Made by a program: the position numbers and the translations under genes. From Corynebacterium kutscheri (GTDB lineage Bacteria; Actinomycetota; Actinomycetes; Mycobacteriales; Mycobacteriaceae): a stretch of DNA of 64,000 bases. The DNA lies in contig NZ_CP011312.1 in the NCBI RefSeq assembly GCF_000980835.1, forward strand, positions 1,364,001 to 1,428,000. Reading direction: 5' to 3'. Of the stretch, positions 1-64,000 are shown piece after piece. The notes under the pieces were generated by a model, which searched no databases, had not been told where the DNA came from, and saw only the letters and a program-made list of their open reading frames with translations. Numbering within the stretch: the stretch's first letter is position 1; every line of letters starts with the position of its first letter.

Positions 1-189
1 GCGGAGGCAGGTTATAGCTTTACCGAATCTGCGCAGATTACCGATGCGGCAAGCGCACAAAATTTTATTACTACCGAAGAGAAACTTTTTCTCGAAGAAA
101 TTCTTTTTCATGCTAGCCAAGCCGAAACTCCTTCTTGGCGACAATATCTTCTCATTGAAGCAGCACGAGCTGCTACTAGTGCTCATTAA
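1..189 (+). CDS. C-terminal end of a plus-strand protein, possibly DUF4439 ferritin-like (partial)
   Basis: The window opens inside a gene read in frame 1; 62 codons remain before the TAA at 187-189. The visible tail is helical and rich in Ala and Glu (it contains the stretch EEKLFLEEILFHAS) and ends in AATSAH. No motif identifies it alone. It lies tail-to-tail with proS, which is the arrangement I remember for Rv2844 and proS (Rv2845c) in M. tuberculosis. Rv2844-type proteins carry a DUF4439 ferritin-like helical domain. That the tail is coding is likely; the family assignment is inference from position and helical character only. Confidence 0.5.
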   Translation, partial: AEAGYSFTESAQITDAASAQNFITTEEKLFLEEILFHASQAETPSWRQYLLIEAARAATSAH

Positions 190-522
190 AGTTTTTCATA
201 TGACTTAGCATGATCCGGTAAGTGCTTACCAAACCGTACTCATATAGTGAGCACGTCGTTCCTGCACGATCCACATTGCTATTCGGTATTGAAAAATCAC
301 GACATCAAGAAAAACTTAAGCCATAAAGCTACAGCACAAAACATCCTTAAAGCATGTCTACTAAGTGAGAATGTCTCGCATATTGATTCCCTAAATAAAA
401 TTGATCCCGCCCAAAATGGTAAGTAGCCAAAGCCAAAAATCTGTGAATCCTTACCTACACAAAGGCTGTGGATCCACAGATTTTTACTGTGTTTGAGAAA
501 AGTTTTCTCGTACTAATGATTG
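190..522. other. Intergenic gap between the partial gene and proS
   Basis: This 333-bp gap has no convincing ORF. It contains a small inverted repeat (GGTAAG-TG-CTTACC, 217-230) and, near proS, a strong terminator hairpin listed separately. The rest is AT-rich and I see nothing else in it. Confidence 0.6.
435..485 (-). terminator. Terminator of proS, probably bidirectional
   Basis: Arms at 435-450 and 470-485 (AAAAATCTGTGAATCC and GGATCCACAGATTTTT) pair over 16 bp with one G-T wobble around a 19-nt loop. Both ends carry A/T runs, so it can terminate in either direction. It lies 38 bp after the proS stop. Confidence 0.8.
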
Positions 523-2283
523 TTACTCACGACCCAGCTGCTGCTTGATTACCTCAAGAATTTCATCTTTAGCAACATCAAAAGTTTCCCCACCGCGTAC
601 CCGTAGCTCAATAATGCCGTCGGCAAAAGATCGGCCAAGAATAACTGCTAGTGGCATACCAAGTAGCTCAGCATCTTTGAATTTTACGCCAGGGCTAACC
701 TTAGGGCGGTCGTCGTAAAGCACTTCGATGCCTGCTTCATCAAGAGCCGTAACAAGCTCTTCCCCGGCGCGAAGCGCTGCTTCATCCTTATTAGCCACGC
801 ACACGTGCACTTGGTATGGAGCCGCATCGATTGGCCAGTTAAGGCCTTTTTCGTCGTGGCGTTGTTCAGCTAAAACAGCCATGAGGCGAGAAACACCAAT
901 ACCGTAGCTACCCATAGTTGGGATAACGCGTTTGCCGTTTTCATCAAGAATCTGAACGTCAAAAGCTTCAGTATATTTGCGACCAAGCTGGAAGATGTGA
1001 CCAAGTTCAATACCGCGGGCAAGAGTTAGCACGCCTTGTCCATCAGGAGCAGGGTCACCTTCTTTGATTTCGGCGGCTTCAATGTATTCGTCGATGTGAA
1101 AATCTCGTCCGGTTACCAGCCCAACAATATGGTGTTGCGGTATATCAGCACCAGTTATCCAGCTAGTGCCACTGACAACGCGCGGATCGGCAAGTACCCG
1201 AATACCATTGTCATTAAGTGTCCGTGGGCCGATATATCCTTTAACCATAAATGGGTGTGCTACAAAATCTTCTTCCTCAGCCAAGCTAACGCTGAGTGGT
1301 TCTAGTGAAGCTTCGAGTCGTTTCATATCAACTTCACGATCACCAGGAACAAGAATGCCCATTAATTCGGAGCTCTCAGCGCCTGGGGCGGTTGTGCGCA
1401 CCATAATGCATTTCAGTGTGTCGCTGGCCTCTACTGGACGACCGTCGATAAGCACTCCCTCAGACTGTGCCCATTGCACAAGTGCTGCAATAGTTTCCGC
1501 AGCTGGAGTTTGGTACACAACGGCCTCGGGTTGTCCTTCAATGGGACGCTCAATGCCAGGCTGAGTAACCACAGCCTCCACATTGGCGGCATAATCACCC
1601 TCAGTAGCGCGGACAAAAGTATCCTCACCGGTTTCCGCGTAGCCTAAAAACTCTTCGGAAGCGCTACCGCCCATAGCGCCACTAGTAGCAGCACAAATTG
1701 CGTACTTAACCCCTAGGCGATCAAAAACCCGCTGGTAGGCACGTCGATGTGCTAGGTAAGACTCTGCTAATCCAGCATCGGTTAAGTCAAAGGAATAAGA
1801 ATCCTTCATCACAAATTCGCGCCCACGTAAAATACCAGCGCGAGGCCGTTCTTCGTCACGGTACTTAGTTTGAATTTGATACAGGGTAACCGGGAAATCT
1901 TTATACGAAGAGTAAAGGTCTTTTACTACTCCGGCAAACATTTCCTCATGGGTAGGACCTAGCAGCATATCCGCGTTTTTACGGTCTTTAAGTCGGAAAA
2001 GACCATCACCGTATTCTGTCCAGCGTCCGGTTACCTCGTAGGGTTCCCTCGGCAGTAGTGCGGGGAAAAGCATTTCCTGGGCGCCAATAGAATCCATTTC
2101 CTCGCGGACAACCTTTTCGATTTTGCGTAGGGTGCGAAGTCCTAGTGGCAAGAGGGTATACACTCCGGGAGCTACTCGGCGAATATATCCAGCACGCACA
2201 AGCAGCTTGTGGCTGGGTACTTCGGCATCTGCGGGGTCTTCGCGCAAGGTTCGCAGGAACAGCGTGGATAAGCGTGTAATCAT
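523..2283 (-). CDS. proS: Prolyl-tRNA synthetase
   Basis: Class II aminoacyl-tRNA synthetase that charges tRNA-Pro in the cytoplasm. The 586-aa protein is the bacterial-type ProS with an inserted editing domain. Class II motif 1 falls around [20 protein letters not shown], motif 2 around the [21 protein letters not shown] stretch ([10 protein letters not shown] seen), and motif 3 near [17 protein letters not shown]. The C-terminal anticodon-binding domain is at about residues 480-586. The ATG at 2283 gives the usual N-terminus MITRLSTLF. There is no Shine-Dalgarno; a TATTTT -10 box ends 6 nt before the ATG, which suggests a leaderless transcript. It is divergent from yaaA, with 24 bp between the two start codons. 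Confidence 0.98.
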
Positions 2284-2307
2284 AGTGAAAAAATATACCC
2301 TAGTTAC
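2284..2307. promoter_or_regulatory. Overlapping divergent leaderless promoters of proS and yaaA
   Basis: The 24 bp between the two start codons hold a -10-like hexamer on each strand. On the minus strand TATTTT (2290-2295) sits 6 nt before the proS ATG. On the plus strand TACCCT (2296-2301) sits 6 nt before the yaaA ATG. Both fit the actinobacterial TANNNT pattern and both genes lack a Shine-Dalgarno. The two hexamers are directly adjacent, so each -35 region would lie inside the other gene. Confidence 0.6.
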
Positions 2308-3006
2308 ATGCTGATTATTTTGCCGCCTTCAGAAACCAAGCACCGTGGTGGTGATGGAGCACCGCTTAACTTTGCTTCTTTGAGTTTTCCCTCACTCAAC
2401 CGCACTCGCTTAGAGATTGCTCAAGAGCTAGCCACACTCGATGTTGATGAGGCAATGAAAATTCTCAAGCTTTCAGAAAAATTACGTGGCGATGCCGAGG
2501 CAAATACTAAGCTTTTTAACTCTCCTACTACCCCTGCGATTATGCGTTATACCGGTGTACTTTACGACGCATTACAAGCCAATGATCTTCGTCATCCAGA
2601 ACGTCTTGCCATTGGTTCCGCACTTTTTGGGATCGTACGTGCTTTTGATCCGATTCCATACTATCGGTTATCTGGGCAGAGCAAACTTGGCGGGGTCACT
2701 CTTAAAAGTCGGTGGGCAACACAAATTACTGATGCATTAGCACAGGTAGATGAACTTATATTAGATTTTCGCAGCGGTGTATATCAGTCTCTGGGTAAAG
2801 CGCCCAAGGCTTATACCATTCGAGTGGAAAATAAAGAAGGAAAAATAATTAGCCACTTTAATAAGCACTACAAGGGAGTCCTGGCCAGGGTGCTAGCGCA
2901 TCACCCTGAACAGGCCACCACCATTGATGAGGTCATAGAAATAGCCCACAATAACAGGCTGAATCTGCGCATTGTTGGCTCACAACTTGTTATGGTGATT
3001 GATTAA
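2308..3006 (+). CDS. yaaA: YaaA family protein (UPF0246, peroxide stress)
   Basis: A 232-aa cytoplasmic protein of the YaaA/DUF328 family. The diagnostic N-terminus is [17 protein letters not shown] (PPSETK is the family signature), with the central [22 protein letters not shown] block and a C-terminal [20 protein letters not shown] block. In E. coli YaaA lowers intracellular free iron under peroxide stress; that role is transferred from the family and has no support here beyond the motifs. Its stop overlaps the stop of convergent cobA (3003-3006). Translation is probably leaderless because the ATG follows a -10 box by 6 nt. Confidence 0.92.
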
Positions 3007-3722
3007 AATCCAGCAACGGTACCAATCACATAAACTGCCGGCGGCTTGATATTGTTGTCGGCAATAATTGTGCCTAGTTCGTCCAATCGTCCACGGAAGC
3101 TGCGCTGGGATATGGTAGCGCCTTCTTCAATAATAGTAATTGGAGTATCAGCAGGCTTTCCTGCGTCGATAAGCGCTTGGGCAATAGCACTGGCATTTTT
3201 TACCCCCATAATGACAGCCAAGGTGCCACCAGTTTGAGCAAGTGCACGGTAATCATTCAATGATTCCTCCGGTGGCACATGCCCAGAGATAACAGTAAAA
3301 CTGTGTACCACACCACGCTGAGTAATCGGTATTCCAGCTAAAGCAGGAACTGAAATTGCGCTAGTCACACCGGGGATTACTTCAACTGCAATACCGGCTG
3401 CAGAAACATATTGGAATTCTTCAAAACCACGGCCAAACACATAAGGATCCCCGCCTTTAAGGCGAGCAACCTTTTTGCCTTCTTTAGCATAAGCGACTAA
3501 AAGTTCGTTGATCTTCTCTTGGGCGACCTGTTTGCCATAGGGAAGTTTAGAAACGTCAATAACGTGCTTATCGGATACGTCGATAAGTTTAGTTAATTCA
3601 CTGGCGGGGCCAAGATGATCAGTGAGAATAACATCGCTAGCTTCTAACGCTCGCAGCCCTCGTACAGTGATGAGATCAAATGCCCCTGGGCCGCCGCCAA
3701 CCAATGTTACTGTTCCAATCAT
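3003..3722 (-). CDS. cobA: Uroporphyrinogen-III C-methyltransferase
   Basis: SAM-dependent methylase that converts uroporphyrinogen III to precorrin-2, the branch point to cobalamin and siroheme. The 239-aa protein starts with the SUMT signature VTLVGGGPGAFDLITVRG; further conserved parts are YGKQ, ARLKGGDPYVFGRGFEE and VIPGVTSAISVPALAGIPITQRG. It is single-domain, lacking the CysG oxidase/chelatase N-terminus. It is the last gene of the run chelatase-cobO-cobB-cobA and lies 56 bp after cobB. The same cobO-cobB-cobA order occurs in M. tuberculosis (Rv2849c-Rv2847c). Its stop codon overlaps that of convergent yaaA. Confidence 0.95.
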   Translation of the reverse strand: MIGTVTLVGGGPGAFDLITVRGLRALEASDVILTDHLGPASELTKLIDVSDKHVIDVSKLPYGKQVAQEKINELLVAYAKEGKKVARLKGGDPYVFGRGFEEFQYVSAAGIAVEVIPGVTSAISVPALAGIPITQRGVVHSFTVISGHVPPEESLNDYRALAQTGGTLAVIMGVKNASAIAQALIDAGKPADTPITIIEEGATISQRSFRGRLDELGTIIADNNIKPPAVYVIGTVAGF

Positions 3723-3778
3723 TTCTTCTACTCTAGTCCCCCGGTTAATTTTGCCCTAACAACGCGCAAGGTAATTGC

Positions 3779-5146
3779 TCACACCGGGGTGCTCGTTTGA
3801 TTATCAACAGCGCTACGCACGAATCTTTCCACTGCCTCAGGCACGCTAGCTGGGTGTACGTGAAGGTAACTGGCATGAACATTATCAATAATGAATCCCT
3901 CGGTAGTTGCAGTGCCATCCCACAAATGCCACCCCCATGCCGGATTGATTTCAGTCACATTGTGCAACGCCGTATGGTGAAATTCATGTCCTATTACGCG
4001 CTGACCAGAGACATAGGCAATTGAATCCGCTAAGGCTACAGCTTGCCGATAACCTAAAGTTAAGCGACTACCTAGTTCGCCGTGCCCATCAATAACACCA
4101 ACCATTTCTTGTCCAGCTAATGTTTTTAGCAACCATAGTAGTCCCGCACACTCGGCATGTACTGGTTTTTTGGCTGCTACAAAAGCTCGTACCTGTGCGT
4201 TTAAATCCTGGCGCTGTGCGAGGGCCTCTGCATGTTCTTCCGGGAATCCACCAGGAATAATCAAGCCATCACAATCAGGAAGATCATCAACGATAGGATC
4301 AAAAGGCACTATCTCTGCCCCAGCTGCCGCTAACAATTCATAATGTTCAGCATAGGTAAAACTAAATGCTGGACCGGCTGCTACAGCGATTCTTGCTTCT
4401 CCTTGTCGCCTGACTACCTTAGCTGGCTGCCAGGGGGTGATATCTTGGCGCACATTCGCAAAAGAAATAAGCCGATCAATATCAATATGTTTATCGACGA
4501 ACTCCGCCATCTGCGCTACTGCTTGTTGTGCACTATCTAACTCACCAGCAGTAATTAATCCAAGATGGCGAGAAGGCACCTCAATGCCACTTACCCTAGG
4601 AATCGCCCCTAAAACCTCAATACCTTGTGCTTCAACAGCACGCCGGCAAACCTGAGCATGGCGTGGACTACCTACTTTATTAAGAATTACTCCTGCAATC
4701 TGAACCTCAGCAGCTGTTGTAGCAAAACCTTTGACTAGTGCGCCTACCGACTGGCTCATTCCCCGGACATTAACAACCAAAACAACCGGCATTTTAAGCA
4801 ACGCAGCAATCTCAGCAGTGGAACCACGCGCAATCTCAGTATGCTCGTCTGGGGAAATTTGGCCGTCGAAAAGCCCCATAACGCCTTCAATTACTGAAAT
4901 ATCTTTATCTTGTGCTCCATGAGCGTATAAGCCACCGATAAGTTCACTACCACATAATACGGAATCAAGATTTCTGCCCGAATATCCGGTAGCTAGTCCG
5001 TGGTAGCCAGGGTCAATATAGTCTGGGCCAACTTTAAAAGGAGCAACACTCATTCGCTGGCTTAAGGCACGCATTAAGCCGGTTGCAATAGTAGTTTTTC
5101 CGCTAGAAGAGCTGGTGGCGGCAATAATAACGCCGGGGGTTACCAT
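3779..5146 (-). CDS. cobB: Cobyrinic/hydrogenobyrinic acid a,c-diamide synthase
   Basis: Glutamine-dependent amidotransferase that amidates the a and c side chains of the corrin ring. The N-terminal ATP-binding domain carries the P-loop-like ATSSSSGKTTIATGLMRAL (residues 9-27), followed by PFKVGPDYIDPGYH and VIEGVMGLFDG. The C-terminal class-I-like glutaminase domain has the nucleophile region PVHAECAGLLWLLKTL (AECAG, Cys near residue 337). The length of 455 aa is normal. The start overlaps the end of cobO by 7 nt, so translational coupling is likely. Confidence 0.95.
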   Translation of the reverse strand: MVTPGVIIAATSSSSGKTTIATGLMRALSQRMSVAPFKVGPDYIDPGYHGLATGYSGRNLDSVLCGSELIGGLYAHGAQDKDISVIEGVMGLFDGQISPDEHTEIARGSTAEIAALLKMPVVLVVNVRGMSQSVGALVKGFATTAAEVQIAGVILNKVGSPRHAQVCRRAVEAQGIEVLGAIPRVSGIEVPSRHLGLITAGELDSAQQAVAQMAEFVDKHIDIDRLISFANVRQDITPWQPAKVVRRQGEARIAVAAGPAFSFTYAEHYELLAAAGAEIVPFDPIVDDLPDCDGLIIPGGFPEEHAEALAQRQDLNAQVRAFVAAKKPVHAECAGLLWLLKTLAGQEMVGVIDGHGELGSRLTLGYRQAVALADSIAYVSGQRVIGHEFHHTALHNVTEINPAWGWHLWDGTATTEGFIIDNVHASYLHVHPASVPEAVERFVRSAVDNQTSTPV

Positions 5147-5760
5147 TCAATACCCTTTTGGCCTTTTCGACCAACATCCATTGGGTGCTTAATTTTAGTC
5201 ATCTCAGTTACTAAATCGGCCGCCTCGATAAGTTGTGGATCAGCATCACGTCCAGTAATAACAATATGCTGTGTTCCTGGGCGGTTTTTTAAGGTTTCCA
5301 CCACATCATTGATATCAATCCAGCCCCATTTAATGGGGTATGTAAACTCATCGAGCACATAAAAATCATGGGCTTCCTGCGCAATGCGACGTTTAACCTC
5401 TAGCCAACCATCATGAGCATCTCTGGCATGGTCTTCATCGCTGCCATGCTTTTTAGTCCAGCTCCACCCTTCGCCCATCTTGTGCCACTCAATAGCGCCA
5501 CCGATGCCGGTTTCTTCATGCAATTGGCCAAGACGTTTAAATACTGCCTCCTCACCGACCTTCCATTTTGCAGATTTAACGAATTGGAACACGCCCACAT
5601 TCATTGATTGATTCCAAGCCCGCATGGCCATACCAAAAGCAGCAGTAGATTTTCCTTTGCCTGGGCCGGTATGTACTGCTGTTATGGGTAACATGCGGCG
5701 TTGTCGAGTGGTTAATCCATCATCAGGAATATTGGCTGGATCGACTTTGCCCTGCGGCAT
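5140..5760 (-). CDS. cobO: Cob(I)alamin / cob(I)yrinic acid a,c-diamide adenosyltransferase
   Basis: Adds the 5'-deoxyadenosyl ligand to the corrin cobalt using ATP. The 206-aa protein belongs to the CobO/BtuR/CobA(E. coli) family: modified Walker A HTGPGKGKSTAAFGMAMRA near residues 31-49, GVFQFVKSAKWKVGEE, the Asp-Glu pair in FYVLDEFTYPIKWGW, and the C-terminal TEMTKIKHPMDVGRKGQKGIEW. A good ribosome-binding site (AAGGAG) precedes the ATG by about 7 nt. It follows the chelatase D-like frame by 32 bp and overlaps cobB. Confidence 0.95.
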   Translation of the reverse strand: MPQGKVDPANIPDDGLTTRQRRMLPITAVHTGPGKGKSTAAFGMAMRAWNQSMNVGVFQFVKSAKWKVGEEAVFKRLGQLHEETGIGGAIEWHKMGEGWSWTKKHGSDEDHARDAHDGWLEVKRRIAQEAHDFYVLDEFTYPIKWGWIDINDVVETLKNRPGTQHIVITGRDADPQLIEAADLVTEMTKIKHPMDVGRKGQKGIEW

Positions 5761-5792
5761 GGGTGTTCTCCTTGGGTGAGATTGGATAAGTT

Positions 5793-6446
5793 TTATAGTG
5801 CCTGGATGACTTCAGTGAGTGCTTCGGCATTTAACTCTTCGATACGCACACACGTTCCGCCCAGATTTTGAGCTAACTCAGTAGCTAGACCAAGGCGAAT
5901 GCGGCCACCTTTTTCACAGTCTACTATTACGCTTCCGGTATGTCCGCGTTGTGCAATAGTGGCGGCGATGCTGCGCAAATGGGCCAATCCATCTTTTCCG
6001 GTAGCCCGACCATCGGTAAGCACCACCAATAAAGCTGGCCGGCCGGGTTCGCGGCGGTATTCGCGTTCAATAAGTTCATGCGCCATATTCAACCCCTCAG
6101 CTAACGGGGTGCGTCCACCTGTGGGCAAACCGTCAAGACGTTTTTTGGCAATATCAATTGATCCTGTTGGTTGTAGCACTATTTCTGGTGCACTACCGCG
6201 CACAGTGATCACCGCAACCTTGTCTCGACGTTGATAAGCATCACCGAGTAAAGAATGCACCGCACCAGTAACTGCATTTAACCGATCGCGTGCGGCCATT
6301 GAACCGGAAGAATCAACGAGAAAAACAATAAGGTTAGCTTCTTTACCTCGCCGCAAAGAACCACGCAAATCAGTAGGAATAAATTCCAAACGGCCGGCAT
6401 CAATGTGTGCTCCACGATCAGCAGCAGCACGAATTGTGCCAATCAA
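5793..6446 (-). CDS. Chelatase D-like VWA domain, downstream half of a frame-split chelatase
   Basis: VWA-domain protein of the Mg-/Co-chelatase ChlD/BchD kind. The MIDAS motif is LVDSSGSMAARDR (DxSGS), followed by GGRTPLAEGL and VVLTDGRATG. The TTG at 6446 is the only start codon available in the frame, but the frame is open back to about 6596. Those extra codons read [20 protein letters not shown], which resembles the linker between the AAA and VWA parts of one-chain actinobacterial chelatases. The I-like frame ends at GAPFRS; a one-base shift joins GAPF to VARTLL and gives one protein of about 600 aa, close to Rv2850c. So this is probably not an independent gene. A frameshift mutation, a sequencing error or programmed +1 frameshifting are all possible. 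Confidence 0.75.
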   Translation of the reverse strand: MIGTIRAAADRGAHIDAGRLEFIPTDLRGSLRRGKEANLIVFLVDSSGSMAARDRLNAVTGAVHSLLGDAYQRRDKVAVITVRGSAPEIVLQPTGSIDIAKKRLDGLPTGGRTPLAEGLNMAHELIEREYRREPGRPALLVVLTDGRATGKDGLAHLRSIAATIAQRGHTGSVIVDCEKGGRIRLGLATELAQNLGGTCVRIEELNAEALTEVIQAL

Positions 6447-6561
6447 GTTCAGTCCACGCCCATTTCTGACCGGTCGAACATCCGAACCAATACGAGTTTG
6501 TGCAGGAGCACGTCTACCAGGAGTGGCATCAAGAACCCGTGAGGTTTTACGTAAAAGCGTC

Positions 6562-7611
6562 CTAGCTACGAAAGGGCGCGCCTGTATCTGCGCTACCTAC
6601 CTCCCCATCGCTGGTTGGTTCACTTTCTGCTGGGCTATCTTTTGGCGAAGAGTCATTTTCTGTCGGTGGATCAGTGGGGGAACCATTTTGTGGCAGAGGC
6701 TCATTCATAGCTTCGTCCAACTGCTCAGAATCAAGGCCTGGTTCATCAAAAGGATTACGTCGCCGGCGATGTGGTAGCGCTAACTCGGCAGCAATGCGAA
6801 TATCTTCATCGAGAACCTCACTACGCCCGCTCCAGGCAGCATGCGCACGAGCAGTTCGAGCAATCACCAAATCACCGCGCATACCATCTACATCAAAAGC
6901 AGCACAGATCTGAGCAATGCGGGCTAAATTCTCATCGCTCAACACAACCTGAGAAATGATGTGCTTGGCCTGAGCAACACGTTGGCTTAATGTGTCATCG
7001 CTAGCTGACCAATCATCGGCAAATCCTTGCGGATCATCTTCAAAAGCTAATCGACGACGCATAATCTCGGTGCGTGTTGCCACATCGCGCGAGGCACTAA
7101 CATCAATAGAAAGTCCAAAGCGGTCAAGTAACTGCGGGCGTAATTCACCTTCCTCCGGATTCATGGTGCCTACCAAAATAAAGTTTGCCGGCGAAGTATG
7201 CGAAATACCATCGCGTTCGATGGTGACTCGCCCAGTAGCCGCCGCATCTAATAGTGCATCGACTAAATGATCTGCAAGCAGATTGACCTCATCAACATAT
7301 AAAATTCCGCCGTCTGCCTCGGCAAGAAGACCTGGGCGATAATTGGCTTTACCAGTGGTCAGCACGGTTTCTAAATCAAGAGCACCCACCACGCGATCCT
7401 CGGTGGCCCCAATAGGAAGATTAACCAATGGTGCCCCGCCTAAGATGGACTGGAAACCACGCACTGTTGTTGTTTTTGCGGTTCCTTTTTCACCACGAAT
7501 AACTACCCCACCGATCCGCGGGGCAATGGCCGTTAAAATAAGGGCAAGTTGTAGTCTCTCCTGGTCATACACTGCCGAAAAAGGAAATCCTGGTGCGGTG
7601 GTTGTACTCAC
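6562..7611 (-). CDS. Chelatase I-like AAA+ ATPase, upstream half of a frame-split chelatase
   Basis: A 349-aa AAA+ protein of the magnesium/cobalt chelatase I subunit family. Walker A is [18 protein letters not shown] (residues about 34-51), Walker B is [14 protein letters not shown], and the arginine-finger/sensor block is [22 protein letters not shown]. After about residue 290 it turns into an acidic Pro/Ser/Glu linker ([19 protein letters not shown]), typical of the hinge to a VWA domain, and stops 47 residues later at GAPFRS. The VWA domain continues in the +1 frame. The start is GTG at 7611, just upstream of which mqo ends. Position beside cobO/cobB suggests a role with tetrapyrroles, but which metal is inserted is unknown. 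Confidence 0.85.
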
Positions 7612-7618
7612 GATTGTG

Positions 7619-9124
7619 TTAATCCTCTAGTTTTAATGTTTTTTGGGTGCGTTCCCATTGCTGTGCAAAAAGAGCTGGATCAGCAGATAAGTTGGTTCCA
7701 TAGGAAGGAATCATTTCCTTTAACTTTGGCCCCCACTCAATCATCTTGTGTCCGAAGCAGCGCTCAATTAATTCAATCATGGCCGATGGGGCAATAGAGG
7801 CCCCAGGTGAGGCACCTAACAATCCAGCGATAGTGCCTTCACCGTTATTAATCAATGTGGTACCAAAAGCCAGAGTAGAAAATCTCGGGCCAACTACTGG
7901 TTGGATAGCTTGTACCCGCTGTCCTGCCACCACGATTTCCCAATCTTTATCCTGTGCCTGCGGAACATATTCCCGCAAAGATTCCATCTTGGCTTCTTTA
8001 TCCATCATGAGTTCGGTGAGCAGATACTTTGTCAGTGAAAATTCTTGTAAGCCCACACCAACATAACTCAACAGATTAGTTGGTCGAATCGACTTAAAAA
8101 GATCAAACCAACTACCAGTTTTTAAGAATTTTGGTGTCCAACCAGCATAAGGGCCAAAAAGAAGGCCAGTTTTCCCATCAATTACTCGGGTGTCTAGGTG
8201 CGGCACCGACATTGGTGGTGCGCCAATAGCAGCTTGTCCGTAAACCTTTGCATGATGCTGGGCAATCAGTTCTTCATTCGTGCAGCGCAACCATAGACCA
8301 GAGACTGGGAATCCACCCCAACCGCGAATTTCAATAATTCCAGACTTCTGTAAGAGCGGTAAGGCCATGCCTCCAGCACCAACAAAAACAAAATTAGCTA
8401 AAACAGTGTGAATATCCCCAGTATGTAGGTCTTTAACTGTAACTTTCCATTTGGTTCCTTCACCTTTAATGTTGGTTACTTCGTGTCCATAGCGTACCTC
8501 AGCACCATTTTTAGCTGCGGAAGCAAAAAACTGTTGGCTTAAGCTACCAAAATTAACGTCGGTACCAGAATTGATCCAGGACACAGCAACTTTTTCATTT
8601 TTATCCCTACCTGCCGCCATAAGTGGTAGTCGATCAGCGAATTCATCATGATCACTAATAAAACTCATGCCTGGGAAAAGCGGATGGTTTTTTAGTGCTT
8701 CATATCGACGATGCAAATACTCAATCTGCTGTTCCCCACGACCAAAAGAAACATGTGGTACGAGATTAATGAAATCTTTAGCATCTGATAACACACCTGC
8801 TTCTAGTTGGTGCGACCAGAATTGCCTAGAGACCTGGAATTTTTCATTAATATCAACGGCTTTTTCAATCTTGACTTTACCGCTCTTAGTTTCCGGTGTG
8901 TAGTTCAATTCGCAGAGGGCAGAGTGGCCAGTACCGGCATTATTCCATGGTGAGGACGACTCTTGCGCTGGACCGGCTAAGCGCTCAAGGACTAATTGTG
9001 ACCAAGAAGGTTCCAATTGCTGAAGTATTGCCCCCAGGGTTGCACTCATAATTCCAGCACCGATAAGAAGGACATCAACTTCTTCAGTGGCCTTGCTTGT
9101 TACGCTCTGCGGGGAATCTGCCAT
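7619..9124 (-). CDS. mqo: Malate:quinone oxidoreductase
   Basis: FAD-dependent, membrane-associated oxidation of malate to oxaloacetate with electrons passed to menaquinone; in corynebacteria the main malate-oxidising step of the TCA cycle. The 501-aa protein has the N-terminal dinucleotide-binding motif [16 protein letters not shown] (residues 17-32), the [21 protein letters not shown] block and the C-terminal [18 protein letters not shown] block typical of Mqo. A clear ribosome-binding site (AAGGAAATTGAT before ATG) fixes the start. It leads the run that continues with the chelatase frames 7 bp downstream. A 25-bp inverted repeat lies about 100 bp upstream. Confidence 0.97.
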
Positions 9125-9458
9125 ATCAATTTCCTTGCGTTGTGACGTTTTTTCTGTCCAGATTCAATTGTTAAAAACAATCGTGAACTGTGAAATTAAC
9201 TAGCACCAATACAAATGCCAGCTAAACTCACATTCCTTTTACCAATGTGAGGAACACAATTGCTTACTGCTTTTGCAAGTGTACGCCTTTCTGTAAATAA
9301 GAGATCAAAATCTCATCATTATTCTATAAATTCACACACTTTTACCCCCATTTCAAAAACTTTTATCTAGAAACACACACTAAGTGACCACGGTTAACCC
9401 ACCTTTATTCACTAGAGTCATCGCGCTCCCCCCTCTTTTTACGATTAGGATCGCTACC
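9125..9458. promoter_or_regulatory. Divergent intergenic region mqo / hydrolase with inverted repeat
   Basis: AT-rich gap between divergent genes. It holds an inverted repeat with 8-bp arms (CTCACATT at 9227-9234, AATGTGAG at 9244-9251) and a 9-nt spacer, a plausible operator. The spacing does not fit the GlxR/CRP consensus (TGTGA-N6-TCACA). No small gene is evident. Confidence 0.4.
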
Positions 9459-10490
9459 ATGAATAACGATTACCTCATCAATCCAGATGTAATTACCTGG
9501 GAACAAGACATCCTGGGGGAAGATTTTTTTAACCACACTATTAATCTTGGTATCGACCCCGATGGGGAAACAGATATTGTTGCAACACTTATTCGCTATC
9601 AACCCCAGCAACCAGCAAAAAATCAGGTAGCAATACTTTATCTACATGGTATGACAGACTATTTCTTCCATCGCCATATAGCCGAGCATCTTTACCACTA
9701 TGGCATTGATACTTTTGCCGTCGATACGCGAAAATGTGGTCGCTCGCTACGTGCCGGACAAAGCGCACACTATGCCACTGATATGGAACTTTATTTCTCC
9801 GAACTCACCACCAGTCTGGAGATCATTCTTGCTGATCACCACAGCGTTATTCCGCTTGCGCACTCCACGGGTGGTCTTATTGCTAGCCTATGGCTTGACC
9901 ATCTACGGCGCACACGTCCTGATTTACATGCGCATATCGCAGCATGCGTATTAAATAGTCCTTGGTTAGATATGATGGCTCCTCCGGCAGTAACCAAGAC
10001 ATTGTCCCAGATTACTCGAATTTCTCATGCTCATCGTCCCCATGTTGTGTTCCCAGGTGGCAAACTATCTACCTACGGCGAATCCATCCATATCAGTGAA
10101 AAAGGCGAATGGGATTTTGATCTATCACTTAAACCAATTACCGGACATGTAAAATATTTGGGTTGGTTGCACGCAGTTTTATTAGGTCAACGCCGCATTC
10201 ATGCAGATCAGATCAAAACCGGTGTTCCCACTCTGGTTTTGTGTTCAACTGCTTCGCAACTGAATAAAGCTTTTAATCCTGCTTCGCAACGTAGTGATAC
10301 TGTTTTAGATGTTCGTCAGATTCGTATGTGGGCACCATTTTTGGCGCGAGAAGTTACCACGGTTCAACTCGAAAACGCGCTTCACGATGTTTTTCTCTCT
10401 CAGAGTGCGGTACGCGAAAAAGCACTCAACGTGACCACCACATTTATCCAACACATACTGGCAACGAAAAACTCAGTCGAAAAAAATTAA
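9459..10490 (+). CDS. Alpha/beta hydrolase (serine hydrolase, Rv2854-like)
   Basis: A 343-aa cytoplasmic alpha/beta-hydrolase fold protein. The nucleophile elbow is LAHSTGGLIASLW (H-S-T-G-G), the oxyanion/strand-3 region is ILYLHGMTDYFF, and a late LENALHDVFLSQ supplies the likely catalytic His. A GTG at 9384 would add 25 residues, but the ATG at 9459 has an AGGA 8 nt upstream and starts a more hydrophilic N-terminus, so I prefer it. In M. tuberculosis Rv2854, an alpha/beta hydrolase, sits directly before mtr (Rv2855), as here. Substrate unknown. Confidence 0.85.
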   Translation: MNNDYLINPDVITWEQDILGEDFFNHTINLGIDPDGETDIVATLIRYQPQQPAKNQVAILYLHGMTDYFFHRHIAEHLYHYGIDTFAVDTRKCGRSLRAGQSAHYATDMELYFSELTTSLEIILADHHSVIPLAHSTGGLIASLWLDHLRRTRPDLHAHIAACVLNSPWLDMMAPPAVTKTLSQITRISHAHRPHVVFPGGKLSTYGESIHISEKGEWDFDLSLKPITGHVKYLGWLHAVLLGQRRIHADQIKTGVPTLVLCSTASQLNKAFNPASQRSDTVLDVRQIRMWAPFLAREVTTVQLENALHDVFLSQSAVREKALNVTTTFIQHILATKNSVEKN

Positions 10491-10568
10491 CTTTTAGCGG
10501 GAACATCGTAGCGCCTTTTATGGTTGCATAATAGGCACATTGCTATTGTTAAAAGTTCTCGTTATTCC

Positions 10569-10588
10569 TTTTTAGCTCGCGCTAAAAA
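10569..10588. repeat. Short perfect hairpin in the mtr leader
   Basis: TTTTTAGC-TCGC-GCTAAAAA forms an 8-bp perfect stem with a tetraloop 32 bp before the mtr GTG. The T run precedes rather than follows the plus-strand stem, so it is not a classical terminator for the upstream gene; an operator or leader structure is possible. Confidence 0.35.
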
Positions 10589-10619
10589 ATAAAACATAAG
10601 AAGGAAAGGTATCACCCAA

Positions 10620-12008
10620 GTGCCTACTGCCATCGATAAACACTACGACCTCATTATTATCGGCGCTGGTTCTGGCAATTCTATCGCCGGCGAGGAGTTC
10701 GCAGACAAATCTATTGCAATTATCGAAAAAGGACGCTTCGGTGGCACCTGCCTTAACGTCGGTTGCATTCCAACAAAGATGTTTGTTTATGCCTCCGAAG
10801 TTGCCCAGATCATACGTGATAGCGCACGGTTTGGCATTAACTCGCATATCGACTCAATTGATTGGCCCAGCATCCGCACCCGAGTATTTGCTGATCGCAT
10901 TGACCCGATCGCCCAAAGTGGTGAAGACTATCGCCGTGGCGATCAGACACCTAATATCAATGTCTACGACGGACACGCTCACTTTGTAGGTGAAAAAACT
11001 ATTGCCACTAAAAATGGCGCTACCGATGTCATAATTAGCGGTGAGCAAATTGTAATTGCTACCGGTGCTCGTCCCAATATCCCAGAACAAATCGAAAAAT
11101 CTGGAGTGCGCTACTACACAAATGAAAACATTATGCGCATAGCGGATCTACCTCAATCAATGATTATCCTTGGCGGTGGTTTTATCGCTATGGAATTTGC
11201 GCACGTTTTTCATAGCCTTGGTGTCAAGGTGCACATTGTTAACCGCTCTGCTAGCTTGCTGCGCCATTTAGATAAAGATATTTCTACGGCCTTTACTGAT
11301 TTAACTTCCCAAGCGATGGATGCCCATCTAGGTAGAAAATTAGAAACCATCGAGGAAAAAGAAAACCGTATCTTTATTACGCTTGACGACGGCACCCATC
11401 TTGATGCGGATCTATTATTGGTAGCAACTGGCCGCACTCCTAATGGCGACCAGCTTGACCTAGATCAAGCTGGTGTCGAGATGACAGGTAACCGCATCAA
11501 AGTTGATAAATATGGCCGTACTACTGCCGAAGGTGTCTGGGCACTCGGCGATGTTAGCTCACCATATCAACTCAAGCATGTAGCAAATGCGGAAATGCGA
11601 GCTATTAAGCACAATCTGCTCCATGCAGATGATTTGCGCGAGCTGCCGCATAAATTTGTTCCGGCCGGTATTTTCACCCACCCAGAAATTGCTACCGTAG
11701 GCCTCACCGAAGAAGAAGCACGTACGGCGGGGATCAATATCACTGTAAAAATCCAAAAATATGGCGATGTTGCTTATGGCTGGGCGATGGAAGATAGCAC
11801 AGGCTTTGTCAAGCTTATTGCTAATAAAGACACTGGCCGGCTTATTGGTGCCCACTTCTTCGGCCCACAAGCTACTACCCTTATCCATCAATTGATTACC
11901 GTCATGGCCTTCGATCTAGATGTTCGTGAAGTAGCCCGCGATCAATATTGGATTCACCCAGCTTTAGCCGAACTTACCGAGAATGCCCTTTTAGGACTCG
12001 AATTCTAA
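10620..12008 (+). CDS. mtr: Mycothione reductase
   Basis: FAD/NADPH disulfide reductase that regenerates mycothiol, the main low-molecular-weight thiol of actinobacteria, from mycothione. The 462-aa protein has the FAD motif YDLIIIGAGSGN, the redox-active disulfide GGTCLNVGCIPTKMF (Cys-x4-Cys), the NADPH motif IILGGGFIAMEFAHVF, the second FAD segment GVWALGDVS, and the C-terminal catalytic His in YWIHPALAELTENAL. The start is GTG; GAAGGAAAGG lies about 10 nt before it. Glutathione-type reductases share the fold, but the dense match to Mtr-type motifs and position after the Rv2854-like gene support mycothione. Confidence 0.93.
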   Translation: MPTAIDKHYDLIIIGAGSGNSIAGEEFADKSIAIIEKGRFGGTCLNVGCIPTKMFVYASEVAQIIRDSARFGINSHIDSIDWPSIRTRVFADRIDPIAQSGEDYRRGDQTPNINVYDGHAHFVGEKTIATKNGATDVIISGEQIVIATGARPNIPEQIEKSGVRYYTNENIMRIADLPQSMIILGGGFIAMEFAHVFHSLGVKVHIVNRSASLLRHLDKDISTAFTDLTSQAMDAHLGRKLETIEEKENRIFITLDDGTHLDADLLLVATGRTPNGDQLDLDQAGVEMTGNRIKVDKYGRTTAEGVWALGDVSSPYQLKHVANAEMRAIKHNLLHADDLRELPHKFVPAGIFTHPEIATVGLTEEEARTAGINITVKIQKYGDVAYGWAMEDSTGFVKLIANKDTGRLIGAHFFGPQATTLIHQLITVMAFDLDVREVARDQYWIHPALAELTENALLGLEF

Positions 12009-12027
12009 ACTTCTTCAACTCATGTGA

Positions 12028-12053
12028 CCCCAGCACCTGCTGGGGTGTTTTCT
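12028..12053 (+). terminator. Terminator of mtr
   Basis: Perfect 8-bp GC-rich stem CCCCAGCA-CC-TGCTGGGG (12028-12045) followed by TGTTTTCTT, 20 bp after the mtr stop. Confidence 0.8.
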
Positions 12054-12195
12054 TATGCCCATGACCAGCAACTTTATTGTTTCAAAAGACCTAGAAGCTG
12101 TTATTTGTGTTACGCGTGTTGCAATCGAGACCAGAATCGCTTCCCCTTTAGAATGGACTCTCGTTACATCTTGCACCCCATTGGAAAGCAACTTT

Positions 12196-13035
12196 ATGCC
12201 AGCACCATCACCTTATTATCCTTTCCTAGCCCCCTCGCTAAGTATTGGAACTGCTAGCCTGCTGCTGCTTGCTGTGCTTAGCCCCACCATGATGCATCAC
12301 AATACAGCCTACGCCATCTCAGTTGCTGCACTTATGTCAGCCAGTGCGGCAGGAACTCTTTTATGTACCCTTCGCCGTGGCGAAAAACGTATTTTCCGTA
12401 TCTGCTCTGCGATAGCCGCCACAATTATTCTCAGTGTGGGGATCATCGTAGGATTAGGTCAACTTAGTTCTACCAGTGCCGTAGCTAGTATTGCCTTAAA
12501 CTCAGTGAGCATTGCTATGCCTATTGCAGTAGCTATCGCCTTTCTCAGTGGCTTTGCGCAATTGTCCTGGCACACTTCCATTATCACGGTGTTTATTAGC
12601 CTCGGTCCGTTTATGATCGCAGCGTTGGTTATCCGCCAAGCAAGCAACACTAATAATCTTTTGATTATCTTGTTATCGCTAGCAACTCTACTGAGTTGTG
12701 TTTTAGCTCTACGAGCTTTTCGACGGCTAAGCCAGCGCCGATTAGCTCGTTTATTCGCCTATTGTGCCCTCCTACTTAAAACAATAGTCATTGTACTTTT
12801 TCTCAGCATTAGTTTCGCACCACTGTATCTTTGGCCAGATTTTTTAAAACTAGAAATCATCAATTGGCTTCTTCTTAGCTCAATTATGTCTTCAGTGCTA
12901 GCAAGCATCACTGCCTATGATGCATTACCAACGGCTAATGCTGACCTGAACGTGGAAAACTACCTACCGCATTCAGCCAAGCAGGAATATCAATCGCCTG
13001 CTCCAATGCATCAGCAAGTAAATCAAGCTGCCTAA
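12196..13035 (+). CDS. Hypothetical multi-pass membrane protein
   Basis: I do not recognise this 279-aa protein. It has about eight hydrophobic segments: around [114 protein letters not shown] and [15 protein letters not shown]. The C-terminal tail (about 45 residues) is polar and Gln-rich. The frame is open from 12055, but that extension is hydrophilic and lies against the mtr terminator; the ATG at 12196 has GGAAAG 8 nt upstream. The last 101 bp overlap the 3' end of cobQ on the other strand. A permease-like role is possible, nothing more can be said. Confidence 0.65.
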
Positions 13036-14398
13036 GACGCTCAGCGGTAAAACTAGTATCTGGGGCAAGAACAAATCCTGGTTTATCTATATAGGACATA
13101 ATTTCTTGAAAAAATGCACGCCGAGCATGATCATTTTCTAAATGCCCATGCCGATGAGTGCCAAATAATGCCCCACGACGAGTGCCTTCGTCGATAAGCC
13201 AATGTTGTTCATTATCACGTACGACTTGACCATGATGAACCTCATAGGCACCATCGGGATATCTCAGTAGAGTCTTAACCGGATCAAAAGCAATATCAAT
13301 ATCGAAAATACCCAAACCTACAACCGGTGTGGACAAACCAGATTCCACTGGATCAGTAATACTTTGTGCCATCATCTGATACCCACCACAAATACCTAAG
13401 AGAGGGCGATTCTTTTGCGCGCGTTCAATAAGTACCCGATCAATACCTTTTTCACGTAACCAAGCAAGATCGCTTACAGTTGCCTTTGATCCTGGTAGAA
13501 CAACTAGATCTGCCTCAGCAATAAAATCTGGATCAACGCTCCAAGTAACTTCAACACCTGGTTCACAAGCTAATGCTTCTACATCAGTTGCATTTGATAC
13601 TCGTGGCAATCGAATCGCTGCCACTCTTATACGTTGATTACCTAACGCCTGGGTACTTGGACCAATTGAACTGCCAATCTGTGATTGCAAGGAATCTTCC
13701 GCATCAATCCATAAACCATCGACAAAGGGTAAAACACCAATAGTTGGCACAGCAGTAAGTTTTTCTAGTTCAACAAGACCGGGCTGCAAAATACTTGCAT
13801 CACCACGAAATTTATTAACAATAAATCCCTGGAAACGTTTCCGATCTGATGGACTAAGAATCTGATGGGTACCAAAAAAATGTGCTAGTACCCCACCACG
13901 ATCAATATCACCGACTAAATACACTGGCAGATCTGCCGCCTCAGCAAGACCCATATTAGCGACATCCGTAGCACGCAGATTGATCTCGGCTGGCGAACCT
14001 GCACCTTCACAAATAACTATCTCAAACTCAGATTCCAAACGAGCAAGACTATCGGCTGCTACCTCACGCAAATATTCGCGATGTTCAATATAATTACGTG
14101 CGCTTACGGTTCCAGTAGCCTTTCCATTGACAACCAACTGTGATTGCCGATCTGAACCAGGTTTGAGCAAAATCGGGTTAAACTCTGTACGAGGTTCAAG
14201 CCCACAAGCGAATGCTTGTAATGCCTGCGCTCTACCAATCTCACCGCCATCGGGAGTGACCGCAGAATTATTCGACATATTTTGAGCTTTAAAAGGCGCT
14301 ACTTTTATCCCACGTCGATACAATGCTCGACATAACCCTGCCACAACTACTGATTTCCCAGCATCTGAGGTGCACCCGGCGATAAGAACTGCAACCAT
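12935..14398 (-). CDS. cobQ: Cobyric acid synthase
   Basis: Glutamine-dependent amidation of four side chains (b, d, e, g) of adenosylcobyrinic a,c-diamide. The 487-aa protein has the N-terminal P-loop-like [23 protein letters not shown], the [14 protein letters not shown] block, [16 protein letters not shown] and [18 protein letters not shown]. The glutaminase domain has the nucleophile in [12 protein letters not shown] and a late HRHGHLEN. Length is normal; the last ~20 residues look variable and are encoded opposite the end of the membrane protein gene. The start ATG lies 2 bp after the map stop, so cobQ is probably cotranscribed with map. Confidence 0.95.
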
Positions 14399-14400
14399 TT

Positions 14401-15294
14401 TTACTCAGTGACCAGCTCTTGATCTGCAAGGGTAAGAATCTCTGGCCCATCCTCAGTAATAACAATGGTGTGCTCAAATTGAGCAGTAAATTTGCGGTCG
14501 TCGTTTTGTACTGTCCAACCGTTATCCCAAATGTGATAATCCAAGGCTCCAAGGTTAATCATTGGCTCAACAGTTAAGGTCATACCAGGTTCCAAAATAT
14601 CGGTGTACAACTCAGAATCATAATGCAAGACAATCAATCCATTGTGGAAAGTAGGACCAACACCGTGTCCGGTAAAATCACGAACCACGTTATAACCAAA
14701 ACGTTTTGCATAAGACTCAATAACTCGACCAATCACATTGATCTCACGTCCTGGCTTGGCTGCTCGAATTCCTCGCATAGTAGCTTCTTTAGTACGTTCG
14801 ACTAATAAACGATGTTCTTCGGAAACATTGCCAGCTAAAAAGGTGGCATTAGTATCGCCGTGTACACCATTTTTGAAAGCTGTGACATCAATATTGACAA
14901 TATCGCCGTCTTCGATCACCTGAGTATCAGGAATACCATGGCAGACGATCTCATTCAGTGATACGCAACAAGACTTGGGAAAACCTAAATAACCAAGCGT
15001 CGATGGGTAGGCACCGTGGTCACACATGTACTCATGTGCAATACGATCAAGCTCATCAGTAGTTACTCCTGGGGCTACTGCAGCACCAGCAACCTGTAAC
15101 GCATTGGCCGCAATCTTCGATGCCTCGCGCATTGCTTCAATGACTTCAGGAGTTTGGATAAAAGGTTCACCGATATTTTCTTGAACGCTGTCTTTCCATA
15201 CATATTCTGGGCGCGCAATATGCGCTGGAACTTCACGAATCGGTGTAGCAGGCTGCGGAGTCAAGGGCTTACGCTTTGTAGTCATACCAAACAT
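14401..15294 (-). CDS. map: Methionine aminopeptidase, type Ic (MapB-like)
   Basis: Removes N-terminal Met from new proteins. The 297-aa protein has the five metal ligands of type I enzymes: two Asp in [20 protein letters not shown], His in [13 protein letters not shown], Glu in MTLTVEPM, and Glu in [17 protein letters not shown]. An N-terminal Pro-rich extension of about 40 residues before the catalytic core ([20 protein letters not shown]) marks the actinobacterial MapB/type Ic form, thought to bind near ribosomes. ATG at 15294 has GGGG 6-7 nt upstream; a second Met is at codon 4. Followed directly by cobQ. Confidence 0.95.
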
Positions 15295-15335
15295 CGTAAA
15301 CCCCGACCTCTGCTAGGTGGTAGTCTCCCAGTTCT

Positions 15336-17159
15336 TTATAGACCAGCGTACTGATCATAAAGGCTAAAGAAGCGATTAGTTACCGCTACTGCAGACTCAG
15401 AACCGCCACCAAGTACTACCAATGTGGCAAAAGAAAGATCATCTTCTTGACGATAACCGGTAAACCAAGCATGCGATCCACCATTAATTTCTGCCTCACC
15501 TGTTTTTGCATACACCTTATATGCTGAGGTTATCCGCCCAGCTGTGCCACCAGCCTCAGTAACTGAGCCCATAAGAGTTCGCAATTGCTCCACGAGTACT
15601 GGATCAAGTGCAGCAGGTGTATGTGAGGCTTTTGTTTCCCATCCAGAAATCAAGGTTGGAGTGGGTGCTTGACCGGTCGCTGCCGTTGCCGAGACCAAGG
15701 CCATACCAAAAGGAGAGGCAAGATCATAGCCTTGACCATAACCAGCTTCGGTTTTTTCTAAAGCAGTTTCGCCTTCTGGTACCGAGCCAGTAATAGTAGT
15801 AAGACCAGGAATGTCATAGTCCACACCCAAACCGAATTGGGCGGCAACATCTTTTAAAACACCTTTATCTAAATCCGTCGAAATGCTAGCAAAAGTGGTG
15901 TTACACGAGCGTGCAAAAGCGCGCTCTAAAGTAGTATTCCCTAGAGAAAAACCATTGTAGTTAGTCACCGTACGTCCAAAAATGTTCATAGTTCCAGGAC
16001 ATGCTACCGGTGATCCAGATACCAGACCTTGACGCTGGATACCTGCGGCTGCGGTAAGAATCTTGAAAGTCGAACCAGGTGGGTATTGTCCGGTTAAAGC
16101 AACTGCACCATCTTCATCAGCTTTATCAGTTTGAGCAACGGCAAGAATTTCGCCAGTTGACGCGCGCATTACCACCATCATGGTTTTCATATCAGCACGC
16201 AAATCCACAGCCTCTTCTGCCGCTCGCTGAATATTATGATCCAAACTCACAGTTACTGCCGGAGCTACTTCTGGACTGTGATGGATAATATCTTCCATCA
16301 CCACACCGTCAGAAGTTACTGTCGATATTCGCCAACCATTTGCTCCAGCCAAATCTTCTTCAACTAGCTGTGCGACGCGAGAAACAATATCTGGGGCAAA
16401 ATTCGGATCAGTCGCTACCATCGCAGCTTCTTCATTCAGCCGCACCCCTTGGGTATAAGCAAGATCTTGTTCAACAATAACGCCTTGAGCGGCATTAACT
16501 GTAGTAACCGAATATGTTCCGGAAGCCGTTTTTAACTGTTCAGTTAGCTCAGCTGCATCAATAGTGCGTACTGTTTCATCACGCTGATGTGCCGCCTGAA
16601 GTGCATTACTAATAACACGAGCGGTTGCTGCCGCATCAACTATTTGATCAGGTTCTACCAAAATACGATAAATGCTTCCGGGAACTAAAACATCCGCACC
16701 ATCAGAGGAAATAACCCGTGATCGTTCCGCATTAATTGCTCGCAATTCTAAGTGCTGGTATGCAGCTAATTGTGGGTGTAAAGCAGAAGGCAACCAACGA
16801 ATTGACCATTGCCCATTAACCCGATTCAAAGTCATCGAGGTTTCATATTCAAAATCTCGTTCTCGTGGCAATGCCCACTTCATCGTGTATGTTGCAGTCG
16901 CAATAGTATCTTTTACCTCGACAGATTCAAGCTCATAAGATAAAGATTCCGCTTGTAAACCTTCATAAGAGGTGCGCAGAACTTCTTCTACGCTTTCTTT
17001 TTGATCAGTTAATTCCGCGGCAGCGGCAAATTCACTGTGACCTAACGCCGATAAAAACTCCTCCACTACTGGTTTTGCCGAAGCCGGTTTAGGGGTACAA
17101 GCAACTAGTGTTGTGCACGCCATCATTGCTACGAGCACTGCCGAGAAAGAGTTTTTCAT
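15336..17159 (-). CDS. Penicillin-binding lipoprotein (class B PBP, Rv2864c-like)
   Basis: Extracytoplasmic transpeptidase anchored by lipid. The signal peptide ends in a lipobox TTLVAC (Cys 21). An NTF2-like/MecA-type N-terminal domain (about residues 25-140) and a PBP dimerisation-like domain precede the transpeptidase domain. The active-site triad motifs are SxxK in PPGSTFKIL (Ser near 363), SxN in ARSCNTTF, and KTG in YAKTGEAEI. Length 607 aa. It corresponds to Rv2864c in the same place beside ispG and map, and to the lipoprotein PBP2b-type enzyme of corynebacteria. Expected substrate is peptidoglycan donor strands. Confidence 0.93.
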   Translation of the reverse strand: MKNSFSAVLVAMMACTTLVACTPKPASAKPVVEEFLSALGHSEFAAAAELTDQKESVEEVLRTSYEGLQAESLSYELESVEVKDTIATATYTMKWALPRERDFEYETSMTLNRVNGQWSIRWLPSALHPQLAAYQHLELRAINAERSRVISSDGADVLVPGSIYRILVEPDQIVDAAATARVISNALQAAHQRDETVRTIDAAELTEQLKTASGTYSVTTVNAAQGVIVEQDLAYTQGVRLNEEAAMVATDPNFAPDIVSRVAQLVEEDLAGANGWRISTVTSDGVVMEDIIHHSPEVAPAVTVSLDHNIQRAAEEAVDLRADMKTMMVVMRASTGEILAVAQTDKADEDGAVALTGQYPPGSTFKILTAAAGIQRQGLVSGSPVACPGTMNIFGRTVTNYNGFSLGNTTLERAFARSCNTTFASISTDLDKGVLKDVAAQFGLGVDYDIPGLTTITGSVPEGETALEKTEAGYGQGYDLASPFGMALVSATAATGQAPTPTLISGWETKASHTPAALDPVLVEQLRTLMGSVTEAGGTAGRITSAYKVYAKTGEAEINGGSHAWFTGYRQEDDLSFATLVVLGGGSESAVAVTNRFFSLYDQYAGL

Positions 17160-17162
17160 GGC

Positions 17163-17207
17163 TAAAAAATAGCACGCGAACCCCCATCAAGCGGGTATTC
17201 GCGTGCT
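17163..17207 (-). terminator. Terminator of ispG
   Basis: Stem arms AGCACGCGAA (17171-17180) and TTCGCGTGCT (17198-17207), with an inner CCC/GGG pairing; on the minus strand the hairpin is followed by ATTTTTTAG. It separates ispG from the PBP gene. Confidence 0.85.
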
Positions 17208-17223
17208 CAAAAATACAAAGATG

Positions 17224-18387
17224 TTATTGAGTGATGGAAACCTTAGCGGCGGCTCCTTCTTTAATCTCAATACCCATTTCATCGCATAGCCGTACTGCTT
17301 CTTCGATCAATGTTTCCACAATCTGTGACTCTGGCACTGTCTTAATGACTTGGCCTTTAACAAAGATTTGTCCTTTGCCGTTTCCAGAGGCAACGCCTAA
17401 ATCTGCATCGCGTGCTTCACCAGGACCATTGACCACACATCCCATAACTGCTACTCGCAATGGAATATCCATTCCATCAAGCGCTGCGGTGACTTCTTCT
17501 GCCAAGGTGTACACGTCAACTTGCGCACGACCACAAGAAGGGCAAGAAACAATCTCTAGCCCGCGTTCACGCAAGTTAAGCGACTGTAAAATTTGATCGC
17601 CTACTTTAATTTCTTCTACCGGATCTGCCGATAGTGAAACACGAATTGTGTCACCGATTCCCTGAGCCAACAAAGCACCAAATGCTACTGAAGATTTAAT
17701 AGTCCCTTGGAAAGCAGGCCCAGCTTCAGTAACACCCAAGTGCAAAGGATAATCGCTTTGGGCAGCAAGTTGACGATATGCTTCCACCATAATGACTGGG
17801 TCATTATGTTTCACTGAGATCGCAATATCCCCATAGCCATGATCTTCAAATAAACCCGCCTCCCACAGCGCAGATTCCACTAGCGCCTCAGGAGTGGCCT
17901 TACCGTATTTTTCTAATAACCGCTTATCTAAAGATCCAGCATTCACACCAATACGAATGGGAATACCAGCATCGCCAGCAGCCTTGGCAACCTCTTTCAC
18001 ACGACCATCAAATTCTTTAATATTGCCAGGATTCACGCGCACAGCCGCACAACCTGCATCAATCGCTGCAAAAATATACTTGGGCTGGAAATGAATATCA
18101 GCGATCACAGGAATAGGCGATTTTTTTGCAATAATCGGCAATGCTTCCGCATCAACAGTTTTCGGGCAGGCCACCCGAACAATATCGCAACCAGTAGCGG
18201 TCAGTTGTGCAATTTGTTGCAGAGTTGCATTAACGTCGTGAGTCTTTGTAGTAGTCATTGACTGCACAGACACCGGATAATCAGAACCGACACCAACATT
18301 GCCAACCATTAGTTGGCGTGTCTTGCGCCGGGGGGCAAGCACTGGTGGTGGGGCTTCTGGAAGGCCAAGGCCTATAGCATTAGACAC
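17224..18387 (-). CDS. ispG: 4-hydroxy-3-methylbut-2-en-1-yl diphosphate synthase (flavodoxin-type)
   Basis: [4Fe-4S] enzyme of the MEP isoprenoid pathway that converts MEcPP to HMBPP. The 387-aa protein has the TIM-barrel part with [14 protein letters not shown] and [19 protein letters not shown], and the iron-sulfur part with Cys-x2-Cys in [13 protein letters not shown] and the third Cys in [20 protein letters not shown] at 18387 has AAGGAG 9-10 nt upstream. Together with dxr and rip1 it forms a minus-strand cluster, as in M. tuberculosis (gcpE-Rip1-dxr). Confidence 0.97.
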
Positions 18388-18461
18388 GGGTGAGATGCTC
18401 CTTGAAGACTTCGATAAAAAGTCACTCTCGTTGAACTTAGAATGCCGATTAATTCTACCAC

Positions 18462-19658
18462 TTAACCAAACAGACGAACCGGGTTGACAACATCGGCAAT
18501 AATCACCAGCACACCGACGCTGACTAATAATCCAGCAACTCCGATAGTCAACGGCATAAGTTTGCGATAATCGGCAGGTTCACCAGCCGGCAACCCACGT
18601 AACCGGCGAATAAAATCACGGATTTTTTCATATATAACAACAGCTATATGGCCACCATCTAACGGTGGCAATGGCACCAAGTTAAACATTGCAAGAAAAA
18701 GATTAAGGCTAGCTAGCAGCATAAAAAACGATGACCACATATTGTGTTCAACTAGTTCGCCACCAACTCTCGAGGCGCCGACCACACTCATTGGGCTTTC
18801 TACATCACGTTCAGCCCCAAAGACAGCAGCAAGAACGCCGGGCAGTTTAGCAGGAAAAGCTTTTAATCCATCCCACGTAGCGGATACAACAGTGCCCGTA
18901 AATTGCAGACTAGCTTCGATAGCCTGTGCTGGCGAATACTTCTGATAATAATTCGGTGTTTCACCGACTAAACCAACAGCACCAACGGTAACTACGTTTC
19001 CCCGGCTGTCGATACCTTCCACGTGCCCAACTACGACCGGGATACTGAACTGTTCCTGCCCACGTTCAACAATAAACTCTATTGTTTTCCCTGGTCTCGC
19101 TAATACGTATTCTCGTACGTCAACAAAACTTTCTACCGATTGACCATCAAGTTGAACAATACGGTCACCAGATTGTATGCCTGCTTCCCCAGCAGGACCA
19201 GTACCACTGCACGTTTGCCCAGCAGTACTACTAATACAACGAAGTTCACCAACAACTGGAGTTGTATCCACGTTAGGATTTGGTAGGCCACTGCTTATCG
19301 CCAAGAAATAAAAGATGACCACGGCAACAACAACATTGACAATGATGCCACCAAGCAAGACAATAATGCGCTGCCACCACGGCTTAGTTCGCATAGCATG
19401 AGGCTCTTCTTCACTGGTTACCTCATCTTGGTTAGTCATCCCGGCAATGTCACAAAAACCACCTACTGGAATTGCTTTTAAGCCATAGACCGTATGTCCT
19501 TTACGCATCGACCACACAATAGGACCAAAACCAACAAAAAATCGACGTACACGCATCCCAAACATGCGCGCGGTAGTGTAATGACCGGCTTCGTGCAAGG
19601 CAATAGTTGCTGCTATTCCTAATGCAAAAAGAAAAACACCTAACAAATACGCTGCCAC
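18462..19658 (-). CDS. rip1: Site-2 intramembrane metalloprotease (Rip1/RseP family)
   Basis: Zinc protease that cuts within membrane anchors such as anti-sigma factors. The 398-aa protein has the HExxH site inside the first membrane segment (LHEAGH, His22, Glu23, His26), a central PDZ domain with [15 protein letters not shown], and the second metal site [12 protein letters not shown] near the C-terminus. At least four membrane segments are visible. GTG at 19658 directly follows the dxr stop (TAA-GTG) with GGGAG in the dxr end as ribosome-binding site, so it is translationally coupled to dxr. Rip1 (Rv2869c) has the same place in M. tuberculosis. Confidence 0.94.
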
Positions 19659-20906
19659 TTAAACTCCCATCAGCTCATCAGCTTTTCGACGCGCATGGGC
19701 TTCGGTTTCCAGCACATCATTAATAGTTGAGGGTACACCGGCAAAATCTATCCCCAACTCCACAACTTCAGCGACAATATCAACAATTTGTGGAAAATGG
19801 ATTTCGCCTCGCAAAAATGCGGCCGCAGCTTGTTCATTTGCCGCGTTATAAATAGCAGGATAAGTTCCGCCACGGCGAGCTACCTCACGGGCAAGTTCAA
19901 CTGCCGGGAAGGCTTCATTATCTACTGGCTGAAAATCCCACGAAAAAGACTGAGTAAAATCCAAGGGAGGATGGGCTTTTTCTACCCGACGAGGCCAATC
20001 AAGTGCCAGAGCAATAGGTAGTTTCATTGATGGTGGAGAAGCCTGTGCAATAGTCGCGCCATCAGTAAAAGTAATCATGGAATGAATAATTGATTGCGGA
20101 TGCACACTAACGTCGATACGCTCTGGGTCAATACCAAATAGCAAGCTTGCTTCAATAAGTTCCAAACCTTTGTTAACTAGCGTTGCTGAATTTAAAGTAT
20201 TCATCTGCCCCATCGACCATGTGGGATGTGCTGCGGCTTGGCTAGGCGAAACATGCCACATTTCTTCTCGCGTCCAGCCCCTAAAAGGACCACCTGAGGC
20301 AGTAAGAACAAACCGATCTACCTCACTAGCTCGTCCAGAGCGCAAACACTGTGCCATAGCAGAGTGCTCTGAATCAACGGGAATAATTTGACCAGGCTCA
20401 GCCATTGCCATAACTAAACTACCACCGGCAACAAGTGATTCTTTATTTGCTAGAGCTAGGATGCTTCCCTTGGAAATAGCTGCCAGGGTTGCACCCAAGC
20501 CCATTGAGCCAACTAAGGCGTTAAGTACCGTATCGGCTTCGACATGTCGGGTAAGCTCTGCAGCAGAATCTTGACCAGAGATAACTGGTGCTGCTAAAGC
20601 ACGAGAAACCTCAGCAGCAGCTTCCTTGTCTGCAACAGCAACTTGGTGTGCTGCTAAGCCATATTTCTGTGCCTGCTCAATAACTAAGCGTGGGTTTTTA
20701 CCACCAGCAGCAATACCTACTACCTCAAAGCTATCTGGATTTTCGCTAATCACTTCGAGTGCTTGGGTACCAATCGATCCGGTGCTACCTAAAATCAGCA
20801 CTTTAGTAGGACGACTATTTTTTTGCCCTAACATATCAAAGCTAAAAGTTGCTCCATGCTGCGAAAGGATAGAGCTGCTTGTTTGAGAGTTCACTGGTTC
20901 ATTCAC
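19659..20906 (-). CDS. dxr: 1-deoxy-D-xylulose 5-phosphate reductoisomerase
   Basis: NADPH-dependent second enzyme of the MEP pathway. NADPH motif [18 protein letters not shown], active-site acidic residues in VDSEHSAM, and the flexible-loop region [12 protein letters not shown] plus [17 protein letters not shown] are typical of Dxr. The GTG at 20906 gives 415 aa, about 24 more than usual at the N-terminus; a Met at codon 25 (20834) would give the standard length. In favour of 20906, CATAAT lies exactly 6 nt upstream, as in leaderless promoters here. In favour of 20834 is only family length. Downstream genes rip1 and ispG follow closely. Confidence 0.96.
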
Positions 20907-20912
20907 CTCTTC

Positions 20913-20930
20913 ATTATGGTGTGATCACAC
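20913..20930 (-). promoter_or_regulatory. dxr -10 box abutting a 12-bp palindrome
   Basis: On the minus strand CATAAT (20913-20918) is followed by 6 nt and the GTG of dxr. Immediately upstream lies the perfect palindrome GTGTGATCACAC (20919-20930), inside the expected -10/-35 spacer, a good place for a repressor site. It lacks the 6-nt spacer of the GlxR/CRP box. Confidence 0.45.
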
Positions 20931-21193
20931 AATACATACCCCCTTAAGAGTATGTACTTTTGATTGAGATACCCACATCTCAAATCTAAAAGCCTAGTAC
21001 ACAGTGCATAGAAGACCCTGGTAAAAGAAAGTGGTGTAATAAACGTGAATGAACCTAGCGCAGAAAATGTCACTAATGCTGGGTAAATATGACAAAATAG
21101 CGAACAGATCAAGAAGTATGTTTTTCCCGTGTCATATTAAAAAACACCCTGTTGAAGAATAAATACGGAAAGAAACGATTAAAGGAGATAACC

Positions 21194-21625
21194 GTGGCAA
21201 CTGCTCACCACGAGATCGCCCCAGAGGTACACAATGGTGTGTCCACCCTCGATGAGCCATCGGCAGCGTGGGGTTGGCACAATATCGGACGTAATGCCAC
21301 CCAGATTGCTGGTTGGTGTTCGGTGTTTATCCTTTTGGCCTATAACTTTGGTAACCATAAAGGTCACGTGGAAACCATCTACCTCTTTGTTTTTGCTGCT
21401 GTTATTGCCTTAGGTCTATTGTTGCAGCTCTTCCAACCTCGTCTCAAGCAAGTTCATACGGTTACTGCCCGCAATAAACCAGTCGGACACCAAGAAAACG
21501 ACTGGGTGTATGAACAAGCAACCTGCACCGGACCGTATGCGAAGCTCAGTGATTCCCAGTTGCGTGCGCTCAATATTGAGCCAAGCCGGGTTGCGCATCT
21601 TCGCTCTTTACCACAGCAAGATTAA
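21194..21625 (+). CDS. DUF2631 family small membrane protein
   Basis: A 143-aa protein with two hydrophobic segments (AGWCSVFILLAYNFG and YLFVFAAVIALGLLLQLF) separated by a short loop GNHKGHVETI. The N-terminus WGWHNIGRNATQIAGW and the loop are characteristic of actinobacterial DUF2631 proteins as I remember them. The function is unknown. I start at GTG 21194 because AAAGGAGA lies 5 nt upstream; the frame is open 14 codons further but without a ribosome-binding site. Confidence 0.75.
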   Translation: MATAHHEIAPEVHNGVSTLDEPSAAWGWHNIGRNATQIAGWCSVFILLAYNFGNHKGHVETIYLFVFAAVIALGLLLQLFQPRLKQVHTVTARNKPVGHQENDWVYEQATCTGPYAKLSDSQLRALNIEPSRVAHLRSLPQQD

Positions 21626-21635
21626 GCCAAGTTTT

Positions 21636-21674
21636 ATCACCGTGTATAAAAAGGATATACACGGTGATTTTTTG
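21636..21674 (+). terminator. Terminator of the DUF2631 gene
   Basis: 13-bp perfect stem ATCACCGTGTATA / TATACACGGTGAT (21636-21648, 21656-21668) with a 7-nt loop, followed by TTTTTTG on the plus strand. Confidence 0.9.
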
Positions 21675-21704
21675 TGTACTTAAAGCGTTTAAAGCGTTAC
21701 CGAC

Positions 21705-21744
21705 AAAAATAGCGCCTGCTTATCTTGAATAAATAAACAGGCGC
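21705..21744 (-). terminator. Terminator of rlmN
   Basis: Arms GCGCCTG (21712-21718) and CAGGCGC (21738-21744); on the minus strand followed by TATTTTTG. Together with the preceding hairpin it insulates the convergent gene pair. Confidence 0.7.
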
Positions 21745-21792
21745 ACTAAATTTTACTACTTTAGTATCTTCATAGCTAAGCTCAACAATCCC

Positions 21793-22890
21793 CTAGCGTT
21801 CTTCAGCGGCTAGCTGCCCACAGGCAGCAGCTATTTCTTGACCACGAGTATTGCGCACCGTACAGGTAACACCTTGTGCAATAACTCGTCGTACGAATTC
21901 ATCTTGTTGAGGTTTCGGGGAAGCATCCCACTTCGATCCTGGCGTGGGATTCAAAGGAATAAGGTTTACGTGCACTTTAGAGCCAAGAGCCTTATGCAAT
22001 TTTTTACCCAACATATCTGCACGCCAGCCTTGATCATTAATATCGCGAATAAGCGCATACTCAATGGAAACACGCCTACCTGAAGTATCCGCATAATAAC
22101 GTGCAGCATCAAGTACCTCAGCAACTGACCACCGATTATTAACTGGCACCAAAGTATCGCGAAGTTCATCATCAGGTGTATGTAAACTCACCGCTAAAGT
22201 AACCGACAGGTTCTCATCGGCAAGCTTACGGATTGCTGGTGCTAATCCCACTGTGGAAACTGTTATATTGCGTTGCGAAATACCAAAACCTTCGGGAACT
22301 GGTGCAGTAATCTGTTTTACAGCAGAAATGACCCGCTTATAGTTTGCTAGCGGCTCGCCCATGCCCATAAACACAATGTTAGATAACCGGCCACCTTCTG
22401 CATGCATAGTCGCCGCTGCTGCTCGTACTTGATCAACAATTTCAGCTGTTGATAAATTACGATCCAATCCACCTTGCCCAGTTGCGCAAAAAGGACATGC
22501 CATTCCACAACCTGCCTGCGAAGAAATACACAAGGTAGCCCGATCTGGGTAACGCATAAGCACAGATTCTAAAAGGGTGCCGTCATGAAGACGCCACAAG
22601 GTTTTCTGGGTTTCTCCCCCATCAGTTTCTACTGCTCGTACCTTATGCATAAGCTCTGGGAAAAGAGCATGATGAATGCTTTCACGAGCTGCGGCCGGAA
22701 GATCAGTCATCGATTGTGGGTCGGCAATGTAATGACCATAGTATTGCTTCGCAATTTGGTTAGCCCGGAATTTAGGCAAACCAATCTCGCCGAGCGCTGC
22801 AATACGTTCGTCGATAGTTAAATCCGCAAAATGCTTCGGTGGCATCGTACGTCGAGGAGAAGAAAAATTTAATGGAATGGGTGTAGCCAT
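21793..22890 (-). CDS. rlmN: Dual-specificity 23S rRNA (A2503-C2) / tRNA methyltransferase
   Basis: Radical-SAM enzyme that methylates C2 of A2503 in 23S rRNA and A37 in some tRNAs. The radical-SAM cluster motif is [12 protein letters not shown] (Cys-x3-Cys-x2-Cys), followed by [14 protein letters not shown]. The C-terminal mechanistic Cys is in [11 protein letters not shown], paired with the Cys near [11 protein letters not shown] region. Length 365 aa is normal. Same neighbourhood as Rv2880c. Convergent with the DUF2631 gene. Confidence 0.96.
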
Positions 22891-22973
22891 AATGCTTTTA
22901 TCTTTTCATGTGCATAAGCAAAACGAAGAATTTCTGCTTGCACCAATACTGGTTTATCGCGTTCAATAGAGGT

Positions 22974-23351
22974 ATGTCTGAGAAGAATGTGAATCCAGAA
23001 AACAAACTACCGGTGGAATACTACTCGGAAACGCCTACGGGTCATATTTCACCAACCACCGAAACACCACTTGTTCCAGAATCAGCCCCTGCCCCAGCTA
23101 AACCACAAGTGAAAAAGACCTTTGCTGGTGGTACCTGGACTGCGCTTATTGTGGGTGCGCTACTGTTGATTCTTTTGTTGATCTTCATTATGCAAAATCA
23201 GCAATCTGTCACTTTGGAGTTCTTCACCTGGCAGTTTAGTGTTCCAGCTGGTGTGGGTACATTACTAGCGGCGATTACTGGTGCACTTATTATGGCACTT
23301 GTTGGCGGAGTGCGAATAATTCAATTACGGCGTCAGATCCGCAAAGCCTAA
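22974..23351 (+). CDS. LapA domain (DUF1049) membrane protein
   Basis: A 125-aa protein. An acidic and Pro-rich N-terminal tail of about 55 residues precedes two membrane helices, WTALIVGALLLILLLIFIMQN and GVGTLLAAITGALIMALVG, with the LapA-type spacer QQSVTLEFFTWQFSVPAG between them and a basic end RRQIRKA. LapA proteins are inner-membrane proteins linked to lipopolysaccharide assembly in enterobacteria; the role here is unknown. The ATG at 22974 (MSEKN) is chosen over one at 22908 because the extra part is not family-like. Confidence 0.8.
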   Translation: MSEKNVNPENKLPVEYYSETPTGHISPTTETPLVPESAPAPAKPQVKKTFAGGTWTALIVGALLLILLLIFIMQNQQSVTLEFFTWQFSVPAGVGTLLAAITGALIMALVGGVRIIQLRRQIRKA

Positions 23352-23413
23352 GCTGTTCAATCGAACAGACAATCGCGCTGAGTGCTCCACATATTTTTAT
23401 TCATATTATTAAC

Positions 23414-23450
23414 AAGACACTGTATCAAGGCTTAACTTGATCAGTGTCTT
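23414..23450. terminator. Bidirectional terminator between the LapA gene and cdsA
   Basis: Stem of 15 bp with one bulge: AAGACACTG-T-ATCAAG / CTTGAT-CAGTGTCTT around a 6-nt loop, followed by TTAATTATTTT on the plus strand. It separates convergent genes. Confidence 0.85.
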
Positions 23451-23490
23451 TTAATTATTTTCGTACTACAGTTTCTGGTTAGCAGCCAGG

Positions 23491-24357
23491 TTAGACCACG
23501 GAAATAACACTAAGTAGTAGCCAGGTCACCATCGCTGAGGGCAAAAGACCGTCTAATCGATCCATCAGGCCACCATGTCCGGGTAAGAAATTCGACATAT
23601 CTTTAATGCCAAGTTCACGTTTAAACTGTGATTCCACAAGATCACCCAAAGTAGCACACACTACCAAGCCTAATCCCATAAAAAGCCCTAGCCACCATTG
23701 ATGTCCTAACAATAAAGTCACACATGCAATGCCAGCAGCAGCACCTAAAATAATGGAACCGGCAAAACCTTCCCAACTCTTTTTAGGGCTTACTGCTGGA
23801 GCCATTGGATGGGAACCAAACATCACACCCGCAATATATCCGCCGGTATCAGAAGCAACAACGCAAACAATAAACGTAACAATAAACAACGCACCATTGC
23901 CTTGTGCAGTGTTTAATAAGCTCAGCATGGCGGCAAAACTGCCAAATAAAGGAATCCAGGTAAGCACGAAAATACCCACCGCGGTATCACGTAAGTAATT
24001 TTTCGGTGGGGTATTTCTACCATGATGAAAAATCCGGCTGAACATAAGTACCAACACGGAAGCTACATACGCAGAAACTAGCCCTTTCGGGCCAAACGGC
24101 CAGCTCGACCACACCATTGCTTGCCCAGCCGCAAGACAAAGCCAACGATGAATAACATAACCGTTTTCTTTAAGCCGATCGAGCACTTCCCAGGTAGCGC
24201 TAGCAATTGCAAGTGCTACTAGTGGGTACCAACCAAAAGGAATAACAAAAATTGCTACCAAGCAGATCAAACCCAGCCCAATGCCGACGCTAATAGCGGC
24301 TTTAAGATTACGGCCAGCGGAATTCTTCGGTTTGGGAAGATGCTCCAGCTTATTCAT
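23491..24357 (-). CDS. cdsA: Phosphatidate cytidylyltransferase
   Basis: Integral membrane enzyme that makes CDP-diacylglycerol from phosphatidate and CTP, the precursor of the phospholipids. The 288-aa protein has about eight membrane segments and the C-terminal CdsA signature running from GDLVESQFKRELGIKD through NFLPGHGGLMDRLDG (key residues D-ES-KR-KD-PGHGG-DR-D). Upstream SPKKSWEGFAGSIILG is also family-typical. It follows frr by 79 bp with a terminator-like hairpin between. Confidence 0.95.
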   Translation of the reverse strand: MNKLEHLPKPKNSAGRNLKAAISVGIGLGLICLVAIFVIPFGWYPLVALAIASATWEVLDRLKENGYVIHRWLCLAAGQAMVWSSWPFGPKGLVSAYVASVLVLMFSRIFHHGRNTPPKNYLRDTAVGIFVLTWIPLFGSFAAMLSLLNTAQGNGALFIVTFIVCVVASDTGGYIAGVMFGSHPMAPAVSPKKSWEGFAGSIILGAAAGIACVTLLLGHQWWLGLFMGLGLVVCATLGDLVESQFKRELGIKDMSNFLPGHGGLMDRLDGLLPSAMVTWLLLSVISVV

Positions 24358-24384
24358 TACGAGTACTTTCTTCCAGGATGGTCG

Positions 24385-24416
24385 TGAGAAAAGGGCAAGG
24401 TTGCTATACCTCGCCC
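24385..24416 (-). terminator. Hairpin between frr and cdsA
   Basis: On the minus strand GGGCGAGGT-ATAGCA-ACCTTGCCC (one G-U pair) is followed by TTTTCTC. It may only partly terminate the frr transcript before cdsA. Confidence 0.65.
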
Positions 24417-24436
24417 GTAAGAATTATCTGAAGGTG

Positions 24437-24994
24437 CTAAACCTCCATTAACTCTGCTTCTTTCTTGGAAACAACCTCATCGACCTGCGCTACATACTTG
24501 GCCGTGACCTTGTCTAGTTCTTTTTCAGCGGCTTGAACTTCATCTTCACCAGCGTCGCCATCTTTCTGGATTTTTTTCAGTTGATCCATGCCTTTACGAC
24601 GAACATTGCGAATAGCAATCTTGCCATCTTCACCTTTGGTTTTAGCAACCTTAGTAAGATCTTTACGACGCTCCTCAGTCAGCTGTGGAATAGTCACACG
24701 TAAAACCTGACCGTCGTTAGTAGGATTAACACCTAAATCCGAATTACGGATAGCATTTTCAATCTCGCCCATCATCGACATCTCATAAGGCTTGATAAGC
24801 AACATGCGAGCTTCAGGAACCGAAATGGTTGCCATCTGAGTAATTGGGGTAGGTGCGCCGTAATAATCTACAATCACACCATTAAACATGGCTGGGTTTG
24901 CACGACCAGTACGAATATTGGTCAATTCTTCTCGCACACGATCCACAGAAGTAGACATGTGGTCTTCAGACTCTAACAAAATATCGTCAATCAT
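24437..24994 (-). CDS. frr: Ribosome recycling factor
   Basis: Splits the post-termination ribosome together with EF-G. The 185-aa protein shows the full family pattern: [77 protein letters not shown] and [18 protein letters not shown] helix near the end. It follows pyrH by 46 bp in the order rpsB-tsf-pyrH-frr conserved across bacteria. AGGAGAAAACC precedes the ATG. Confidence 0.97.
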
Positions 24995-25040
24995 TGGTTT
25001 TCTCCTTAAACCTCGGTAATCATAATTAGTTTAGTCGAGT

Positions 25041-25766
25041 CTAAGACTGAACCAATGTACCTATTTGTTCGCCGGCAACTGCACGCGCAATATTGCCTTC
25101 TACCAAAAGATTAAAAACAAGAATCGGCATATCGTTATCCATGCACAAGCTGAAGGCAGTAGCATCAGCGACCTTTAAACCACGCTCAATGACTTCTCGT
25201 GGTGTGATTTTTCCAAGCAGCTCTGCTGCCGGGTTGGTGCGTGGGTCATCGTCATAAACCCCATCAACTGCTTTAGCCATAAGCAATACTTCACAGTCGA
25301 TTTCAAGTGCGCGTTGTGCCGCAGTAGTATCGGTAGAAAAATATGGCATTCCCATACCGGCACCAAAAATAACAACCCGTCCTTTTTCTAGATGACGCTT
25401 AGCCCGAAGCGGCAAATAAGGCTCTGCTACCTGTGCCATATTGATAGCTGTTTGCACACGACAATCAATACCTTCTTGCTCCAAAAAATCCTGTAATGCA
25501 AGGCAATTCATGACTGTTCCCAGCATGCCCATATAGTCAGAGCGATTGCGATCAAGGCCACGTTGTTGCAGCTGCGCGCCACGGAAGAAGTTACCACCGC
25601 CGATAACTACAGCAATTTCTGCACCTGTTCGTGCCACACTGGCGATCTGACGAGCTACATTCTGAACCACATCTGGATCAATGCCGACGGAACCACCACC
25701 GAACATCTCTCCGCCAAGTTTGAGCATTACTCGCTTATAACCGAGACGACGGCTTTCATTAGCCAT
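25041..25766 (-). CDS. pyrH: Uridylate kinase
   Basis: Phosphorylates UMP to UDP (bacterial hexameric amino-acid-kinase type). The 241-aa protein has [15 protein letters not shown] at the N-terminus, [31 protein letters not shown], and the C-terminal [21 protein letters not shown]. Canonical length. Between tsf and frr, as in most bacteria. Confidence 0.97.
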
Positions 25767-25839
25767 TAAGGTGCACCCTTTCCTGTGGCAACTTTACACA
25801 ACTCAAACAAATAGCATACCTGGATCAACCAAGGACTAC

Positions 25840-25867
25840 GAAAAATGCCCACACAGCGTGTGGGCAT
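25840..25867 (-). terminator. Terminator of rpsB-tsf
   Basis: 10-bp perfect stem ATGCCCACAC-GCT-GTGTGGGCAT read on the minus strand, followed by TTTTCG, 17 bp after the tsf stop. Confidence 0.85.
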
Positions 25868-25883
25868 CTTACTCGTTCAGCAA

Positions 25884-26711
25884 TTAATGCTGACCAACCT
25901 CATAACGTACGAAACCAGTCAAGGTAACGCCAGCATCATCCATGACCTGCTTAACAGACTTCTTACTATCAGCAACAGAAGCCTGCTCTAGCAAGGTAAC
26001 ATCCTTGTAGAAGCCATTAAGACGGCCTTCAACAATCTTAGGAATAGCCTGCTCTGGCTTACCCTCTTCGCGAGTAATCTGCTCAGCGATAGAGCGTTCT
26101 TTTTCGACAACCTCTGCTGGAACATCCTCGCGGGAAAGGTAAGCGGCTTTCAAAGCAGCAACCTGCATAGCAGCAGCATGTGCAGCTGCCTTAGCCTCGT
26201 CGCCAGCACCGGTGTAGGTAACCAAAACGCCCACTGCTGGTGGTAGATCAGCGGAACGGTGATGCAGGTACACAGAAAGGTTCTCACCCTCTAAAGTAAC
26301 GGCACGACGAAGCTCTAGTTTCTCACCAATCTTGGCAGAAAGCTCCTGGATAGCCTCAGCAGCAGTCTTTCCATCAAGATCAGCAGCAGCAAGCTCCTCA
26401 GGGCTATTTGCCTTTACTGCAGCAGCAGCCTCGGCAACCTTCTGTGCGAATTCCTTGAATTCAGCATTCTTAGCAACAAAGTCGGTCTCAGAGTTGATCT
26501 CAACCATGGTGTTGCCAGAAACAGCAATAAGTCCCTCGGTAGCATTGCGCTCAGCGCGCTTTCCGACGTCCTTCGCACCCTTAATGCGAAGCAGCTCAAT
26601 GGCCTTCTCGAAGTCGCCGTCGGTTTCCTCTAGTGCCTTCTTGCAGTCAAGCATGCCGGCGCCGGTGATCTCGCGGAGCTTCTTAACATCCGCAGCGGTG
26701 TAGTTCGCCAT
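25884..26711 (-). CDS. tsf: Elongation factor Ts
   Basis: Nucleotide exchange factor for EF-Tu. The 275-aa protein has the N-terminal UBA-like domain [21 protein letters not shown] and the core signature [12 protein letters not shown] (TDFV contacts EF-Tu). An AGGAGG ribosome-binding site lies before the ATG. It follows rpsB with a hairpin in the gap. Confidence 0.98.
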
Positions 26712-26805
26712 TGTGGGGGCGATCCTCCTCGTTCATAGTGGAAATCTGTGAATTTTTCATTCAACAGAGTACTTAAAAACTTGAAACTTTGCAGTTCAAG
26801 GCAAA

Positions 26806-26849
26806 AACGCCTTTTAAAGGCAGCACCTGAAGCTGTCTTAAAAGGCGTT
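26806..26849 (-). terminator. Hairpin between rpsB and tsf
   Basis: Long stem with a small internal mismatch: AACGCCTTTTAA...CAGC pairs with GCTG...TTAAAAGGCGTT, followed on the minus strand by TTTTGCC. It is likely a partial terminator or attenuator that sets the rpsB:tsf ratio. Confidence 0.75.
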
Positions 26850-26865
26850 ATGCAAGCATGCTTAA

Positions 26866-27705
26866 TTAAGACTCGGCAGGAGCCTCAACCTTAGCTGCAA
26901 CCTCTTCGGTAGCTTCTACTTTGGCAGCTACTTCTTCAGTGGCCTCTACCTTGGCAGCTACTTCGGTCTTATTGCCATCGCCAGCAGCTTCCTTTGCGGC
27001 AGCTAGGTTGCGCTCTTCACGAGCCTTCTTGCCCTCAATAACTGCTGCGGAAATAACGCGAGTCAAAACGTCAATAGAACGAATTGCATCGTCGTTACCT
27101 GGAACTGGGTAGTTCACAACGTCTGGATCGCAGTTGGTGTCAAGGATAGCGACAACTGGGATATTGAGCTTGTGTGCTTCAGCAACCGCAATGTGCTCCT
27201 TGTTGGTGTCAACAACCCACATTGCCGAAGGAATCTTGTGCATTTCTGCAATGCCGCCAAGAACGCGCTCTAGCTTGGTGCGCTCACGGGTAAGCATAAG
27301 AATTTCCTTCTTGGTGCGACCCTCATAACCACCCTCGGTGTTCTCCATGTTCTGGAGTTCCTTCATGCGGTGCAAACGCTTAGAAACGGTCTGGAAGTTG
27401 GTGAGCATACCACCCAACCAGCGGTGGTTAACATAAGGCATACCAACACGAGCTGCTTCGGTAGCAACTGATTCCTGAGCCTGCTTCTTGGTGCCTACGT
27501 ACAAGATGGTGCCACCGTGAGCAACGGTTTCTTTAACGAACTCGTATGCCTCATTGATGTAGGTCAGGGTCTGCTGAAGATCAATGATATAGATGCCGTT
27601 GCGATCGGTGAAGATAAAACGACGCATCTTCGGGTTCCAACGACGGGTCTGGTGGCCAAAATGAACACCAGCATCGAGAAGCTCGCGCATGGTTACGACT
27701 GCCAT
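26866..27705 (-). CDS. rpsB: 30S ribosomal protein S2
   Basis: S2 of the small ribosomal subunit. The 279-aa protein has [48 protein letters not shown] and [20 protein letters not shown]. The core ends near residue 235; beyond it is an Ala/Glu/Val tail with a 10-residue repeat ([10 protein letters not shown], two full copies and a partial third). The DNA copies of the repeat differ in codons, so this looks like an old protein-level duplication. Preceded by a leader with two hairpins. Confidence 0.98.
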
Positions 27706-27746
27706 GGTTGCCCTCTTTCTATGTTTCGAAGTTTTGGTTTATACAT

Positions 27747-27815
27747 TGCGCAGGTTCTCCCTGCGTCCTGGCTGCCATCGCTTAAGTAAACACCACCACA
27801 GTGGACCACGTTTAC
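27747..27815 (-). promoter_or_regulatory. rpsB 5' leader with two hairpins
   Basis: In the 150 bp before rpsB two inverted repeats stand out. One is CGCAGG/CCTGCG (27749-27765) with a 5-nt loop; the other is GTAAAC...GTTTAC (27786-27815) with an inner CCAC-A-GTGG. On the minus strand both would be in the rpsB leader if transcription starts upstream of 27815. They could bind S2 for feedback control; this is inference. Confidence 0.35.
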
Positions 27816-27948
27816 TTTGCTTATGATGACCGCGCGAAAGTCAATGCGCCACAAGACACACTGCTAGCGGAAAATCTTAGTCCTACTTTGATGTGATTCT
27901 CAAATTTAGCCCTACCCAAATACACCAACATGTGTTCAACTAATAAAT

Positions 27949-28437
27949 ATGAAAATTACTAGCCCCTACCGTTTACTTCTAAGTTCAATTTTTAGTATTG
28001 CCATATTATTCATCACTGCTTTTCCAGCACAGGCATATATAAGTCCAACTACTGGCTCTCATAAACCTGGAACAGTGCTGCGTGGTTTTAATAAGCCTGA
28101 ACGTAATTGGCTCCCAGGGCATAGAGGCGTTGATCTTGCTTTAGCTATCGGTAGTCAAGTATTTGCAGCAGAAGATGGCACAGTTGCCTTTGCCGGTATG
28201 GTTGCGGGAATACCGGTTGTTTCTATTGATCATGCCGACGGGATTCGCACTACCTACCAACCAGTACACGCCCTAGTTACTGCAGGCGATAAAGTATCTG
28301 AAGGGCAGGTCATTGGCACACTTAGTCATCCTACTGATGGGTATCCAGGTTTACATTGGGGCGCTCGAACCGGAAAAGACGAATACCTTAATCCGCTGAG
28401 TTTGCTTGATTTTCCGATTATTCGACTCAAACCTTAA
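27949..28437 (+). CDS. Secreted M23-like (LytM fold) protein, probably degenerate
   Basis: A 162-aa exported protein with a signal peptide (LLLSSIFSIAILFITAFPAQA, cleavage likely after AQA near residue 29) and a LytM/M23 domain. The zinc ligands of HxxxD are present in HRGVDLALAIG. In the usual HxH motif only the second His remains (GLHWGART instead of HLHFG), and the middle His of the usual YxHL motif is replaced (TYQPVHAL). So zinc binding may persist while the general-base histidines are missing. Actinobacterial relatives near rpsB (Rv2891) are similar as I recall. Role in cell-wall hydrolysis or regulation is inference. No clear ribosome-binding site. Confidence 0.85.
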   Translation: MKITSPYRLLLSSIFSIAILFITAFPAQAYISPTTGSHKPGTVLRGFNKPERNWLPGHRGVDLALAIGSQVFAAEDGTVAFAGMVAGIPVVSIDHADGIRTTYQPVHALVTAGDKVSEGQVIGTLSHPTDGYPGLHWGARTGKDEYLNPLSLLDFPIIRLKP

Positions 28438-28468
28438 AAACTCAACTTTGCGTTACGACGATTGCTTT

Positions 28469-29344
28469 TCACGCACGCGGATGTGCTTTTTGGTAAGCGT
28501 CGATAAGCCTATTGGAACTCACGTGGGTATATATTTGTGTGGTTTGTAAAGAGGAATGTCCTAAAAGTTCCTGTACCACACGCAAATCTGCTCCCCCATC
28601 AAGCATGTGTGTTGCTGCACTGTGTCTTAAAGCGTGTGGACTTAGCCGCTCAACGCGCGCCTGGCCCCCGGCACGCTCAACGATACGACGTACTTGTCGA
28701 GTATTGATCCGCGCACCACGAACTCCTACAAAAAGTGCTAATTCATCGCTATGGGCTAATTGTCCACGCACTTCATTCCACTTTTCTAAAGCCACAGCAG
28801 CTTTATCACCATAGGGAACGACTCTTTGTTTATTACCTTTACCAGTAACAATCACGGTACGACGCTGTGGGTTAATATCGCCAAGATTAATTCCACTTAG
28901 CTCGGCAACACGCATACCAGTGGCGTAGAGCAGCTCTAGAATAGCGGTATCGCGAAGATATTCTTCCTCACTAGTTGCTGCCGATACCTCCATAAGCTCG
29001 GCAGCTTTATCTGGGCTAAGTATTTTTGGTAGCGATCGCTGTGCTTTAGGGGCAACCAATCGGCGTGCTTGATCACTTGCGCAATATCCATTGCGCACCA
29101 ACCAGGTAGAAAATCCTCTTACTGCAGCTGTCCGTCTGGCCAAGGTCGCACGGCTTTTTCCTGCTTCAACAGCTTGACCTAACCAATTACGCAAATGGGC
29201 AAGTTGGAAATCTGCCAATGTTGGATTTTCGGCAGCAAAATCATTGAGATCTGAAACATAACCTTTAACAGTTGCAGGTGATCTTCCGACCACTAATTCT
29301 AGATGGTCGGCGTAGTCATTAATAAGCTCATGCAGCTGGCTCAC
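28469..29344 (-). CDS. xerC: Tyrosine recombinase XerC
   Basis: Site-specific recombinase that, with XerD, resolves chromosome dimers at dif. The catalytic set is complete: Arg in ATGMRVAELSGI, Lys in GKGNKQRVV, HxxR in SPHALRHSAATHML, His in LGHSSLQTTQIYTHVS and Tyr in the same block. I start at the GTG at 29344 (291 aa): an earlier GTG at 29386 lies inside a terminator-like hairpin (29372-29406), and TAGGCT lies 7 nt upstream of 29344. Beside dprA as in M. tuberculosis (Rv2894c), so it is housekeeping XerC and not a phage integrase. Confidence 0.93.
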   Translation of the reverse strand: MSQLHELINDYADHLELVVGRSPATVKGYVSDLNDFAAENPTLADFQLAHLRNWLGQAVEAGKSRATLARRTAAVRGFSTWLVRNGYCASDQARRLVAPKAQRSLPKILSPDKAAELMEVSAATSEEEYLRDTAILELLYATGMRVAELSGINLGDINPQRRTVIVTGKGNKQRVVPYGDKAAVALEKWNEVRGQLAHSDELALFVGVRGARINTRQVRRIVERAGGQARVERLSPHALRHSAATHMLDGGADLRVVQELLGHSSLQTTQIYTHVSSNRLIDAYQKAHPRA

Positions 29345-29371
29345 GTCGTCTAGCCTAGCAAGATAAAACAA

Positions 29372-29406
29372 GTGAGGCCGAAGCACAATAATACTCCGGC
29401 CTCACT
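29372..29406. terminator. Hairpin between dprA and xerC
   Basis: Arms GTGAGGCCG and CGGCCTCAC (29372-29380, 29398-29406) with a 17-nt loop. T-rich sequence follows on both strands (CTTTTAG on plus, CTTGTTTTAT on minus), so it may end the dprA transcript and also act in the plus direction. Confidence 0.7.
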
Positions 29407-29409
29407 TTT

Positions 29410-29545
29410 AGACTCACCCATAATGCGAAACCCAACTCGCGAGAAACCTGTGAGGGAACCAGCCCGAACCCTCGGTCAATCACTTAGGCTTGCCTCATCT
29501 ACATTAATTCATGAAGAAGAAAGTATGCAAGCCTAAACTCAAACT
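29410..29545. other. Structured intergenic sequence between dprA and xerC
   Basis: On the plus strand this stretch has GAGGGAACCAGCCCGAACCCTC and then GTCAATCACTTAGGC, which resemble conserved blocks of c-di-AMP (ydaO-type) riboswitches. A 10-bp inverted repeat TTAGGCTTGC (29484-29493) / GCAAGCCTAA (29527-29536) follows, then CTTTTTT (29544-29550). No plus-strand gene lies downstream, and a block between the two matching parts is missing, so it may be a relic or chance. TTAGGCTTGCC also loosely resembles DtxR half-sites. Confidence 0.3.
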
Positions 29546-29581
29546 TTTTTCGTAGTTACCCTCCAAAAGTTGTAGATTTAT

Positions 29582-30751
29582 CTATTCCTGCCTGCACCAT
29601 TGATTTTTGTCTCTACGCACAATTGACTTATTTTCTAGATCAATAAGAAGGTGCATTGTTAATCCCAGCGGCAAACCAGTATTTTTCGCTATTGACGAGG
29701 CATCCAAACCAAAATTGTTAAACATAGGCAATGCATCATATACTCGCAGCTCATTGCGGCTTAATTTTTGCACTGCATTCGCAGCGAACTCATCCTCATA
29801 GTGACCATCTATATCAACCTGACCAATTTTGCTAATGAGTGCACGGATCTCATCGGCAGAACATACTAATTCTGCTTCTCCCCTACGAATACGCTCATGA
29901 CATCCTAGTGAAGATACCCCAGTAATTGGACCCGGAACGGCCATTGCTACTCGACCAAAACCTGCAGCCCAACTTAAGGTGTTTAATGCTCCAGAACGCC
30001 AGGCAGCCTCAACTACGACCGTACCTAAACTTAATGCTGCTACTAGTCGATTCCTAGTAAGAAACCGATGCCGCTGCGGGGTAGTTCCTGGTGGGTACTC
30101 ACTTATAATGCACCCACCATTATTAACAATCTGCTCAAAAAGATCGGCATTTCGTGCTGGATAGGTTCGATCCAGTCCACATGCAGTAACTACAGTAGTA
30201 CGCCCACCACGATGAAGTGCTTGAGTGTGGGCAATACTATCAATTCCAATAGCTCCCCCAGAAATAATCCCTACATGTTTATCTACTAACCCTTGGACAA
30301 GTTGTCTTGTTGCTAACTTCCCATATCTGCTTACTGCTCGAGTACCAACTACGCCCACACTAAAAACTATGGTGGTGTTTAAATCCGCTCCTCGAACCCA
30401 TAGGGCATGGGGTGGTAATGCATCTGCTTGATAGCTGCGCACATGTTCACTTACCCCAGAAGCTGCAAAACCAAATGCCTGTTCACATTCTTCTCGCGGC
30501 CATTCTAAAGAATCCGGGGTAACTAATCGTCCACCTAAATCCGAAATAATTTTTAAGTCTTCTTCATAGCGGCGCCAATCCCAGCGTGCTTGGGTTTCTT
30601 TTAATAATCCACCAATCCAATCGCTTCTATGAGAAACCCCATGCGCAATTTCTTCTACCGAATAACCTTGCTCAAGAAGACGATAAATATGTGCGCTAGG
30701 CCCTTCTACCACCCGCGATAAATATGCCCATGCTTTATCTCGATCATTCAT
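29582..30751 (-). CDS. dprA: DNA processing protein DprA
   Basis: Single-stranded DNA-binding RecA loader of the DprA/Smf family, known in natural transformation but widely present. The Rossmann core contains VGTRAVSRYGKLATRQLVQGL, SGGAIGIDSIAHTQALHRGG, TACGLDRTYPARNADLF and SEYPPGTTPQRHRFLTRNRLVAALS. A C-terminal winged-helix-like part follows. At 389 aa it is close to the actinobacterial length. It overlaps the comM/yifB stop by 4 nt (ATGA), in the order yraN-yifB-dprA-xerC. Confidence 0.94.
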   Translation of the reverse strand: MNDRDKAWAYLSRVVEGPSAHIYRLLEQGYSVEEIAHGVSHRSDWIGGLLKETQARWDWRRYEEDLKIISDLGGRLVTPDSLEWPREECEQAFGFAASGVSEHVRSYQADALPPHALWVRGADLNTTIVFSVGVVGTRAVSRYGKLATRQLVQGLVDKHVGIISGGAIGIDSIAHTQALHRGGRTTVVTACGLDRTYPARNADLFEQIVNNGGCIISEYPPGTTPQRHRFLTRNRLVAALSLGTVVVEAAWRSGALNTLSWAAGFGRVAMAVPGPITGVSSLGCHERIRRGEAELVCSADEIRALISKIGQVDIDGHYEDEFAANAVQKLSRNELRVYDALPMFNNFGLDASSIAKNTGLPLGLTMHLLIDLENKSIVRRDKNQWCRQE

Positions 30752-32277
30752 GAGGCATCACGTAGTACAGTTGTTGTTCGAAGCTCTAGCGCACGGGCCA
30801 CCTGATCTAAACTGGGTTTGCTTGTACCTTCCAGATCACACAGTGTCCAGGCCACTTTTAAGGTTTTATCGACCCGTCGTTGACTAATCTCCCCGGTACT
30901 AAGGTATGCCTCTAATAAAGCCATAGCATCCTCACTAGCAGGAAAATCTCGTCGCAATAAAGCTGGATTTATTGCCGCATTCGTATGTACTGGTAGTTCT
31001 AAAGCCTGCCATCTATGTTGACTGCGTTCCCGCGCTAATGCCACCCGCTCGGCAATTGTTGCCGAAGACTCCTCTGCATTTGAGCGTACCTGTGATCCTT
31101 TAGCTTTTGTGTGCACAAACATATCACAACGGTCTCGCAATGGACCAGATAAATTATCCAAATATGTTAGCCGCGCATGCACATTACATCGGCATTGCGA
31201 AGGATCCTCAGCAGCACACCGACAAGGGTTTGCTGCCAAAACGAGCTGAAACTGTGACGGGAATACTATTTCTCGACGCGAACGTAATAGTCGAACCTCG
31301 CCTTCTTCTAAAGGGGTACGTAAAGAATCAAGAACTGCACCAGAAATTTCGCTGACTTCATCTAAAAACAGCACCCCATGGTGAGCGAAACTTACGGCTC
31401 CTGGTTGCGGATTTCCACTACCACCGCCTAACAATGCTGCGCGAGTTATCGAATGATGCGGAGCAATAAACGGTGGACGATGCACTGTTTGATAAAGACT
31501 GCGTCCAGCTATTGAATGTATAGAAAGCACCTCAAGCGCTTGCTCAATCTTTAATGGTGGAAGAATCGTCGGTAAGCGTTCAGCAAGCATGGATTTCCCT
31601 GATCCAGGCGGGCCAATCATTAGTACATGATGACCACCTGCAGCAGCAATTTCTAAAGCGTGTTTGGCCTCAGATTGGCCAATAACGTCGCAAAAATCTT
31701 TATCGGTTTTTTCGTTATCCGACATATGCGACATAGCATGAATTAACGTTAATTGCCCATTACCAGCTAACCAATCTACGACGCCACTTAAAGTTGCGGC
31801 AGCATATACCTCTATTCCGCTTATTAGGGTTGCTTCTTTAGCATTATCAATAGGAATAACTGCTTTGCGTATTCCATTTTCTTTTGCCACCACTAAAGCT
31901 GGGAGAACTCCTAGTGCCGGTCTGATTCGTCCATCTAGACCAACTTCACCAATCAGTAGTGTGTTTGCTAGTCGTGCTCGTACTTGGGTTCGTGATTCTG
32001 TTGCATACACAATTGCCATGCACATGGCCAGGTCCATATGTGAACCGGATTTAGGTAGATGTGCCGGTGATAAACTGACAATAATTTTGGTTTTCGGCCA
32101 CTGTAGGCGGGTATTTTGTACTGCTGTTTTCATTCGATCGCGTGATTCTGCAATAGCAGTATCTGCTAGACCAACAATATATGTTCCGGGTAAGCCTGGC
32201 CCAACATTGGCTTCTACTTCGACCAAATATGCGCTTACCCCAATGAATGCTGCCGATAATGTTCTAGCGAGCGCCAT
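30748..32277 (-). CDS. yifB: YifB/ComM family Mg chelatase-like AAA+ ATPase
   Basis: Hexameric AAA+ ATPase; in naturally competent bacteria ComM helps branch migration during integration of DNA. The N-terminal Lon-like fold (ARTLSAAFIGVSAYLVEVEANVG) is followed by Walker A VLMIGPPGSGKSMLAERLP, Walker B GVLFLDEVSEI, and the Cys-rich NPCRCAAEDPSQCRCN block before an Arg-finger domain. The ATG at 32277 (MALART) is the family start; an earlier ATG would add 16 residues unlike the family. It overlaps yraN by 14 nt and dprA by 4 nt. Confidence 0.95.
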   Translation of the reverse strand: MALARTLSAAFIGVSAYLVEVEANVGPGLPGTYIVGLADTAIAESRDRMKTAVQNTRLQWPKTKIIVSLSPAHLPKSGSHMDLAMCMAIVYATESRTQVRARLANTLLIGEVGLDGRIRPALGVLPALVVAKENGIRKAVIPIDNAKEATLISGIEVYAAATLSGVVDWLAGNGQLTLIHAMSHMSDNEKTDKDFCDVIGQSEAKHALEIAAAGGHHVLMIGPPGSGKSMLAERLPTILPPLKIEQALEVLSIHSIAGRSLYQTVHRPPFIAPHHSITRAALLGGGSGNPQPGAVSFAHHGVLFLDEVSEISGAVLDSLRTPLEEGEVRLLRSRREIVFPSQFQLVLAANPCRCAAEDPSQCRCNVHARLTYLDNLSGPLRDRCDMFVHTKAKGSQVRSNAEESSATIAERVALARERSQHRWQALELPVHTNAAINPALLRRDFPASEDAMALLEAYLSTGEISQRRVDKTLKVAWTLCDLEGTSKPSLDQVARALELRTTTVLRDAS

Positions 32278-32701
32278 GATCGATTCCTTGAAAAATCTCG
32301 ATTTCAGGCTCATTGCTTTCGCCATGAATAATCACTGTGGCAACATCGAAACGGACTCCAACAAAACGGTTACCTTCTTTATGCTTATCAGCTAACCAGT
32401 TGCGGGCAACTTTACGAAGACGACGTAGTTTTGCCGGTGTAACAGCTTCCGCACTACCAAAATCTGGCGTGGTTCTGGTTTTCACCTCGATGAAGACCAC
32501 TTGTTTATCTGGGCTCATCACAATGAGGTCAATTTCGCCTTCTTTATAGCGCCGATTTTTCTCTACGATAAGGTATCCACGACACCGATATTCTTCCGCA
32601 ATAAGCTGCTCCCCATACGCGCCCAGGGTTGCATAGGACATAAGAGCACTAGTTAGTGTCGCTATTTTTCTTTGACGTACCCCGTCTAAATTATTGGACA
32701 T
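32264..32701 (-). CDS. yraN: YraN family endonuclease-like protein (UPF0102)
   Basis: A 145-aa restriction-endonuclease-fold protein. The core shows GAYGEQLIAEEYRCRGYLIVEKNRR, EIDLIVMSPDKQVVFIEVKTR (Asp, Glu-x-Lys active-site-like residues), and WLADKHKEGNRFVGVRFDVATV. The biochemical role is not established. First gene of the yraN-yifB-dprA-xerC run, an order conserved in actinobacteria. Confidence 0.93.
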   Translation of the reverse strand: MSNNLDGVRQRKIATLTSALMSYATLGAYGEQLIAEEYRCRGYLIVEKNRRYKEGEIDLIVMSPDKQVVFIEVKTRTTPDFGSAEAVTPAKLRRLRKVARNWLADKHKEGNRFVGVRFDVATVIIHGESNEPEIEIFQGIDHGAR

Positions 32702-33058
32702 GGATGTCTTCCTTAACAGGTAAACATCCCCATACCGCTAAGATCCCCATCACGAATACAACCGTGATTACCCTTAGTGTTGCGTGTTTACAGCTAGGAC
32801 ACAAGAGAAAATAGAAAAATAAGCAAAATCTGTGGATAACTACTGGTTTTAAACTTTCTGTTATCCCCAGACAATACTTTCATGATCACAAACTATTGCT
32901 TTTATTGTGTACATACGTTATATTCGCTCGGCTTCCTCTTTCATATCGTTTCATTTTTTATTCATGATCCCAAACTAAAAAATCCCGTGCTCATCTAAAA
33001 AAATGAGCACGGGGTTAAGAGCACAGAATAAATGTTCTTAAACAGTAATTATTGCGTT
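32702..33058. other. AT-rich intergenic region with paired DnaA-box-like sites
   Basis: 357 bp with no ORF. It carries TGTGGATAA (32831-32839), a perfect DnaA box on the minus strand (TTATCCACA), and a one-mismatch box TTATCCCCA (32871-32879) in opposite orientation, together an 11-bp imperfect inverted repeat. It also holds the terminator of DUF2469 at its end and an upstream promoter region for yraN. Confidence 0.5.
32977..33013 (-). terminator. Terminator after the rnhB-DUF2469 run
   Basis: 11-bp stem CCCGTGCTCAT / ATGAGCACGGG (32984-32994, 33003-33013 region) with an 8-nt loop, followed on the minus strand by ATTTTTTAG. Confidence 0.9.
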
Positions 33059-33364
33059 TTACTCTGGAATAATGAGATCAGGCTTATCTAGTTCTTCAAT
33101 ATTGACATCCTTATATGTAATGACCCGCACATAACGCACAAAGCGCGCAGATCGATACATATCCCATACCCAAGCATCAGACATGCGTACCTCGTAGTAC
33201 ACCTCATTTCCTTGAGTATGTGGGATTAATTCAACTGCATTGGCGAGATAAAAACGCCGTTCAGTTTCTACTACATAAGAGAACTGGCTGACAACATCGC
33301 GGTACTCACGGTATAAGGACAGCTCTACTTCTGCTTCATAGTTGTCTAGCTCCTCAGCGCTCAT
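33059..33364 (-). CDS. DUF2469 protein
   Basis: A 101-aa protein matching the actinobacterial DUF2469 family (Rv2901c) as I recall it: MSAEELDNYEAEVELSLYREYRDVVSQFSYVVETERRFYLAN then PHTQGNEVYYEVRMSDAWVWDMYRSARFVR. Function unknown. The start overlaps the rnhB stop by 4 nt (ATGA), so it is coupled to rnhB. Confidence 0.9.
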   Translation of the reverse strand: MSAEELDNYEAEVELSLYREYRDVVSQFSYVVETERRFYLANAVELIPHTQGNEVYYEVRMSDAWVWDMYRSARFVRYVRVITYKDVNIEELDKPDLIIPE

Positions 33365-34035
33365 CCTTCTAGCCTCCTTGAGTTACGCTCCCACTGCGCC
33401 TGGGCGTATTTAACATTGGCATAACTATAACGATGCTCAGCAATTTTTCCGTGGCGGCTCACCGCAGCCATATGTGCTTTTGTTCCATAGCCTTTGTGCT
33501 TTTCTAAACCATACTCAGGATAACGCTGGCTAAGTTCTTTCATCACTTCATCACGGGAATATTTTGCCAACACACTAGCTGCAGCGATACAGCGTACTTG
33601 CCCATCACCACCGATCACCGACAAACTTGGGCTCGTTAAACCAGGCACTTTCATTGCGTCGATAAGCACAAAACCAGGGCGTACATTAAGCGTTTCGACG
33701 ACTCTTCGCATTCCAGAAATATTGGCGTGCTGGATACCTAACGCATCAATCTCATACGCTGGAATATGCAAAATTCGATAATCTAGTGCGTTGTCGATAA
33801 TGCGCGGGAAAAGTGCAGCTCGCTGGCGCTCACTAAGTTTTTTAGAATCAGTAAGAATCTCTAGCTCTTTAATCGGCTGCGGCGGCAAAATGCAAGAAGC
33901 AATCGTAATAGGCCCGCAACACGCTCCCCTACCAGCCTCATCAACACCAGCAACCGGACCAAGACCATGTTTTTCTAGTGCCACCTCAAAGGTGCGCAGC
34001 TGTTTAAGCTGACGCACCTTAATCCGTTCTGACAT
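33361..34035 (-). CDS. rnhB: Ribonuclease HII
   Basis: Cuts RNA in RNA-DNA hybrids and at single ribonucleotides. The acidic active-site residues are visible in VAGVDEAGRGACCGP (Asp, Glu) and LIDAMKVPG (Asp), with DSKKLSERQRAALF and ASVLAKYSRDEVM further on. 224 aa is normal. It lies between lepB and the DUF2469 gene in one minus-strand run. Confidence 0.96.
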   Translation of the reverse strand: MSERIKVRQLKQLRTFEVALEKHGLGPVAGVDEAGRGACCGPITIASCILPPQPIKELEILTDSKKLSERQRAALFPRIIDNALDYRILHIPAYEIDALGIQHANISGMRRVVETLNVRPGFVLIDAMKVPGLTSPSLSVIGGDGQVRCIAAASVLAKYSRDEVMKELSQRYPEYGLEKHKGYGTKAHMAAVSRHGKIAEHRYSYANVKYAQAQWERNSRRLEG

Positions 34036-34053
34036 CCTGTGACCAATAATAAA

Positions 34054-34812
34054 TTAGAGATCGTAATCCTCAACGCTACCAATACGGTTAAAGGGGAAGA
34101 CAATCGCTTGCACCTTACCTTTGATATTTTCCCGTGGAATGGTGCCTTGATATTCATCACCAAGATGGTACCGAGAATCAGCAGAATTAGTCCGATTATC
34201 ACCCATCATGAAGTAATGATCGGTTGGCACGGTAATAGGACCAAAATAGAATCCGCCGCATTCCTGCGAACCAGTGGTCGAGTCAATAGGATACTGCGCT
34301 GGGGAGAGCGTATAGAAATCCTCGACTTTCTTACCATCGACCATAATGCCGGGATCGCCTTCTTGACATTGAACAGTTTGTCCACCGGTAGCAATAATAC
34401 GCTTAACCAAGTCATTTTCATCTGGTGCAATTAATCCTACGATGGCACCAAGATTTTGTAGTCCCCGGATCAAAGAATTATCACTTCGCTGTGAAACATA
34501 GCCAACATTCCACGAGTCAGTGCCTTTAAAAACTGCCACATCACCAGGTTCTGGATCACCAAAACGGTAGGCAAGTTTATCGACATAAATGCGATCCCCA
34601 GTGCAACCAGTACAACCATGCAAAGTTGGCTCCATTGATTGCGAAGGAATCATATAAATCCTGCCGATGAAAGTCTGGATCACCATAATGAACACCAGCG
34701 TAATCACAATAACCACGGGAATTTCGATATACCACGGGGTTTGTTTTTTCTCTTCGCTGGCAGCTGCGTCTCGTCTACGTCCTACGTTCACGTCCATCGA
34801 CTTTAGCAGCAT
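34054..34812 (-). CDS. lepB: Signal peptidase I
   Basis: Membrane serine/lysine protease that removes signal peptides of exported proteins. A membrane helix (PVVIVITLVFIMVIQTFI) is followed by the catalytic Ser in MIPSQSMEPTLHG and the Lys in DLVKRIIATGG; box D/E region MMGDNRTNSADSRYH. The ATG at 34812 lies 6 nt downstream of TAGATT, a leaderless pattern; a second Met at 34797 is possible. Followed by rnhB. Confidence 0.96.
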   Translation of the reverse strand: MLLKSMDVNVGRRRDAAASEEKKQTPWYIEIPVVIVITLVFIMVIQTFIGRIYMIPSQSMEPTLHGCTGCTGDRIYVDKLAYRFGDPEPGDVAVFKGTDSWNVGYVSQRSDNSLIRGLQNLGAIVGLIAPDENDLVKRIIATGGQTVQCQEGDPGIMVDGKKVEDFYTLSPAQYPIDSTTGSQECGGFYFGPITVPTDHYFMMGDNRTNSADSRYHLGDEYQGTIPRENIKGKVQAIVFPFNRIGSVEDYDL

Positions 34813-34818
34813 TTGTGA

Positions 34819-34824
34819 AATCTA
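34819..34824 (-). promoter_or_regulatory. Leaderless -10 box of lepB
   Basis: TAGATT on the minus strand, 6 nt before the ATG, with no Shine-Dalgarno. It matches the pattern at proS, yaaA, smc and the flavin monooxygenase gene. Confidence 0.5.
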
Positions 34825-34920
34825 TTTATCCCTGGCGCACAGAGCAAACTATAGTTTTGTTTCTTTCCATTCGTACGGCTCATTCGAACGGTTACTTTGT
34901 AATTCTTTGCCAAGCATAAA

Positions 34921-35008
34921 AAGAAGAAAAACCCCTGTGTCTTTCATAAGAAAAGATACAGGGGCGGACGAAAAAATCGCTATAAAAACTATGCCTTAAA
35001 TCAAGGCA
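34921..35008 (-). terminator. Terminators of rplS
   Basis: Two hairpins on the minus strand: a 6-bp stem TGCCTT/AAGGCA at 34992-35008 followed by AGTTTTTAT, then a stronger one at 34932-34964 (CCCCTGT...ACAGGGG) followed by TTTTTCTTCTT. Confidence 0.85.
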
Positions 35009-35015
35009 TTAATTT

Positions 35016-35357
35016 TTAGCGCTTCTCCTTAATCTTGGCAGCCTTACCACGTAGCTCACGCAGGTAGTACAGCTTAGCGCGACGAACATCACCGCGAGTA
35101 ATAACCTCAATCTTCTCAATATTAGGGGTGTGTACTGGGAAAGTACGCTCTACACCAATACCGAAAGACACCTTACGAACGGTGAAGGTCTCACGGATAC
35201 CATCGCCCTGACGGCGAATAACAACACCTTTGAATACCTGGATACGAGACTTACTACCCTCGATAACCTTTACGTGCACATCAAGGGTGTCACCTGGACG
35301 GAAATCAGGAATATCGTTGCGCAGGGATGCTGCATCAACCTTGTCGAGAATGTTCAT
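35016..35357 (-). CDS. rplS: 50S ribosomal protein L19
   Basis: L19 of the large subunit, at the 30S-50S interface. The 113-aa protein matches the family end to end: [54 protein letters not shown] and [25 protein letters not shown] precedes the ATG. It stands alone between two terminators. Confidence 0.98.
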
Positions 35358-35618
35358 TAAAACAATCCTTTATTTTCTTTTCAGACAGAGGACCCTAGCG
35401 GCGCTTCCGATATTACGGTGCTCGGCTGGTTCATGCCTATTACAAGTACAGCTGCTTTTATCAGCCACCACTTTTTAAAGCAGTAAACAAAAGACAACTT
35501 GAGCATTATGCCACAAAAAGAGCGCTTACACCAAATAAATAATGGAGTTTATCCAGCAAAAATGCTCATGCGTTATCACAGACCAAGTAAGGTTCACTAC
35601 CTGAGCAAAGCAAAAAAT
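35358..35618. other. rplS upstream region
   Basis: 261 bp between tex and rplS (both minus strand). AT-rich, should hold the rplS promoter and leader. I see no hairpin or ORF that stands out. Confidence 0.4.
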
Positions 35619-37982
35619 CTAACGACCAAAACCAGCTCGTTTTAATGCATCTGCCATTGATCCTCCCGGTGACTCACTCTGTCTGCTATGGGTACTTAAT
35701 TTAGTATCTCGTAAATTTCGCGATGTATTACGATGAGCAGATCGATTATTACGCCCTGGTAGTTGAGGTGTTTGAGCGTTCTGTTTCCGGTTTACTACAC
35801 CAGTTTTTTGGTCCTGTGCACGTGGAATAGAACGCGACATACCCACTTCATCATCAAGGCGCATGCTTAAACTAATGCGTTTACGCTCTACGTCAACCTC
35901 AATTACTTTTACTTTAACTACATCACCAGAACGAACAATTTCACTAGGATCAGAGACAAATTTATTTGCTAATGCCGAAACATGAACCAGCCCGTCTTGG
36001 TGTACCCCAATATCAACAAAGGCACCAAAAGCAGCCACATTGGTAACACTGCCTTCTAAAATCATTCCAGGACTAAGATCGGAAATTTTTTCTATACCTT
36101 CTTTGAAAGTGGCAGTTTTAAACTCTGGGCGTGGATCACGTCCTGGTTTATCAAGTTCGCCAAGAATATCGGTGATGGTTGGAATACCAAAAGTATCATC
36201 GGCGTAATCACCAGGACGTATCGTGGCAAGTACCCGCGAATTTCCAATCAGATCAGTAACTTCCAAACCGGTAGCCTGTGCGATCTTATGCACTACTGGG
36301 TAGGCTTCTGGGTGTACAGCTGAACCATCAAGTGGATCGTTAGCACCGTGAATACGCAAGAATCCAGCGCATTGTTCAAAGGCCTTCGGGCCTAAGCGTG
36401 GCACTTTGTGCAATGCCGAGCGCGATCGGAAAGAACCATGCTCATCGCGATAAGCCACAATATTTTTAGCTAGTGTTTCTGTTATTCCAGAAACACGGGT
36501 TAATAACGGCACACTGGCAGTATTAACATCGACACCGACTGCATTCACGGCATCTTCTACTACTGCATCCAAAGTTCGCGCTAGCGCAGTTTGGTTAACA
36601 TCATGCTGATATTGTCCAACCCCAATTGCTTTAGGATCAATTTTTACTAACTCAGCTAGCGGATCTTGTAAGCGCCGCGCAATAGAAACAGCACCACGTA
36701 AAGAAACATCCATATCAGGAAACTCTGCTGCAGCAAGAGCAGAGGCCGAATATACTGACGCACCAGCTTCGCTGACTACTACTGGTATAGGCTTTTTCCC
36801 ACCAGCTTGAGCAATTATTTTCGCTATTTCACCAGCAAGCTTTTCAGTTTCCCTACTTGCAGTACCATTTCCGATTGCTAATAAATCAACACCATGGGTA
36901 GCCACTACGGTAGCTAATTGTTGCACTGCTTGATTCCACTGGTTTTGAGGCTGATGCGGGTAGACAATTAATGTGTCTAACACTTTGCCGGTACCATCAA
37001 CGACCGCGCATTTCACACCATTACGATAACCAGGATCAAGTCCTAAGGTTGCTCGCTGACCAGCAGGAGCTGCTAATAATACATCGCGTAGATTACGTGC
37101 AAACACCTCTAGCGCGCCTTCTTCAGCACGCTCTTTTAAGCGCATGCGTACATCAAGACTAGTAGAAATATATAGCTTTGTTTTCCAACCCCAGCGTGCC
37201 GCATCGTATAGCCATTGTGAGGAAAGGTCGAGGCCCAGTCGAGAAGCGATGGCCTGAATATAGGCTTGTTCATCACCTGCATCAAGATCGAGATGGATAA
37301 TTTCTTCTTTTTCTGCTCGAAGTAATGCCAGAATTCGGTGTGAAGGCAAAGTAGTAAAAGGCTCTGCAAAGTCAAAATAATCTTTATACTTTGCTCCTTC
37401 GATCTGTTTTCCTTCCACAACATGTGCCAGCATAATGCCGGTATTGAACATTTTTTCGCGTACTTGACCCACCAAATCGGCATCAAGGGCACACCGATCG
37501 ATCAAAATCGAACGAGCTCCCTCCAATACCTTCTTGGTGTCAGCAAAGTTTTCTGTTTCATATCCTTGGGCAAGCTTTTCGACGTCTTTTTCTGGATGGG
37601 AAATAATCGTGTCTAATAACGGCTCTAAACCTGCTTCCCGAGCAATATCTGCTTTAGTTTTACGCCTCTTTTTATAAGGCAGATATAGATCTTCTAACCG
37701 TGCTTTAGAATCACACTCATTAATAAGTACTCGTAATGTATCGGTGAGTTTCCCTTGTTCTTCAATGGCTGCCAGAATTGTTTCTTTCCGATCAGCTAAT
37801 TCACTAAGATAATGCGAGCGTTCCTCGATAATTCGCAGTTGAGAATCATCCAAGCCGCCAGTAGCTTCTTTACGATAGCGAGCAATGAAAGGGACTGTAT
37901 TTCCTTCTGCCAAAAGTTCCAATGCTTTAGCTACTTGGTACTTATCAACAGATAATTCTTTCGCAATCGTCGCTGAAATCAT
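35619..37982 (-). CDS. tex: Tex family RNA-binding transcription accessory protein
   Basis: Cytoplasmic nucleic-acid-binding protein of the Tex/YhgF family. N-terminal HTH-like region, the YqgF/RNase H-like part around GLDPGYRNGVKCAVVDGTGKVLDT, a helix-hairpin-helix region (RVSGITETLAKNIVAYRDEHG), and a C-terminal S1 domain (GMILEGSVTNVAAFGAFVDIGVHQDGLVHVS). The last ~70 residues are basic and low in complexity. 787 aa is normal. A TAGAAT -10 box lies 7 nt before the ATG, so the transcript may be leaderless. Ends before the rplS leader. Confidence 0.95.
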   Translation of the reverse strand: MISATIAKELSVDKYQVAKALELLAEGNTVPFIARYRKEATGGLDDSQLRIIEERSHYLSELADRKETILAAIEEQGKLTDTLRVLINECDSKARLEDLYLPYKKRRKTKADIAREAGLEPLLDTIISHPEKDVEKLAQGYETENFADTKKVLEGARSILIDRCALDADLVGQVREKMFNTGIMLAHVVEGKQIEGAKYKDYFDFAEPFTTLPSHRILALLRAEKEEIIHLDLDAGDEQAYIQAIASRLGLDLSSQWLYDAARWGWKTKLYISTSLDVRMRLKERAEEGALEVFARNLRDVLLAAPAGQRATLGLDPGYRNGVKCAVVDGTGKVLDTLIVYPHQPQNQWNQAVQQLATVVATHGVDLLAIGNGTASRETEKLAGEIAKIIAQAGGKKPIPVVVSEAGASVYSASALAAAEFPDMDVSLRGAVSIARRLQDPLAELVKIDPKAIGVGQYQHDVNQTALARTLDAVVEDAVNAVGVDVNTASVPLLTRVSGITETLAKNIVAYRDEHGSFRSRSALHKVPRLGPKAFEQCAGFLRIHGANDPLDGSAVHPEAYPVVHKIAQATGLEVTDLIGNSRVLATIRPGDYADDTFGIPTITDILGELDKPGRDPRPEFKTATFKEGIEKISDLSPGMILEGSVTNVAAFGAFVDIGVHQDGLVHVSALANKFVSDPSEIVRSGDVVKVKVIEVDVERKRISLSMRLDDEVGMSRSIPRAQDQKTGVVNRKQNAQTPQLPGRNNRSAHRNTSRNLRDTKLSTHSRQSESPGGSMADALKRAGFGR

Positions 37983-38030
37983 TTGGCTGATTCTAGCGCA
38001 TTACCCCATCAAAGCTGAATGATCACAACA

Positions 38031-38066
38031 AAAGGTTGCGTTAGCATATACGCTAACGCAACCTTT
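38031..38066 (-). terminator. Terminator of the FMN reductase/monooxygenase operon
   Basis: 15-bp perfect stem AAAGGTTGCGTTAGC / GCTAACGCAACCTTT with a 6-nt loop, followed on the minus strand by TTGTTG. It may also work on the plus strand. Confidence 0.8.
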
Positions 38067-38087
38067 CAACCTAGGTTTATCCGTTAT

Positions 38088-38747
38088 CTATGAGCAACCA
38101 TCATGACCTTTAAGTAGATCAGCAAAGTTGGTAATAGTTGTTGGCACTGTAGTACCGGAGGTACGTGGTTGTGCCGTATCGGAAAAATCTGGTCCAAAAC
38201 CAGCCACCGAGACTTCAGTACGAACAATATAACTTGCTAATTCGCGTGCAGCACGAGTAATCCGATCTTGTAGTTGATTATTACCACCAAAATCTTCGGT
38301 TGCTGCAAATACTCCAGAAGGCATAATCACAGCACGCAGATAGGTAAAAAGTGGCCGTAGAGCATGATCAAGCACCAATGAATGTCGTGGAGTACCAGCA
38401 GTTGCCGCAATAATCATTGGCATTCCATTAAGAGCATTGGTACCAAGCGAATCTACAAACATCTTAAATAAACCAGAGAAACTGGCACTAAATACCGGAG
38501 TAACCGCAACTAAAGCATCAGCAGCACTAACCGCATCTTGAATTGTGCGTAGTTTTTCACTAGGAATACCGGTAGTCATAAGCTGAGCAAGATCCATGGC
38601 TAGGTCACGGATATTAATAATCTGTGTTTCTAACCCTTCACCACGTTTTGAAACCTGTGCCTCCACGCTGCCAGCAATTCGCTCGGCAAGCATAAGTGTC
38701 GTTGAAGGCACCGATAACCCGACGGCAATAACAACCAAGCGCTTCAT
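38088..38747 (-). CDS. NADPH-dependent FMN reductase, LLM-partnered (CE1759 family)
   Basis: A 219-aa flavodoxin-fold FMN reductase. FMN-binding parts are VVIAVGLSVPSTTLMLAERI, VAVTPVFSASFSGLFKMFVDSL and IIAATAGTPRHSLVLDHALRPLF. The sequence matches my memory of a reductase family named after C. efficiens CE1759, which is always found next to an LLM-type monooxygenase. It likely supplies reduced FMN to its partner; the start overlaps the partner's stop (TAATG). The substrate of the pair is unknown. Confidence 0.85.
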   Translation of the reverse strand: MKRLVVIAVGLSVPSTTLMLAERIAGSVEAQVSKRGEGLETQIINIRDLAMDLAQLMTTGIPSEKLRTIQDAVSAADALVAVTPVFSASFSGLFKMFVDSLGTNALNGMPMIIAATAGTPRHSLVLDHALRPLFTYLRAVIMPSGVFAATEDFGGNNQLQDRITRAARELASYIVRTEVSVAGFGPDFSDTAQPRTSGTTVPTTITNFADLLKGHDGCS

Positions 38748-39877
38748 TAGTCTTCCTTCACAATTTCTTCAGCAGGACGAATCTTATGATGTAACGAATC
38801 CGGTCCAGCGGCTTTCAGACTACCGTGAGTTGGTGGATCGCTTGGTACATGCGCTGGACGACGAGCCTCAAACTCCTTGCGTAAAACTGGAACGATTTCT
38901 TTACCTAAAATTTCGATCTGTTCTAGGACCACTTCCTGCGGCAAACCAGCATGATCAACCAGAAATAGCTGACGCTGGTAGTCACCGACTGCATCTGCGT
39001 AGCTAAGATAACGCTCAATAACTTGTTCCGGGGTACCGACAGTTAATGGAGTCATACGTTCAAACTCTTCTAATGACGGCCCATGTCCATATACCGGCGC
39101 GTTATCGAAATATGGCCTAAAGAAGTCCTTCGCCTTTTTCTCTGTTTCAGCAACAAAAACTTGACCGCCTAAACCGACAATCGCTTGATCTGCGCTGCCA
39201 TGGCCATAGTGCTCAAAGCGTTCACGATAAAGCTGTACCATTTGCTGAGTGTGCTCAATATTCCAGAAGATATGGTTATGGAAGAAACCATCGCCATAAA
39301 AGGCAGCCTGCTCGGCAATTTCTGGTGAACGAATTGATCCATGCCAAACAAACGGAGGAATATCATCAAGTGGACGCGGAGTAGCAGTAAATTGCTGTAG
39401 TGGAGTACGAAACTCTCCTTTCCAATTCACATTCTTCTCACGCCATAAAGTACGTAATAAATGATAATTCTCAATGGCTAACGATAATCCATTACGAATA
39501 TCTGCACCGAACCACGGATATACGGCACCAGTATTACCGCGCCCCATCATAAGATCCAGACGGCCATCTGCTAAGTGCTGTGCATAGGCATAATCTTCGG
39601 CTATCCGCACTGGGTCAGTGGTGGTAATAAGCGTCGTAGCTGTCGAGAACAAGATATTCTCGGTTTGTGCAGCTAAGTGCGCTAATAGGATGGGTGGGTT
39701 TGCCGGAGCAATAAATGGTGGGTTGTGATGCTGACCCGTAGCAAAGACATCTAGTCCAACTTCTTCTGCCTTCTTGGCCAGCTCTACCGTGTTTTTAATA
39801 CGCTCATGTTCACTAAGAACGCGACCGGTCGTAGGGTCTGGGGTAAGGTCACCGATAGTAAATATTCCGAATTGCAT
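38747..39877 (-). CDS. LLM-class flavin-dependent monooxygenase (CE1758 family)
   Basis: A 376-aa luciferase-like monooxygenase with the TIM-barrel pattern: MQFGIFTIGDLTPDP, VELAKKAEEVGLDVFATGQHHNPPF, NILFSTATTLITTTDPVRIAEDYA and ADGRLDLMMGRGNTG. The ending HGSLKAAGPDSLHHKI is typical of the CE1758 type. It is the first gene of a two-gene operon with the FMN reductase, behind a promoter with -35 TTGACA, 17-bp spacer, -10 TATGGT, 6 nt, ATG, and no leader. A 32-bp palindrome overlaps the -35. Substrate unknown; alkane sulfonate or aromatic oxidation are only guesses. Confidence 0.88.
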   Translation of the reverse strand: MQFGIFTIGDLTPDPTTGRVLSEHERIKNTVELAKKAEEVGLDVFATGQHHNPPFIAPANPPILLAHLAAQTENILFSTATTLITTTDPVRIAEDYAYAQHLADGRLDLMMGRGNTGAVYPWFGADIRNGLSLAIENYHLLRTLWREKNVNWKGEFRTPLQQFTATPRPLDDIPPFVWHGSIRSPEIAEQAAFYGDGFFHNHIFWNIEHTQQMVQLYRERFEHYGHGSADQAIVGLGGQVFVAETEKKAKDFFRPYFDNAPVYGHGPSLEEFERMTPLTVGTPEQVIERYLSYADAVGDYQRQLFLVDHAGLPQEVVLEQIEILGKEIVPVLRKEFEARRPAHVPSDPPTHGSLKAAGPDSLHHKIRPAEEIVKED

Positions 39878-39922
39878 GGGTTAACCATAACCTAAAGTTG
39901 TTGACATGTCAACAACTTTAGG
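39878..39922 (-). promoter_or_regulatory. Promoter with 32-bp perfect palindromic operator for the LLM monooxygenase operon
   Basis: The sequence from 39891 to 39922 is a perfect 32-bp palindrome (half-site CCTAAAGTTGTTGACA). Its inner half on the minus strand is the -35 TTGACA (39907-39912). A 17-bp spacer leads to -10 TATGGT (39884-39889), then 6 nt and the ATG at 39877. A repressor bound to the palindrome would cover the -35 and spacer. The end of the palindrome overlaps the stop codon of the upstream gene, so it may also act as its terminator hairpin. Confidence 0.8.
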
Positions 39923-40283
39923 GTGTCCAAGCACACGCAGCACTTATCTCCTGGTCAAGATGCCCTTCCACCGAAGTCCCATACCAGTAACTTCCTTCAC
40001 CAAGAACAGAAATAATCTTTTTAGTTACCTCGGTCAATGCTAGATCGCTACGTGAATGAACAATAACGCGATAAAGTTGTTCCGCTATTGGTGGACGCTG
40101 TTCATACTGTTCAAATTGATTAACCAGCATATTGTCAGGCTCACAGGTCAGATTCACACTATCGCCATAGACTGCAGATACCTCAAGGTCAGATATGCTA
40201 GGGATACTTTCCAAAAATTTTTGCCACTCCTTTTTGGTTAACAACACATTAATGTCTGTCGATACGTCTCGCATTTTTATCAT
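39918..40283 (-). CDS. Hypothetical protein, coupled to trmD
   Basis: I do not recognise this 121-aa protein. It is acidic, cytoplasmic, without membrane helix or signal; the N-terminal KKEWQKFLESIPSISDLEV and the central RVIVHSRSDLALTEVTKKIISVLGEGSYW suggest an alpha/beta fold. The start overlaps the trmD stop by 4 nt (ATGA), so it is probably translated with trmD. A second Met lies at codon 4. Its 3' end touches the palindrome that controls the LLM operon. Confidence 0.7.
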   Translation of the reverse strand: MIKMRDVSTDINVLLTKKEWQKFLESIPSISDLEVSAVYGDSVNLTCEPDNMLVNQFEQYEQRPPIAEQLYRVIVHSRSDLALTEVTKKIISVLGEGSYWYGTSVEGHLDQEISAACAWTP

Positions 40284-41134
40284 TGCACTACCTTTTTATC
40301 TTCTTCACTAAGATCAAGAGCATCCAACAATTCCGGGCGACGCTGTTTTGTACGCAGTAGTGACTGCTCACGACGCCATTTTTCAACCAAGCCATGATTA
40401 CCGCTTGTTAAAACATCAGGCACCAATAACCCCCGCCACTGACGCGGCTTGGTATAACTAGGCCCTTCCAACAGACCATCAGAAAAACTATCTTGTTCAT
40501 GCGAACATTTATTGCCTAATACCCCAGGAATTAATCGCACCACAGCCTCAGCAATGACCAGCACTGCAACTTCGCCACCGATAAGCACATAATCGCCAAT
40601 AGAAACCTCACGAACCCGATACCGATTTTTCGCATCCTCAATAACCCGCTGATCAATACCTTCATATCGTCCGCACGCAAAAACAATATGTTTTTCTCTA
40701 CTCCATGCCTGCGCATCCACTTGACTAAATGGTGTTCCAGCAGGGGTAGGAACAATCAATAAAGGCAGCTCTGCATCTTCTTGTTCCTGAACATCAAGAG
40801 CTACTTCATAACCGGAAAACTCAGCACCATTCAGTTCGTCATGACGCAATTGATTACGATGTTCTTGTGCACTACCTAACTGGTGTGACTGCGCTACTAC
40901 TCCACCACCAGCAGCCACATCATCAAGCGCTGGACCCCATACAGTAGGCTTCATCACCATTCCCGGCCCACCACCAAAAGGAGTATCATCAACAGATTTA
41001 TGCACATCTGTTGCCCATAACCGCAGGTCGTGAACACCGATCGAAAGAATATTTTTCTCAATCGCTTTTCCTAGTAGCGCATAACGCAAAGGATCCAAAT
41101 ACTCAGGAAAAATAGTTACTACATCAATGCGCAT
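40280..41134 (-). CDS. trmD: tRNA (guanine-N1)-methyltransferase
   Basis: SPOUT methyltransferase that makes m1G37 in tRNA and prevents frameshifting. Conserved parts: MRIDVVTIFPEYLDPL, DTPFGGGPGMVMKP, FACGRYEGIDQRV, IGDYVLIGGEVAVLVIAEAVVRLIPGVLGN. At 284 aa it is longer than the ~250-aa E. coli type because of an insertion of about 40 residues between DDVAAGGG and ADAE-type PTPAGTPFSQ (residues ~60-115). Such insertions occur in corynebacteria as I recall. Start follows the rimM stop by 3 bp. Confidence 0.96.
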   Translation of the reverse strand: MRIDVVTIFPEYLDPLRYALLGKAIEKNILSIGVHDLRLWATDVHKSVDDTPFGGGPGMVMKPTVWGPALDDVAAGGGVVAQSHQLGSAQEHRNQLRHDELNGAEFSGYEVALDVQEQEDAELPLLIVPTPAGTPFSQVDAQAWSREKHIVFACGRYEGIDQRVIEDAKNRYRVREVSIGDYVLIGGEVAVLVIAEAVVRLIPGVLGNKCSHEQDSFSDGLLEGPSYTKPRQWRGLLVPDVLTSGNHGLVEKWRREQSLLRTKQRRPELLDALDLSEEDKKVVQ

Positions 41135-41137
41135 AAA

Positions 41138-41662
41138 TTAAAGCTCCAATAAACCATCAGGCGGAGTAATCATGCAGGTACCAGTCTCAAGGTCTACTTC
41201 AGGCACAATCGCATGAACAAAAGGAATGAGTACGTCTTTACTACCTTGTCCACGATCATAGAGTTCAACCTCTAAAATCTCACCTGCTGGCCCATGGATA
41301 ACTCCAGTAACCACACCAATTTCTTGGTTGTGATCATGTAAATTGATCACTTTGAGACCTTCTAGCTCATGATCATAAAAGCCTTCTTCATCCTCAGCTT
41401 TTTCTAGTGGAGCAGCAAAAAATTGGGTGCCGCGCAAGGTATCGGCGGTGGTTCGATCTGAGACTTCCTCGAACTTAATCAACATCCGATTCTGGTGATA
41501 GCGCGTCGAAGCAATAGTAAGACTATGTTGTTTTGTCCCTTGCTTTCCGGTGAGTACTTCACCAAGTGCAAAACGAATTTCTGGCTCGTCGGTAGTAACC
41601 TCTACCGATACTTCGCCTTTTATCCCATGGGATTTAATTACCCGACCAATCATTAACTCCAT
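41138..41662 (-). CDS. rimM: 16S rRNA processing protein RimM
   Basis: 30S assembly factor. PRC-barrel and RimM-N domains: MELMIGRVIKSHGIKGEVSVEV, FALGEVLTGKQG, LRGTQFFAAPLEKAEDEEGFYDHELEGLKV, and VLIPFVHAIVPEVDLETG. I start at ATG 41662; an upstream ATG at 41698 would add 12 residues that look unlike the family, and a third Met lies three codons later. 174 aa. Just before trmD. Confidence 0.95.
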   Translation of the reverse strand: MELMIGRVIKSHGIKGEVSVEVTTDEPEIRFALGEVLTGKQGTKQHSLTIASTRYHQNRMLIKFEEVSDRTTADTLRGTQFFAAPLEKAEDEEGFYDHELEGLKVINLHDHNQEIGVVTGVIHGPAGEILEVELYDRGQGSKDVLIPFVHAIVPEVDLETGTCMITPPDGLLEL

Positions 41663-41741
41663 AGCGACTAAGGGTAGCAGGTAGCTAATCCCCCGCATGC
41701 TCAGGCAACAAAAGAATTCTCCCCACGATTCTTTTCATCTC

Positions 41742-41758
41742 ACTACAATCGCTGTAGT
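41742..41758 (+). promoter_or_regulatory. Inverted repeat upstream of the cupin gene
   Basis: ACTACA-ATCGC-TGTAGT, 6-bp arms with a 5-nt spacer, 30 bp before the cupin ATG. It recalls BlaI/CopY-type operators (TACA...TGTA) but with longer spacing, so the regulator is open. Confidence 0.4.
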
Positions 41759-41787
41759 AGACCCTATTCAAATATATAAGGAACCTC

Positions 41788-42180
41788 ATGAGTGATATCC
41801 CCACCAATCAACCCAGCACTTTCGGAGATGCTGTAACCACTATTGATTCTATGGCAATTATCGACGTTCTTAGCAATGCACCAGCAGCCAATCCCGAACG
41901 AAAAGTTCCTGCAGTTACCCGCCTACTTTCTGGCAAAGGTGCAAATCTCATTGCCTTCAATTTTGCTCCTGGCCAGCGGTTAGCTGATCATAAAGCAGCA
42001 CATCCAATTACTGTGCAGTGTCTTACTGGTACCCTAGATTTCAGCGTAGCCGAAGAAACCATCCGGCTTCATCCAGGGATGATCATTCACCTTGAAAAGC
42101 TTGTGGTGCACCGAGTTGATTGCCCTAATGATGCAGCAGAAAACAATATTTTGTTACTAACAATGCTCACTAATGAGTGA
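41788..42180 (+). CDS. Cupin domain protein
   Basis: A 130-aa single-domain cupin: the two motifs are visible as PGQRLADHKAAHPITVQCLTGTLDF (HxxxH-like metal residues) and HPGMIIHLEKLVVHRVDCPND. Probably binds a metal and a small ligand; the reaction is unknown. AAGGA precedes the ATG by 5 nt. It is divergent from rimM and convergent with rpsP, with an operator-like repeat in the promoter. Confidence 0.8.
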   Translation: MSDIPTNQPSTFGDAVTTIDSMAIIDVLSNAPAANPERKVPAVTRLLSGKGANLIAFNFAPGQRLADHKAAHPITVQCLTGTLDFSVAEETIRLHPGMIIHLEKLVVHRVDCPNDAAENNILLLTMLTNE

Positions 42181-42270
42181 AAACTAACCGTTCTATAACC
42201 TAGTTTTCTGGATTACATGAAGTAATTTTCACAACCTGTATTACAACACAATTCTCTTAGGTAGAAATAC

Positions 42271-42308
42271 AAAAATCCGCTCTTCCTTCATTGAAAGAGC
42301 GGAATTTT
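42271..42308 (-). terminator. Terminator of rpsP
   Basis: 9-bp stem TCCGCTCTT / AAGAGCGGA with an 8-10-nt loop; on the minus strand followed by TTTTTG. A/T runs on both sides make it bidirectional for the convergent cupin gene. Confidence 0.85.
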
Positions 42309-42326
42309 AGCTATATTCGGCAAAGA

Positions 42327-42794
42327 TTACTCTGCAGATTCCTCAGCAGGAGCCTCTTCAGCAGTCTTCTCTGCCTCGGCAGCAGCCTTAGCGGCAGCAT
42401 CTGCCTTAGCCTTGCGCTTCTTCTCAGTTACAGCTTCAGCGGTAGGACCTTCATTAGCCTCAGCAAGAGCCTGGTTGAATAGCTCAAGTTTGCTTGGCTT
42501 AGGCTCAGCAACCTTCAACGTACCCTCAGCGCCTTCAAGCCCCTTGAACTTCTGCCAATCACCAGTTACCTTCAGCAAAGCAAGAACAGGCTCGGTTGGC
42601 TGTGCACCAACACCTAGCCAGTACTGAGCACGCTCAGAATCAATCTTGATAACAGAAGGATCCTGCTTTGGCTCATAAATGCCAATGTTTTCAATAACCT
42701 TGCCATCGCGACGAGTACGAGCGTCAGCAACAACGATGCGATAGTGCGGGGTACGGATCTTACCCAAACGCTGGAGCTTGATCTTTACAGCCAT
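42327..42794 (-). CDS. rpsP: 30S ribosomal protein S16
   Basis: S16 of the small subunit. The first 85 residues match the family: [47 protein letters not shown] region (key parts only), and [18 protein letters not shown]. The C-terminal ~70 residues are a Lys/Ala/Glu-rich tail with no homology in E. coli but common in actinobacterial S16. ATG at 42794 is the family start. Followed by rimM and trmD after a gap with the cupin gene on the other strand. Confidence 0.97.
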
Positions 42795-43311
42795 AATATG
42801 TTCCTTTTCGGTCACTGGGCAGTTCAGCCACTGTCACGGTTGCAACAGCCGGTTCAGCCCTTTAATAAAACTGTGGTGACTGATCACCGCTCGACCGGAG
42901 TCGGTTACGGCAGTTCACAGTTAATACCTGCTATTTCTACAATTAACAACAAAATAAGTGCGTAAACAAAAACTACTCACTTTTACTTGCCTTAAAAATA
43001 AAGAGAAACAACCTAAAAAACTATAGCGATAACCATGACCGTAAGCAAAAAACTCTGGTTTTCTTTTAACCACTACACACACTATGACTCGCTTAAAACA
43101 AAAACAGTTACCCCATAATCTGCTTCTTAGATTAATTATCGACGATCTTTCTCACGCCACCGCTTTCACAATCTGTTCCAGGCATTAACCCTATTAAAAT
43201 GAACTTTATCTTAGGTTGCTAGGTAATAAACTTTTTAAACCTGCTACGTTAATCAACACTGGCTTAATATAAACGCATCACTTCAGTTTTATTGACTTAC
43301 CAACTCTTTCT
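42795..43311. other. AT-rich intergenic region between rpsP and the acyltransferase gene
   Basis: About 515 bp between divergent genes. Near rpsP it holds a small inverted repeat (GGTGA-CTGA-TCACC, 42875-42888) that would lie in its leader. The remainder is very AT-rich; I see no ORF or RNA gene. Confidence 0.5.
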
Positions 43312-45471
43312 ATGACTACCCTTAACGATCGTTCTGTTTCTTCGTGCGTACCATCTTCTATCCCACACTATCGCTTCGATTTAGATGGGTTACGTGGTTT
43401 AGCAATCGCATTAGTTGTTATCTTCCATGTTTATGTAGGACGAGTCTCTGGTGGTGTTGACGTATTTCTTTTACTATCTGGATATTTTTTCTTAGGCTCA
43501 CAACTTCGCTACGCAGCAAAACAAAAGGCGAATCTTAACCCTTGGTGGCCATTATGGCGTACTATTCGCCGACTAGTACCAGCACTGATCATTACTCTCG
43601 GTGGCACTACCGTATTGATTCATTACTTCACCCCTGAGCTAAAAAGCATAGAGTTTTTCCGCCAAATTCAAGCTAGTCTGCTTTACTACCAAAATTTGGA
43701 ACTCACCTGGCAAAATGCCGATTATGCAGTAGCAGATGCCACCACTAGCGCCCTGCAACATTTATGGTCGATGTCGGTACAAGGGCAGTTTTATCTTTGC
43801 GCTATTGTTTTTACCACCGTTATTACCCTGCTACACCGATTAACACATAAAAAACTCAACTCAACAGTATCTGGTTCAATTATTGCCCTAGTTAGCTTTG
43901 GCAGCTTCTTTTATGCAGCGCGTTATGGAATCTGGTCACCGCCCGAAAACTATTACAATCTATTATCCCGGCTCTGGGAATTTGGACTAGGAGCACTTGC
44001 TGCAATCTATGCCAACCAGTTGTTTATAAAAAATAAAACGATTGCAGCCCTTCTTAGCTGTATCGGCCTCATAATGATTATGAGCACCGGTTTGCTTATT
44101 CTCGACACCGCAGCTTTTCCGGGACCACTAACCCTACTGCCTATTACTGGCGCGCTATTAGTTATCATCGGCGGTACTACTGCTAACCAAATTAGTTCTA
44201 TATTGTCATCAGGTTCCTGCCAATTTATGGGCACTATTGCTTATAGCCTCTATTTATGGCATTGGCCGCTACTTATTATTGCTACCAGTTACTTCGGTGA
44301 TACTTTATCTCAAACGGTACTGGGTACCATCGTCATAGCAGTCTCGGTCATTTTAGCTTATGCAACCTATAAGCTCATCGAGCAACCACTGATGCAAAAA
44401 GGTCATCGACCTAGTCGCTATGAATCTGGTTTTAGAGAAGGAGTAGCTAATTTTGCCACTACTTATTCTGCCAAAGCCGCCAGTATCGCCGGTGTATTCA
44501 TCACCCTTATTGGTTATTCCTTATATACCCAACTACCCCAATTTTCTGCGCGCGTACAAGCCGCCAATGAAATCAATCTTAACGACGATACACATTATCC
44601 AGGGGTCATGGCATGGTATGGGCAGCCAGCAACTATAAATGTTGCGCCGCAACCTGATCCTAGCCTTATCGGTAGCGTATATCCTAAAGCTGGTGCCGAT
44701 GGCTGCATAGTAGGACGCAATGAAAATTATGATGTATTCCGCACAACCGGTCACCATGGTAAAGACTGTTCCTATGGCGATACTAGTTCCGAAACTGTAG
44801 TAATACTTGCTGGTGGTTCACATGCGGAGCAGTGGCTTGAACCACTACATGAGTTAGGGCTAAAACATAATTTCAAAATCATTCCTTTGCTGCGCCAAGA
44901 ATGTCCCATTATCAGTGGAATTCCTGGAACGCTCAGCACTACGTGCCTGCGTTGGAGTGAATTAGCCATCCACAAAATCGTCGAATTGCAACCGGCGGTA
45001 GTTATCTCCACGTCGACTCGTCCTAGCGGTGCCCATGGATTAGGTCTCGATACCGTACCAGAGGGATACGCTCAATTTTGGCAACGGTTGTTTTGGAACG
45101 AAATTCCATTTTTAGGCTTACGTGATAATCCATGGACTTTTAATTCTGATGGAGATCCTTTCAACCTCAGCTTATGTTTGATATCTTCTAGTCCTTCCGA
45201 ATCCTGTTCTATCCCGCGTGATTCTTTCTATTCCACATATGATCCAGCGCAGAAATACGCTGCTCTATATCTGAATATGACCTTTGTGGATACCGCAGAT
45301 TGGTTCTGTACCAAAGAATCCTGTCCTGCGATTATTGGAAATATAGTAGTTTATCGGGATCAAAACCATATTTCTAATGCATTTGCTGCCTCTACAGCAC
45401 CTCTTATTTGGCGTCATCTTCGTCCTTTTATTACTACCGCTAACACAGTGAGCAATATGGACAAATACTAA
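43312..45471 (+). CDS. Acyltransferase 3 fused to a C-terminal SGNH domain (OafA-type)
   Basis: A 719-aa membrane O-acyltransferase. The N-terminal AT3 domain (residues ~20-390) has about ten membrane segments, the RFDLDGLRG start and the catalytic His in FHVYVG (His39). After an eleventh helix (~400) the C-terminal extracytoplasmic SGNH domain has the nucleophile in LAGGSHAEQW (Ser503) and the Asp-x-x-His pair in YRDQNHISNAF (Asp683, His686). Such fusions acetylate surface polysaccharides or glycolipids; in corynebacteria arabinogalactan or trehalose corynomycolates are candidates, which is inference. No ribosome-binding site or clear -10 is visible. Neighbours are ribosomal genes, so it looks like a cell-envelope insertion in this locus. 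Confidence 0.88.
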   Translation: MTTLNDRSVSSCVPSSIPHYRFDLDGLRGLAIALVVIFHVYVGRVSGGVDVFLLLSGYFFLGSQLRYAAKQKANLNPWWPLWRTIRRLVPALIITLGGTTVLIHYFTPELKSIEFFRQIQASLLYYQNLELTWQNADYAVADATTSALQHLWSMSVQGQFYLCAIVFTTVITLLHRLTHKKLNSTVSGSIIALVSFGSFFYAARYGIWSPPENYYNLLSRLWEFGLGALAAIYANQLFIKNKTIAALLSCIGLIMIMSTGLLILDTAAFPGPLTLLPITGALLVIIGGTTANQISSILSSGSCQFMGTIAYSLYLWHWPLLIIATSYFGDTLSQTVLGTIVIAVSVILAYATYKLIEQPLMQKGHRPSRYESGFREGVANFATTYSAKAASIAGVFITLIGYSLYTQLPQFSARVQAANEINLNDDTHYPGVMAWYGQPATINVAPQPDPSLIGSVYPKAGADGCIVGRNENYDVFRTTGHHGKDCSYGDTSSETVVILAGGSHAEQWLEPLHELGLKHNFKIIPLLRQECPIISGIPGTLSTTCLRWSELAIHKIVELQPAVVISTSTRPSGAHGLGLDTVPEGYAQFWQRLFWNEIPFLGLRDNPWTFNSDGDPFNLSLCLISSSPSESCSIPRDSFYSTYDPAQKYAALYLNMTFVDTADWFCTKESCPAIIGNIVVYRDQNHISNAFAASTAPLIWRHLRPFITTANTVSNMDKY

Positions 45472-45473
45472 TT

Positions 45474-45527
45474 AAAAAACCAGTTTTCTTCCTAGCTAAG
45501 TTCACCTGGAAAGAAAACCGGTTTTTA
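45474..45527. terminator. Bidirectional terminator between the acyltransferase gene and ffh
   Basis: 13-bp stem AACCAGTTTTCTT / AAGAAAACCGGTT (one G-U pair), with A runs before and TTTTTAT after. Confidence 0.85.
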
Positions 45528-45539
45528 TCTGTTCAGCAG

Positions 45540-47135
45540 TTATTTCTTGCCTTGACCAAAGTCAAGGTTATTAAGGTCAATATTTTCAAAACCTTTTGGC
45601 ATCTTCATGCCGCCAAGCCCAGGCATTCCACCCTGATTTTCCATCTGTTGTTGCAGTTTTTGTAGCTCTGCCATGTTGGGCATACCCGGCATGGCACCTG
45701 GCATACCACCGCGGCGCTGCTTAACTGGCTTACGTTTACCGTTTTTACCTTTTCGCCCTTTTGGTTTCTTCTTAGTCGCTGATCCGCTACCACCCATACC
45801 AAATTGGCCAGCCATTTGCCCCATCATCTTCTTAGCATCATTAAAACGCTCAATAAGTTGATTGACCTCAGCTACCGAAACACCAGAACCGTTGGCAATG
45901 CGCTTGCGTCTCGAAGCATTAAGAATCTTTGGATTTTGTCGCTCTTGTGGGGTCATGCCACGAATAATCGCCTGAATACGGTCGAGTTGTTTCTCATCAA
46001 CCATGTCTGCCATCTGCGACATTTGTTTACCACCAGGCAACATTTTTAGAAGGTTGCCGATCGGCCCCATACGTCGGATCATCAACATCTGATTTAAGAA
46101 GTCTTCTAAGGTAAGCTCGCCTGACTGCAACTTAGCCGCAGTCTCCATAGCTTGTTCCTGATCAAGAGACTTCTCTGCTTGCTCGATAAGGCTAAGCACA
46201 TCGCCCATACCCAAAATACGGCTAGCCATACGATCTGGATGGAAGGCATCAAAATCTTCTAGCTTTTCACCAGTAGAGGCAAACATAATTGGCTTGCCGG
46301 TTACTTCGCGAATAGATAATGCTGCACCACCACGGGCGTCACCATCAAGTTTTGTCAGTACAACGCCGGTGAAATCTACCCCGTCGCGAAAAGCTTCCGC
46401 AGTATTGACCGCATCTTGGCCGATCATCGCATCAATAACAAAAAGAACTTCATCCGGGTTAATAGCATCGCGAATGCTACGTGCCTGATTCATTAATTCT
46501 TCGTCAATGCCTAGACGACCTGCGGTATCAACAATAACCACATCATGGTGGGTACGCTTGGCTTCTTCAATACCACGGCGTGCTACATCTACTGGATCAC
46601 CATGAGAAGTTCCCATCTCATGTTCTAGTGAATCAATGCTGGTTCCGGGATCCGGTGCGAAAGTAACCACACCGGCGCGTTCACCAACAATTTGTAATTG
46701 TGACACAGCCCCTGGGCGTTGAAGATCACAGGCAACCAACATGGGAGTATGCCCTTTTTCGGCAAGGTATTTAGCTAATTTACCCGCCAAAGTGGTTTTA
46801 CCTGCACCTTGTAAACCAGCCAACATAATAACTGTCGGTGGGTTTTTCGCTAGATTTAGCCGACGGGTCTGCCCACCCAAAATATTGGTGAGTTCTTCAT
46901 CAACGATTTTAATAACCTGTTGCGAAGGATTAAGCGCTTTAGAAACTAACGTGCCTAATGCACGCTCTTTGATTCGCGCGACAAAGGTACGAACCACTGG
47001 CAAAGAAACGTCTGCTTCTAAAAGTGCCAGGCGAATTTCACGGGTAACGGCATTAACGTCAGCCTCGGTGACCTTACCTTTAGAACTGAGACCAGAAAGA
47101 ACTGAGCCTAGACGATCTGACAGTGATTCAAACAC
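45540..47135 (-). CDS. ffh: Signal recognition particle protein Ffh (SRP54)
   Basis: SRP GTPase that binds signal sequences and 4.5S RNA and delivers ribosomes to FtsY. NG domain with GLQGAGKTTLAGKLAKYL (P-loop), VDTAGRLGIDEELM and TKLDGDARGGAALS; M domain after about residue 330 with GGSGSATKKKPKGRKGKNGK and a Met/Gly-rich end. GTG at 47135 has AAGGAG 10 nt upstream. It follows glnD by 43 bp; this adjacency of srp and glnD is known in C. glutamicum. Confidence 0.97.
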   Translation of the reverse strand: MFESLSDRLGSVLSGLSSKGKVTEADVNAVTREIRLALLEADVSLPVVRTFVARIKERALGTLVSKALNPSQQVIKIVDEELTNILGGQTRRLNLAKNPPTVIMLAGLQGAGKTTLAGKLAKYLAEKGHTPMLVACDLQRPGAVSQLQIVGERAGVVTFAPDPGTSIDSLEHEMGTSHGDPVDVARRGIEEAKRTHHDVVIVDTAGRLGIDEELMNQARSIRDAINPDEVLFVIDAMIGQDAVNTAEAFRDGVDFTGVVLTKLDGDARGGAALSIREVTGKPIMFASTGEKLEDFDAFHPDRMASRILGMGDVLSLIEQAEKSLDQEQAMETAAKLQSGELTLEDFLNQMLMIRRMGPIGNLLKMLPGGKQMSQMADMVDEKQLDRIQAIIRGMTPQERQNPKILNASRRKRIANGSGVSVAEVNQLIERFNDAKKMMGQMAGQFGMGGSGSATKKKPKGRKGKNGKRKPVKQRRGGMPGAMPGMPNMAELQKLQQQMENQGGMPGLGGMKMPKGFENIDLNNLDFGQGKK

Positions 47136-47178
47136 GAGTGGAGGTCTCCTTTTAATGTCTGTAATGAACTACTCCATA

Positions 47179-49287
47179 TTAGCCGCTCGCCAGCTTTTTG
47201 GTCACGTCACGTTCCACCTGTGCGCGAACAAAACCCGGTTGCAAGCGACACTGCACAATCATAGTTGCCCCTGGGTTGCTCATCCGCAACCAATAAATAT
47301 CTGGTAACACGCTAAGCAAGACCCCTAGTGCTCCTGGTCGATCTGCAGTGCGAACCTCGATAATATCGTCTTGCCAAAAAGTTGCTGTTGTGGCTCCAGT
47401 TATTATTGGCAAAGTAGAAAAAGTGCCAGATTTATATGTTTGCACAAATTCCATCTGATCAAACTCCGAACCCAGCGCATTCGAAGCGGTTAAGTGTGTC
47501 ATAACGCCAGCAGGAGTAGTAACTATCTCTGCAGATTCAACATTCCACGATTTTGCACCGATTACTGCCAACACCCGTACAATTTCTCGCAAGTAGTTTC
47601 CGCGCCAATATACGTGACCTTTATGCTTATCGACGTCATCTGAGTGTAGTATCACCACATCATTGGTAGTATGCGGCCATTCTAATAGTGGTGGCTCTGG
47701 CTTCACAGCAGTTAATCGCTGACGTGCTCGCCTACTTAAACTACGTATTCCTACCCGCAACGAGTGTGAAAACACCCCTGGTCCTGTTGCTTGAGCATCA
47801 GCTTCCACGAGAACTTCCATCAAATTAATCGTGGTGAGATCATAACCTAATGCATCTAAATAATAATTAAGTGCTTTATCACTGGTGTAGTCCATGCGCG
47901 CAATAATCTTTGATGCCAAAGTGTGCTGGGCAACTAACCGAACTACAATGCGTCGATCCTGTTCACGAAGACCACAACGTCGACACGCTTGATCGACAAT
48001 CTCCGCGCCTACTTCTTCATGCGGACGAGCATAGCCTTTTCCTATGTCATGAAAAAGAGCAGCAAGATATAACAAATCTGGTCTGGCAACGGTGACCGAT
48101 TGGGCGGCACAACCTGCTACAACTACCAAGCTGTGTTGGTCAATAGTGTGGATATGGGTAGGTTCGAAAGGCATCCGACCACGAATATGTGCCCATTCAG
48201 GAACCACCCGAGTCCATAATCCATGGTTATCTAAGTGGCTAATCACCCGCCCACCATGTTCAGCGGAGCTTAAAATACCTAATACATCTGCAGTAGCTGC
48301 GGCAGGTAAAATCTCGGGTAATTCTGGTAACCGTTCAAGTCGATGCCAAATTGCTTCATCAATAGGCAAACCCGTGCGCGCGCTTGCTGCACCAACTCGC
48401 AAGAATAACATCGGATCAGTTAAATCTGGTTTCTTGCTCAGACTAATTTTTCCATTTACCTCAACCACATCAACATCGATTGGTCGTCTTATTTGACGCA
48501 ATCGGGATTCCCGGCGCGGTAACACATTACGCGCGATCGATAATGCCTGAGTGAGCTCTTGATCAATAGTTCGTGCAGCAGTAACTAATGCTTGTGCAAG
48601 CGCATATCGATCGTGGTAGCCCAAATCGAGCGCAATATCAGCAGCAAATTCTGGATCTAATATATCTCTGGCTCTTCGTGCATGCAGATGTAATAATGTG
48701 CGGGTATCGAGAAGTAATTGTCGTTGTACATGTAGCTTTGGCCGATCACATAAATTTGCTAGTGCGAGTGCTTGAATAAGGTCAATATCGCGTAATCCCC
48801 CACGCCCGTGTTTTAAATCTGGTCGGGTCATAGTTACCAGCGATCCAGAACGTCGCCACCTGACAATCGCGGTATCAACTAGGGAATTAAAGTTTTTCTT
48901 TACCTCAGTGCGCCACGTATGCAGAACCATCTTGCGAGTTTTTTCTGCTAGGTCTTTATCTCCTCGAATATAGGACATATCTAGCATGGCTAATGCTGCT
49001 GTGGGGTCAGCGGTAATCATGTCCACGCATTCACTAGGAGTACGCACCGCATAATCAAGGCGCAGTGCGGCATCCCAAATCGGGTACCACAATTTTTCTA
49101 TCTGTTCAGTGGCAACTGGTAGCTCATAAATCAAGATCAAATCAAGATCTGAGTATGGTGCCATTTCTTGGCAGCTCAGGCTGCCAGTAGCAACAAGGGC
49201 AGTGCCGGCTGGCAAATCGAGAGTTTCTAAAAGTTTTAGTGCTCTAGTACACGTTTGTTCGCGCAGCTGCGCAGGAGATGCAGGCAT
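47179..49287 (-). CDS. glnD: PII uridylyl/adenylyltransferase GlnD
   Basis: Bifunctional nitrogen sensor; in C. glutamicum GlnD adenylylates GlnK. The nucleotidyltransferase site is GSLSCQEMAPYSDLDLILIY, the HD site LAALFHDIGKGYARPHEEVG, and two ACT-like domains sit at the C-terminus. I prefer ATG 49287 over TTG 49290. 702 aa. It follows glnK by 24 bp. In C. glutamicum amtB precedes glnK in this operon; here it does not. Confidence 0.94.
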   Translation of the reverse strand: MPASPAQLREQTCTRALKLLETLDLPAGTALVATGSLSCQEMAPYSDLDLILIYELPVATEQIEKLWYPIWDAALRLDYAVRTPSECVDMITADPTAALAMLDMSYIRGDKDLAEKTRKMVLHTWRTEVKKNFNSLVDTAIVRWRRSGSLVTMTRPDLKHGRGGLRDIDLIQALALANLCDRPKLHVQRQLLLDTRTLLHLHARRARDILDPEFAADIALDLGYHDRYALAQALVTAARTIDQELTQALSIARNVLPRRESRLRQIRRPIDVDVVEVNGKISLSKKPDLTDPMLFLRVGAASARTGLPIDEAIWHRLERLPELPEILPAAATADVLGILSSAEHGGRVISHLDNHGLWTRVVPEWAHIRGRMPFEPTHIHTIDQHSLVVVAGCAAQSVTVARPDLLYLAALFHDIGKGYARPHEEVGAEIVDQACRRCGLREQDRRIVVRLVAQHTLASKIIARMDYTSDKALNYYLDALGYDLTTINLMEVLVEADAQATGPGVFSHSLRVGIRSLSRRARQRLTAVKPEPPLLEWPHTTNDVVILHSDDVDKHKGHVYWRGNYLREIVRVLAVIGAKSWNVESAEIVTTPAGVMTHLTASNALGSEFDQMEFVQTYKSGTFSTLPIITGATTATFWQDDIIEVRTADRPGALGVLLSVLPDIYWLRMSNPGATMIVQCRLQPGFVRAQVERDVTKKLASG

Positions 49288-49311
49288 CAACTTATCAGCA
49301 AAATTTTTACC

Positions 49312-49662
<351 letters not shown>

Positions 49663-49790
49663 CTAGGGCAGTTTAAGTTATATCAACGTTGAAAAGTGTA
49701 GCGTCATTTTTCTAGTTATAAACACCGATTACATAAATACCTGCATAAATTCTAAAAACACCACCCCAGCTAGCTCCCATCGGAGTAATA

Positions 49791-49838
49791 GAAAACTTCT
49801 TGTTGTCTCTTTTGATCCAACAAGAAGTTTTCTTTTTT
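49791..49838. terminator. Terminator between ftsY and glnK
   Basis: 15-bp perfect stem GAAAACTTCTTGTTG / CAACAAGAAGTTTTC (49791-49805, 49818-49832). The T run is stronger on the plus strand (TTTTTT), but on the minus strand the stem ends in GTTTTC, so it may still end the ftsY transcript. Confidence 0.8.
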
Positions 49839-49874
49839 ACTGTATAAGTGCGTTTATTCTCGTTTTAATAAGAA

Positions 49875-51326
49875 CTATCCGAGTAGGGCATCAACAAAAC
49901 CTTCAACTTCAAATGGTGCAAGATCATCAGCACCTTCGCCGAGACCAACCAATTTAACTGGTACCCCTAGTTCTTCTTGGACTCTCAATACAATGCCGCC
50001 TTTGGCCGTACCATCCAATTTTGTAAGTACTACACCAGTAATATCGACAACATCACTAAAAGTCTTTGCCTGCATCATACCGTTTTGTCCAGTTGTTGCA
50101 TCGAGTACCAGCAATACCTCATCGACAACGGCTTTCTTTTCTACCACCCGCTTGACCTTGCCAAGCTGATCCATAAGGTTTGAGGAATTGTGCAGACGAC
50201 CTGCAGTATCAATAAGTACTACATCGGCATGTTGATTAATGCCTTCGGCCACTGATTCAAAAGCTACCGACGCAGGATCGGCACCTTCTTCCCCGCGTAC
50301 CGTATGCGCGCCTACTCGACGTCCCCATGTTTCAAGCTGATCGGCAGCAGCTGCACGGAAAGTATCAGCAGCACCAAGTAATACTTTATGCCCCATGGAA
50401 ACAAGTACCCGGGCTAATTTACCAGTGGTTGTTGTTTTGCCCGTACCATTGACGCCGACGACAAGAATAACCGCAGGTTTATTGTCATAAGGCATAGCTT
50501 TAATAGAACGATCAAGTTCTGGCTTACATGCCGTAATTAAACATTCACGCAACATAGCGCGTGCTTCTTGTTCACTATTAACTCCACGAGTAGCAATCAT
50601 TTCGCGTAATTGATCAACCACTTTCATAGTGATATCGGTGCCAAGATCGGCTTGAATAAGCAAGGCTTCAATATCTTCCCATGCGTCCTCATCAAGCTCA
50701 CCGGCAGAAAGCATTCCCAAAACTGACTTACCGAATACATTCTGCGAACGCGATAACCGGCCACGCAAACGGCCGATACGTCCGGCTGCTGGATCGATAT
50801 CAGCTACCGCATCATTTGTTACCAGAGGTTCTTGATTATCACTTACGTCTTGGACTACTTCTGGCTCAGCTGGTACTGGTGTTTCTTCTACCGCCTGTTC
50901 AGCGGCTGCTATAATACTTTCTGCAGAAGCTGCTGCTTGGATGGCTTCTTGTTCTGATGATTCGGCTAGAGGTTCCGCAGAAAGAGGTTCTTCTACTACC
51001 GGTAAGTCTGATTCTACTGAGGCAGTATTAACCTGCTCCTCGATGGTTTTTTCATTGTCTGTCATAGGCACATGCTCATCATGTGCTGTCTTAACATCGT
51101 TGGGAATAACTGGTACTGGTTCAGGTTGTTTATTCGTCGTAAAGTTAAATCCACCTGTTACCTGGTAATTTCCGGACTTTTCTTGCTGGGTTAGCTCTTT
51201 AGGCTCTTCTTCAGTGTGAAAGCTTACTGTTTTAGCTTGTTTGCGTTTAAGGCCAACAACGATGGCAATAGTAAGTAGCAATACAAGAACAACGACAGCA
51301 AGAATAATCCACGAAATAGTATTCAT
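49875..51326 (-). CDS. ftsY: Signal recognition particle receptor FtsY
   Basis: SRP receptor GTPase. An N-terminal membrane helix (ISWIILAVVVLVLLLTIAIVV, residues 4-24) is followed by an acidic, low-complexity A domain (to about 180) and the NG domain with GVNGTGKTTTTGKLARVL, DTFRAAAADQLETWGRR, LIDTAGRLHNSSNLM and TKLDGTAKGGIVL. 483 aa. The N-terminal membrane anchor is usual in actinobacteria. It lies between the 1147-aa gene and glnK. Confidence 0.97.
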   Translation of the reverse strand: MNTISWIILAVVVLVLLLTIAIVVGLKRKQAKTVSFHTEEEPKELTQQEKSGNYQVTGGFNFTTNKQPEPVPVIPNDVKTAHDEHVPMTDNEKTIEEQVNTASVESDLPVVEEPLSAEPLAESSEQEAIQAAASAESIIAAAEQAVEETPVPAEPEVVQDVSDNQEPLVTNDAVADIDPAAGRIGRLRGRLSRSQNVFGKSVLGMLSAGELDEDAWEDIEALLIQADLGTDITMKVVDQLREMIATRGVNSEQEARAMLRECLITACKPELDRSIKAMPYDNKPAVILVVGVNGTGKTTTTGKLARVLVSMGHKVLLGAADTFRAAAADQLETWGRRVGAHTVRGEEGADPASVAFESVAEGINQHADVVLIDTAGRLHNSSNLMDQLGKVKRVVEKKAVVDEVLLVLDATTGQNGMMQAKTFSDVVDITGVVLTKLDGTAKGGIVLRVQEELGVPVKLVGLGEGADDLAPFEVEGFVDALLG

Positions 51327-51457
51327 GGGTTTAATAGTGGCAAAGTTTTTAAGATTTTACATCTTTGCTATCTAAAACACCACGAAAAACCGGTAACCTT
51401 ACCCCGTTTTTGGCTTATCCGTATCTTTTAAATTGTCTTCTTAACTACCTCATTATC

Positions 51458-51507
51458 AAAGCCACGTTCGTGATTTTTTATCAGACTGAAATCACGAACG
51501 TGGCTTT
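51458..51507. terminator. Terminator of the 1147-aa protein gene
   Basis: 19-bp perfect stem AAAGCCACGTTCGTGATTT / AAATCACGAACGTGGCTTT with a 12-nt loop, T-rich on both sides. The most stable terminator seen in the window; insulates the large gene from ftsY. Confidence 0.93.
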
Positions 51508-51523
51508 TTATCCTACTAGTTTC

Positions 51524-54500
51524 TTATACCACTACTCCGGGGTGTTTGATTGCCAAAACAATGGCATCGGCAGCAACCAGATCGCTGGTTACTAAATCAG
51601 GAACTACATCGGCAAGAGCAGCCCACCCATCGGTTACTGCATCAAGTGCCTTATTTGAGGTAATTAATCCGTGGGCGTTCATACGTGCAGCCATTGCTAA
51701 AACAAAAGAAACTACCGGTGCAAGCGACCACATATTATCCTTGGAATCAGTATCTACTCCATCTAACTTATCGAACCGGATACGAGCCATTGCGTATAAA
51801 GACTTGTTAGTACTACGCAAAGTACGCAATAACGTCACTGCTGAGCTAATCAATCCCTCAGAACTTAACAAATCATTAATTTTGTCGCGGTTTGTGAATG
51901 TCTCAAAAACAGCCAAAAGTCGGGATCCATCATCCATAATCGCGCCCGGCACAATATTCGATCGCGAAAAGAACATATCCAATAATGCTTCTTGTTGGCT
52001 AGCATCCATGCTGGCAATCGCAACTGTGGAATGATCAATGCACGCAGTATCTAAAGTGGTATCCCTACCGGTACGCAAAATATTGATCATATTATCGCCA
52101 GCAAGCTCACCTAGCTTATCGACGACCTCCGATACTTTCTCCGACTGGTTCATCAAAGCGAAACTGGAAGCAATCTTATCTAATGGCTCCCCGGTTACAG
52201 ATTCTTGGGTGGCAATCGCATCAAACTCACCTAACAGCTCTAATGCACCAAGCCATGGGGCACGGTGATAAGTAGTCTCTTCGCCTACCTGCTTCTCGGT
52301 ACCAAAAATGCATCGCACCAAACCTGATTCAACAATGCGTCCAGGTTGTTTTTCTGCTGGTACTAAAGAATCACTCAATCCATAAAGCGCAGTAGCTGGA
52401 TGTGCACGAAGTACCTGCTGAATAGCTTTTCTTGCCTCACCAAAAGCACGACCAGAAACAATCATGTCCCATAACAACGGAATAACGCGCTGAGATTCTG
52501 GAATTTCTTCACTTTCCCCAGCTAAAAAGGCAGATAACTGAGTAAGGTGTTCATCTGCATCAACAAAATAACCAGCTTGTTCTAAGCGTAGCGCTGTTTT
52601 ACCCGGCATTGACGGTGTATGCAAGGTCATAAACGGATCAAGACTATGCAGCTGTACTTTAAGCGGCCCCGCACCAATTAAATTCTCCGGAAGCGCCGCA
52701 CGACCATCTTCAACTATCAGCGTTATTGGGCTTGTCCACGGAGCAGTAATTGGCCACACCCACATACCGGCAAGTTCTACGCCTTCGACAAGAATCGAAT
52801 CATCAACAAGGGTAATCTCTGGCTCTGGACTGGAATAAATATCTGCCAACGCCACTGAGACACGTCGATCAGAATGAGGATCTGTCCATTCCACGTCGAT
52901 ACGCCCTTGGGGCATTACTGCCGCAGAGCTAGCAATACCTGCCATATCCACGCTATAGGTAATACCGCTATCACAACTGGTTAATTTAGACGTTTTTACC
53001 GGCGCACCGTGATGGTTTCGCACGCTGACTTTTGGATCAATAAGTCGTCCAGCACCACGTACTCGCAACTCTCCTACTGCATTCAACTCACGAGGACGAA
53101 GCTTTAACCGAGATGCCCGCCACATTGCGGGCTCAGTAATCAACGGCAATTCAAAAGTAAGTCGTGGTGGATTAAAACGCAACGGCAGTTGATCGCCTTC
53201 TTCGGTGTGCACAATCAAATCTGCACCGGCTTCCATTGGTGCAACTGAAACTACCTGTGGGTCAGCGACAAATGCCTTTGCGGTGGGCTTAAGCACTAAA
53301 GATGCTTCGCTTAAACCACCGGCAGAAGGAATGCGGAAGCTGCGGCATGCACCAGAAATATCGAGCACCGCATGCGCACCTTCAACAATGGCAAATTCGT
53401 GGCGGAAACTTTCATTACGCGGGCCACGCATGCGCACCAAATATTCACCGACCCAGGGGCTATCATATAAATCTGGGTCAAAGACGTGGAAAATACCGCC
53501 TTCAGCAGGAACCTCTAACGGCTCAGGTTGGGTAATTTCTTCACCAGCTACTGCTACACCCCCATAAGAGGAAATCGCTAAATGCCAGGTTTCAGTTTGC
53601 CCAGAAAGCGTCGGCGGAAATTCTGCTAATAAAGAATGCGAATGAACTGGTAAACCAGATATGGAGTGTAAACAATCAATAGCATCACCAGGAACTCTAA
53701 ACCGAACGCGTTGACGTGGTTCAATAGAACGAACCTTATCCATACTAGGCTGCATACCGTTTTGTATTGCGGCCATAGAACATGCTGTAGAAGTATCAAT
53801 GTGCTGTGCCGACCAACCAGCCCAGCCTTCAACCTGTTGTTCACTTTCTGGGAAGAAATCCACCCCGGTCACAACGTCGATAAGCTTGTAATCATTAGGT
53901 ACTACCACCCGCACTTGTTGGTGATGTAGGGAAGCTTTCTCGGTAATTTCACTACCAGAAAGGCTGAAAATCAAAATCGGATCTTCAGCACGTACCACTG
54001 GTACCGTCCACAATAAATTATGGGAAAGATCTTGAACAGTAATCTCTCGCACTGGCCGATCAATAGCAATATCAAGCGCCTCGCTAAAACCGGAAACATC
54101 ACCCCAGGCGCGTGTTGTTCGATACACCTTAGTCGTGCCATCAATGCTAATACGCCAGGTAACAAACCCCTCAGGTTCGGTTAAAGGTTGTTCCGGAAGG
54201 CGCAAACATATTTTGGAACGACGCACATCAAAAACAACACGTGGTCGCATTTCCCGGCCAGCAACACCTACCGCTACAGTGCGATCTAACGTACCTACCG
54301 GGCGTTCTCGAAGTTCTGCTGCTGCTTCTTCATGGATATGCGTCGGTAGCGTCAAATGAGAACGATTTCTATCGAACCAACTCTTTGGATGTTCAATAGC
54401 AAAATCACGTAGTTCTATCAGACCATTAAGCAGCACCTGTGCTGTAGCCGGTTGAGCTTCAGCCATAGCCTTAAAATGTGTCGGAGCTTGATCATAGACA

Positions 54501-54967
54501 TCCACGCCTTGATCCAGAAGCTCCAAAAGATAAGGGATTTCTGTCGAGATAATACCCGCGTGTGTGCACAAGGTATTCACGATATCTAACCCAGCGCTTA
54601 GCTCTATAGTCGATGCTAATGCTGCCCCAAGTTCTTGCGCTTGAGTAAGTTCTAGGCCAAATCCTGCAGCTAATTCGCTAAAAAAGGTAACAGAATCAAC
54701 AAGTTTAAATGCACGTGCGCTAGCAGCAGTCAAAGTAAGCGCTGGGCTTATCTTCAGCAACGCAGTCATATCTGCCCCAGCAGCAAGCTGACGAGTGAGG
54801 AAAATCCCGTAGAGGCGCTCAATTCGCTCTAATTGATCTGTAGCTAAACCAAGTTCATAAACATAATTAACTTTGGCAAGCTTCTGAGCAAGTTCCAATT
54901 CCGTCTGCGATGCCCATCCAAGTAGGGAATCGTTCAGATCTGCAATCGGCTGAACTTGATCTGTCAT
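51524..54967 (-). CDS. Large hypothetical protein between smc and ftsY
   Basis: I do not recognise this 1147-aa protein. It is soluble-looking, without signal or membrane helix. Residues about 1-215 are helical and acidic; about 215-800 are rich in alternating hydrophobic strands with several short beta-type units (for example WVGEYLVRMRGPRNE), suggesting repeated Ig-like or beta-sandwich domains; the C-terminal ~300 residues are helical again, with SFALMNQSEKVSEVVDKL and SSEGLISSAVTLLRTLRSTNK. No nucleotide-binding or catalytic motif was found by eye. A strong AAGGA site precedes the ATG. I recall that C. glutamicum has an uncharacterised gene (cg2264) at this position, next to smc; that is memory, not a comparison. 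Role in chromosome biology or defence is open. Confidence 0.8.
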   Translation of the reverse strand: MTDQVQPIADLNDSLLGWASQTELELAQKLAKVNYVYELGLATDQLERIERLYGIFLTRQLAAGADMTALLKISPALTLTAASARAFKLVDSVTFFSELAAGFGLELTQAQELGAALASTIELSAGLDIVNTLCTHAGIISTEIPYLLELLDQGVDVYDQAPTHFKAMAEAQPATAQVLLNGLIELRDFAIEHPKSWFDRNRSHLTLPTHIHEEAAAELRERPVGTLDRTVAVGVAGREMRPRVVFDVRRSKICLRLPEQPLTEPEGFVTWRISIDGTTKVYRTTRAWGDVSGFSEALDIAIDRPVREITVQDLSHNLLWTVPVVRAEDPILIFSLSGSEITEKASLHHQQVRVVVPNDYKLIDVVTGVDFFPESEQQVEGWAGWSAQHIDTSTACSMAAIQNGMQPSMDKVRSIEPRQRVRFRVPGDAIDCLHSISGLPVHSHSLLAEFPPTLSGQTETWHLAISSYGGVAVAGEEITQPEPLEVPAEGGIFHVFDPDLYDSPWVGEYLVRMRGPRNESFRHEFAIVEGAHAVLDISGACRSFRIPSAGGLSEASLVLKPTAKAFVADPQVVSVAPMEAGADLIVHTEEGDQLPLRFNPPRLTFELPLITEPAMWRASRLKLRPRELNAVGELRVRGAGRLIDPKVSVRNHHGAPVKTSKLTSCDSGITYSVDMAGIASSAAVMPQGRIDVEWTDPHSDRRVSVALADIYSSPEPEITLVDDSILVEGVELAGMWVWPITAPWTSPITLIVEDGRAALPENLIGAGPLKVQLHSLDPFMTLHTPSMPGKTALRLEQAGYFVDADEHLTQLSAFLAGESEEIPESQRVIPLLWDMIVSGRAFGEARKAIQQVLRAHPATALYGLSDSLVPAEKQPGRIVESGLVRCIFGTEKQVGEETTYHRAPWLGALELLGEFDAIATQESVTGEPLDKIASSFALMNQSEKVSEVVDKLGELAGDNMINILRTGRDTTLDTACIDHSTVAIASMDASQQEALLDMFFSRSNIVPGAIMDDGSRLLAVFETFTNRDKINDLLSSEGLISSAVTLLRTLRSTNKSLYAMARIRFDKLDGVDTDSKDNMWSLAPVVSFVLAMAARMNAHGLITSNKALDAVTDGWAALADVVPDLVTSDLVAADAIVLAIKHPGVVV

Positions 54968-55247
54968 CTGTGAGGGTTCCTTTTTAGCAGTTATATTCTG
55001 AGCAAATTAAAATTTCACTCTGCTCAAAGTTTTTTTATTGGTACATAATTAACACCGAATAATACCGATCCAATCGCCTACCTCATAGGCTTGTGTTCAA
55101 ATATTAAAAGGCGTGTGGAATAAACGTATGTGCGATTATAAGCTAAAAATCTTAAGACGCATTATCACTGGTCACATACTTGTTTAACCGGAAATGAATC
55201 GTCTTCTGCAACCGCTTACCAGCTATTAGTCAGCAAATTTTTACTTT
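54968..55247. other. Intergenic region between smc and the 1147-aa gene
   Basis: 280 bp, AT-rich; should contain the promoter of the large gene. A weak inverted repeat GAGCA...TGCTC (54999-55024) lies before it. No ORF or terminator for smc stands out. Confidence 0.4.
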
Positions 55248-58200
55248 TCAATCAGCAACTTCTTTACTCCCAGGATCCGTAGCTTGACGATCTCTAGCTT
55301 GATTAACCACACCGCTTGCACTTTCAGGCATCAGTGCTGTACTCATACGCTGCGAGATTACCTTGGTAACACCGTCGCCACGCATTGTCACGCCATATAA
55401 AACATTAGCGATATCCATTGTCGGTTTTTGGTGAGTAATAACAATCAGCTGCGAATCTAACCGCAATTCCTCAAAAAGGGCAATAAGTCGGCGTAAATTC
55501 ACATCATCAAGAGCCGCTTCTACTTCATCCATGACATAAAACGGACTTGGTCGTGCCCGGAAAATAGCCACCAACATAGCTAGCGCTGTTAAAGATTTTT
55601 CCCCACCAGAAAGCAACGATAACCGCTTGACTTTCTTTCCTGGTGGTCGTGCTTCTACTTCAATGCCCGTACGCAACATATCCTCTGGCTCGGTAAGTAC
55701 AAGTCTGCCTTCACCACCTGGGAAAAGTGTGCGGAATACTTTCGGAAATTCTTCTTCTACATCATGCCAAGCATCACTAAATAGTTGCAGAATTTTTGCA
55801 TCGACATCTTCTACTACTCCCAATAGATCTGTGCGTGCTTGTTGCACATCACTTAATTGAGTAGATAAAAACTCATAGCGTTCTTCAAGTGCCTTGTATT
55901 CTTCCAAAGCCAACGGATTGACCTTGCCTAAAGAACTGAGAGCTTTCTCGGCTTTTTTGAGCCGATCTTGTTGAAAACCAAGATCAAAATCTGCCCCCGG
56001 CGTATAATCACGAATGAGGTCAGGAATTGCGATGCCTAACTGCTCTTGCAGTTTTTTCTGTGCCTCTTCTAGTCTTACTTGCGCCTGACTGCGTTGTACA
56101 TCTACTTGGTGCGCTTGGTCGCTTAATCGTAAAAGCTGAGTATTTAACGCCTGCGCTTTATCTTTCGCTTGGGAAAGTCGCGCGACTATGGCTTGTCGCT
56201 GTGTCATAAGCTCATCACGACGGCGCGTTGCTTGGGCAACTGCTTTCTCAACTCGTGCATTAATCTCTCGGGCATAAGTATCTACAGTGCGCGCAAGCTC
56301 TGCTTGCCGTACCCGCTTATGCATCATCTGCTCGTGGCGCTGTTTATTCATGCGCTCATGGTCTGCTTGTCGACGCAAGCTAGCTCCACGCCCACTGGCT
56401 TGTTCTGCCCGATCTTGGGCACTGCGTAAACTAAGTTTTGCTTCCAACTCCATGGCCTTGATTTGCGCCAAGTTTTCCTGCGCTTGATCGCGCTCGTGTG
56501 TGGACGGATCCTGATCATCAATATCGCGATCTACTCGGGCAAGTCGGTCTTTCGTGATGTTCCATTGTTGACGTGCCTTATTTAATCGCTGTTCCATCTC
56601 GCCAACACGCTGAGCACTACGTTGATATTCAGTAACATGAGCCTGCTCCTGAGCACGTAAACGCTCTACATCTTTTTTCAGTCCAATAAAAACAGCTTCT
56701 TGCTCTTGAAGGCTTGCAGTGGCACTTGCGGCACGCACACGTGCTTGATCAGCTGCTTGTTTTGCCCCAGAAAGAGTACCTAAAAGTTCTTCCACATGGA
56801 CAATTTCTTGTGCTAATTCTAATTCTGCTTGCTCAATATATGCTGTTATCTCAACTGCTTTCCCGGCACCTTGTCCAAAGCTATACCAGCCATCACCAAC
56901 AATGACCCCTTCATAGGTCACTGCACGTAATCTGGGATCATCACGAACGACGGTCTCAGCAACAGCAAGCGAAGGAGCTACTACTACGTCGATAAGCAAA
57001 CGATTTATCGCTTGTGCTACCCGATCATCAATACTGAGTTCATCAAGTAACCAAGTCACTGACTGCGGTAAATAGGCATCAAGGCGCCACCTATTTGCCT
57101 GAGTTTTTTCCCGCTGCGCAGTATCTTCCATAGCAAAAACCATTGTGGTGGCAATATCAGCACTATGCGCTACTACTAATTCCGACATATTTACCGGTAA
57201 TGGTGCAGCTAAACCATCGGCAACCTGAGCTAAGACCGCTGCTAAAGCTTTCTCACACCCTTTTTTTGCGCGAACAAGCGTAGCCATAGCGACTGAATTA
57301 TCAAAGAGTGCCGCTCCATCAGAAAGACCTTGCTGCGCAGATAAAGTTTCAATCCGTGATTCCAAACGAGATACGTTCCGTTCGCGGTGATGCTGTTGCA
57401 TGCGTAAATCTTCTAAACGTTGTTCAGCAGCTTCCGCCTCAGCGGTGGCCCGAATATATTCTTCTTTATCTGGTTCTGCCACCGATATTTTAGCTTCAAC
57501 TTCTCGCAAATGCGTACGAGTTATCTCGATTCTTTGTCTTGCTTCTGCAAGTGTTTCTTGCATCCGGGCAAGCTCCGCTTCTAAGGCTAAAACGTGCGCT
57601 TGTTGTGCTTCCTCTGCCGCAAGTAAACGAACAACGCCTTCTCGTCGATCAGCAATTGCTCGAACCTGGGCTAAATGTTCTCGATCAGCTTCTTGGGCAA
57701 TATGTTCGTATTCTGCTACTTGTTCCTGGATTGATTCCAAGCGTGCTGTTAAAAGAGCGACGTTTTCTTCTAATTCCGCATATTCTTTATCGGCGCGTTC
57801 TGCTCTAGCAAATAGTTCCTCAGGATCTGTACCAGAATATGCAGTAAGCTGCACGTTGATCGCACGATCGGCAGCAATACGCTGCGTAGCAGATACTCTT
57901 TCGGCAAGTGAAGAGAGCGAAAACCATAATTGCTGTGCTTGTTCGGCGGCAGGAGTTATAGTAGCTAGTTGGTCTTCTAGCTCAAGAGTAATTTCGGTAG
58001 CTTCTTCAAGCTGTTCACTGACTTCTTCAACGTGTTCTTTTACTATCTGAGTTCGTGATTGTGCTGCAGCTAGCTTTTCTTGTAATTGAACGATCTGGTA
58101 ACCACCCAATTGTAATCGGGCATCACGGACATCAGCTTGCACGCTAGCAGCACGTCGTGCAGCATCAGCCTGGCGCGCCAAGGGTTTTAACTGTCGTGCT

Positions 58201-58793
58201 AATTCAGCAGTTAAATCCTGTAGCCGATCAAGATTAGCCTGCATATTAACAAGTTTTCGCTGTGCTTTTTCTTTACGACGGCGATGTTTTAGCACCCCTG
58301 CCGCTTCTTCAATAAAAGCACGACGATCTTCTGGACGAGATTCAAGTATTTGAGCAAGGCGTCCCTGGCCAACAATGACGTGCATTTCACGGCCAATTCC
58401 GGAATCACTAAGCAATTCCTGAATATCCATCAATCTAGCTTTATTGCCATTAATCTCATATTCACTTGCCCCATCACGAAACATTCTTCTCGTGATAGAA
58501 ACTTCTTTATATTCGATAGGCAATACATTGTCGGAATTATCAATAGTCAGGGTGACTTCCGCACGGCCTAATGGTTTGCGTTGACCTGCTCCAGCGAAAA
58601 TAACATCATCCATCTTTCCGCCACGCAGGGTTTTTGCCCCTTGCTCACCCATAACCCAGGCGAGAGCATCAACAACATTCGATTTACCAGAACCATTCGG
58701 GCCTACTACGGCACAGATACCAGGTTCGAATTTCAGGGTCGTCGCAGACGCAAAAGACTTAAATCCTTTAAGCGTCAGCGACTTCAAATACAC
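55248..58793 (-). CDS. smc: Chromosome segregation protein SMC
   Basis: ABC-type ATPase of the condensin complex that organises and segregates the chromosome. Walker A is VVGPNGSGKSNVVDALAWVMG (residues 31-51), long coiled coils flank the hinge (~510-650, around GLSDGAALFDNSV to EGVIVGDGWYS), the signature is LSLLSGGEKSLTALAMLVAI and Walker B FYVMDEVEAALDD. 1181 aa is normal. GTG at 58793 has no Shine-Dalgarno but TATAGT exactly 6 nt upstream, so the transcript is probably leaderless. AcyP ends just before. Confidence 0.98.
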   Translation of the reverse strand: MYLKSLTLKGFKSFASATTLKFEPGICAVVGPNGSGKSNVVDALAWVMGEQGAKTLRGGKMDDVIFAGAGQRKPLGRAEVTLTIDNSDNVLPIEYKEVSITRRMFRDGASEYEINGNKARLMDIQELLSDSGIGREMHVIVGQGRLAQILESRPEDRRAFIEEAAGVLKHRRRKEKAQRKLVNMQANLDRLQDLTAELARQLKPLARQADAARRAASVQADVRDARLQLGGYQIVQLQEKLAAAQSRTQIVKEHVEEVSEQLEEATEITLELEDQLATITPAAEQAQQLWFSLSSLAERVSATQRIAADRAINVQLTAYSGTDPEELFARAERADKEYAELEENVALLTARLESIQEQVAEYEHIAQEADREHLAQVRAIADRREGVVRLLAAEEAQQAHVLALEAELARMQETLAEARQRIEITRTHLREVEAKISVAEPDKEEYIRATAEAEAAEQRLEDLRMQQHHRERNVSRLESRIETLSAQQGLSDGAALFDNSVAMATLVRAKKGCEKALAAVLAQVADGLAAPLPVNMSELVVAHSADIATTMVFAMEDTAQREKTQANRWRLDAYLPQSVTWLLDELSIDDRVAQAINRLLIDVVVAPSLAVAETVVRDDPRLRAVTYEGVIVGDGWYSFGQGAGKAVEITAYIEQAELELAQEIVHVEELLGTLSGAKQAADQARVRAASATASLQEQEAVFIGLKKDVERLRAQEQAHVTEYQRSAQRVGEMEQRLNKARQQWNITKDRLARVDRDIDDQDPSTHERDQAQENLAQIKAMELEAKLSLRSAQDRAEQASGRGASLRRQADHERMNKQRHEQMMHKRVRQAELARTVDTYAREINARVEKAVAQATRRRDELMTQRQAIVARLSQAKDKAQALNTQLLRLSDQAHQVDVQRSQAQVRLEEAQKKLQEQLGIAIPDLIRDYTPGADFDLGFQQDRLKKAEKALSSLGKVNPLALEEYKALEERYEFLSTQLSDVQQARTDLLGVVEDVDAKILQLFSDAWHDVEEEFPKVFRTLFPGGEGRLVLTEPEDMLRTGIEVEARPPGKKVKRLSLLSGGEKSLTALAMLVAIFRARPSPFYVMDEVEAALDDVNLRRLIALFEELRLDSQLIVITHQKPTMDIANVLYGVTMRGDGVTKVISQRMSTALMPESASGVVNQARDRQATDPGSKEVAD

Positions 58794-58799
58794 ATGAGC

Positions 58800-58805
58800 A
58801 CTATA
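58800..58805 (-). promoter_or_regulatory. Leaderless -10 box of smc
   Basis: TATAGT on the minus strand, 6 nt (GCTCAT) before the GTG of smc, inside the short acyP-smc gap. Confidence 0.55.
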
Positions 58806-58810
58806 GCAAA

Positions 58811-59086
58811 TTAGCGAGTTTCAAAGCCGCTCACGCCTTTAGGCTCAGTCCAACGTTCAATAGCTGTTTCAACAACACCAGGTCGGCCACTATAGTGTGG
58901 TTGGCGTAACCGATGCAGAATCTCATCAAGTTGTTCTTGAGTTCCTTCTGCCACAATACATACTCTGCCGTCGCTTAGATTTGTTGCACTTCCGCTAATA
59001 CCGAGTTCTTTGGCTTGGGCATAGCACCACCATCTAAATCCCACACCTTGTACCTGTCCATGAACCCAAATAGTAAGTCGATGCAT
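58811..59086 (-). CDS. acyP: Acylphosphatase
   Basis: Hydrolyses acyl phosphates. The 91-aa protein has the N-terminal signature VHGQVQGVGFRWWCYAQAKELG (catalytic Arg in GFR), and GSATNLSDGRVCIVAEG (Asn). Normal length. Between agcS (with a terminator in the gap) and smc; 17 bp before the smc start. Confidence 0.94.
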   Translation of the reverse strand: MHRLTIWVHGQVQGVGFRWWCYAQAKELGISGSATNLSDGRVCIVAEGTQEQLDEILHRLRQPHYSGRPGVVETAIERWTEPKGVSGFETR

Positions 59087-59137
59087 CTCGTTGCCTTTCT
59101 TAAACCCTGGTTAATCGTGTTTCTAGCTAGAATAAAT

Positions 59138-59175
59138 AAAAATCCGCATGCCATTTCTGTACCATGCGGATTTTT
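59138..59175 (-). terminator. Terminator of the symporter gene
   Basis: 13-bp perfect stem AAAAATCCGCATG / CATGCGGATTTTT (59138-59150, 59163-59175), T-rich on both strands. Separates agcS from acyP. Confidence 0.9.
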
Positions 59176-59203
59176 AAGCAAGCTAAGCGCAACGTAGCAC
59201 GCT

Positions 59204-60682
59204 TTAGTGCGTATCGACGGAGGTAATCACCTTGCCGCCTCGACGAGTAACCGGATCTGTACCATCCCAGCATTCAACATTAGGGATTTCTGGCAACATA
59301 TCTCGGTGGAAAACCGGGTCTAAGCCCTGAGCAGACTGCTGCACATAATTCTTGAGTAATTTCACTGCTACCCCGGCTAGTGGAACGATAGCGATAAGGT
59401 TAATCAGCACCATAATGGCGGCAAAGGTATCACCTAATGCCCATACCAATGGCACTGATCCAATAGAGCCACCGACAACACAGAACATGACAAAAATCCG
59501 GAAAATAGTCATTACCGTCTTGTTTTGAGTGAAATATTCAATGTTGGCTTGTGCCAAATAGTAATTGCCGATTACAGAACTAAAGGCAAGGAAGAACAGA
59601 ATAAGGGTGACAAAGTGAATGCCCCACTCACCTACTTCTCCGGCGAGCGCATGTTGGGTAAGCGATGCGCCCTGGGCTTTAACCCCATATTCTGGAGAGC
59701 CGAGCAAAATAATGAACGCAGTAATCGAGCACACCAAGATGGTGTCAAAGTATACGCCCAAGGTTTGCACAAGTCCTTGTTTAACTGGGTGAGATACTGC
59801 CGCAGTAGCAGCTGCATTAGGTGCAGATCCTTGGCCGGCTTCATTAGAAAACAAACCACGACGCATACCATTCATAAACGCTGCGCCTACTGTTGCCCCA
59901 ACAACTTCCTTGATACCTAGGGCATGTTCAAAAATCTCTAGGAACATCCCTGGTATAGCACTGATATTAAGTATGAGCACTAAAATGCCCACGATGAGAT
60001 AAAGCCCGGCCATAACCGGCACAATAACCTGGGTGAAATTAGCAATACGCTTAATGCCACCAAAAATAATCAGACCAGTCAGCGCGGCTAGTACAACACC
60101 AATGGTGAATTTAAAACTAACCGAAGTACTTTCCACTGAAGTGCCGATGGCTTCAACAATAGAGTTAGCCTGGATAGCGTTATACACAAAACCATAGGTA
60201 ATGGTAATGGCTATGCCAAAGATAACTGCTAACCACCGAGCGTTAAGACCACGGGTCATATAATATGCTGGACCGCCTACATAGGAGCCATCAGCATCCT
60301 TTGTTTTCCATAGCTGTGCGAGTGTTGATTCAACAAAAGCAGTTGCGCCACCTAAAAGTGCAATCATCCACATCCAGAACACGGCACCGGGGCCACCAAG
60401 AGTAATTGCTACAGCTACACCAGCAACGTTGCCGGTTCCTACTCGTGATGCTGCCGAGATCGTAAATGCTTTAAAAGCAGAAACACCTGCTACATCGGTA
60501 TGCGCATCATCGGTTGATTCGCTTTTTTCCACCACGGAACGAAACATTTCCGGAATCATCCGCACTTGTACCAATACGGTACGTATGGCGAAGTAAACTC
60601 CGGCTGCAATCAAAAGGAAGGGAATGACCTTCCACAGATTGTCATTGACTACGTTCGTAATGAACGACTCAAGGTTTTCCAT
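59204..60682 (-). CDS. agcS: Alanine/glycine:cation symporter (AGCS family)
   Basis: Sodium-coupled amino acid permease with about 11 membrane segments. The AGCS signature is visible as FTISAASRVGTGNVAGVAVAITLGGPGAVFWMW, with WMNGMRRGLFSNEAGQGSAPNAAAT and FVESTLAQLWKTKDADGSYVGGPAYYM nearby (shown in parts). ATG at 60682 gives 492 aa; a TTG further up would add an N-terminus without homology. TAAGAT lies 8 nt before the ATG. Substrate (alanine or glycine) is from family only. Confidence 0.92.
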   Translation of the reverse strand: MENLESFITNVVNDNLWKVIPFLLIAAGVYFAIRTVLVQVRMIPEMFRSVVEKSESTDDAHTDVAGVSAFKAFTISAASRVGTGNVAGVAVAITLGGPGAVFWMWMIALLGGATAFVESTLAQLWKTKDADGSYVGGPAYYMTRGLNARWLAVIFGIAITITYGFVYNAIQANSIVEAIGTSVESTSVSFKFTIGVVLAALTGLIIFGGIKRIANFTQVIVPVMAGLYLIVGILVLILNISAIPGMFLEIFEHALGIKEVVGATVGAAFMNGMRRGLFSNEAGQGSAPNAAATAAVSHPVKQGLVQTLGVYFDTILVCSITAFIILLGSPEYGVKAQGASLTQHALAGEVGEWGIHFVTLILFFLAFSSVIGNYYLAQANIEYFTQNKTVMTIFRIFVMFCVVGGSIGSVPLVWALGDTFAAIMVLINLIAIVPLAGVAVKLLKNYVQQSAQGLDPVFHRDMLPEIPNVECWDGTDPVTRRGGKVITSVDTH

Positions 60683-60770
60683 GGAGGCATATCTTACGCT
60701 GTCATAAGCGTGTGATGCACCTTGCAAGATGTAAAGAATGTCTTCTGCTACACCCTAAAACTGTCTTTAC

Positions 60771-61622
60771 CTAGTGTAACCGCTGGCATCTGAGACATAA
60801 ATGACTGGAACGATTGTGAAATTTTTCCCGAATTATTAAGCCACCACAGCGAGAACATGGCTTATCAGTTTGCCCATAAGCTTTTAAAGACAGATCAAAA
60901 TAACCAGAATTTCCATTAACGTCTACATACAAAGCGTCAAAACTAGTGCCACCTTGTTCAAGGGCTTTAGCCATTACCAATCGACCCGCAACTAAAAGTT
61001 CCTCAATTCTTTTTAGGCTGAGCTGATTAGCCTTATTACGCGGGTGTACTTGCGCCGCCCAAAGCATTTCATCTGCATAAATATTGCCAATCCCGGCAAC
61101 TATTTCCTGATTAAGTAATAGGGATTTAATGGTTGTACGTCGATTTTTTAGTTGTATTGCCAATCGACGAATATTTAACTGCGGGTCCATTAAATCCCGT
61201 GCAATATGGGTAATGTTTTCTGGCACTACCCCATCAAGGGTGTCGCTAAGCTCGCCAATCCACCAATAGCCAAAAGTACGCTGATCAACGAACCAAAGCT
61301 GATTGCCATCTGAAAGTTGTGCTTGAATGCGTAAATGAGTACGAGCATCCTTACTATCTGGCTGTTTTATCAACATCTGTCCACTCATACCTAAATGAAC
61401 AAGTAAACATGTATCGTCGTCTAGCACCGCCCACAAGAATTTGCCGCGTCGATCCATCGCACTTATTTTTCGACCAACAAGCCGAGCTTGTAGCTCAGCT
61501 TCCCCACCGATAATCGAGCGCACCGCTCGCGGATGGTGCACCGTTACTTCTTCGATACGACGATGCACAAGATGCTCGGTAAGTCCGCGACGGACTACTT
61601 CTACTTCCGGCAATTCAGGCAT
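60771..61622 (-). CDS. mutM: Formamidopyrimidine-DNA glycosylase
   Basis: Base-excision repair enzyme for 8-oxoguanine and FaPy lesions, with AP lyase activity. N-terminal catalytic MPELPEVEVVRRGL (Pro2, Glu3), VVGRKISAMDRRGKFLWAVL and LLVHLGMSGQML, and a C-terminal zinc finger PCSRCGGLIIREKFHNRSSHLCLRCQ. 283 aa is normal. Two base pairs after rnc (order yceD-rnc-mutM). Confidence 0.97.
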   Translation of the reverse strand: MPELPEVEVVRRGLTEHLVHRRIEEVTVHHPRAVRSIIGGEAELQARLVGRKISAMDRRGKFLWAVLDDDTCLLVHLGMSGQMLIKQPDSKDARTHLRIQAQLSDGNQLWFVDQRTFGYWWIGELSDTLDGVVPENITHIARDLMDPQLNIRRLAIQLKNRRTTIKSLLLNQEIVAGIGNIYADEMLWAAQVHPRNKANQLSLKRIEELLVAGRLVMAKALEQGGTSFDALYVDVNGNSGYFDLSLKAYGQTDKPCSRCGGLIIREKFHNRSSHLCLRCQRLH

Positions 61623-61624
61623 TT

Positions 61625-62374
61625 TTATTTACCCAAAAGAAGATTGTCGTTAAGTGCTAGCACTGCTTGATGTGCTGCTTGTTGTTCAGCAAGTTTCTTA
61701 TTATGGCCTTGTCCAGTACCAGCAAGTTCATCATTAATGCGTACCGTAGCGGTAAAAACTTGTGCATGATCAGGACCGACAGAACTTGACCCATACACAG
61801 GCATTGGCAGCCCCCGCTCCGCAACACGTTCTTGGAGGGTAGTTTTCCAATCATGATGATGTCCAGTTGCCGTAGCATTTTTGATCTTGTCAGCAAAGAG
61901 TCGAAGTACCGCATCCCTAGCGATATCAAAGCCAAAGGTCAGATACACCGCACCAATGAGTGCTTCCATTGTATCGGCAAGCAATGAATCTTTATCTCGC
62001 CCACCACTAGCTGATTCGCCTTTACCCAAAATAATATATGCGCCTAACCCAATCTCTCGGGCAACCTCACTTAAACCAAATCGCGAAACAATGGAGGCAC
62101 GCATTTTGGAAATATCGCTTTCCGGCCGCGAAGGAAAATTATTATAGAGCACGCCAGCGATACTTAACCCCAAAACTGCATCACCTAAAAACTCTAGGCG
62201 TTCATTATTGGGCAAATGTCCATGCTCATTGGCAAAAGACCTGTGGGTAAGCGCCAAGGTAAGCAAATCATCAGGAATTTCTACCCCAAAGTGTTCCAAT
62301 AGCGACTTATGATCGACTGTGTGAAAGGCTGCCGCTAAAGCTTGCTCACCAGTGATTTTCTTTTTTGCACTCAT
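61625..62374 (-). CDS. rnc: Ribonuclease III
   Basis: Double-strand RNA endonuclease for rRNA and mRNA processing. Signature NNERLEFLGDAVLGLSIA (Glu, Asp ligands) and DTMEALIGAVYLTFGFD (Asp, Glu), and a C-terminal dsRNA-binding domain (KTTLQERVAERGLPMPVY...NKKLAEQQAAHQAVLAL). ATG at 62374 overlaps the yceD stop (ATGA); a start at 62398 would lie inside yceD. 249 aa. Confidence 0.97.
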   Translation of the reverse strand: MSAKKKITGEQALAAAFHTVDHKSLLEHFGVEIPDDLLTLALTHRSFANEHGHLPNNERLEFLGDAVLGLSIAGVLYNNFPSRPESDISKMRASIVSRFGLSEVAREIGLGAYIILGKGESASGGRDKDSLLADTMEALIGAVYLTFGFDIARDAVLRLFADKIKNATATGHHHDWKTTLQERVAERGLPMPVYGSSSVGPDHAQVFTATVRINDELAGTGQGHNKKLAEQQAAHQAVLALNDNLLLGK

Positions 62375-62919
62375 AGAAATTTCTCCAACCCTGCCCACCT
62401 AGCATCAATACGTTCTTCTTCACCGCTAATTCCGTCTGGTTCTGGCACATCATTTTCTGCGCAACCGTCTGGGCATACCGGATTAAAGGGTAAGTTCATA
62501 CCTGCTTCATCTAGGAAAGCTTGTAGTAGATCTACGTGCTCATCGACAACCAGTGGTAGGGCTTCTTCTTCATCATCACCAGACTCTCCCTGAATCAAGT
62601 GGTCATGTGCGGCAAAAACAACATTCACCCTAAGCTCAGTATCAGGGCGCAAGGCAGTCAAACAGCGTACGCATTCACCGCTTAATTGTGCGCGTAATGT
62701 AGCATCAACCATCACTGCGTCACCAAGTGGGGTAAGTACTGCATCGACTTCCACCTCATCGCCTTCCTTAATGGCAATCATGGCTGGGCCAATACGAGTA
62801 GGACTAGCACCCCTATTGGTTTTGTATTCAGGGGTCATCCCCTCCCGAATAACGGTGCGGACATCAAAAACAAATGGAGAATTCTTATCAATCGTCGCTT
62901 TCGACATGCGTTTTATCAT
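62371..62919 (-). CDS. yceD: YceD/DUF177 family protein
   Basis: A 182-aa member of the DUF177 family (large-ribosome-subunit accumulation protein YceD), usually next to rpmF or rnc. The VDATLRAQLSGECVRCLTAL stretch holds the conserved Cys-x2-Cys; later PVCPDGCAEND shows a reduced second Cys pair compared with the usual form. AAGGA lies 7 nt before the ATG at 62919. rpmF, often next, is not present between yceD and rnc. Confidence 0.9.
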   Translation of the reverse strand: MIKRMSKATIDKNSPFVFDVRTVIREGMTPEYKTNRGASPTRIGPAMIAIKEGDEVEVDAVLTPLGDAVMVDATLRAQLSGECVRCLTALRPDTELRVNVVFAAHDHLIQGESGDDEEEALPLVVDEHVDLLQAFLDEAGMNLPFNPVCPDGCAENDVPEPDGISGEEERIDARWAGLEKFL

Positions 62920-62984
62920 ACCTGGTTCCTTATGCAGTCTTCATTTCTTAGCCTTAGGACCCCCGGTAACATCAATCCAGCAAT

Positions 62985-63036
62985 AAAAATCGTCGAGTAA
63001 CTGTGACAGACAGCCTTTGTTACTCGACGAGTTTTC
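62985..63036. terminator. Terminator of the sepIVA gene
   Basis: 12-bp perfect stem TCGTCGAGTAAC / GTTACTCGACGA with a 17-nt loop; T runs on both sides (TTTTTATTG on the minus strand). Confidence 0.85.
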
Positions 63037-63095
63037 TACAACTGTTATTGATAAATATCAACGCTATGCACGCGTATCATACTTATTTCCTACGC

Positions 63096-63809
63096 CTACA
63101 TTTCTGTTTTATAACCTTTACCAGCAACGCCTGCTCCACGACGTAATGCTTGACGATCCCGGCTTACCGCACGAAGGGTGGTAGAAAGCGATTCCTCAAA
63201 ACTAGCTAATTTCTGATCGACAAACTCATCACACTCAGCGCGAAGTCGATTTGAATCTTCATGAGCAATGCCAACCACCCGGTGCGCTTCTTCATTAGCG
63301 CGGCGTACTACTTCTGCCTCGCTAACTAACCGCTGTTGTTCGGCAAGCCCTTCTTCAATGCTTCGTTGGTACTGCTCATTTCCGCTAGCAATCAAACGTT
63401 CCGCTTCAGCATTAGCTCGGCTGACAGTATCATCAGCTTCCCGGTGTGCGGAATCAACAATGTGATGCGCGTCTTCTCGGGCTTTGCTTAAGGTAGCATC
63501 CGCACGATTTTCTGCGTCCACAACCATAGCGGAAGAATCTTCCTGTGCCCTGCTCAGTAATGAATCAGCTTCTTTTTGAGCGCCGTCGACAAGCTCATGA
63601 GCACGATCTTCAGCACTACGAATAATATCATCGCGACTATCGAGCACATCTTGTGCATCATCTATTTCTACGGGCAAGGCATTACGAAGATCATCAAGCA
63701 ACGCAAGCATCTCGCCGCGTGGAACCATGCAATTAGAGGTCATAGGTACCCCATGTGCTTGCTCGATGGTTTGGACTAATTCGTCAAGACACTCAAAAAC
63801 GCGGTACAT
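63096..63809 (-). CDS. sepIVA: DivIVA-like coiled-coil protein, SepIVA homologue
   Basis: A 237-aa cytoplasmic protein that after about residue 55 is one long coiled coil built of Ala-rich heptads (EDRAHELVDGAQKEADSLL, AREDAHHIVDSAHREADDTV). The N-terminus MYRVFECLDELVQTIEQAHG is typical of Rv2927c/SepIVA as I recall it; SepIVA is a mycobacterial septation factor with a DivIVA-like fold. The basic end RAVSRDRQALRRGAGVAGKGYKTEM may bind nucleic acid or membrane. Role here is inferred from Rv2927c and position near mutM-rnc. Confidence 0.85.
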   Translation of the reverse strand: MYRVFECLDELVQTIEQAHGVPMTSNCMVPRGEMLALLDDLRNALPVEIDDAQDVLDSRDDIIRSAEDRAHELVDGAQKEADSLLSRAQEDSSAMVVDAENRADATLSKAREDAHHIVDSAHREADDTVSRANAEAERLIASGNEQYQRSIEEGLAEQQRLVSEAEVVRRANEEAHRVVGIAHEDSNRLRAECDEFVDQKLASFEESLSTTLRAVSRDRQALRRGAGVAGKGYKTEM

Positions 63810-63851
63810 GGTGTTTAGCGTACCTAATTCCTACGCCAAGGGTATATGCAG

Positions 63852-63913
63852 ACACACAAAAACTGCTCGCGTTTCCTTAAGAAGTATGGTCTACTTCTTA
63901 AGGACGCGAGCAG
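63852..63913 (-). terminator. Terminator of gdh
   Basis: Long stem with a 2-nt bulge: CTGCTCGCGT-TT-CCTTAAGAAGTA pairs with TACTTCTTAAGG-ACGCGAGCAG (63863-63913) around a 5-nt loop; on the minus strand followed by TTTTTGTG. Sits 38 bp after the gdh stop. Confidence 0.93.
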
Positions 63914-63950
63914 TATCTGAGCATAAAAACTACGCCTAAAACTTTCTAGC

Positions 63951-64000
63951 CTAAATAATTCCCTGAGCTAGCATGGCATCGGCAACTTTCTTGAAACCAG
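63951..64000 (-). CDS. gdh: Glutamate dehydrogenase, C-terminal end (partial)
   Basis: Only the last 15 residues are in the window: GFKKVADAMLAQGII followed by TAG (63951-63953). This is nearly the same as the C-terminus of NADP-dependent glutamate dehydrogenases (E. coli ends GFVKVADAMLAQGVI), and in C. glutamicum gdh lies near this region. Assimilates ammonium by reductive amination of 2-oxoglutarate. The short visible part limits certainty. Confidence 0.8.
   Translation of the reverse strand, partial: GFKKVADAMLAQGII

Follow-up and report, generated by a model that had tools for sequence, protein, structure and literature searches.

A perfect 32-bp palindrome that lies over the promoter of a two-gene flavin enzyme operon in Corynebacterium kutscheri is very probably an operator for RosR, a regulator of the MarR family, which would repress the operon until peroxide relieves that repression and the genes are transcribed as a leaderless mRNA. 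This is clearly a fresh example of a known switch and not a new kind of element. The palindrome was examined within a stretch of 64,000 nucleotides, referred to here as the window, and the features on which the argument turns are collected in Table 1.

The palindrome and the promoter that it overlies

Each arm of the palindrome (39891-39906 and 39907-39922) has 16 nt, and the two, joined with no gap, show 100% complementarity, as an earlier sequence-only reading of this DNA had described. That reading also ranked the palindrome as the strongest operator-like site in the window. With a half-length of 16 it is the longest perfect palindrome present, against 7 (14 bp) for the runner-up. Maximum half-lengths of 6-11 were obtained in a Markov-1 simulation of 100 x 64 kb, and at the base composition of the window a palindrome this long is expected by chance 1.5e-5 times per 64 kb and 5.6e-4 times per genome. 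Neither a second copy of the half-site in the window, with up to 3 mismatches allowed, nor any match to a pattern with a 3-base central spacer was found.

One half-site makes the -35 hexamer of a promoter on the minus strand, in which TTGACA (39912-39907) is followed by a 17-bp spacer, the -10 hexamer TATGGT (39889-39884), a further 6 nt and the ATG (39877-39875) of the first gene of the operon. Each of these elements had been picked out from the letters, and the pair of hexamers was recovered by the promoter scan with 10 of 12 consensus bases. This match is not significant alone, because shuffled versions of the 401 bases scanned yield promoters of equal quality at a mean of 0.7; the same geometry is, in addition, conserved in relatives, as detailed below. 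From the spacing we infer that the start of the transcript coincides with the ATG, making the mRNA leaderless.

Both genes of the operon score above the curated cut-offs of the CE1758/CE1759 pair of families, whose names state no substrate, and a literature search on CE1758 found no relevant paper. The partnership itself is nearly invariant, with the FMN reductase standing behind the monooxygenase in 79 of 80 fetched loci. On the other side of the promoter, the palindrome overlaps the end of the upstream gene, as had been noted, with the TAA at 39918-39920 falling inside it. This 121-aa ORF returned no Pfam or NCBIfam match; ORFs comparable in length (122 and 137 aa) lie upstream of the monooxygenase gene in two other loci (L179 and L181). 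As for a local regulator, none of the ORFs listed for 34-46 kb is regulator-like, judged by reading with three of them family-searched, which agrees with the earlier view that no regulator gene adjoins the site.

Table 1 Features of the palindrome region and its flanking genes (positions are those of the window)
Feature	Position	Strand	Basis
FMN reductase, CE1759 family, second gene of the operon	38088..38747	-	TIGR04037, 256 bits (cut-off 176)
FMN-dependent luciferase-like (LLM) monooxygenase, CE1758 family	38747..39877	-	TIGR04036, 666 bits (cut-off 479)
ATG start codon, 6 nt past the -10	39875..39877	-	transcript start predicted here from spacing
-10 hexamer TATGGT, 17-bp spacer	39884..39889	-	promoter scan; relatives
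32-bp perfect palindrome	39891..39922	.	arm comparison and simulation
18-bp core TTGTTGACATGTCAACAA, putative RosR operator	39898..39915	.	0 mismatches to the presumed RosR box
-35 hexamer TTGACA, made by one operator half-site	39907..39912	-	promoter scan; geometry kept in relatives
121-aa ORF, stop codon within the palindrome	39918..40283	-	no family recognised
ORF preceding the 121-aa ORF, putative TrmD	40280-41134		read from sequence alone

A putative RosR box, and an orthologue of RosR elsewhere in the genome

RosR (Cg1324) is an H2O2-sensitive MarR regulator of Corynebacterium glutamicum. Its regulon, complete with a consensus and a list of targets, was reportedly set out by Bussmann, Baumgart and Bott in 2010, and those targets, known by locus number, presumably include cg1848 and others. 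We take the 18-bp RosR box to be TTGTTGAYRYRTCAACWA, which the core of the palindrome matches in full. Literature searches gave no occurrence of this consensus string, and nothing useful on RosR in connection with a monooxygenase, an FMN reductase or a luciferase-like monooxygenase, or on cg1324 in connection with cg1848. Excerpts from published work do supply other points of comparison: a RosR site of C. glutamicum termed rosRb overlaps the rosR start and is tied to autoregulation in an excerpt of PMC7764795, an excerpt of PMC8524982 singles out C92 among the cysteines of RosR, and an excerpt of PMC5401885 describes DNA binding by RosR as weaker after H2O2.

When the 2,354,065-base genome was scanned, the core of the palindrome proved to be the only RosR box with 0 mismatches, and a single further box, at C1:1611165-1611182, carries 1 mismatch; at equal base frequencies, chance would supply 0.002 perfect matches and 0.1 with up to 1 mismatch. 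The second box is flanked on one side by a MarR gene and on the other by a YceI gene that runs divergently. It had been anticipated that another copy of the site might lie near the gene of the regulator, and the only other near-perfect core in the genome does adjoin a MarR-type gene. This MarR gene encodes the RosR orthologue, a protein of 155 aa and the genome's best PF12802 match. It is 57% identical (89 of 155 aligned residues) to its RosR-like counterpart in G212, a genome discussed below, with Cys64 and Cys92 present in both. The other 10 matches of the PF12802 search have far lower global-alignment scores against the same G212 protein. Among solved structures, the best sequence relatives of the orthologue in the PDB are the MarR-type regulators 3zmd and 3zpl (E 1e-26 and 5e-26, aligned over 140 and 137 residues), and none of the 36 PDB chains listed is named RosR. 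The rosR gene lies ~207 kb from the palindrome, and the regulator would therefore act in trans, as had been proposed.

Boxes with 2 mismatches occur at eight places in this genome, and inspection of the ORFs there left only a GST-like gene that fits the RosR pattern; 147 of 218 aligned residues match the gene behind a 1-mismatch box in G212. The convincing boxes in this genome accordingly number three: the palindrome, rosR/YceI and the GST-like gene. The last of these genes (L007, G000:C1:872824-875841, minus strand) is read in two overlapping pieces in different frames, 453-863 and 857-1558, and looks broken. A scan at up to 3 mismatches returned 40 forward and 46 reverse places, little above the 34 and 29 of the reversed control, and was excluded from the evidence. 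In L168, L182, L203 and L007 (at ~1505-1515), the central GATATG of the box provides an apparent gene start codon, so that the operator there would extend into the beginning of the coding sequence.

Conservation of the box and promoter geometry

Across the genus, 21 of 201 genomes contain the exact box, at 22 places in all, and none contains the reversed pattern. RosR-like protein matches occur in 200 of the same 201 genomes, so in most of them the box, if present, must deviate from the exact form. Twenty of the 22 exact boxes adjoin genes of a restricted set: 4 CE1758 monooxygenases, 5 other luciferase-like monooxygenases, 2 FMO-like genes, 1 FMN reductase, 1 pirin, 4 DoxX genes and 3 MarR or MarR/YceI genes. 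The other 2 boxes lie next to a small gene (L177 and L185), for which the one protein searched, that of L185, had no Pfam match. Upstream of rosR-like genes, a box with up to 3 mismatches was present in 22 of 30 fetched cases, the present genome included, against 0.1 in shuffles.

The promoters of CE1758 genes provide the closest view of the arrangement. Merging identical upstream sequences reduced 66 corynebacterial loci to 51 distinct promoters, which represent the best-matching relatives of the query and are a non-random sample; a few starts may be misplaced (L038, L147, L153 and L163, for example), an error that would at most reduce the tally of fitting promoters or shift one between classes. 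A box with up to 2 mismatches is present in 34 of the 51 (shuffles 0) and with up to 4 mismatches in 40 (shuffles 0.55), leaving 11 that have no box at this tolerance. The box stands directly ahead of the start codon in 31 promoters, and in 25 of these the distance from its first base to the ATG is 38 or 39 bp. Twenty-three of the 31 also have a -10-like hexamer ending 5-8 nt before the ATG (shuffles 3.7), and the spacer between it and the -35 within the box measures 16, 17 or 18 bp. A stretch resembling a ribosome site was seen in 3 of the 31 promoters with a proximal box, compared with 5 of the 9 in which the box lies elsewhere. Because the spacing of box, -10 and ATG is conserved, the use of the operator as -35 together with a leaderless-type start is an inherited arrangement; conservation in related species had been named beforehand as a test of the site, and both box and promoter geometry are kept across the genus. 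In three loci (L037, L150 and L152), a YceI-like ORF is divergent from the monooxygenase gene and a RosR box lies in the region that they share, the YceI-like call being based on similarity for L037 and on the start of the sequence only for L150 and L152.

The box extends to CE1758 promoters labelled as other than Corynebacterium, 10 of 47 of which carry it with up to 2 mismatches (shuffles 0): four from Serinicoccus, two from Kocuria, and one each from Nocardia brevicatena, Mobilicoccus, Ornithinimicrobium and a MAG labelled Acidobacteria. A MarR gene precedes the monooxygenase on the same strand in 4 of 80 fetched loci, all of them Kocuria, and in three of the four the ORF that covers it ends ~150-160 bp ahead of the monooxygenase start. 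These Kocuria proteins are 35-42% identical to the RosR of the present genome but nearer, at 41-48%, to the MarR protein of L186, whose gene has an exact box and a YceI gene beside it. The Kocuria loci are thus physical evidence that links a RosR-type regulator with the operon, and no proof of strict RosR orthology. Many Nocardioides CE1758 promoters (L069, L071, L080, L081 and others) show another recurring palindrome-like motif, TGGTACAAACTTCAACCA with variants, ~30-50 bp before the ATG, suggesting a different operator in that group.

Outer arms of the palindrome and alternative explanations

While the 18-bp core is widely shared, the full length of the palindrome is not. Of the 31 promoters with a proximal box, 65-100% show pairing at the positions within 9 bp of the centre; the share drops to 35-68% for positions 10-12 and to 23-45% for positions 13-16. 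A reach of 16 bp per half is seen in this genome only, and one other promoter (L044, the same as L154) reaches 14. Since relatives do not share the pairing past ~12 bp, the full 32 bp need not be due to RosR alone; the extension could reflect a higher affinity for RosR, a hairpin with a part in terminating the upstream transcript, or partly chance. As a potential terminator, the palindrome offers a 14-bp stem with 5 G-C pairs and a CATG loop, and its tail, TTATGGTTAA, passes a loose scan. A hairpin that contributes to ending the upstream transcript is possible but unproven, because a proper U-tract is missing.

One way to accommodate these features is a site with both roles, in which this lineage has lengthened the RosR core to a hairpin of 32 bp that would terminate the upstream transcript as well. 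The seven further perfect pairs outside the core in this genome speak for such a dual function, as does the L044 palindrome, which spans 28 bp and likewise lies just past the end of a same-strand ORF. Set against this, the L044 palindrome also has no proper U-tract behind it, and the flanking AAGT/ACTT recurs in other promoters, where it may simply favour RosR; on balance we regard a dual function as improbable.

It is also conceivable that the site is occupied by a regulator other than RosR, such as a TetR protein or another MarR. Relatives do possess other MarR proteins with similar boxes (L172, L178 and L186), and in L170 (G045) the LLM gene and its RosR box are immediately preceded, on the same strand, by an ORF that reads as TetR-like (904-1467). 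Yet the sole other near-perfect box in the present genome belongs to the neighbourhood of the RosR orthologue, and the 10 other MarR-like matches score far below that protein against the G212 RosR, making such a substitution very unlikely.

A further explanation, that the palindrome is mainly an intrinsic terminator for the upstream ORFs, placed directly where the 121-aa ORF stops, retains a very slim chance. The terminator scan does list it (1 found, shuffles 0.3), the RNA fold of its 14-bp stem has a z-score of -2.5, and the stop codon falls in the arm that is transcribed first; but the stem is poor in G-C pairs and its tail falls short of a proper U-tract, relatives retain the 18-bp box with less outer pairing, and the same box stands ahead of several other gene families. 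Finally, a palindrome arising over the promoter by chance can be dismissed, given the expectation calculated above and a core that is conserved in place across the genus.

Proposed mechanism and meaning

The preferred explanation, control by RosR, would operate as follows. A RosR dimer bound to the central 18 bp would cover the -35 and so block RNA polymerase from the promoter of the CE1758-CE1759 operon. Oxidation of RosR, by analogy at Cys92, would then release it from the operator, allowing transcription from the ATG, or from next to it, to yield a leaderless mRNA, and the flavin enzymes would be produced under oxidative stress. Because RosR is also called an activator of nitrate genes (in an excerpt of PMC5401885), we infer repression at the present promoter from the location of the box over the -35. 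The signal, too, takes on a different character: the sequence-only reading had suggested that the two enzymes may respond to the same unknown substrate, and, given the assignment to RosR, that idea most likely gives way to peroxide or thiol oxidation acting through the regulator.

A bolder extension holds that RosR-type MarR control of CE1758-CE1759 is an ancient core output across Actinobacteria, and that in the present lineage the promoter has incorporated the operator, with a half-site as the -35 of a leaderless transcript, while the site has also grown into a 32-bp hairpin at which the upstream transcript ends. We consider this unlikely in its entirety and offer it tentatively.

In essence, the assignment provides a specific regulator for a monooxygenase/FMN-reductase pair whose substrate is not stated and points to oxidative stress as the likely signal, leaving fewer functions to consider for the pair. 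The regulon of one industrial species can be extended by sequence alone across its genus and beyond, and a clear case is added of an operator half-site that serves as the -35 of a probably leaderless promoter.

Comparison with the RosR regulon of C. glutamicum

Of 242 genus genomes, 3 (G116, G212 and G090) contain an exact copy of the published rosRb site, and G212, at 3.3 Mb in one contig, is probably C. glutamicum, an assignment that draws partly on the rosRb site. TIGR04036 matches were obtained in 10 of 14 control genomes, the named C. glutamicum control among them, with one of the controls above the cut-off. The box scan of G212 at up to 2 mismatches returned 10 forward and 10 reverse places, compared with 2 and 2 for the reversed pattern. 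Seven places have up to 1 mismatch, and they adjoin an FMO-like monooxygenase, an FMN reductase, rosR/YceI, a GST-like gene, the CE1758 orthologue, a second luciferase-like monooxygenase and a pirin, in agreement with what we take to be the RosR target list. The CE1758 orthologue of G212 shows 72% identity, and its 1-mismatch box ends 24 nt ahead of the ATG; a second box, with 2 mismatches, lies 30 bp further upstream, and the promoter also contains a stretch resembling a ribosome site.

The system described here therefore shares much with the RosR regulon of C. glutamicum. Common to both are the same 18-bp box, as far as our presumed consensus goes, and an orthologous MarR protein with Cys64 and Cys92. 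In both, the box lies beside rosR and a YceI gene: cg1322, adjacent to rosR, is described in an excerpt of PMC5401885 as a proposed polyisoprenoid-binding protein gene, and its YceI family is taken from G212. A box also stands before the CE1758 orthologue of G212, and flavin monooxygenases and an FMN reductase are among the targets. The two differ in scale, with three convincing places in the present genome against the seven of G212, and in the design of the promoter: unlike that of G212, the box studied here overlies the -35 in a promoter of leaderless type and has been lengthened to 32 bp.
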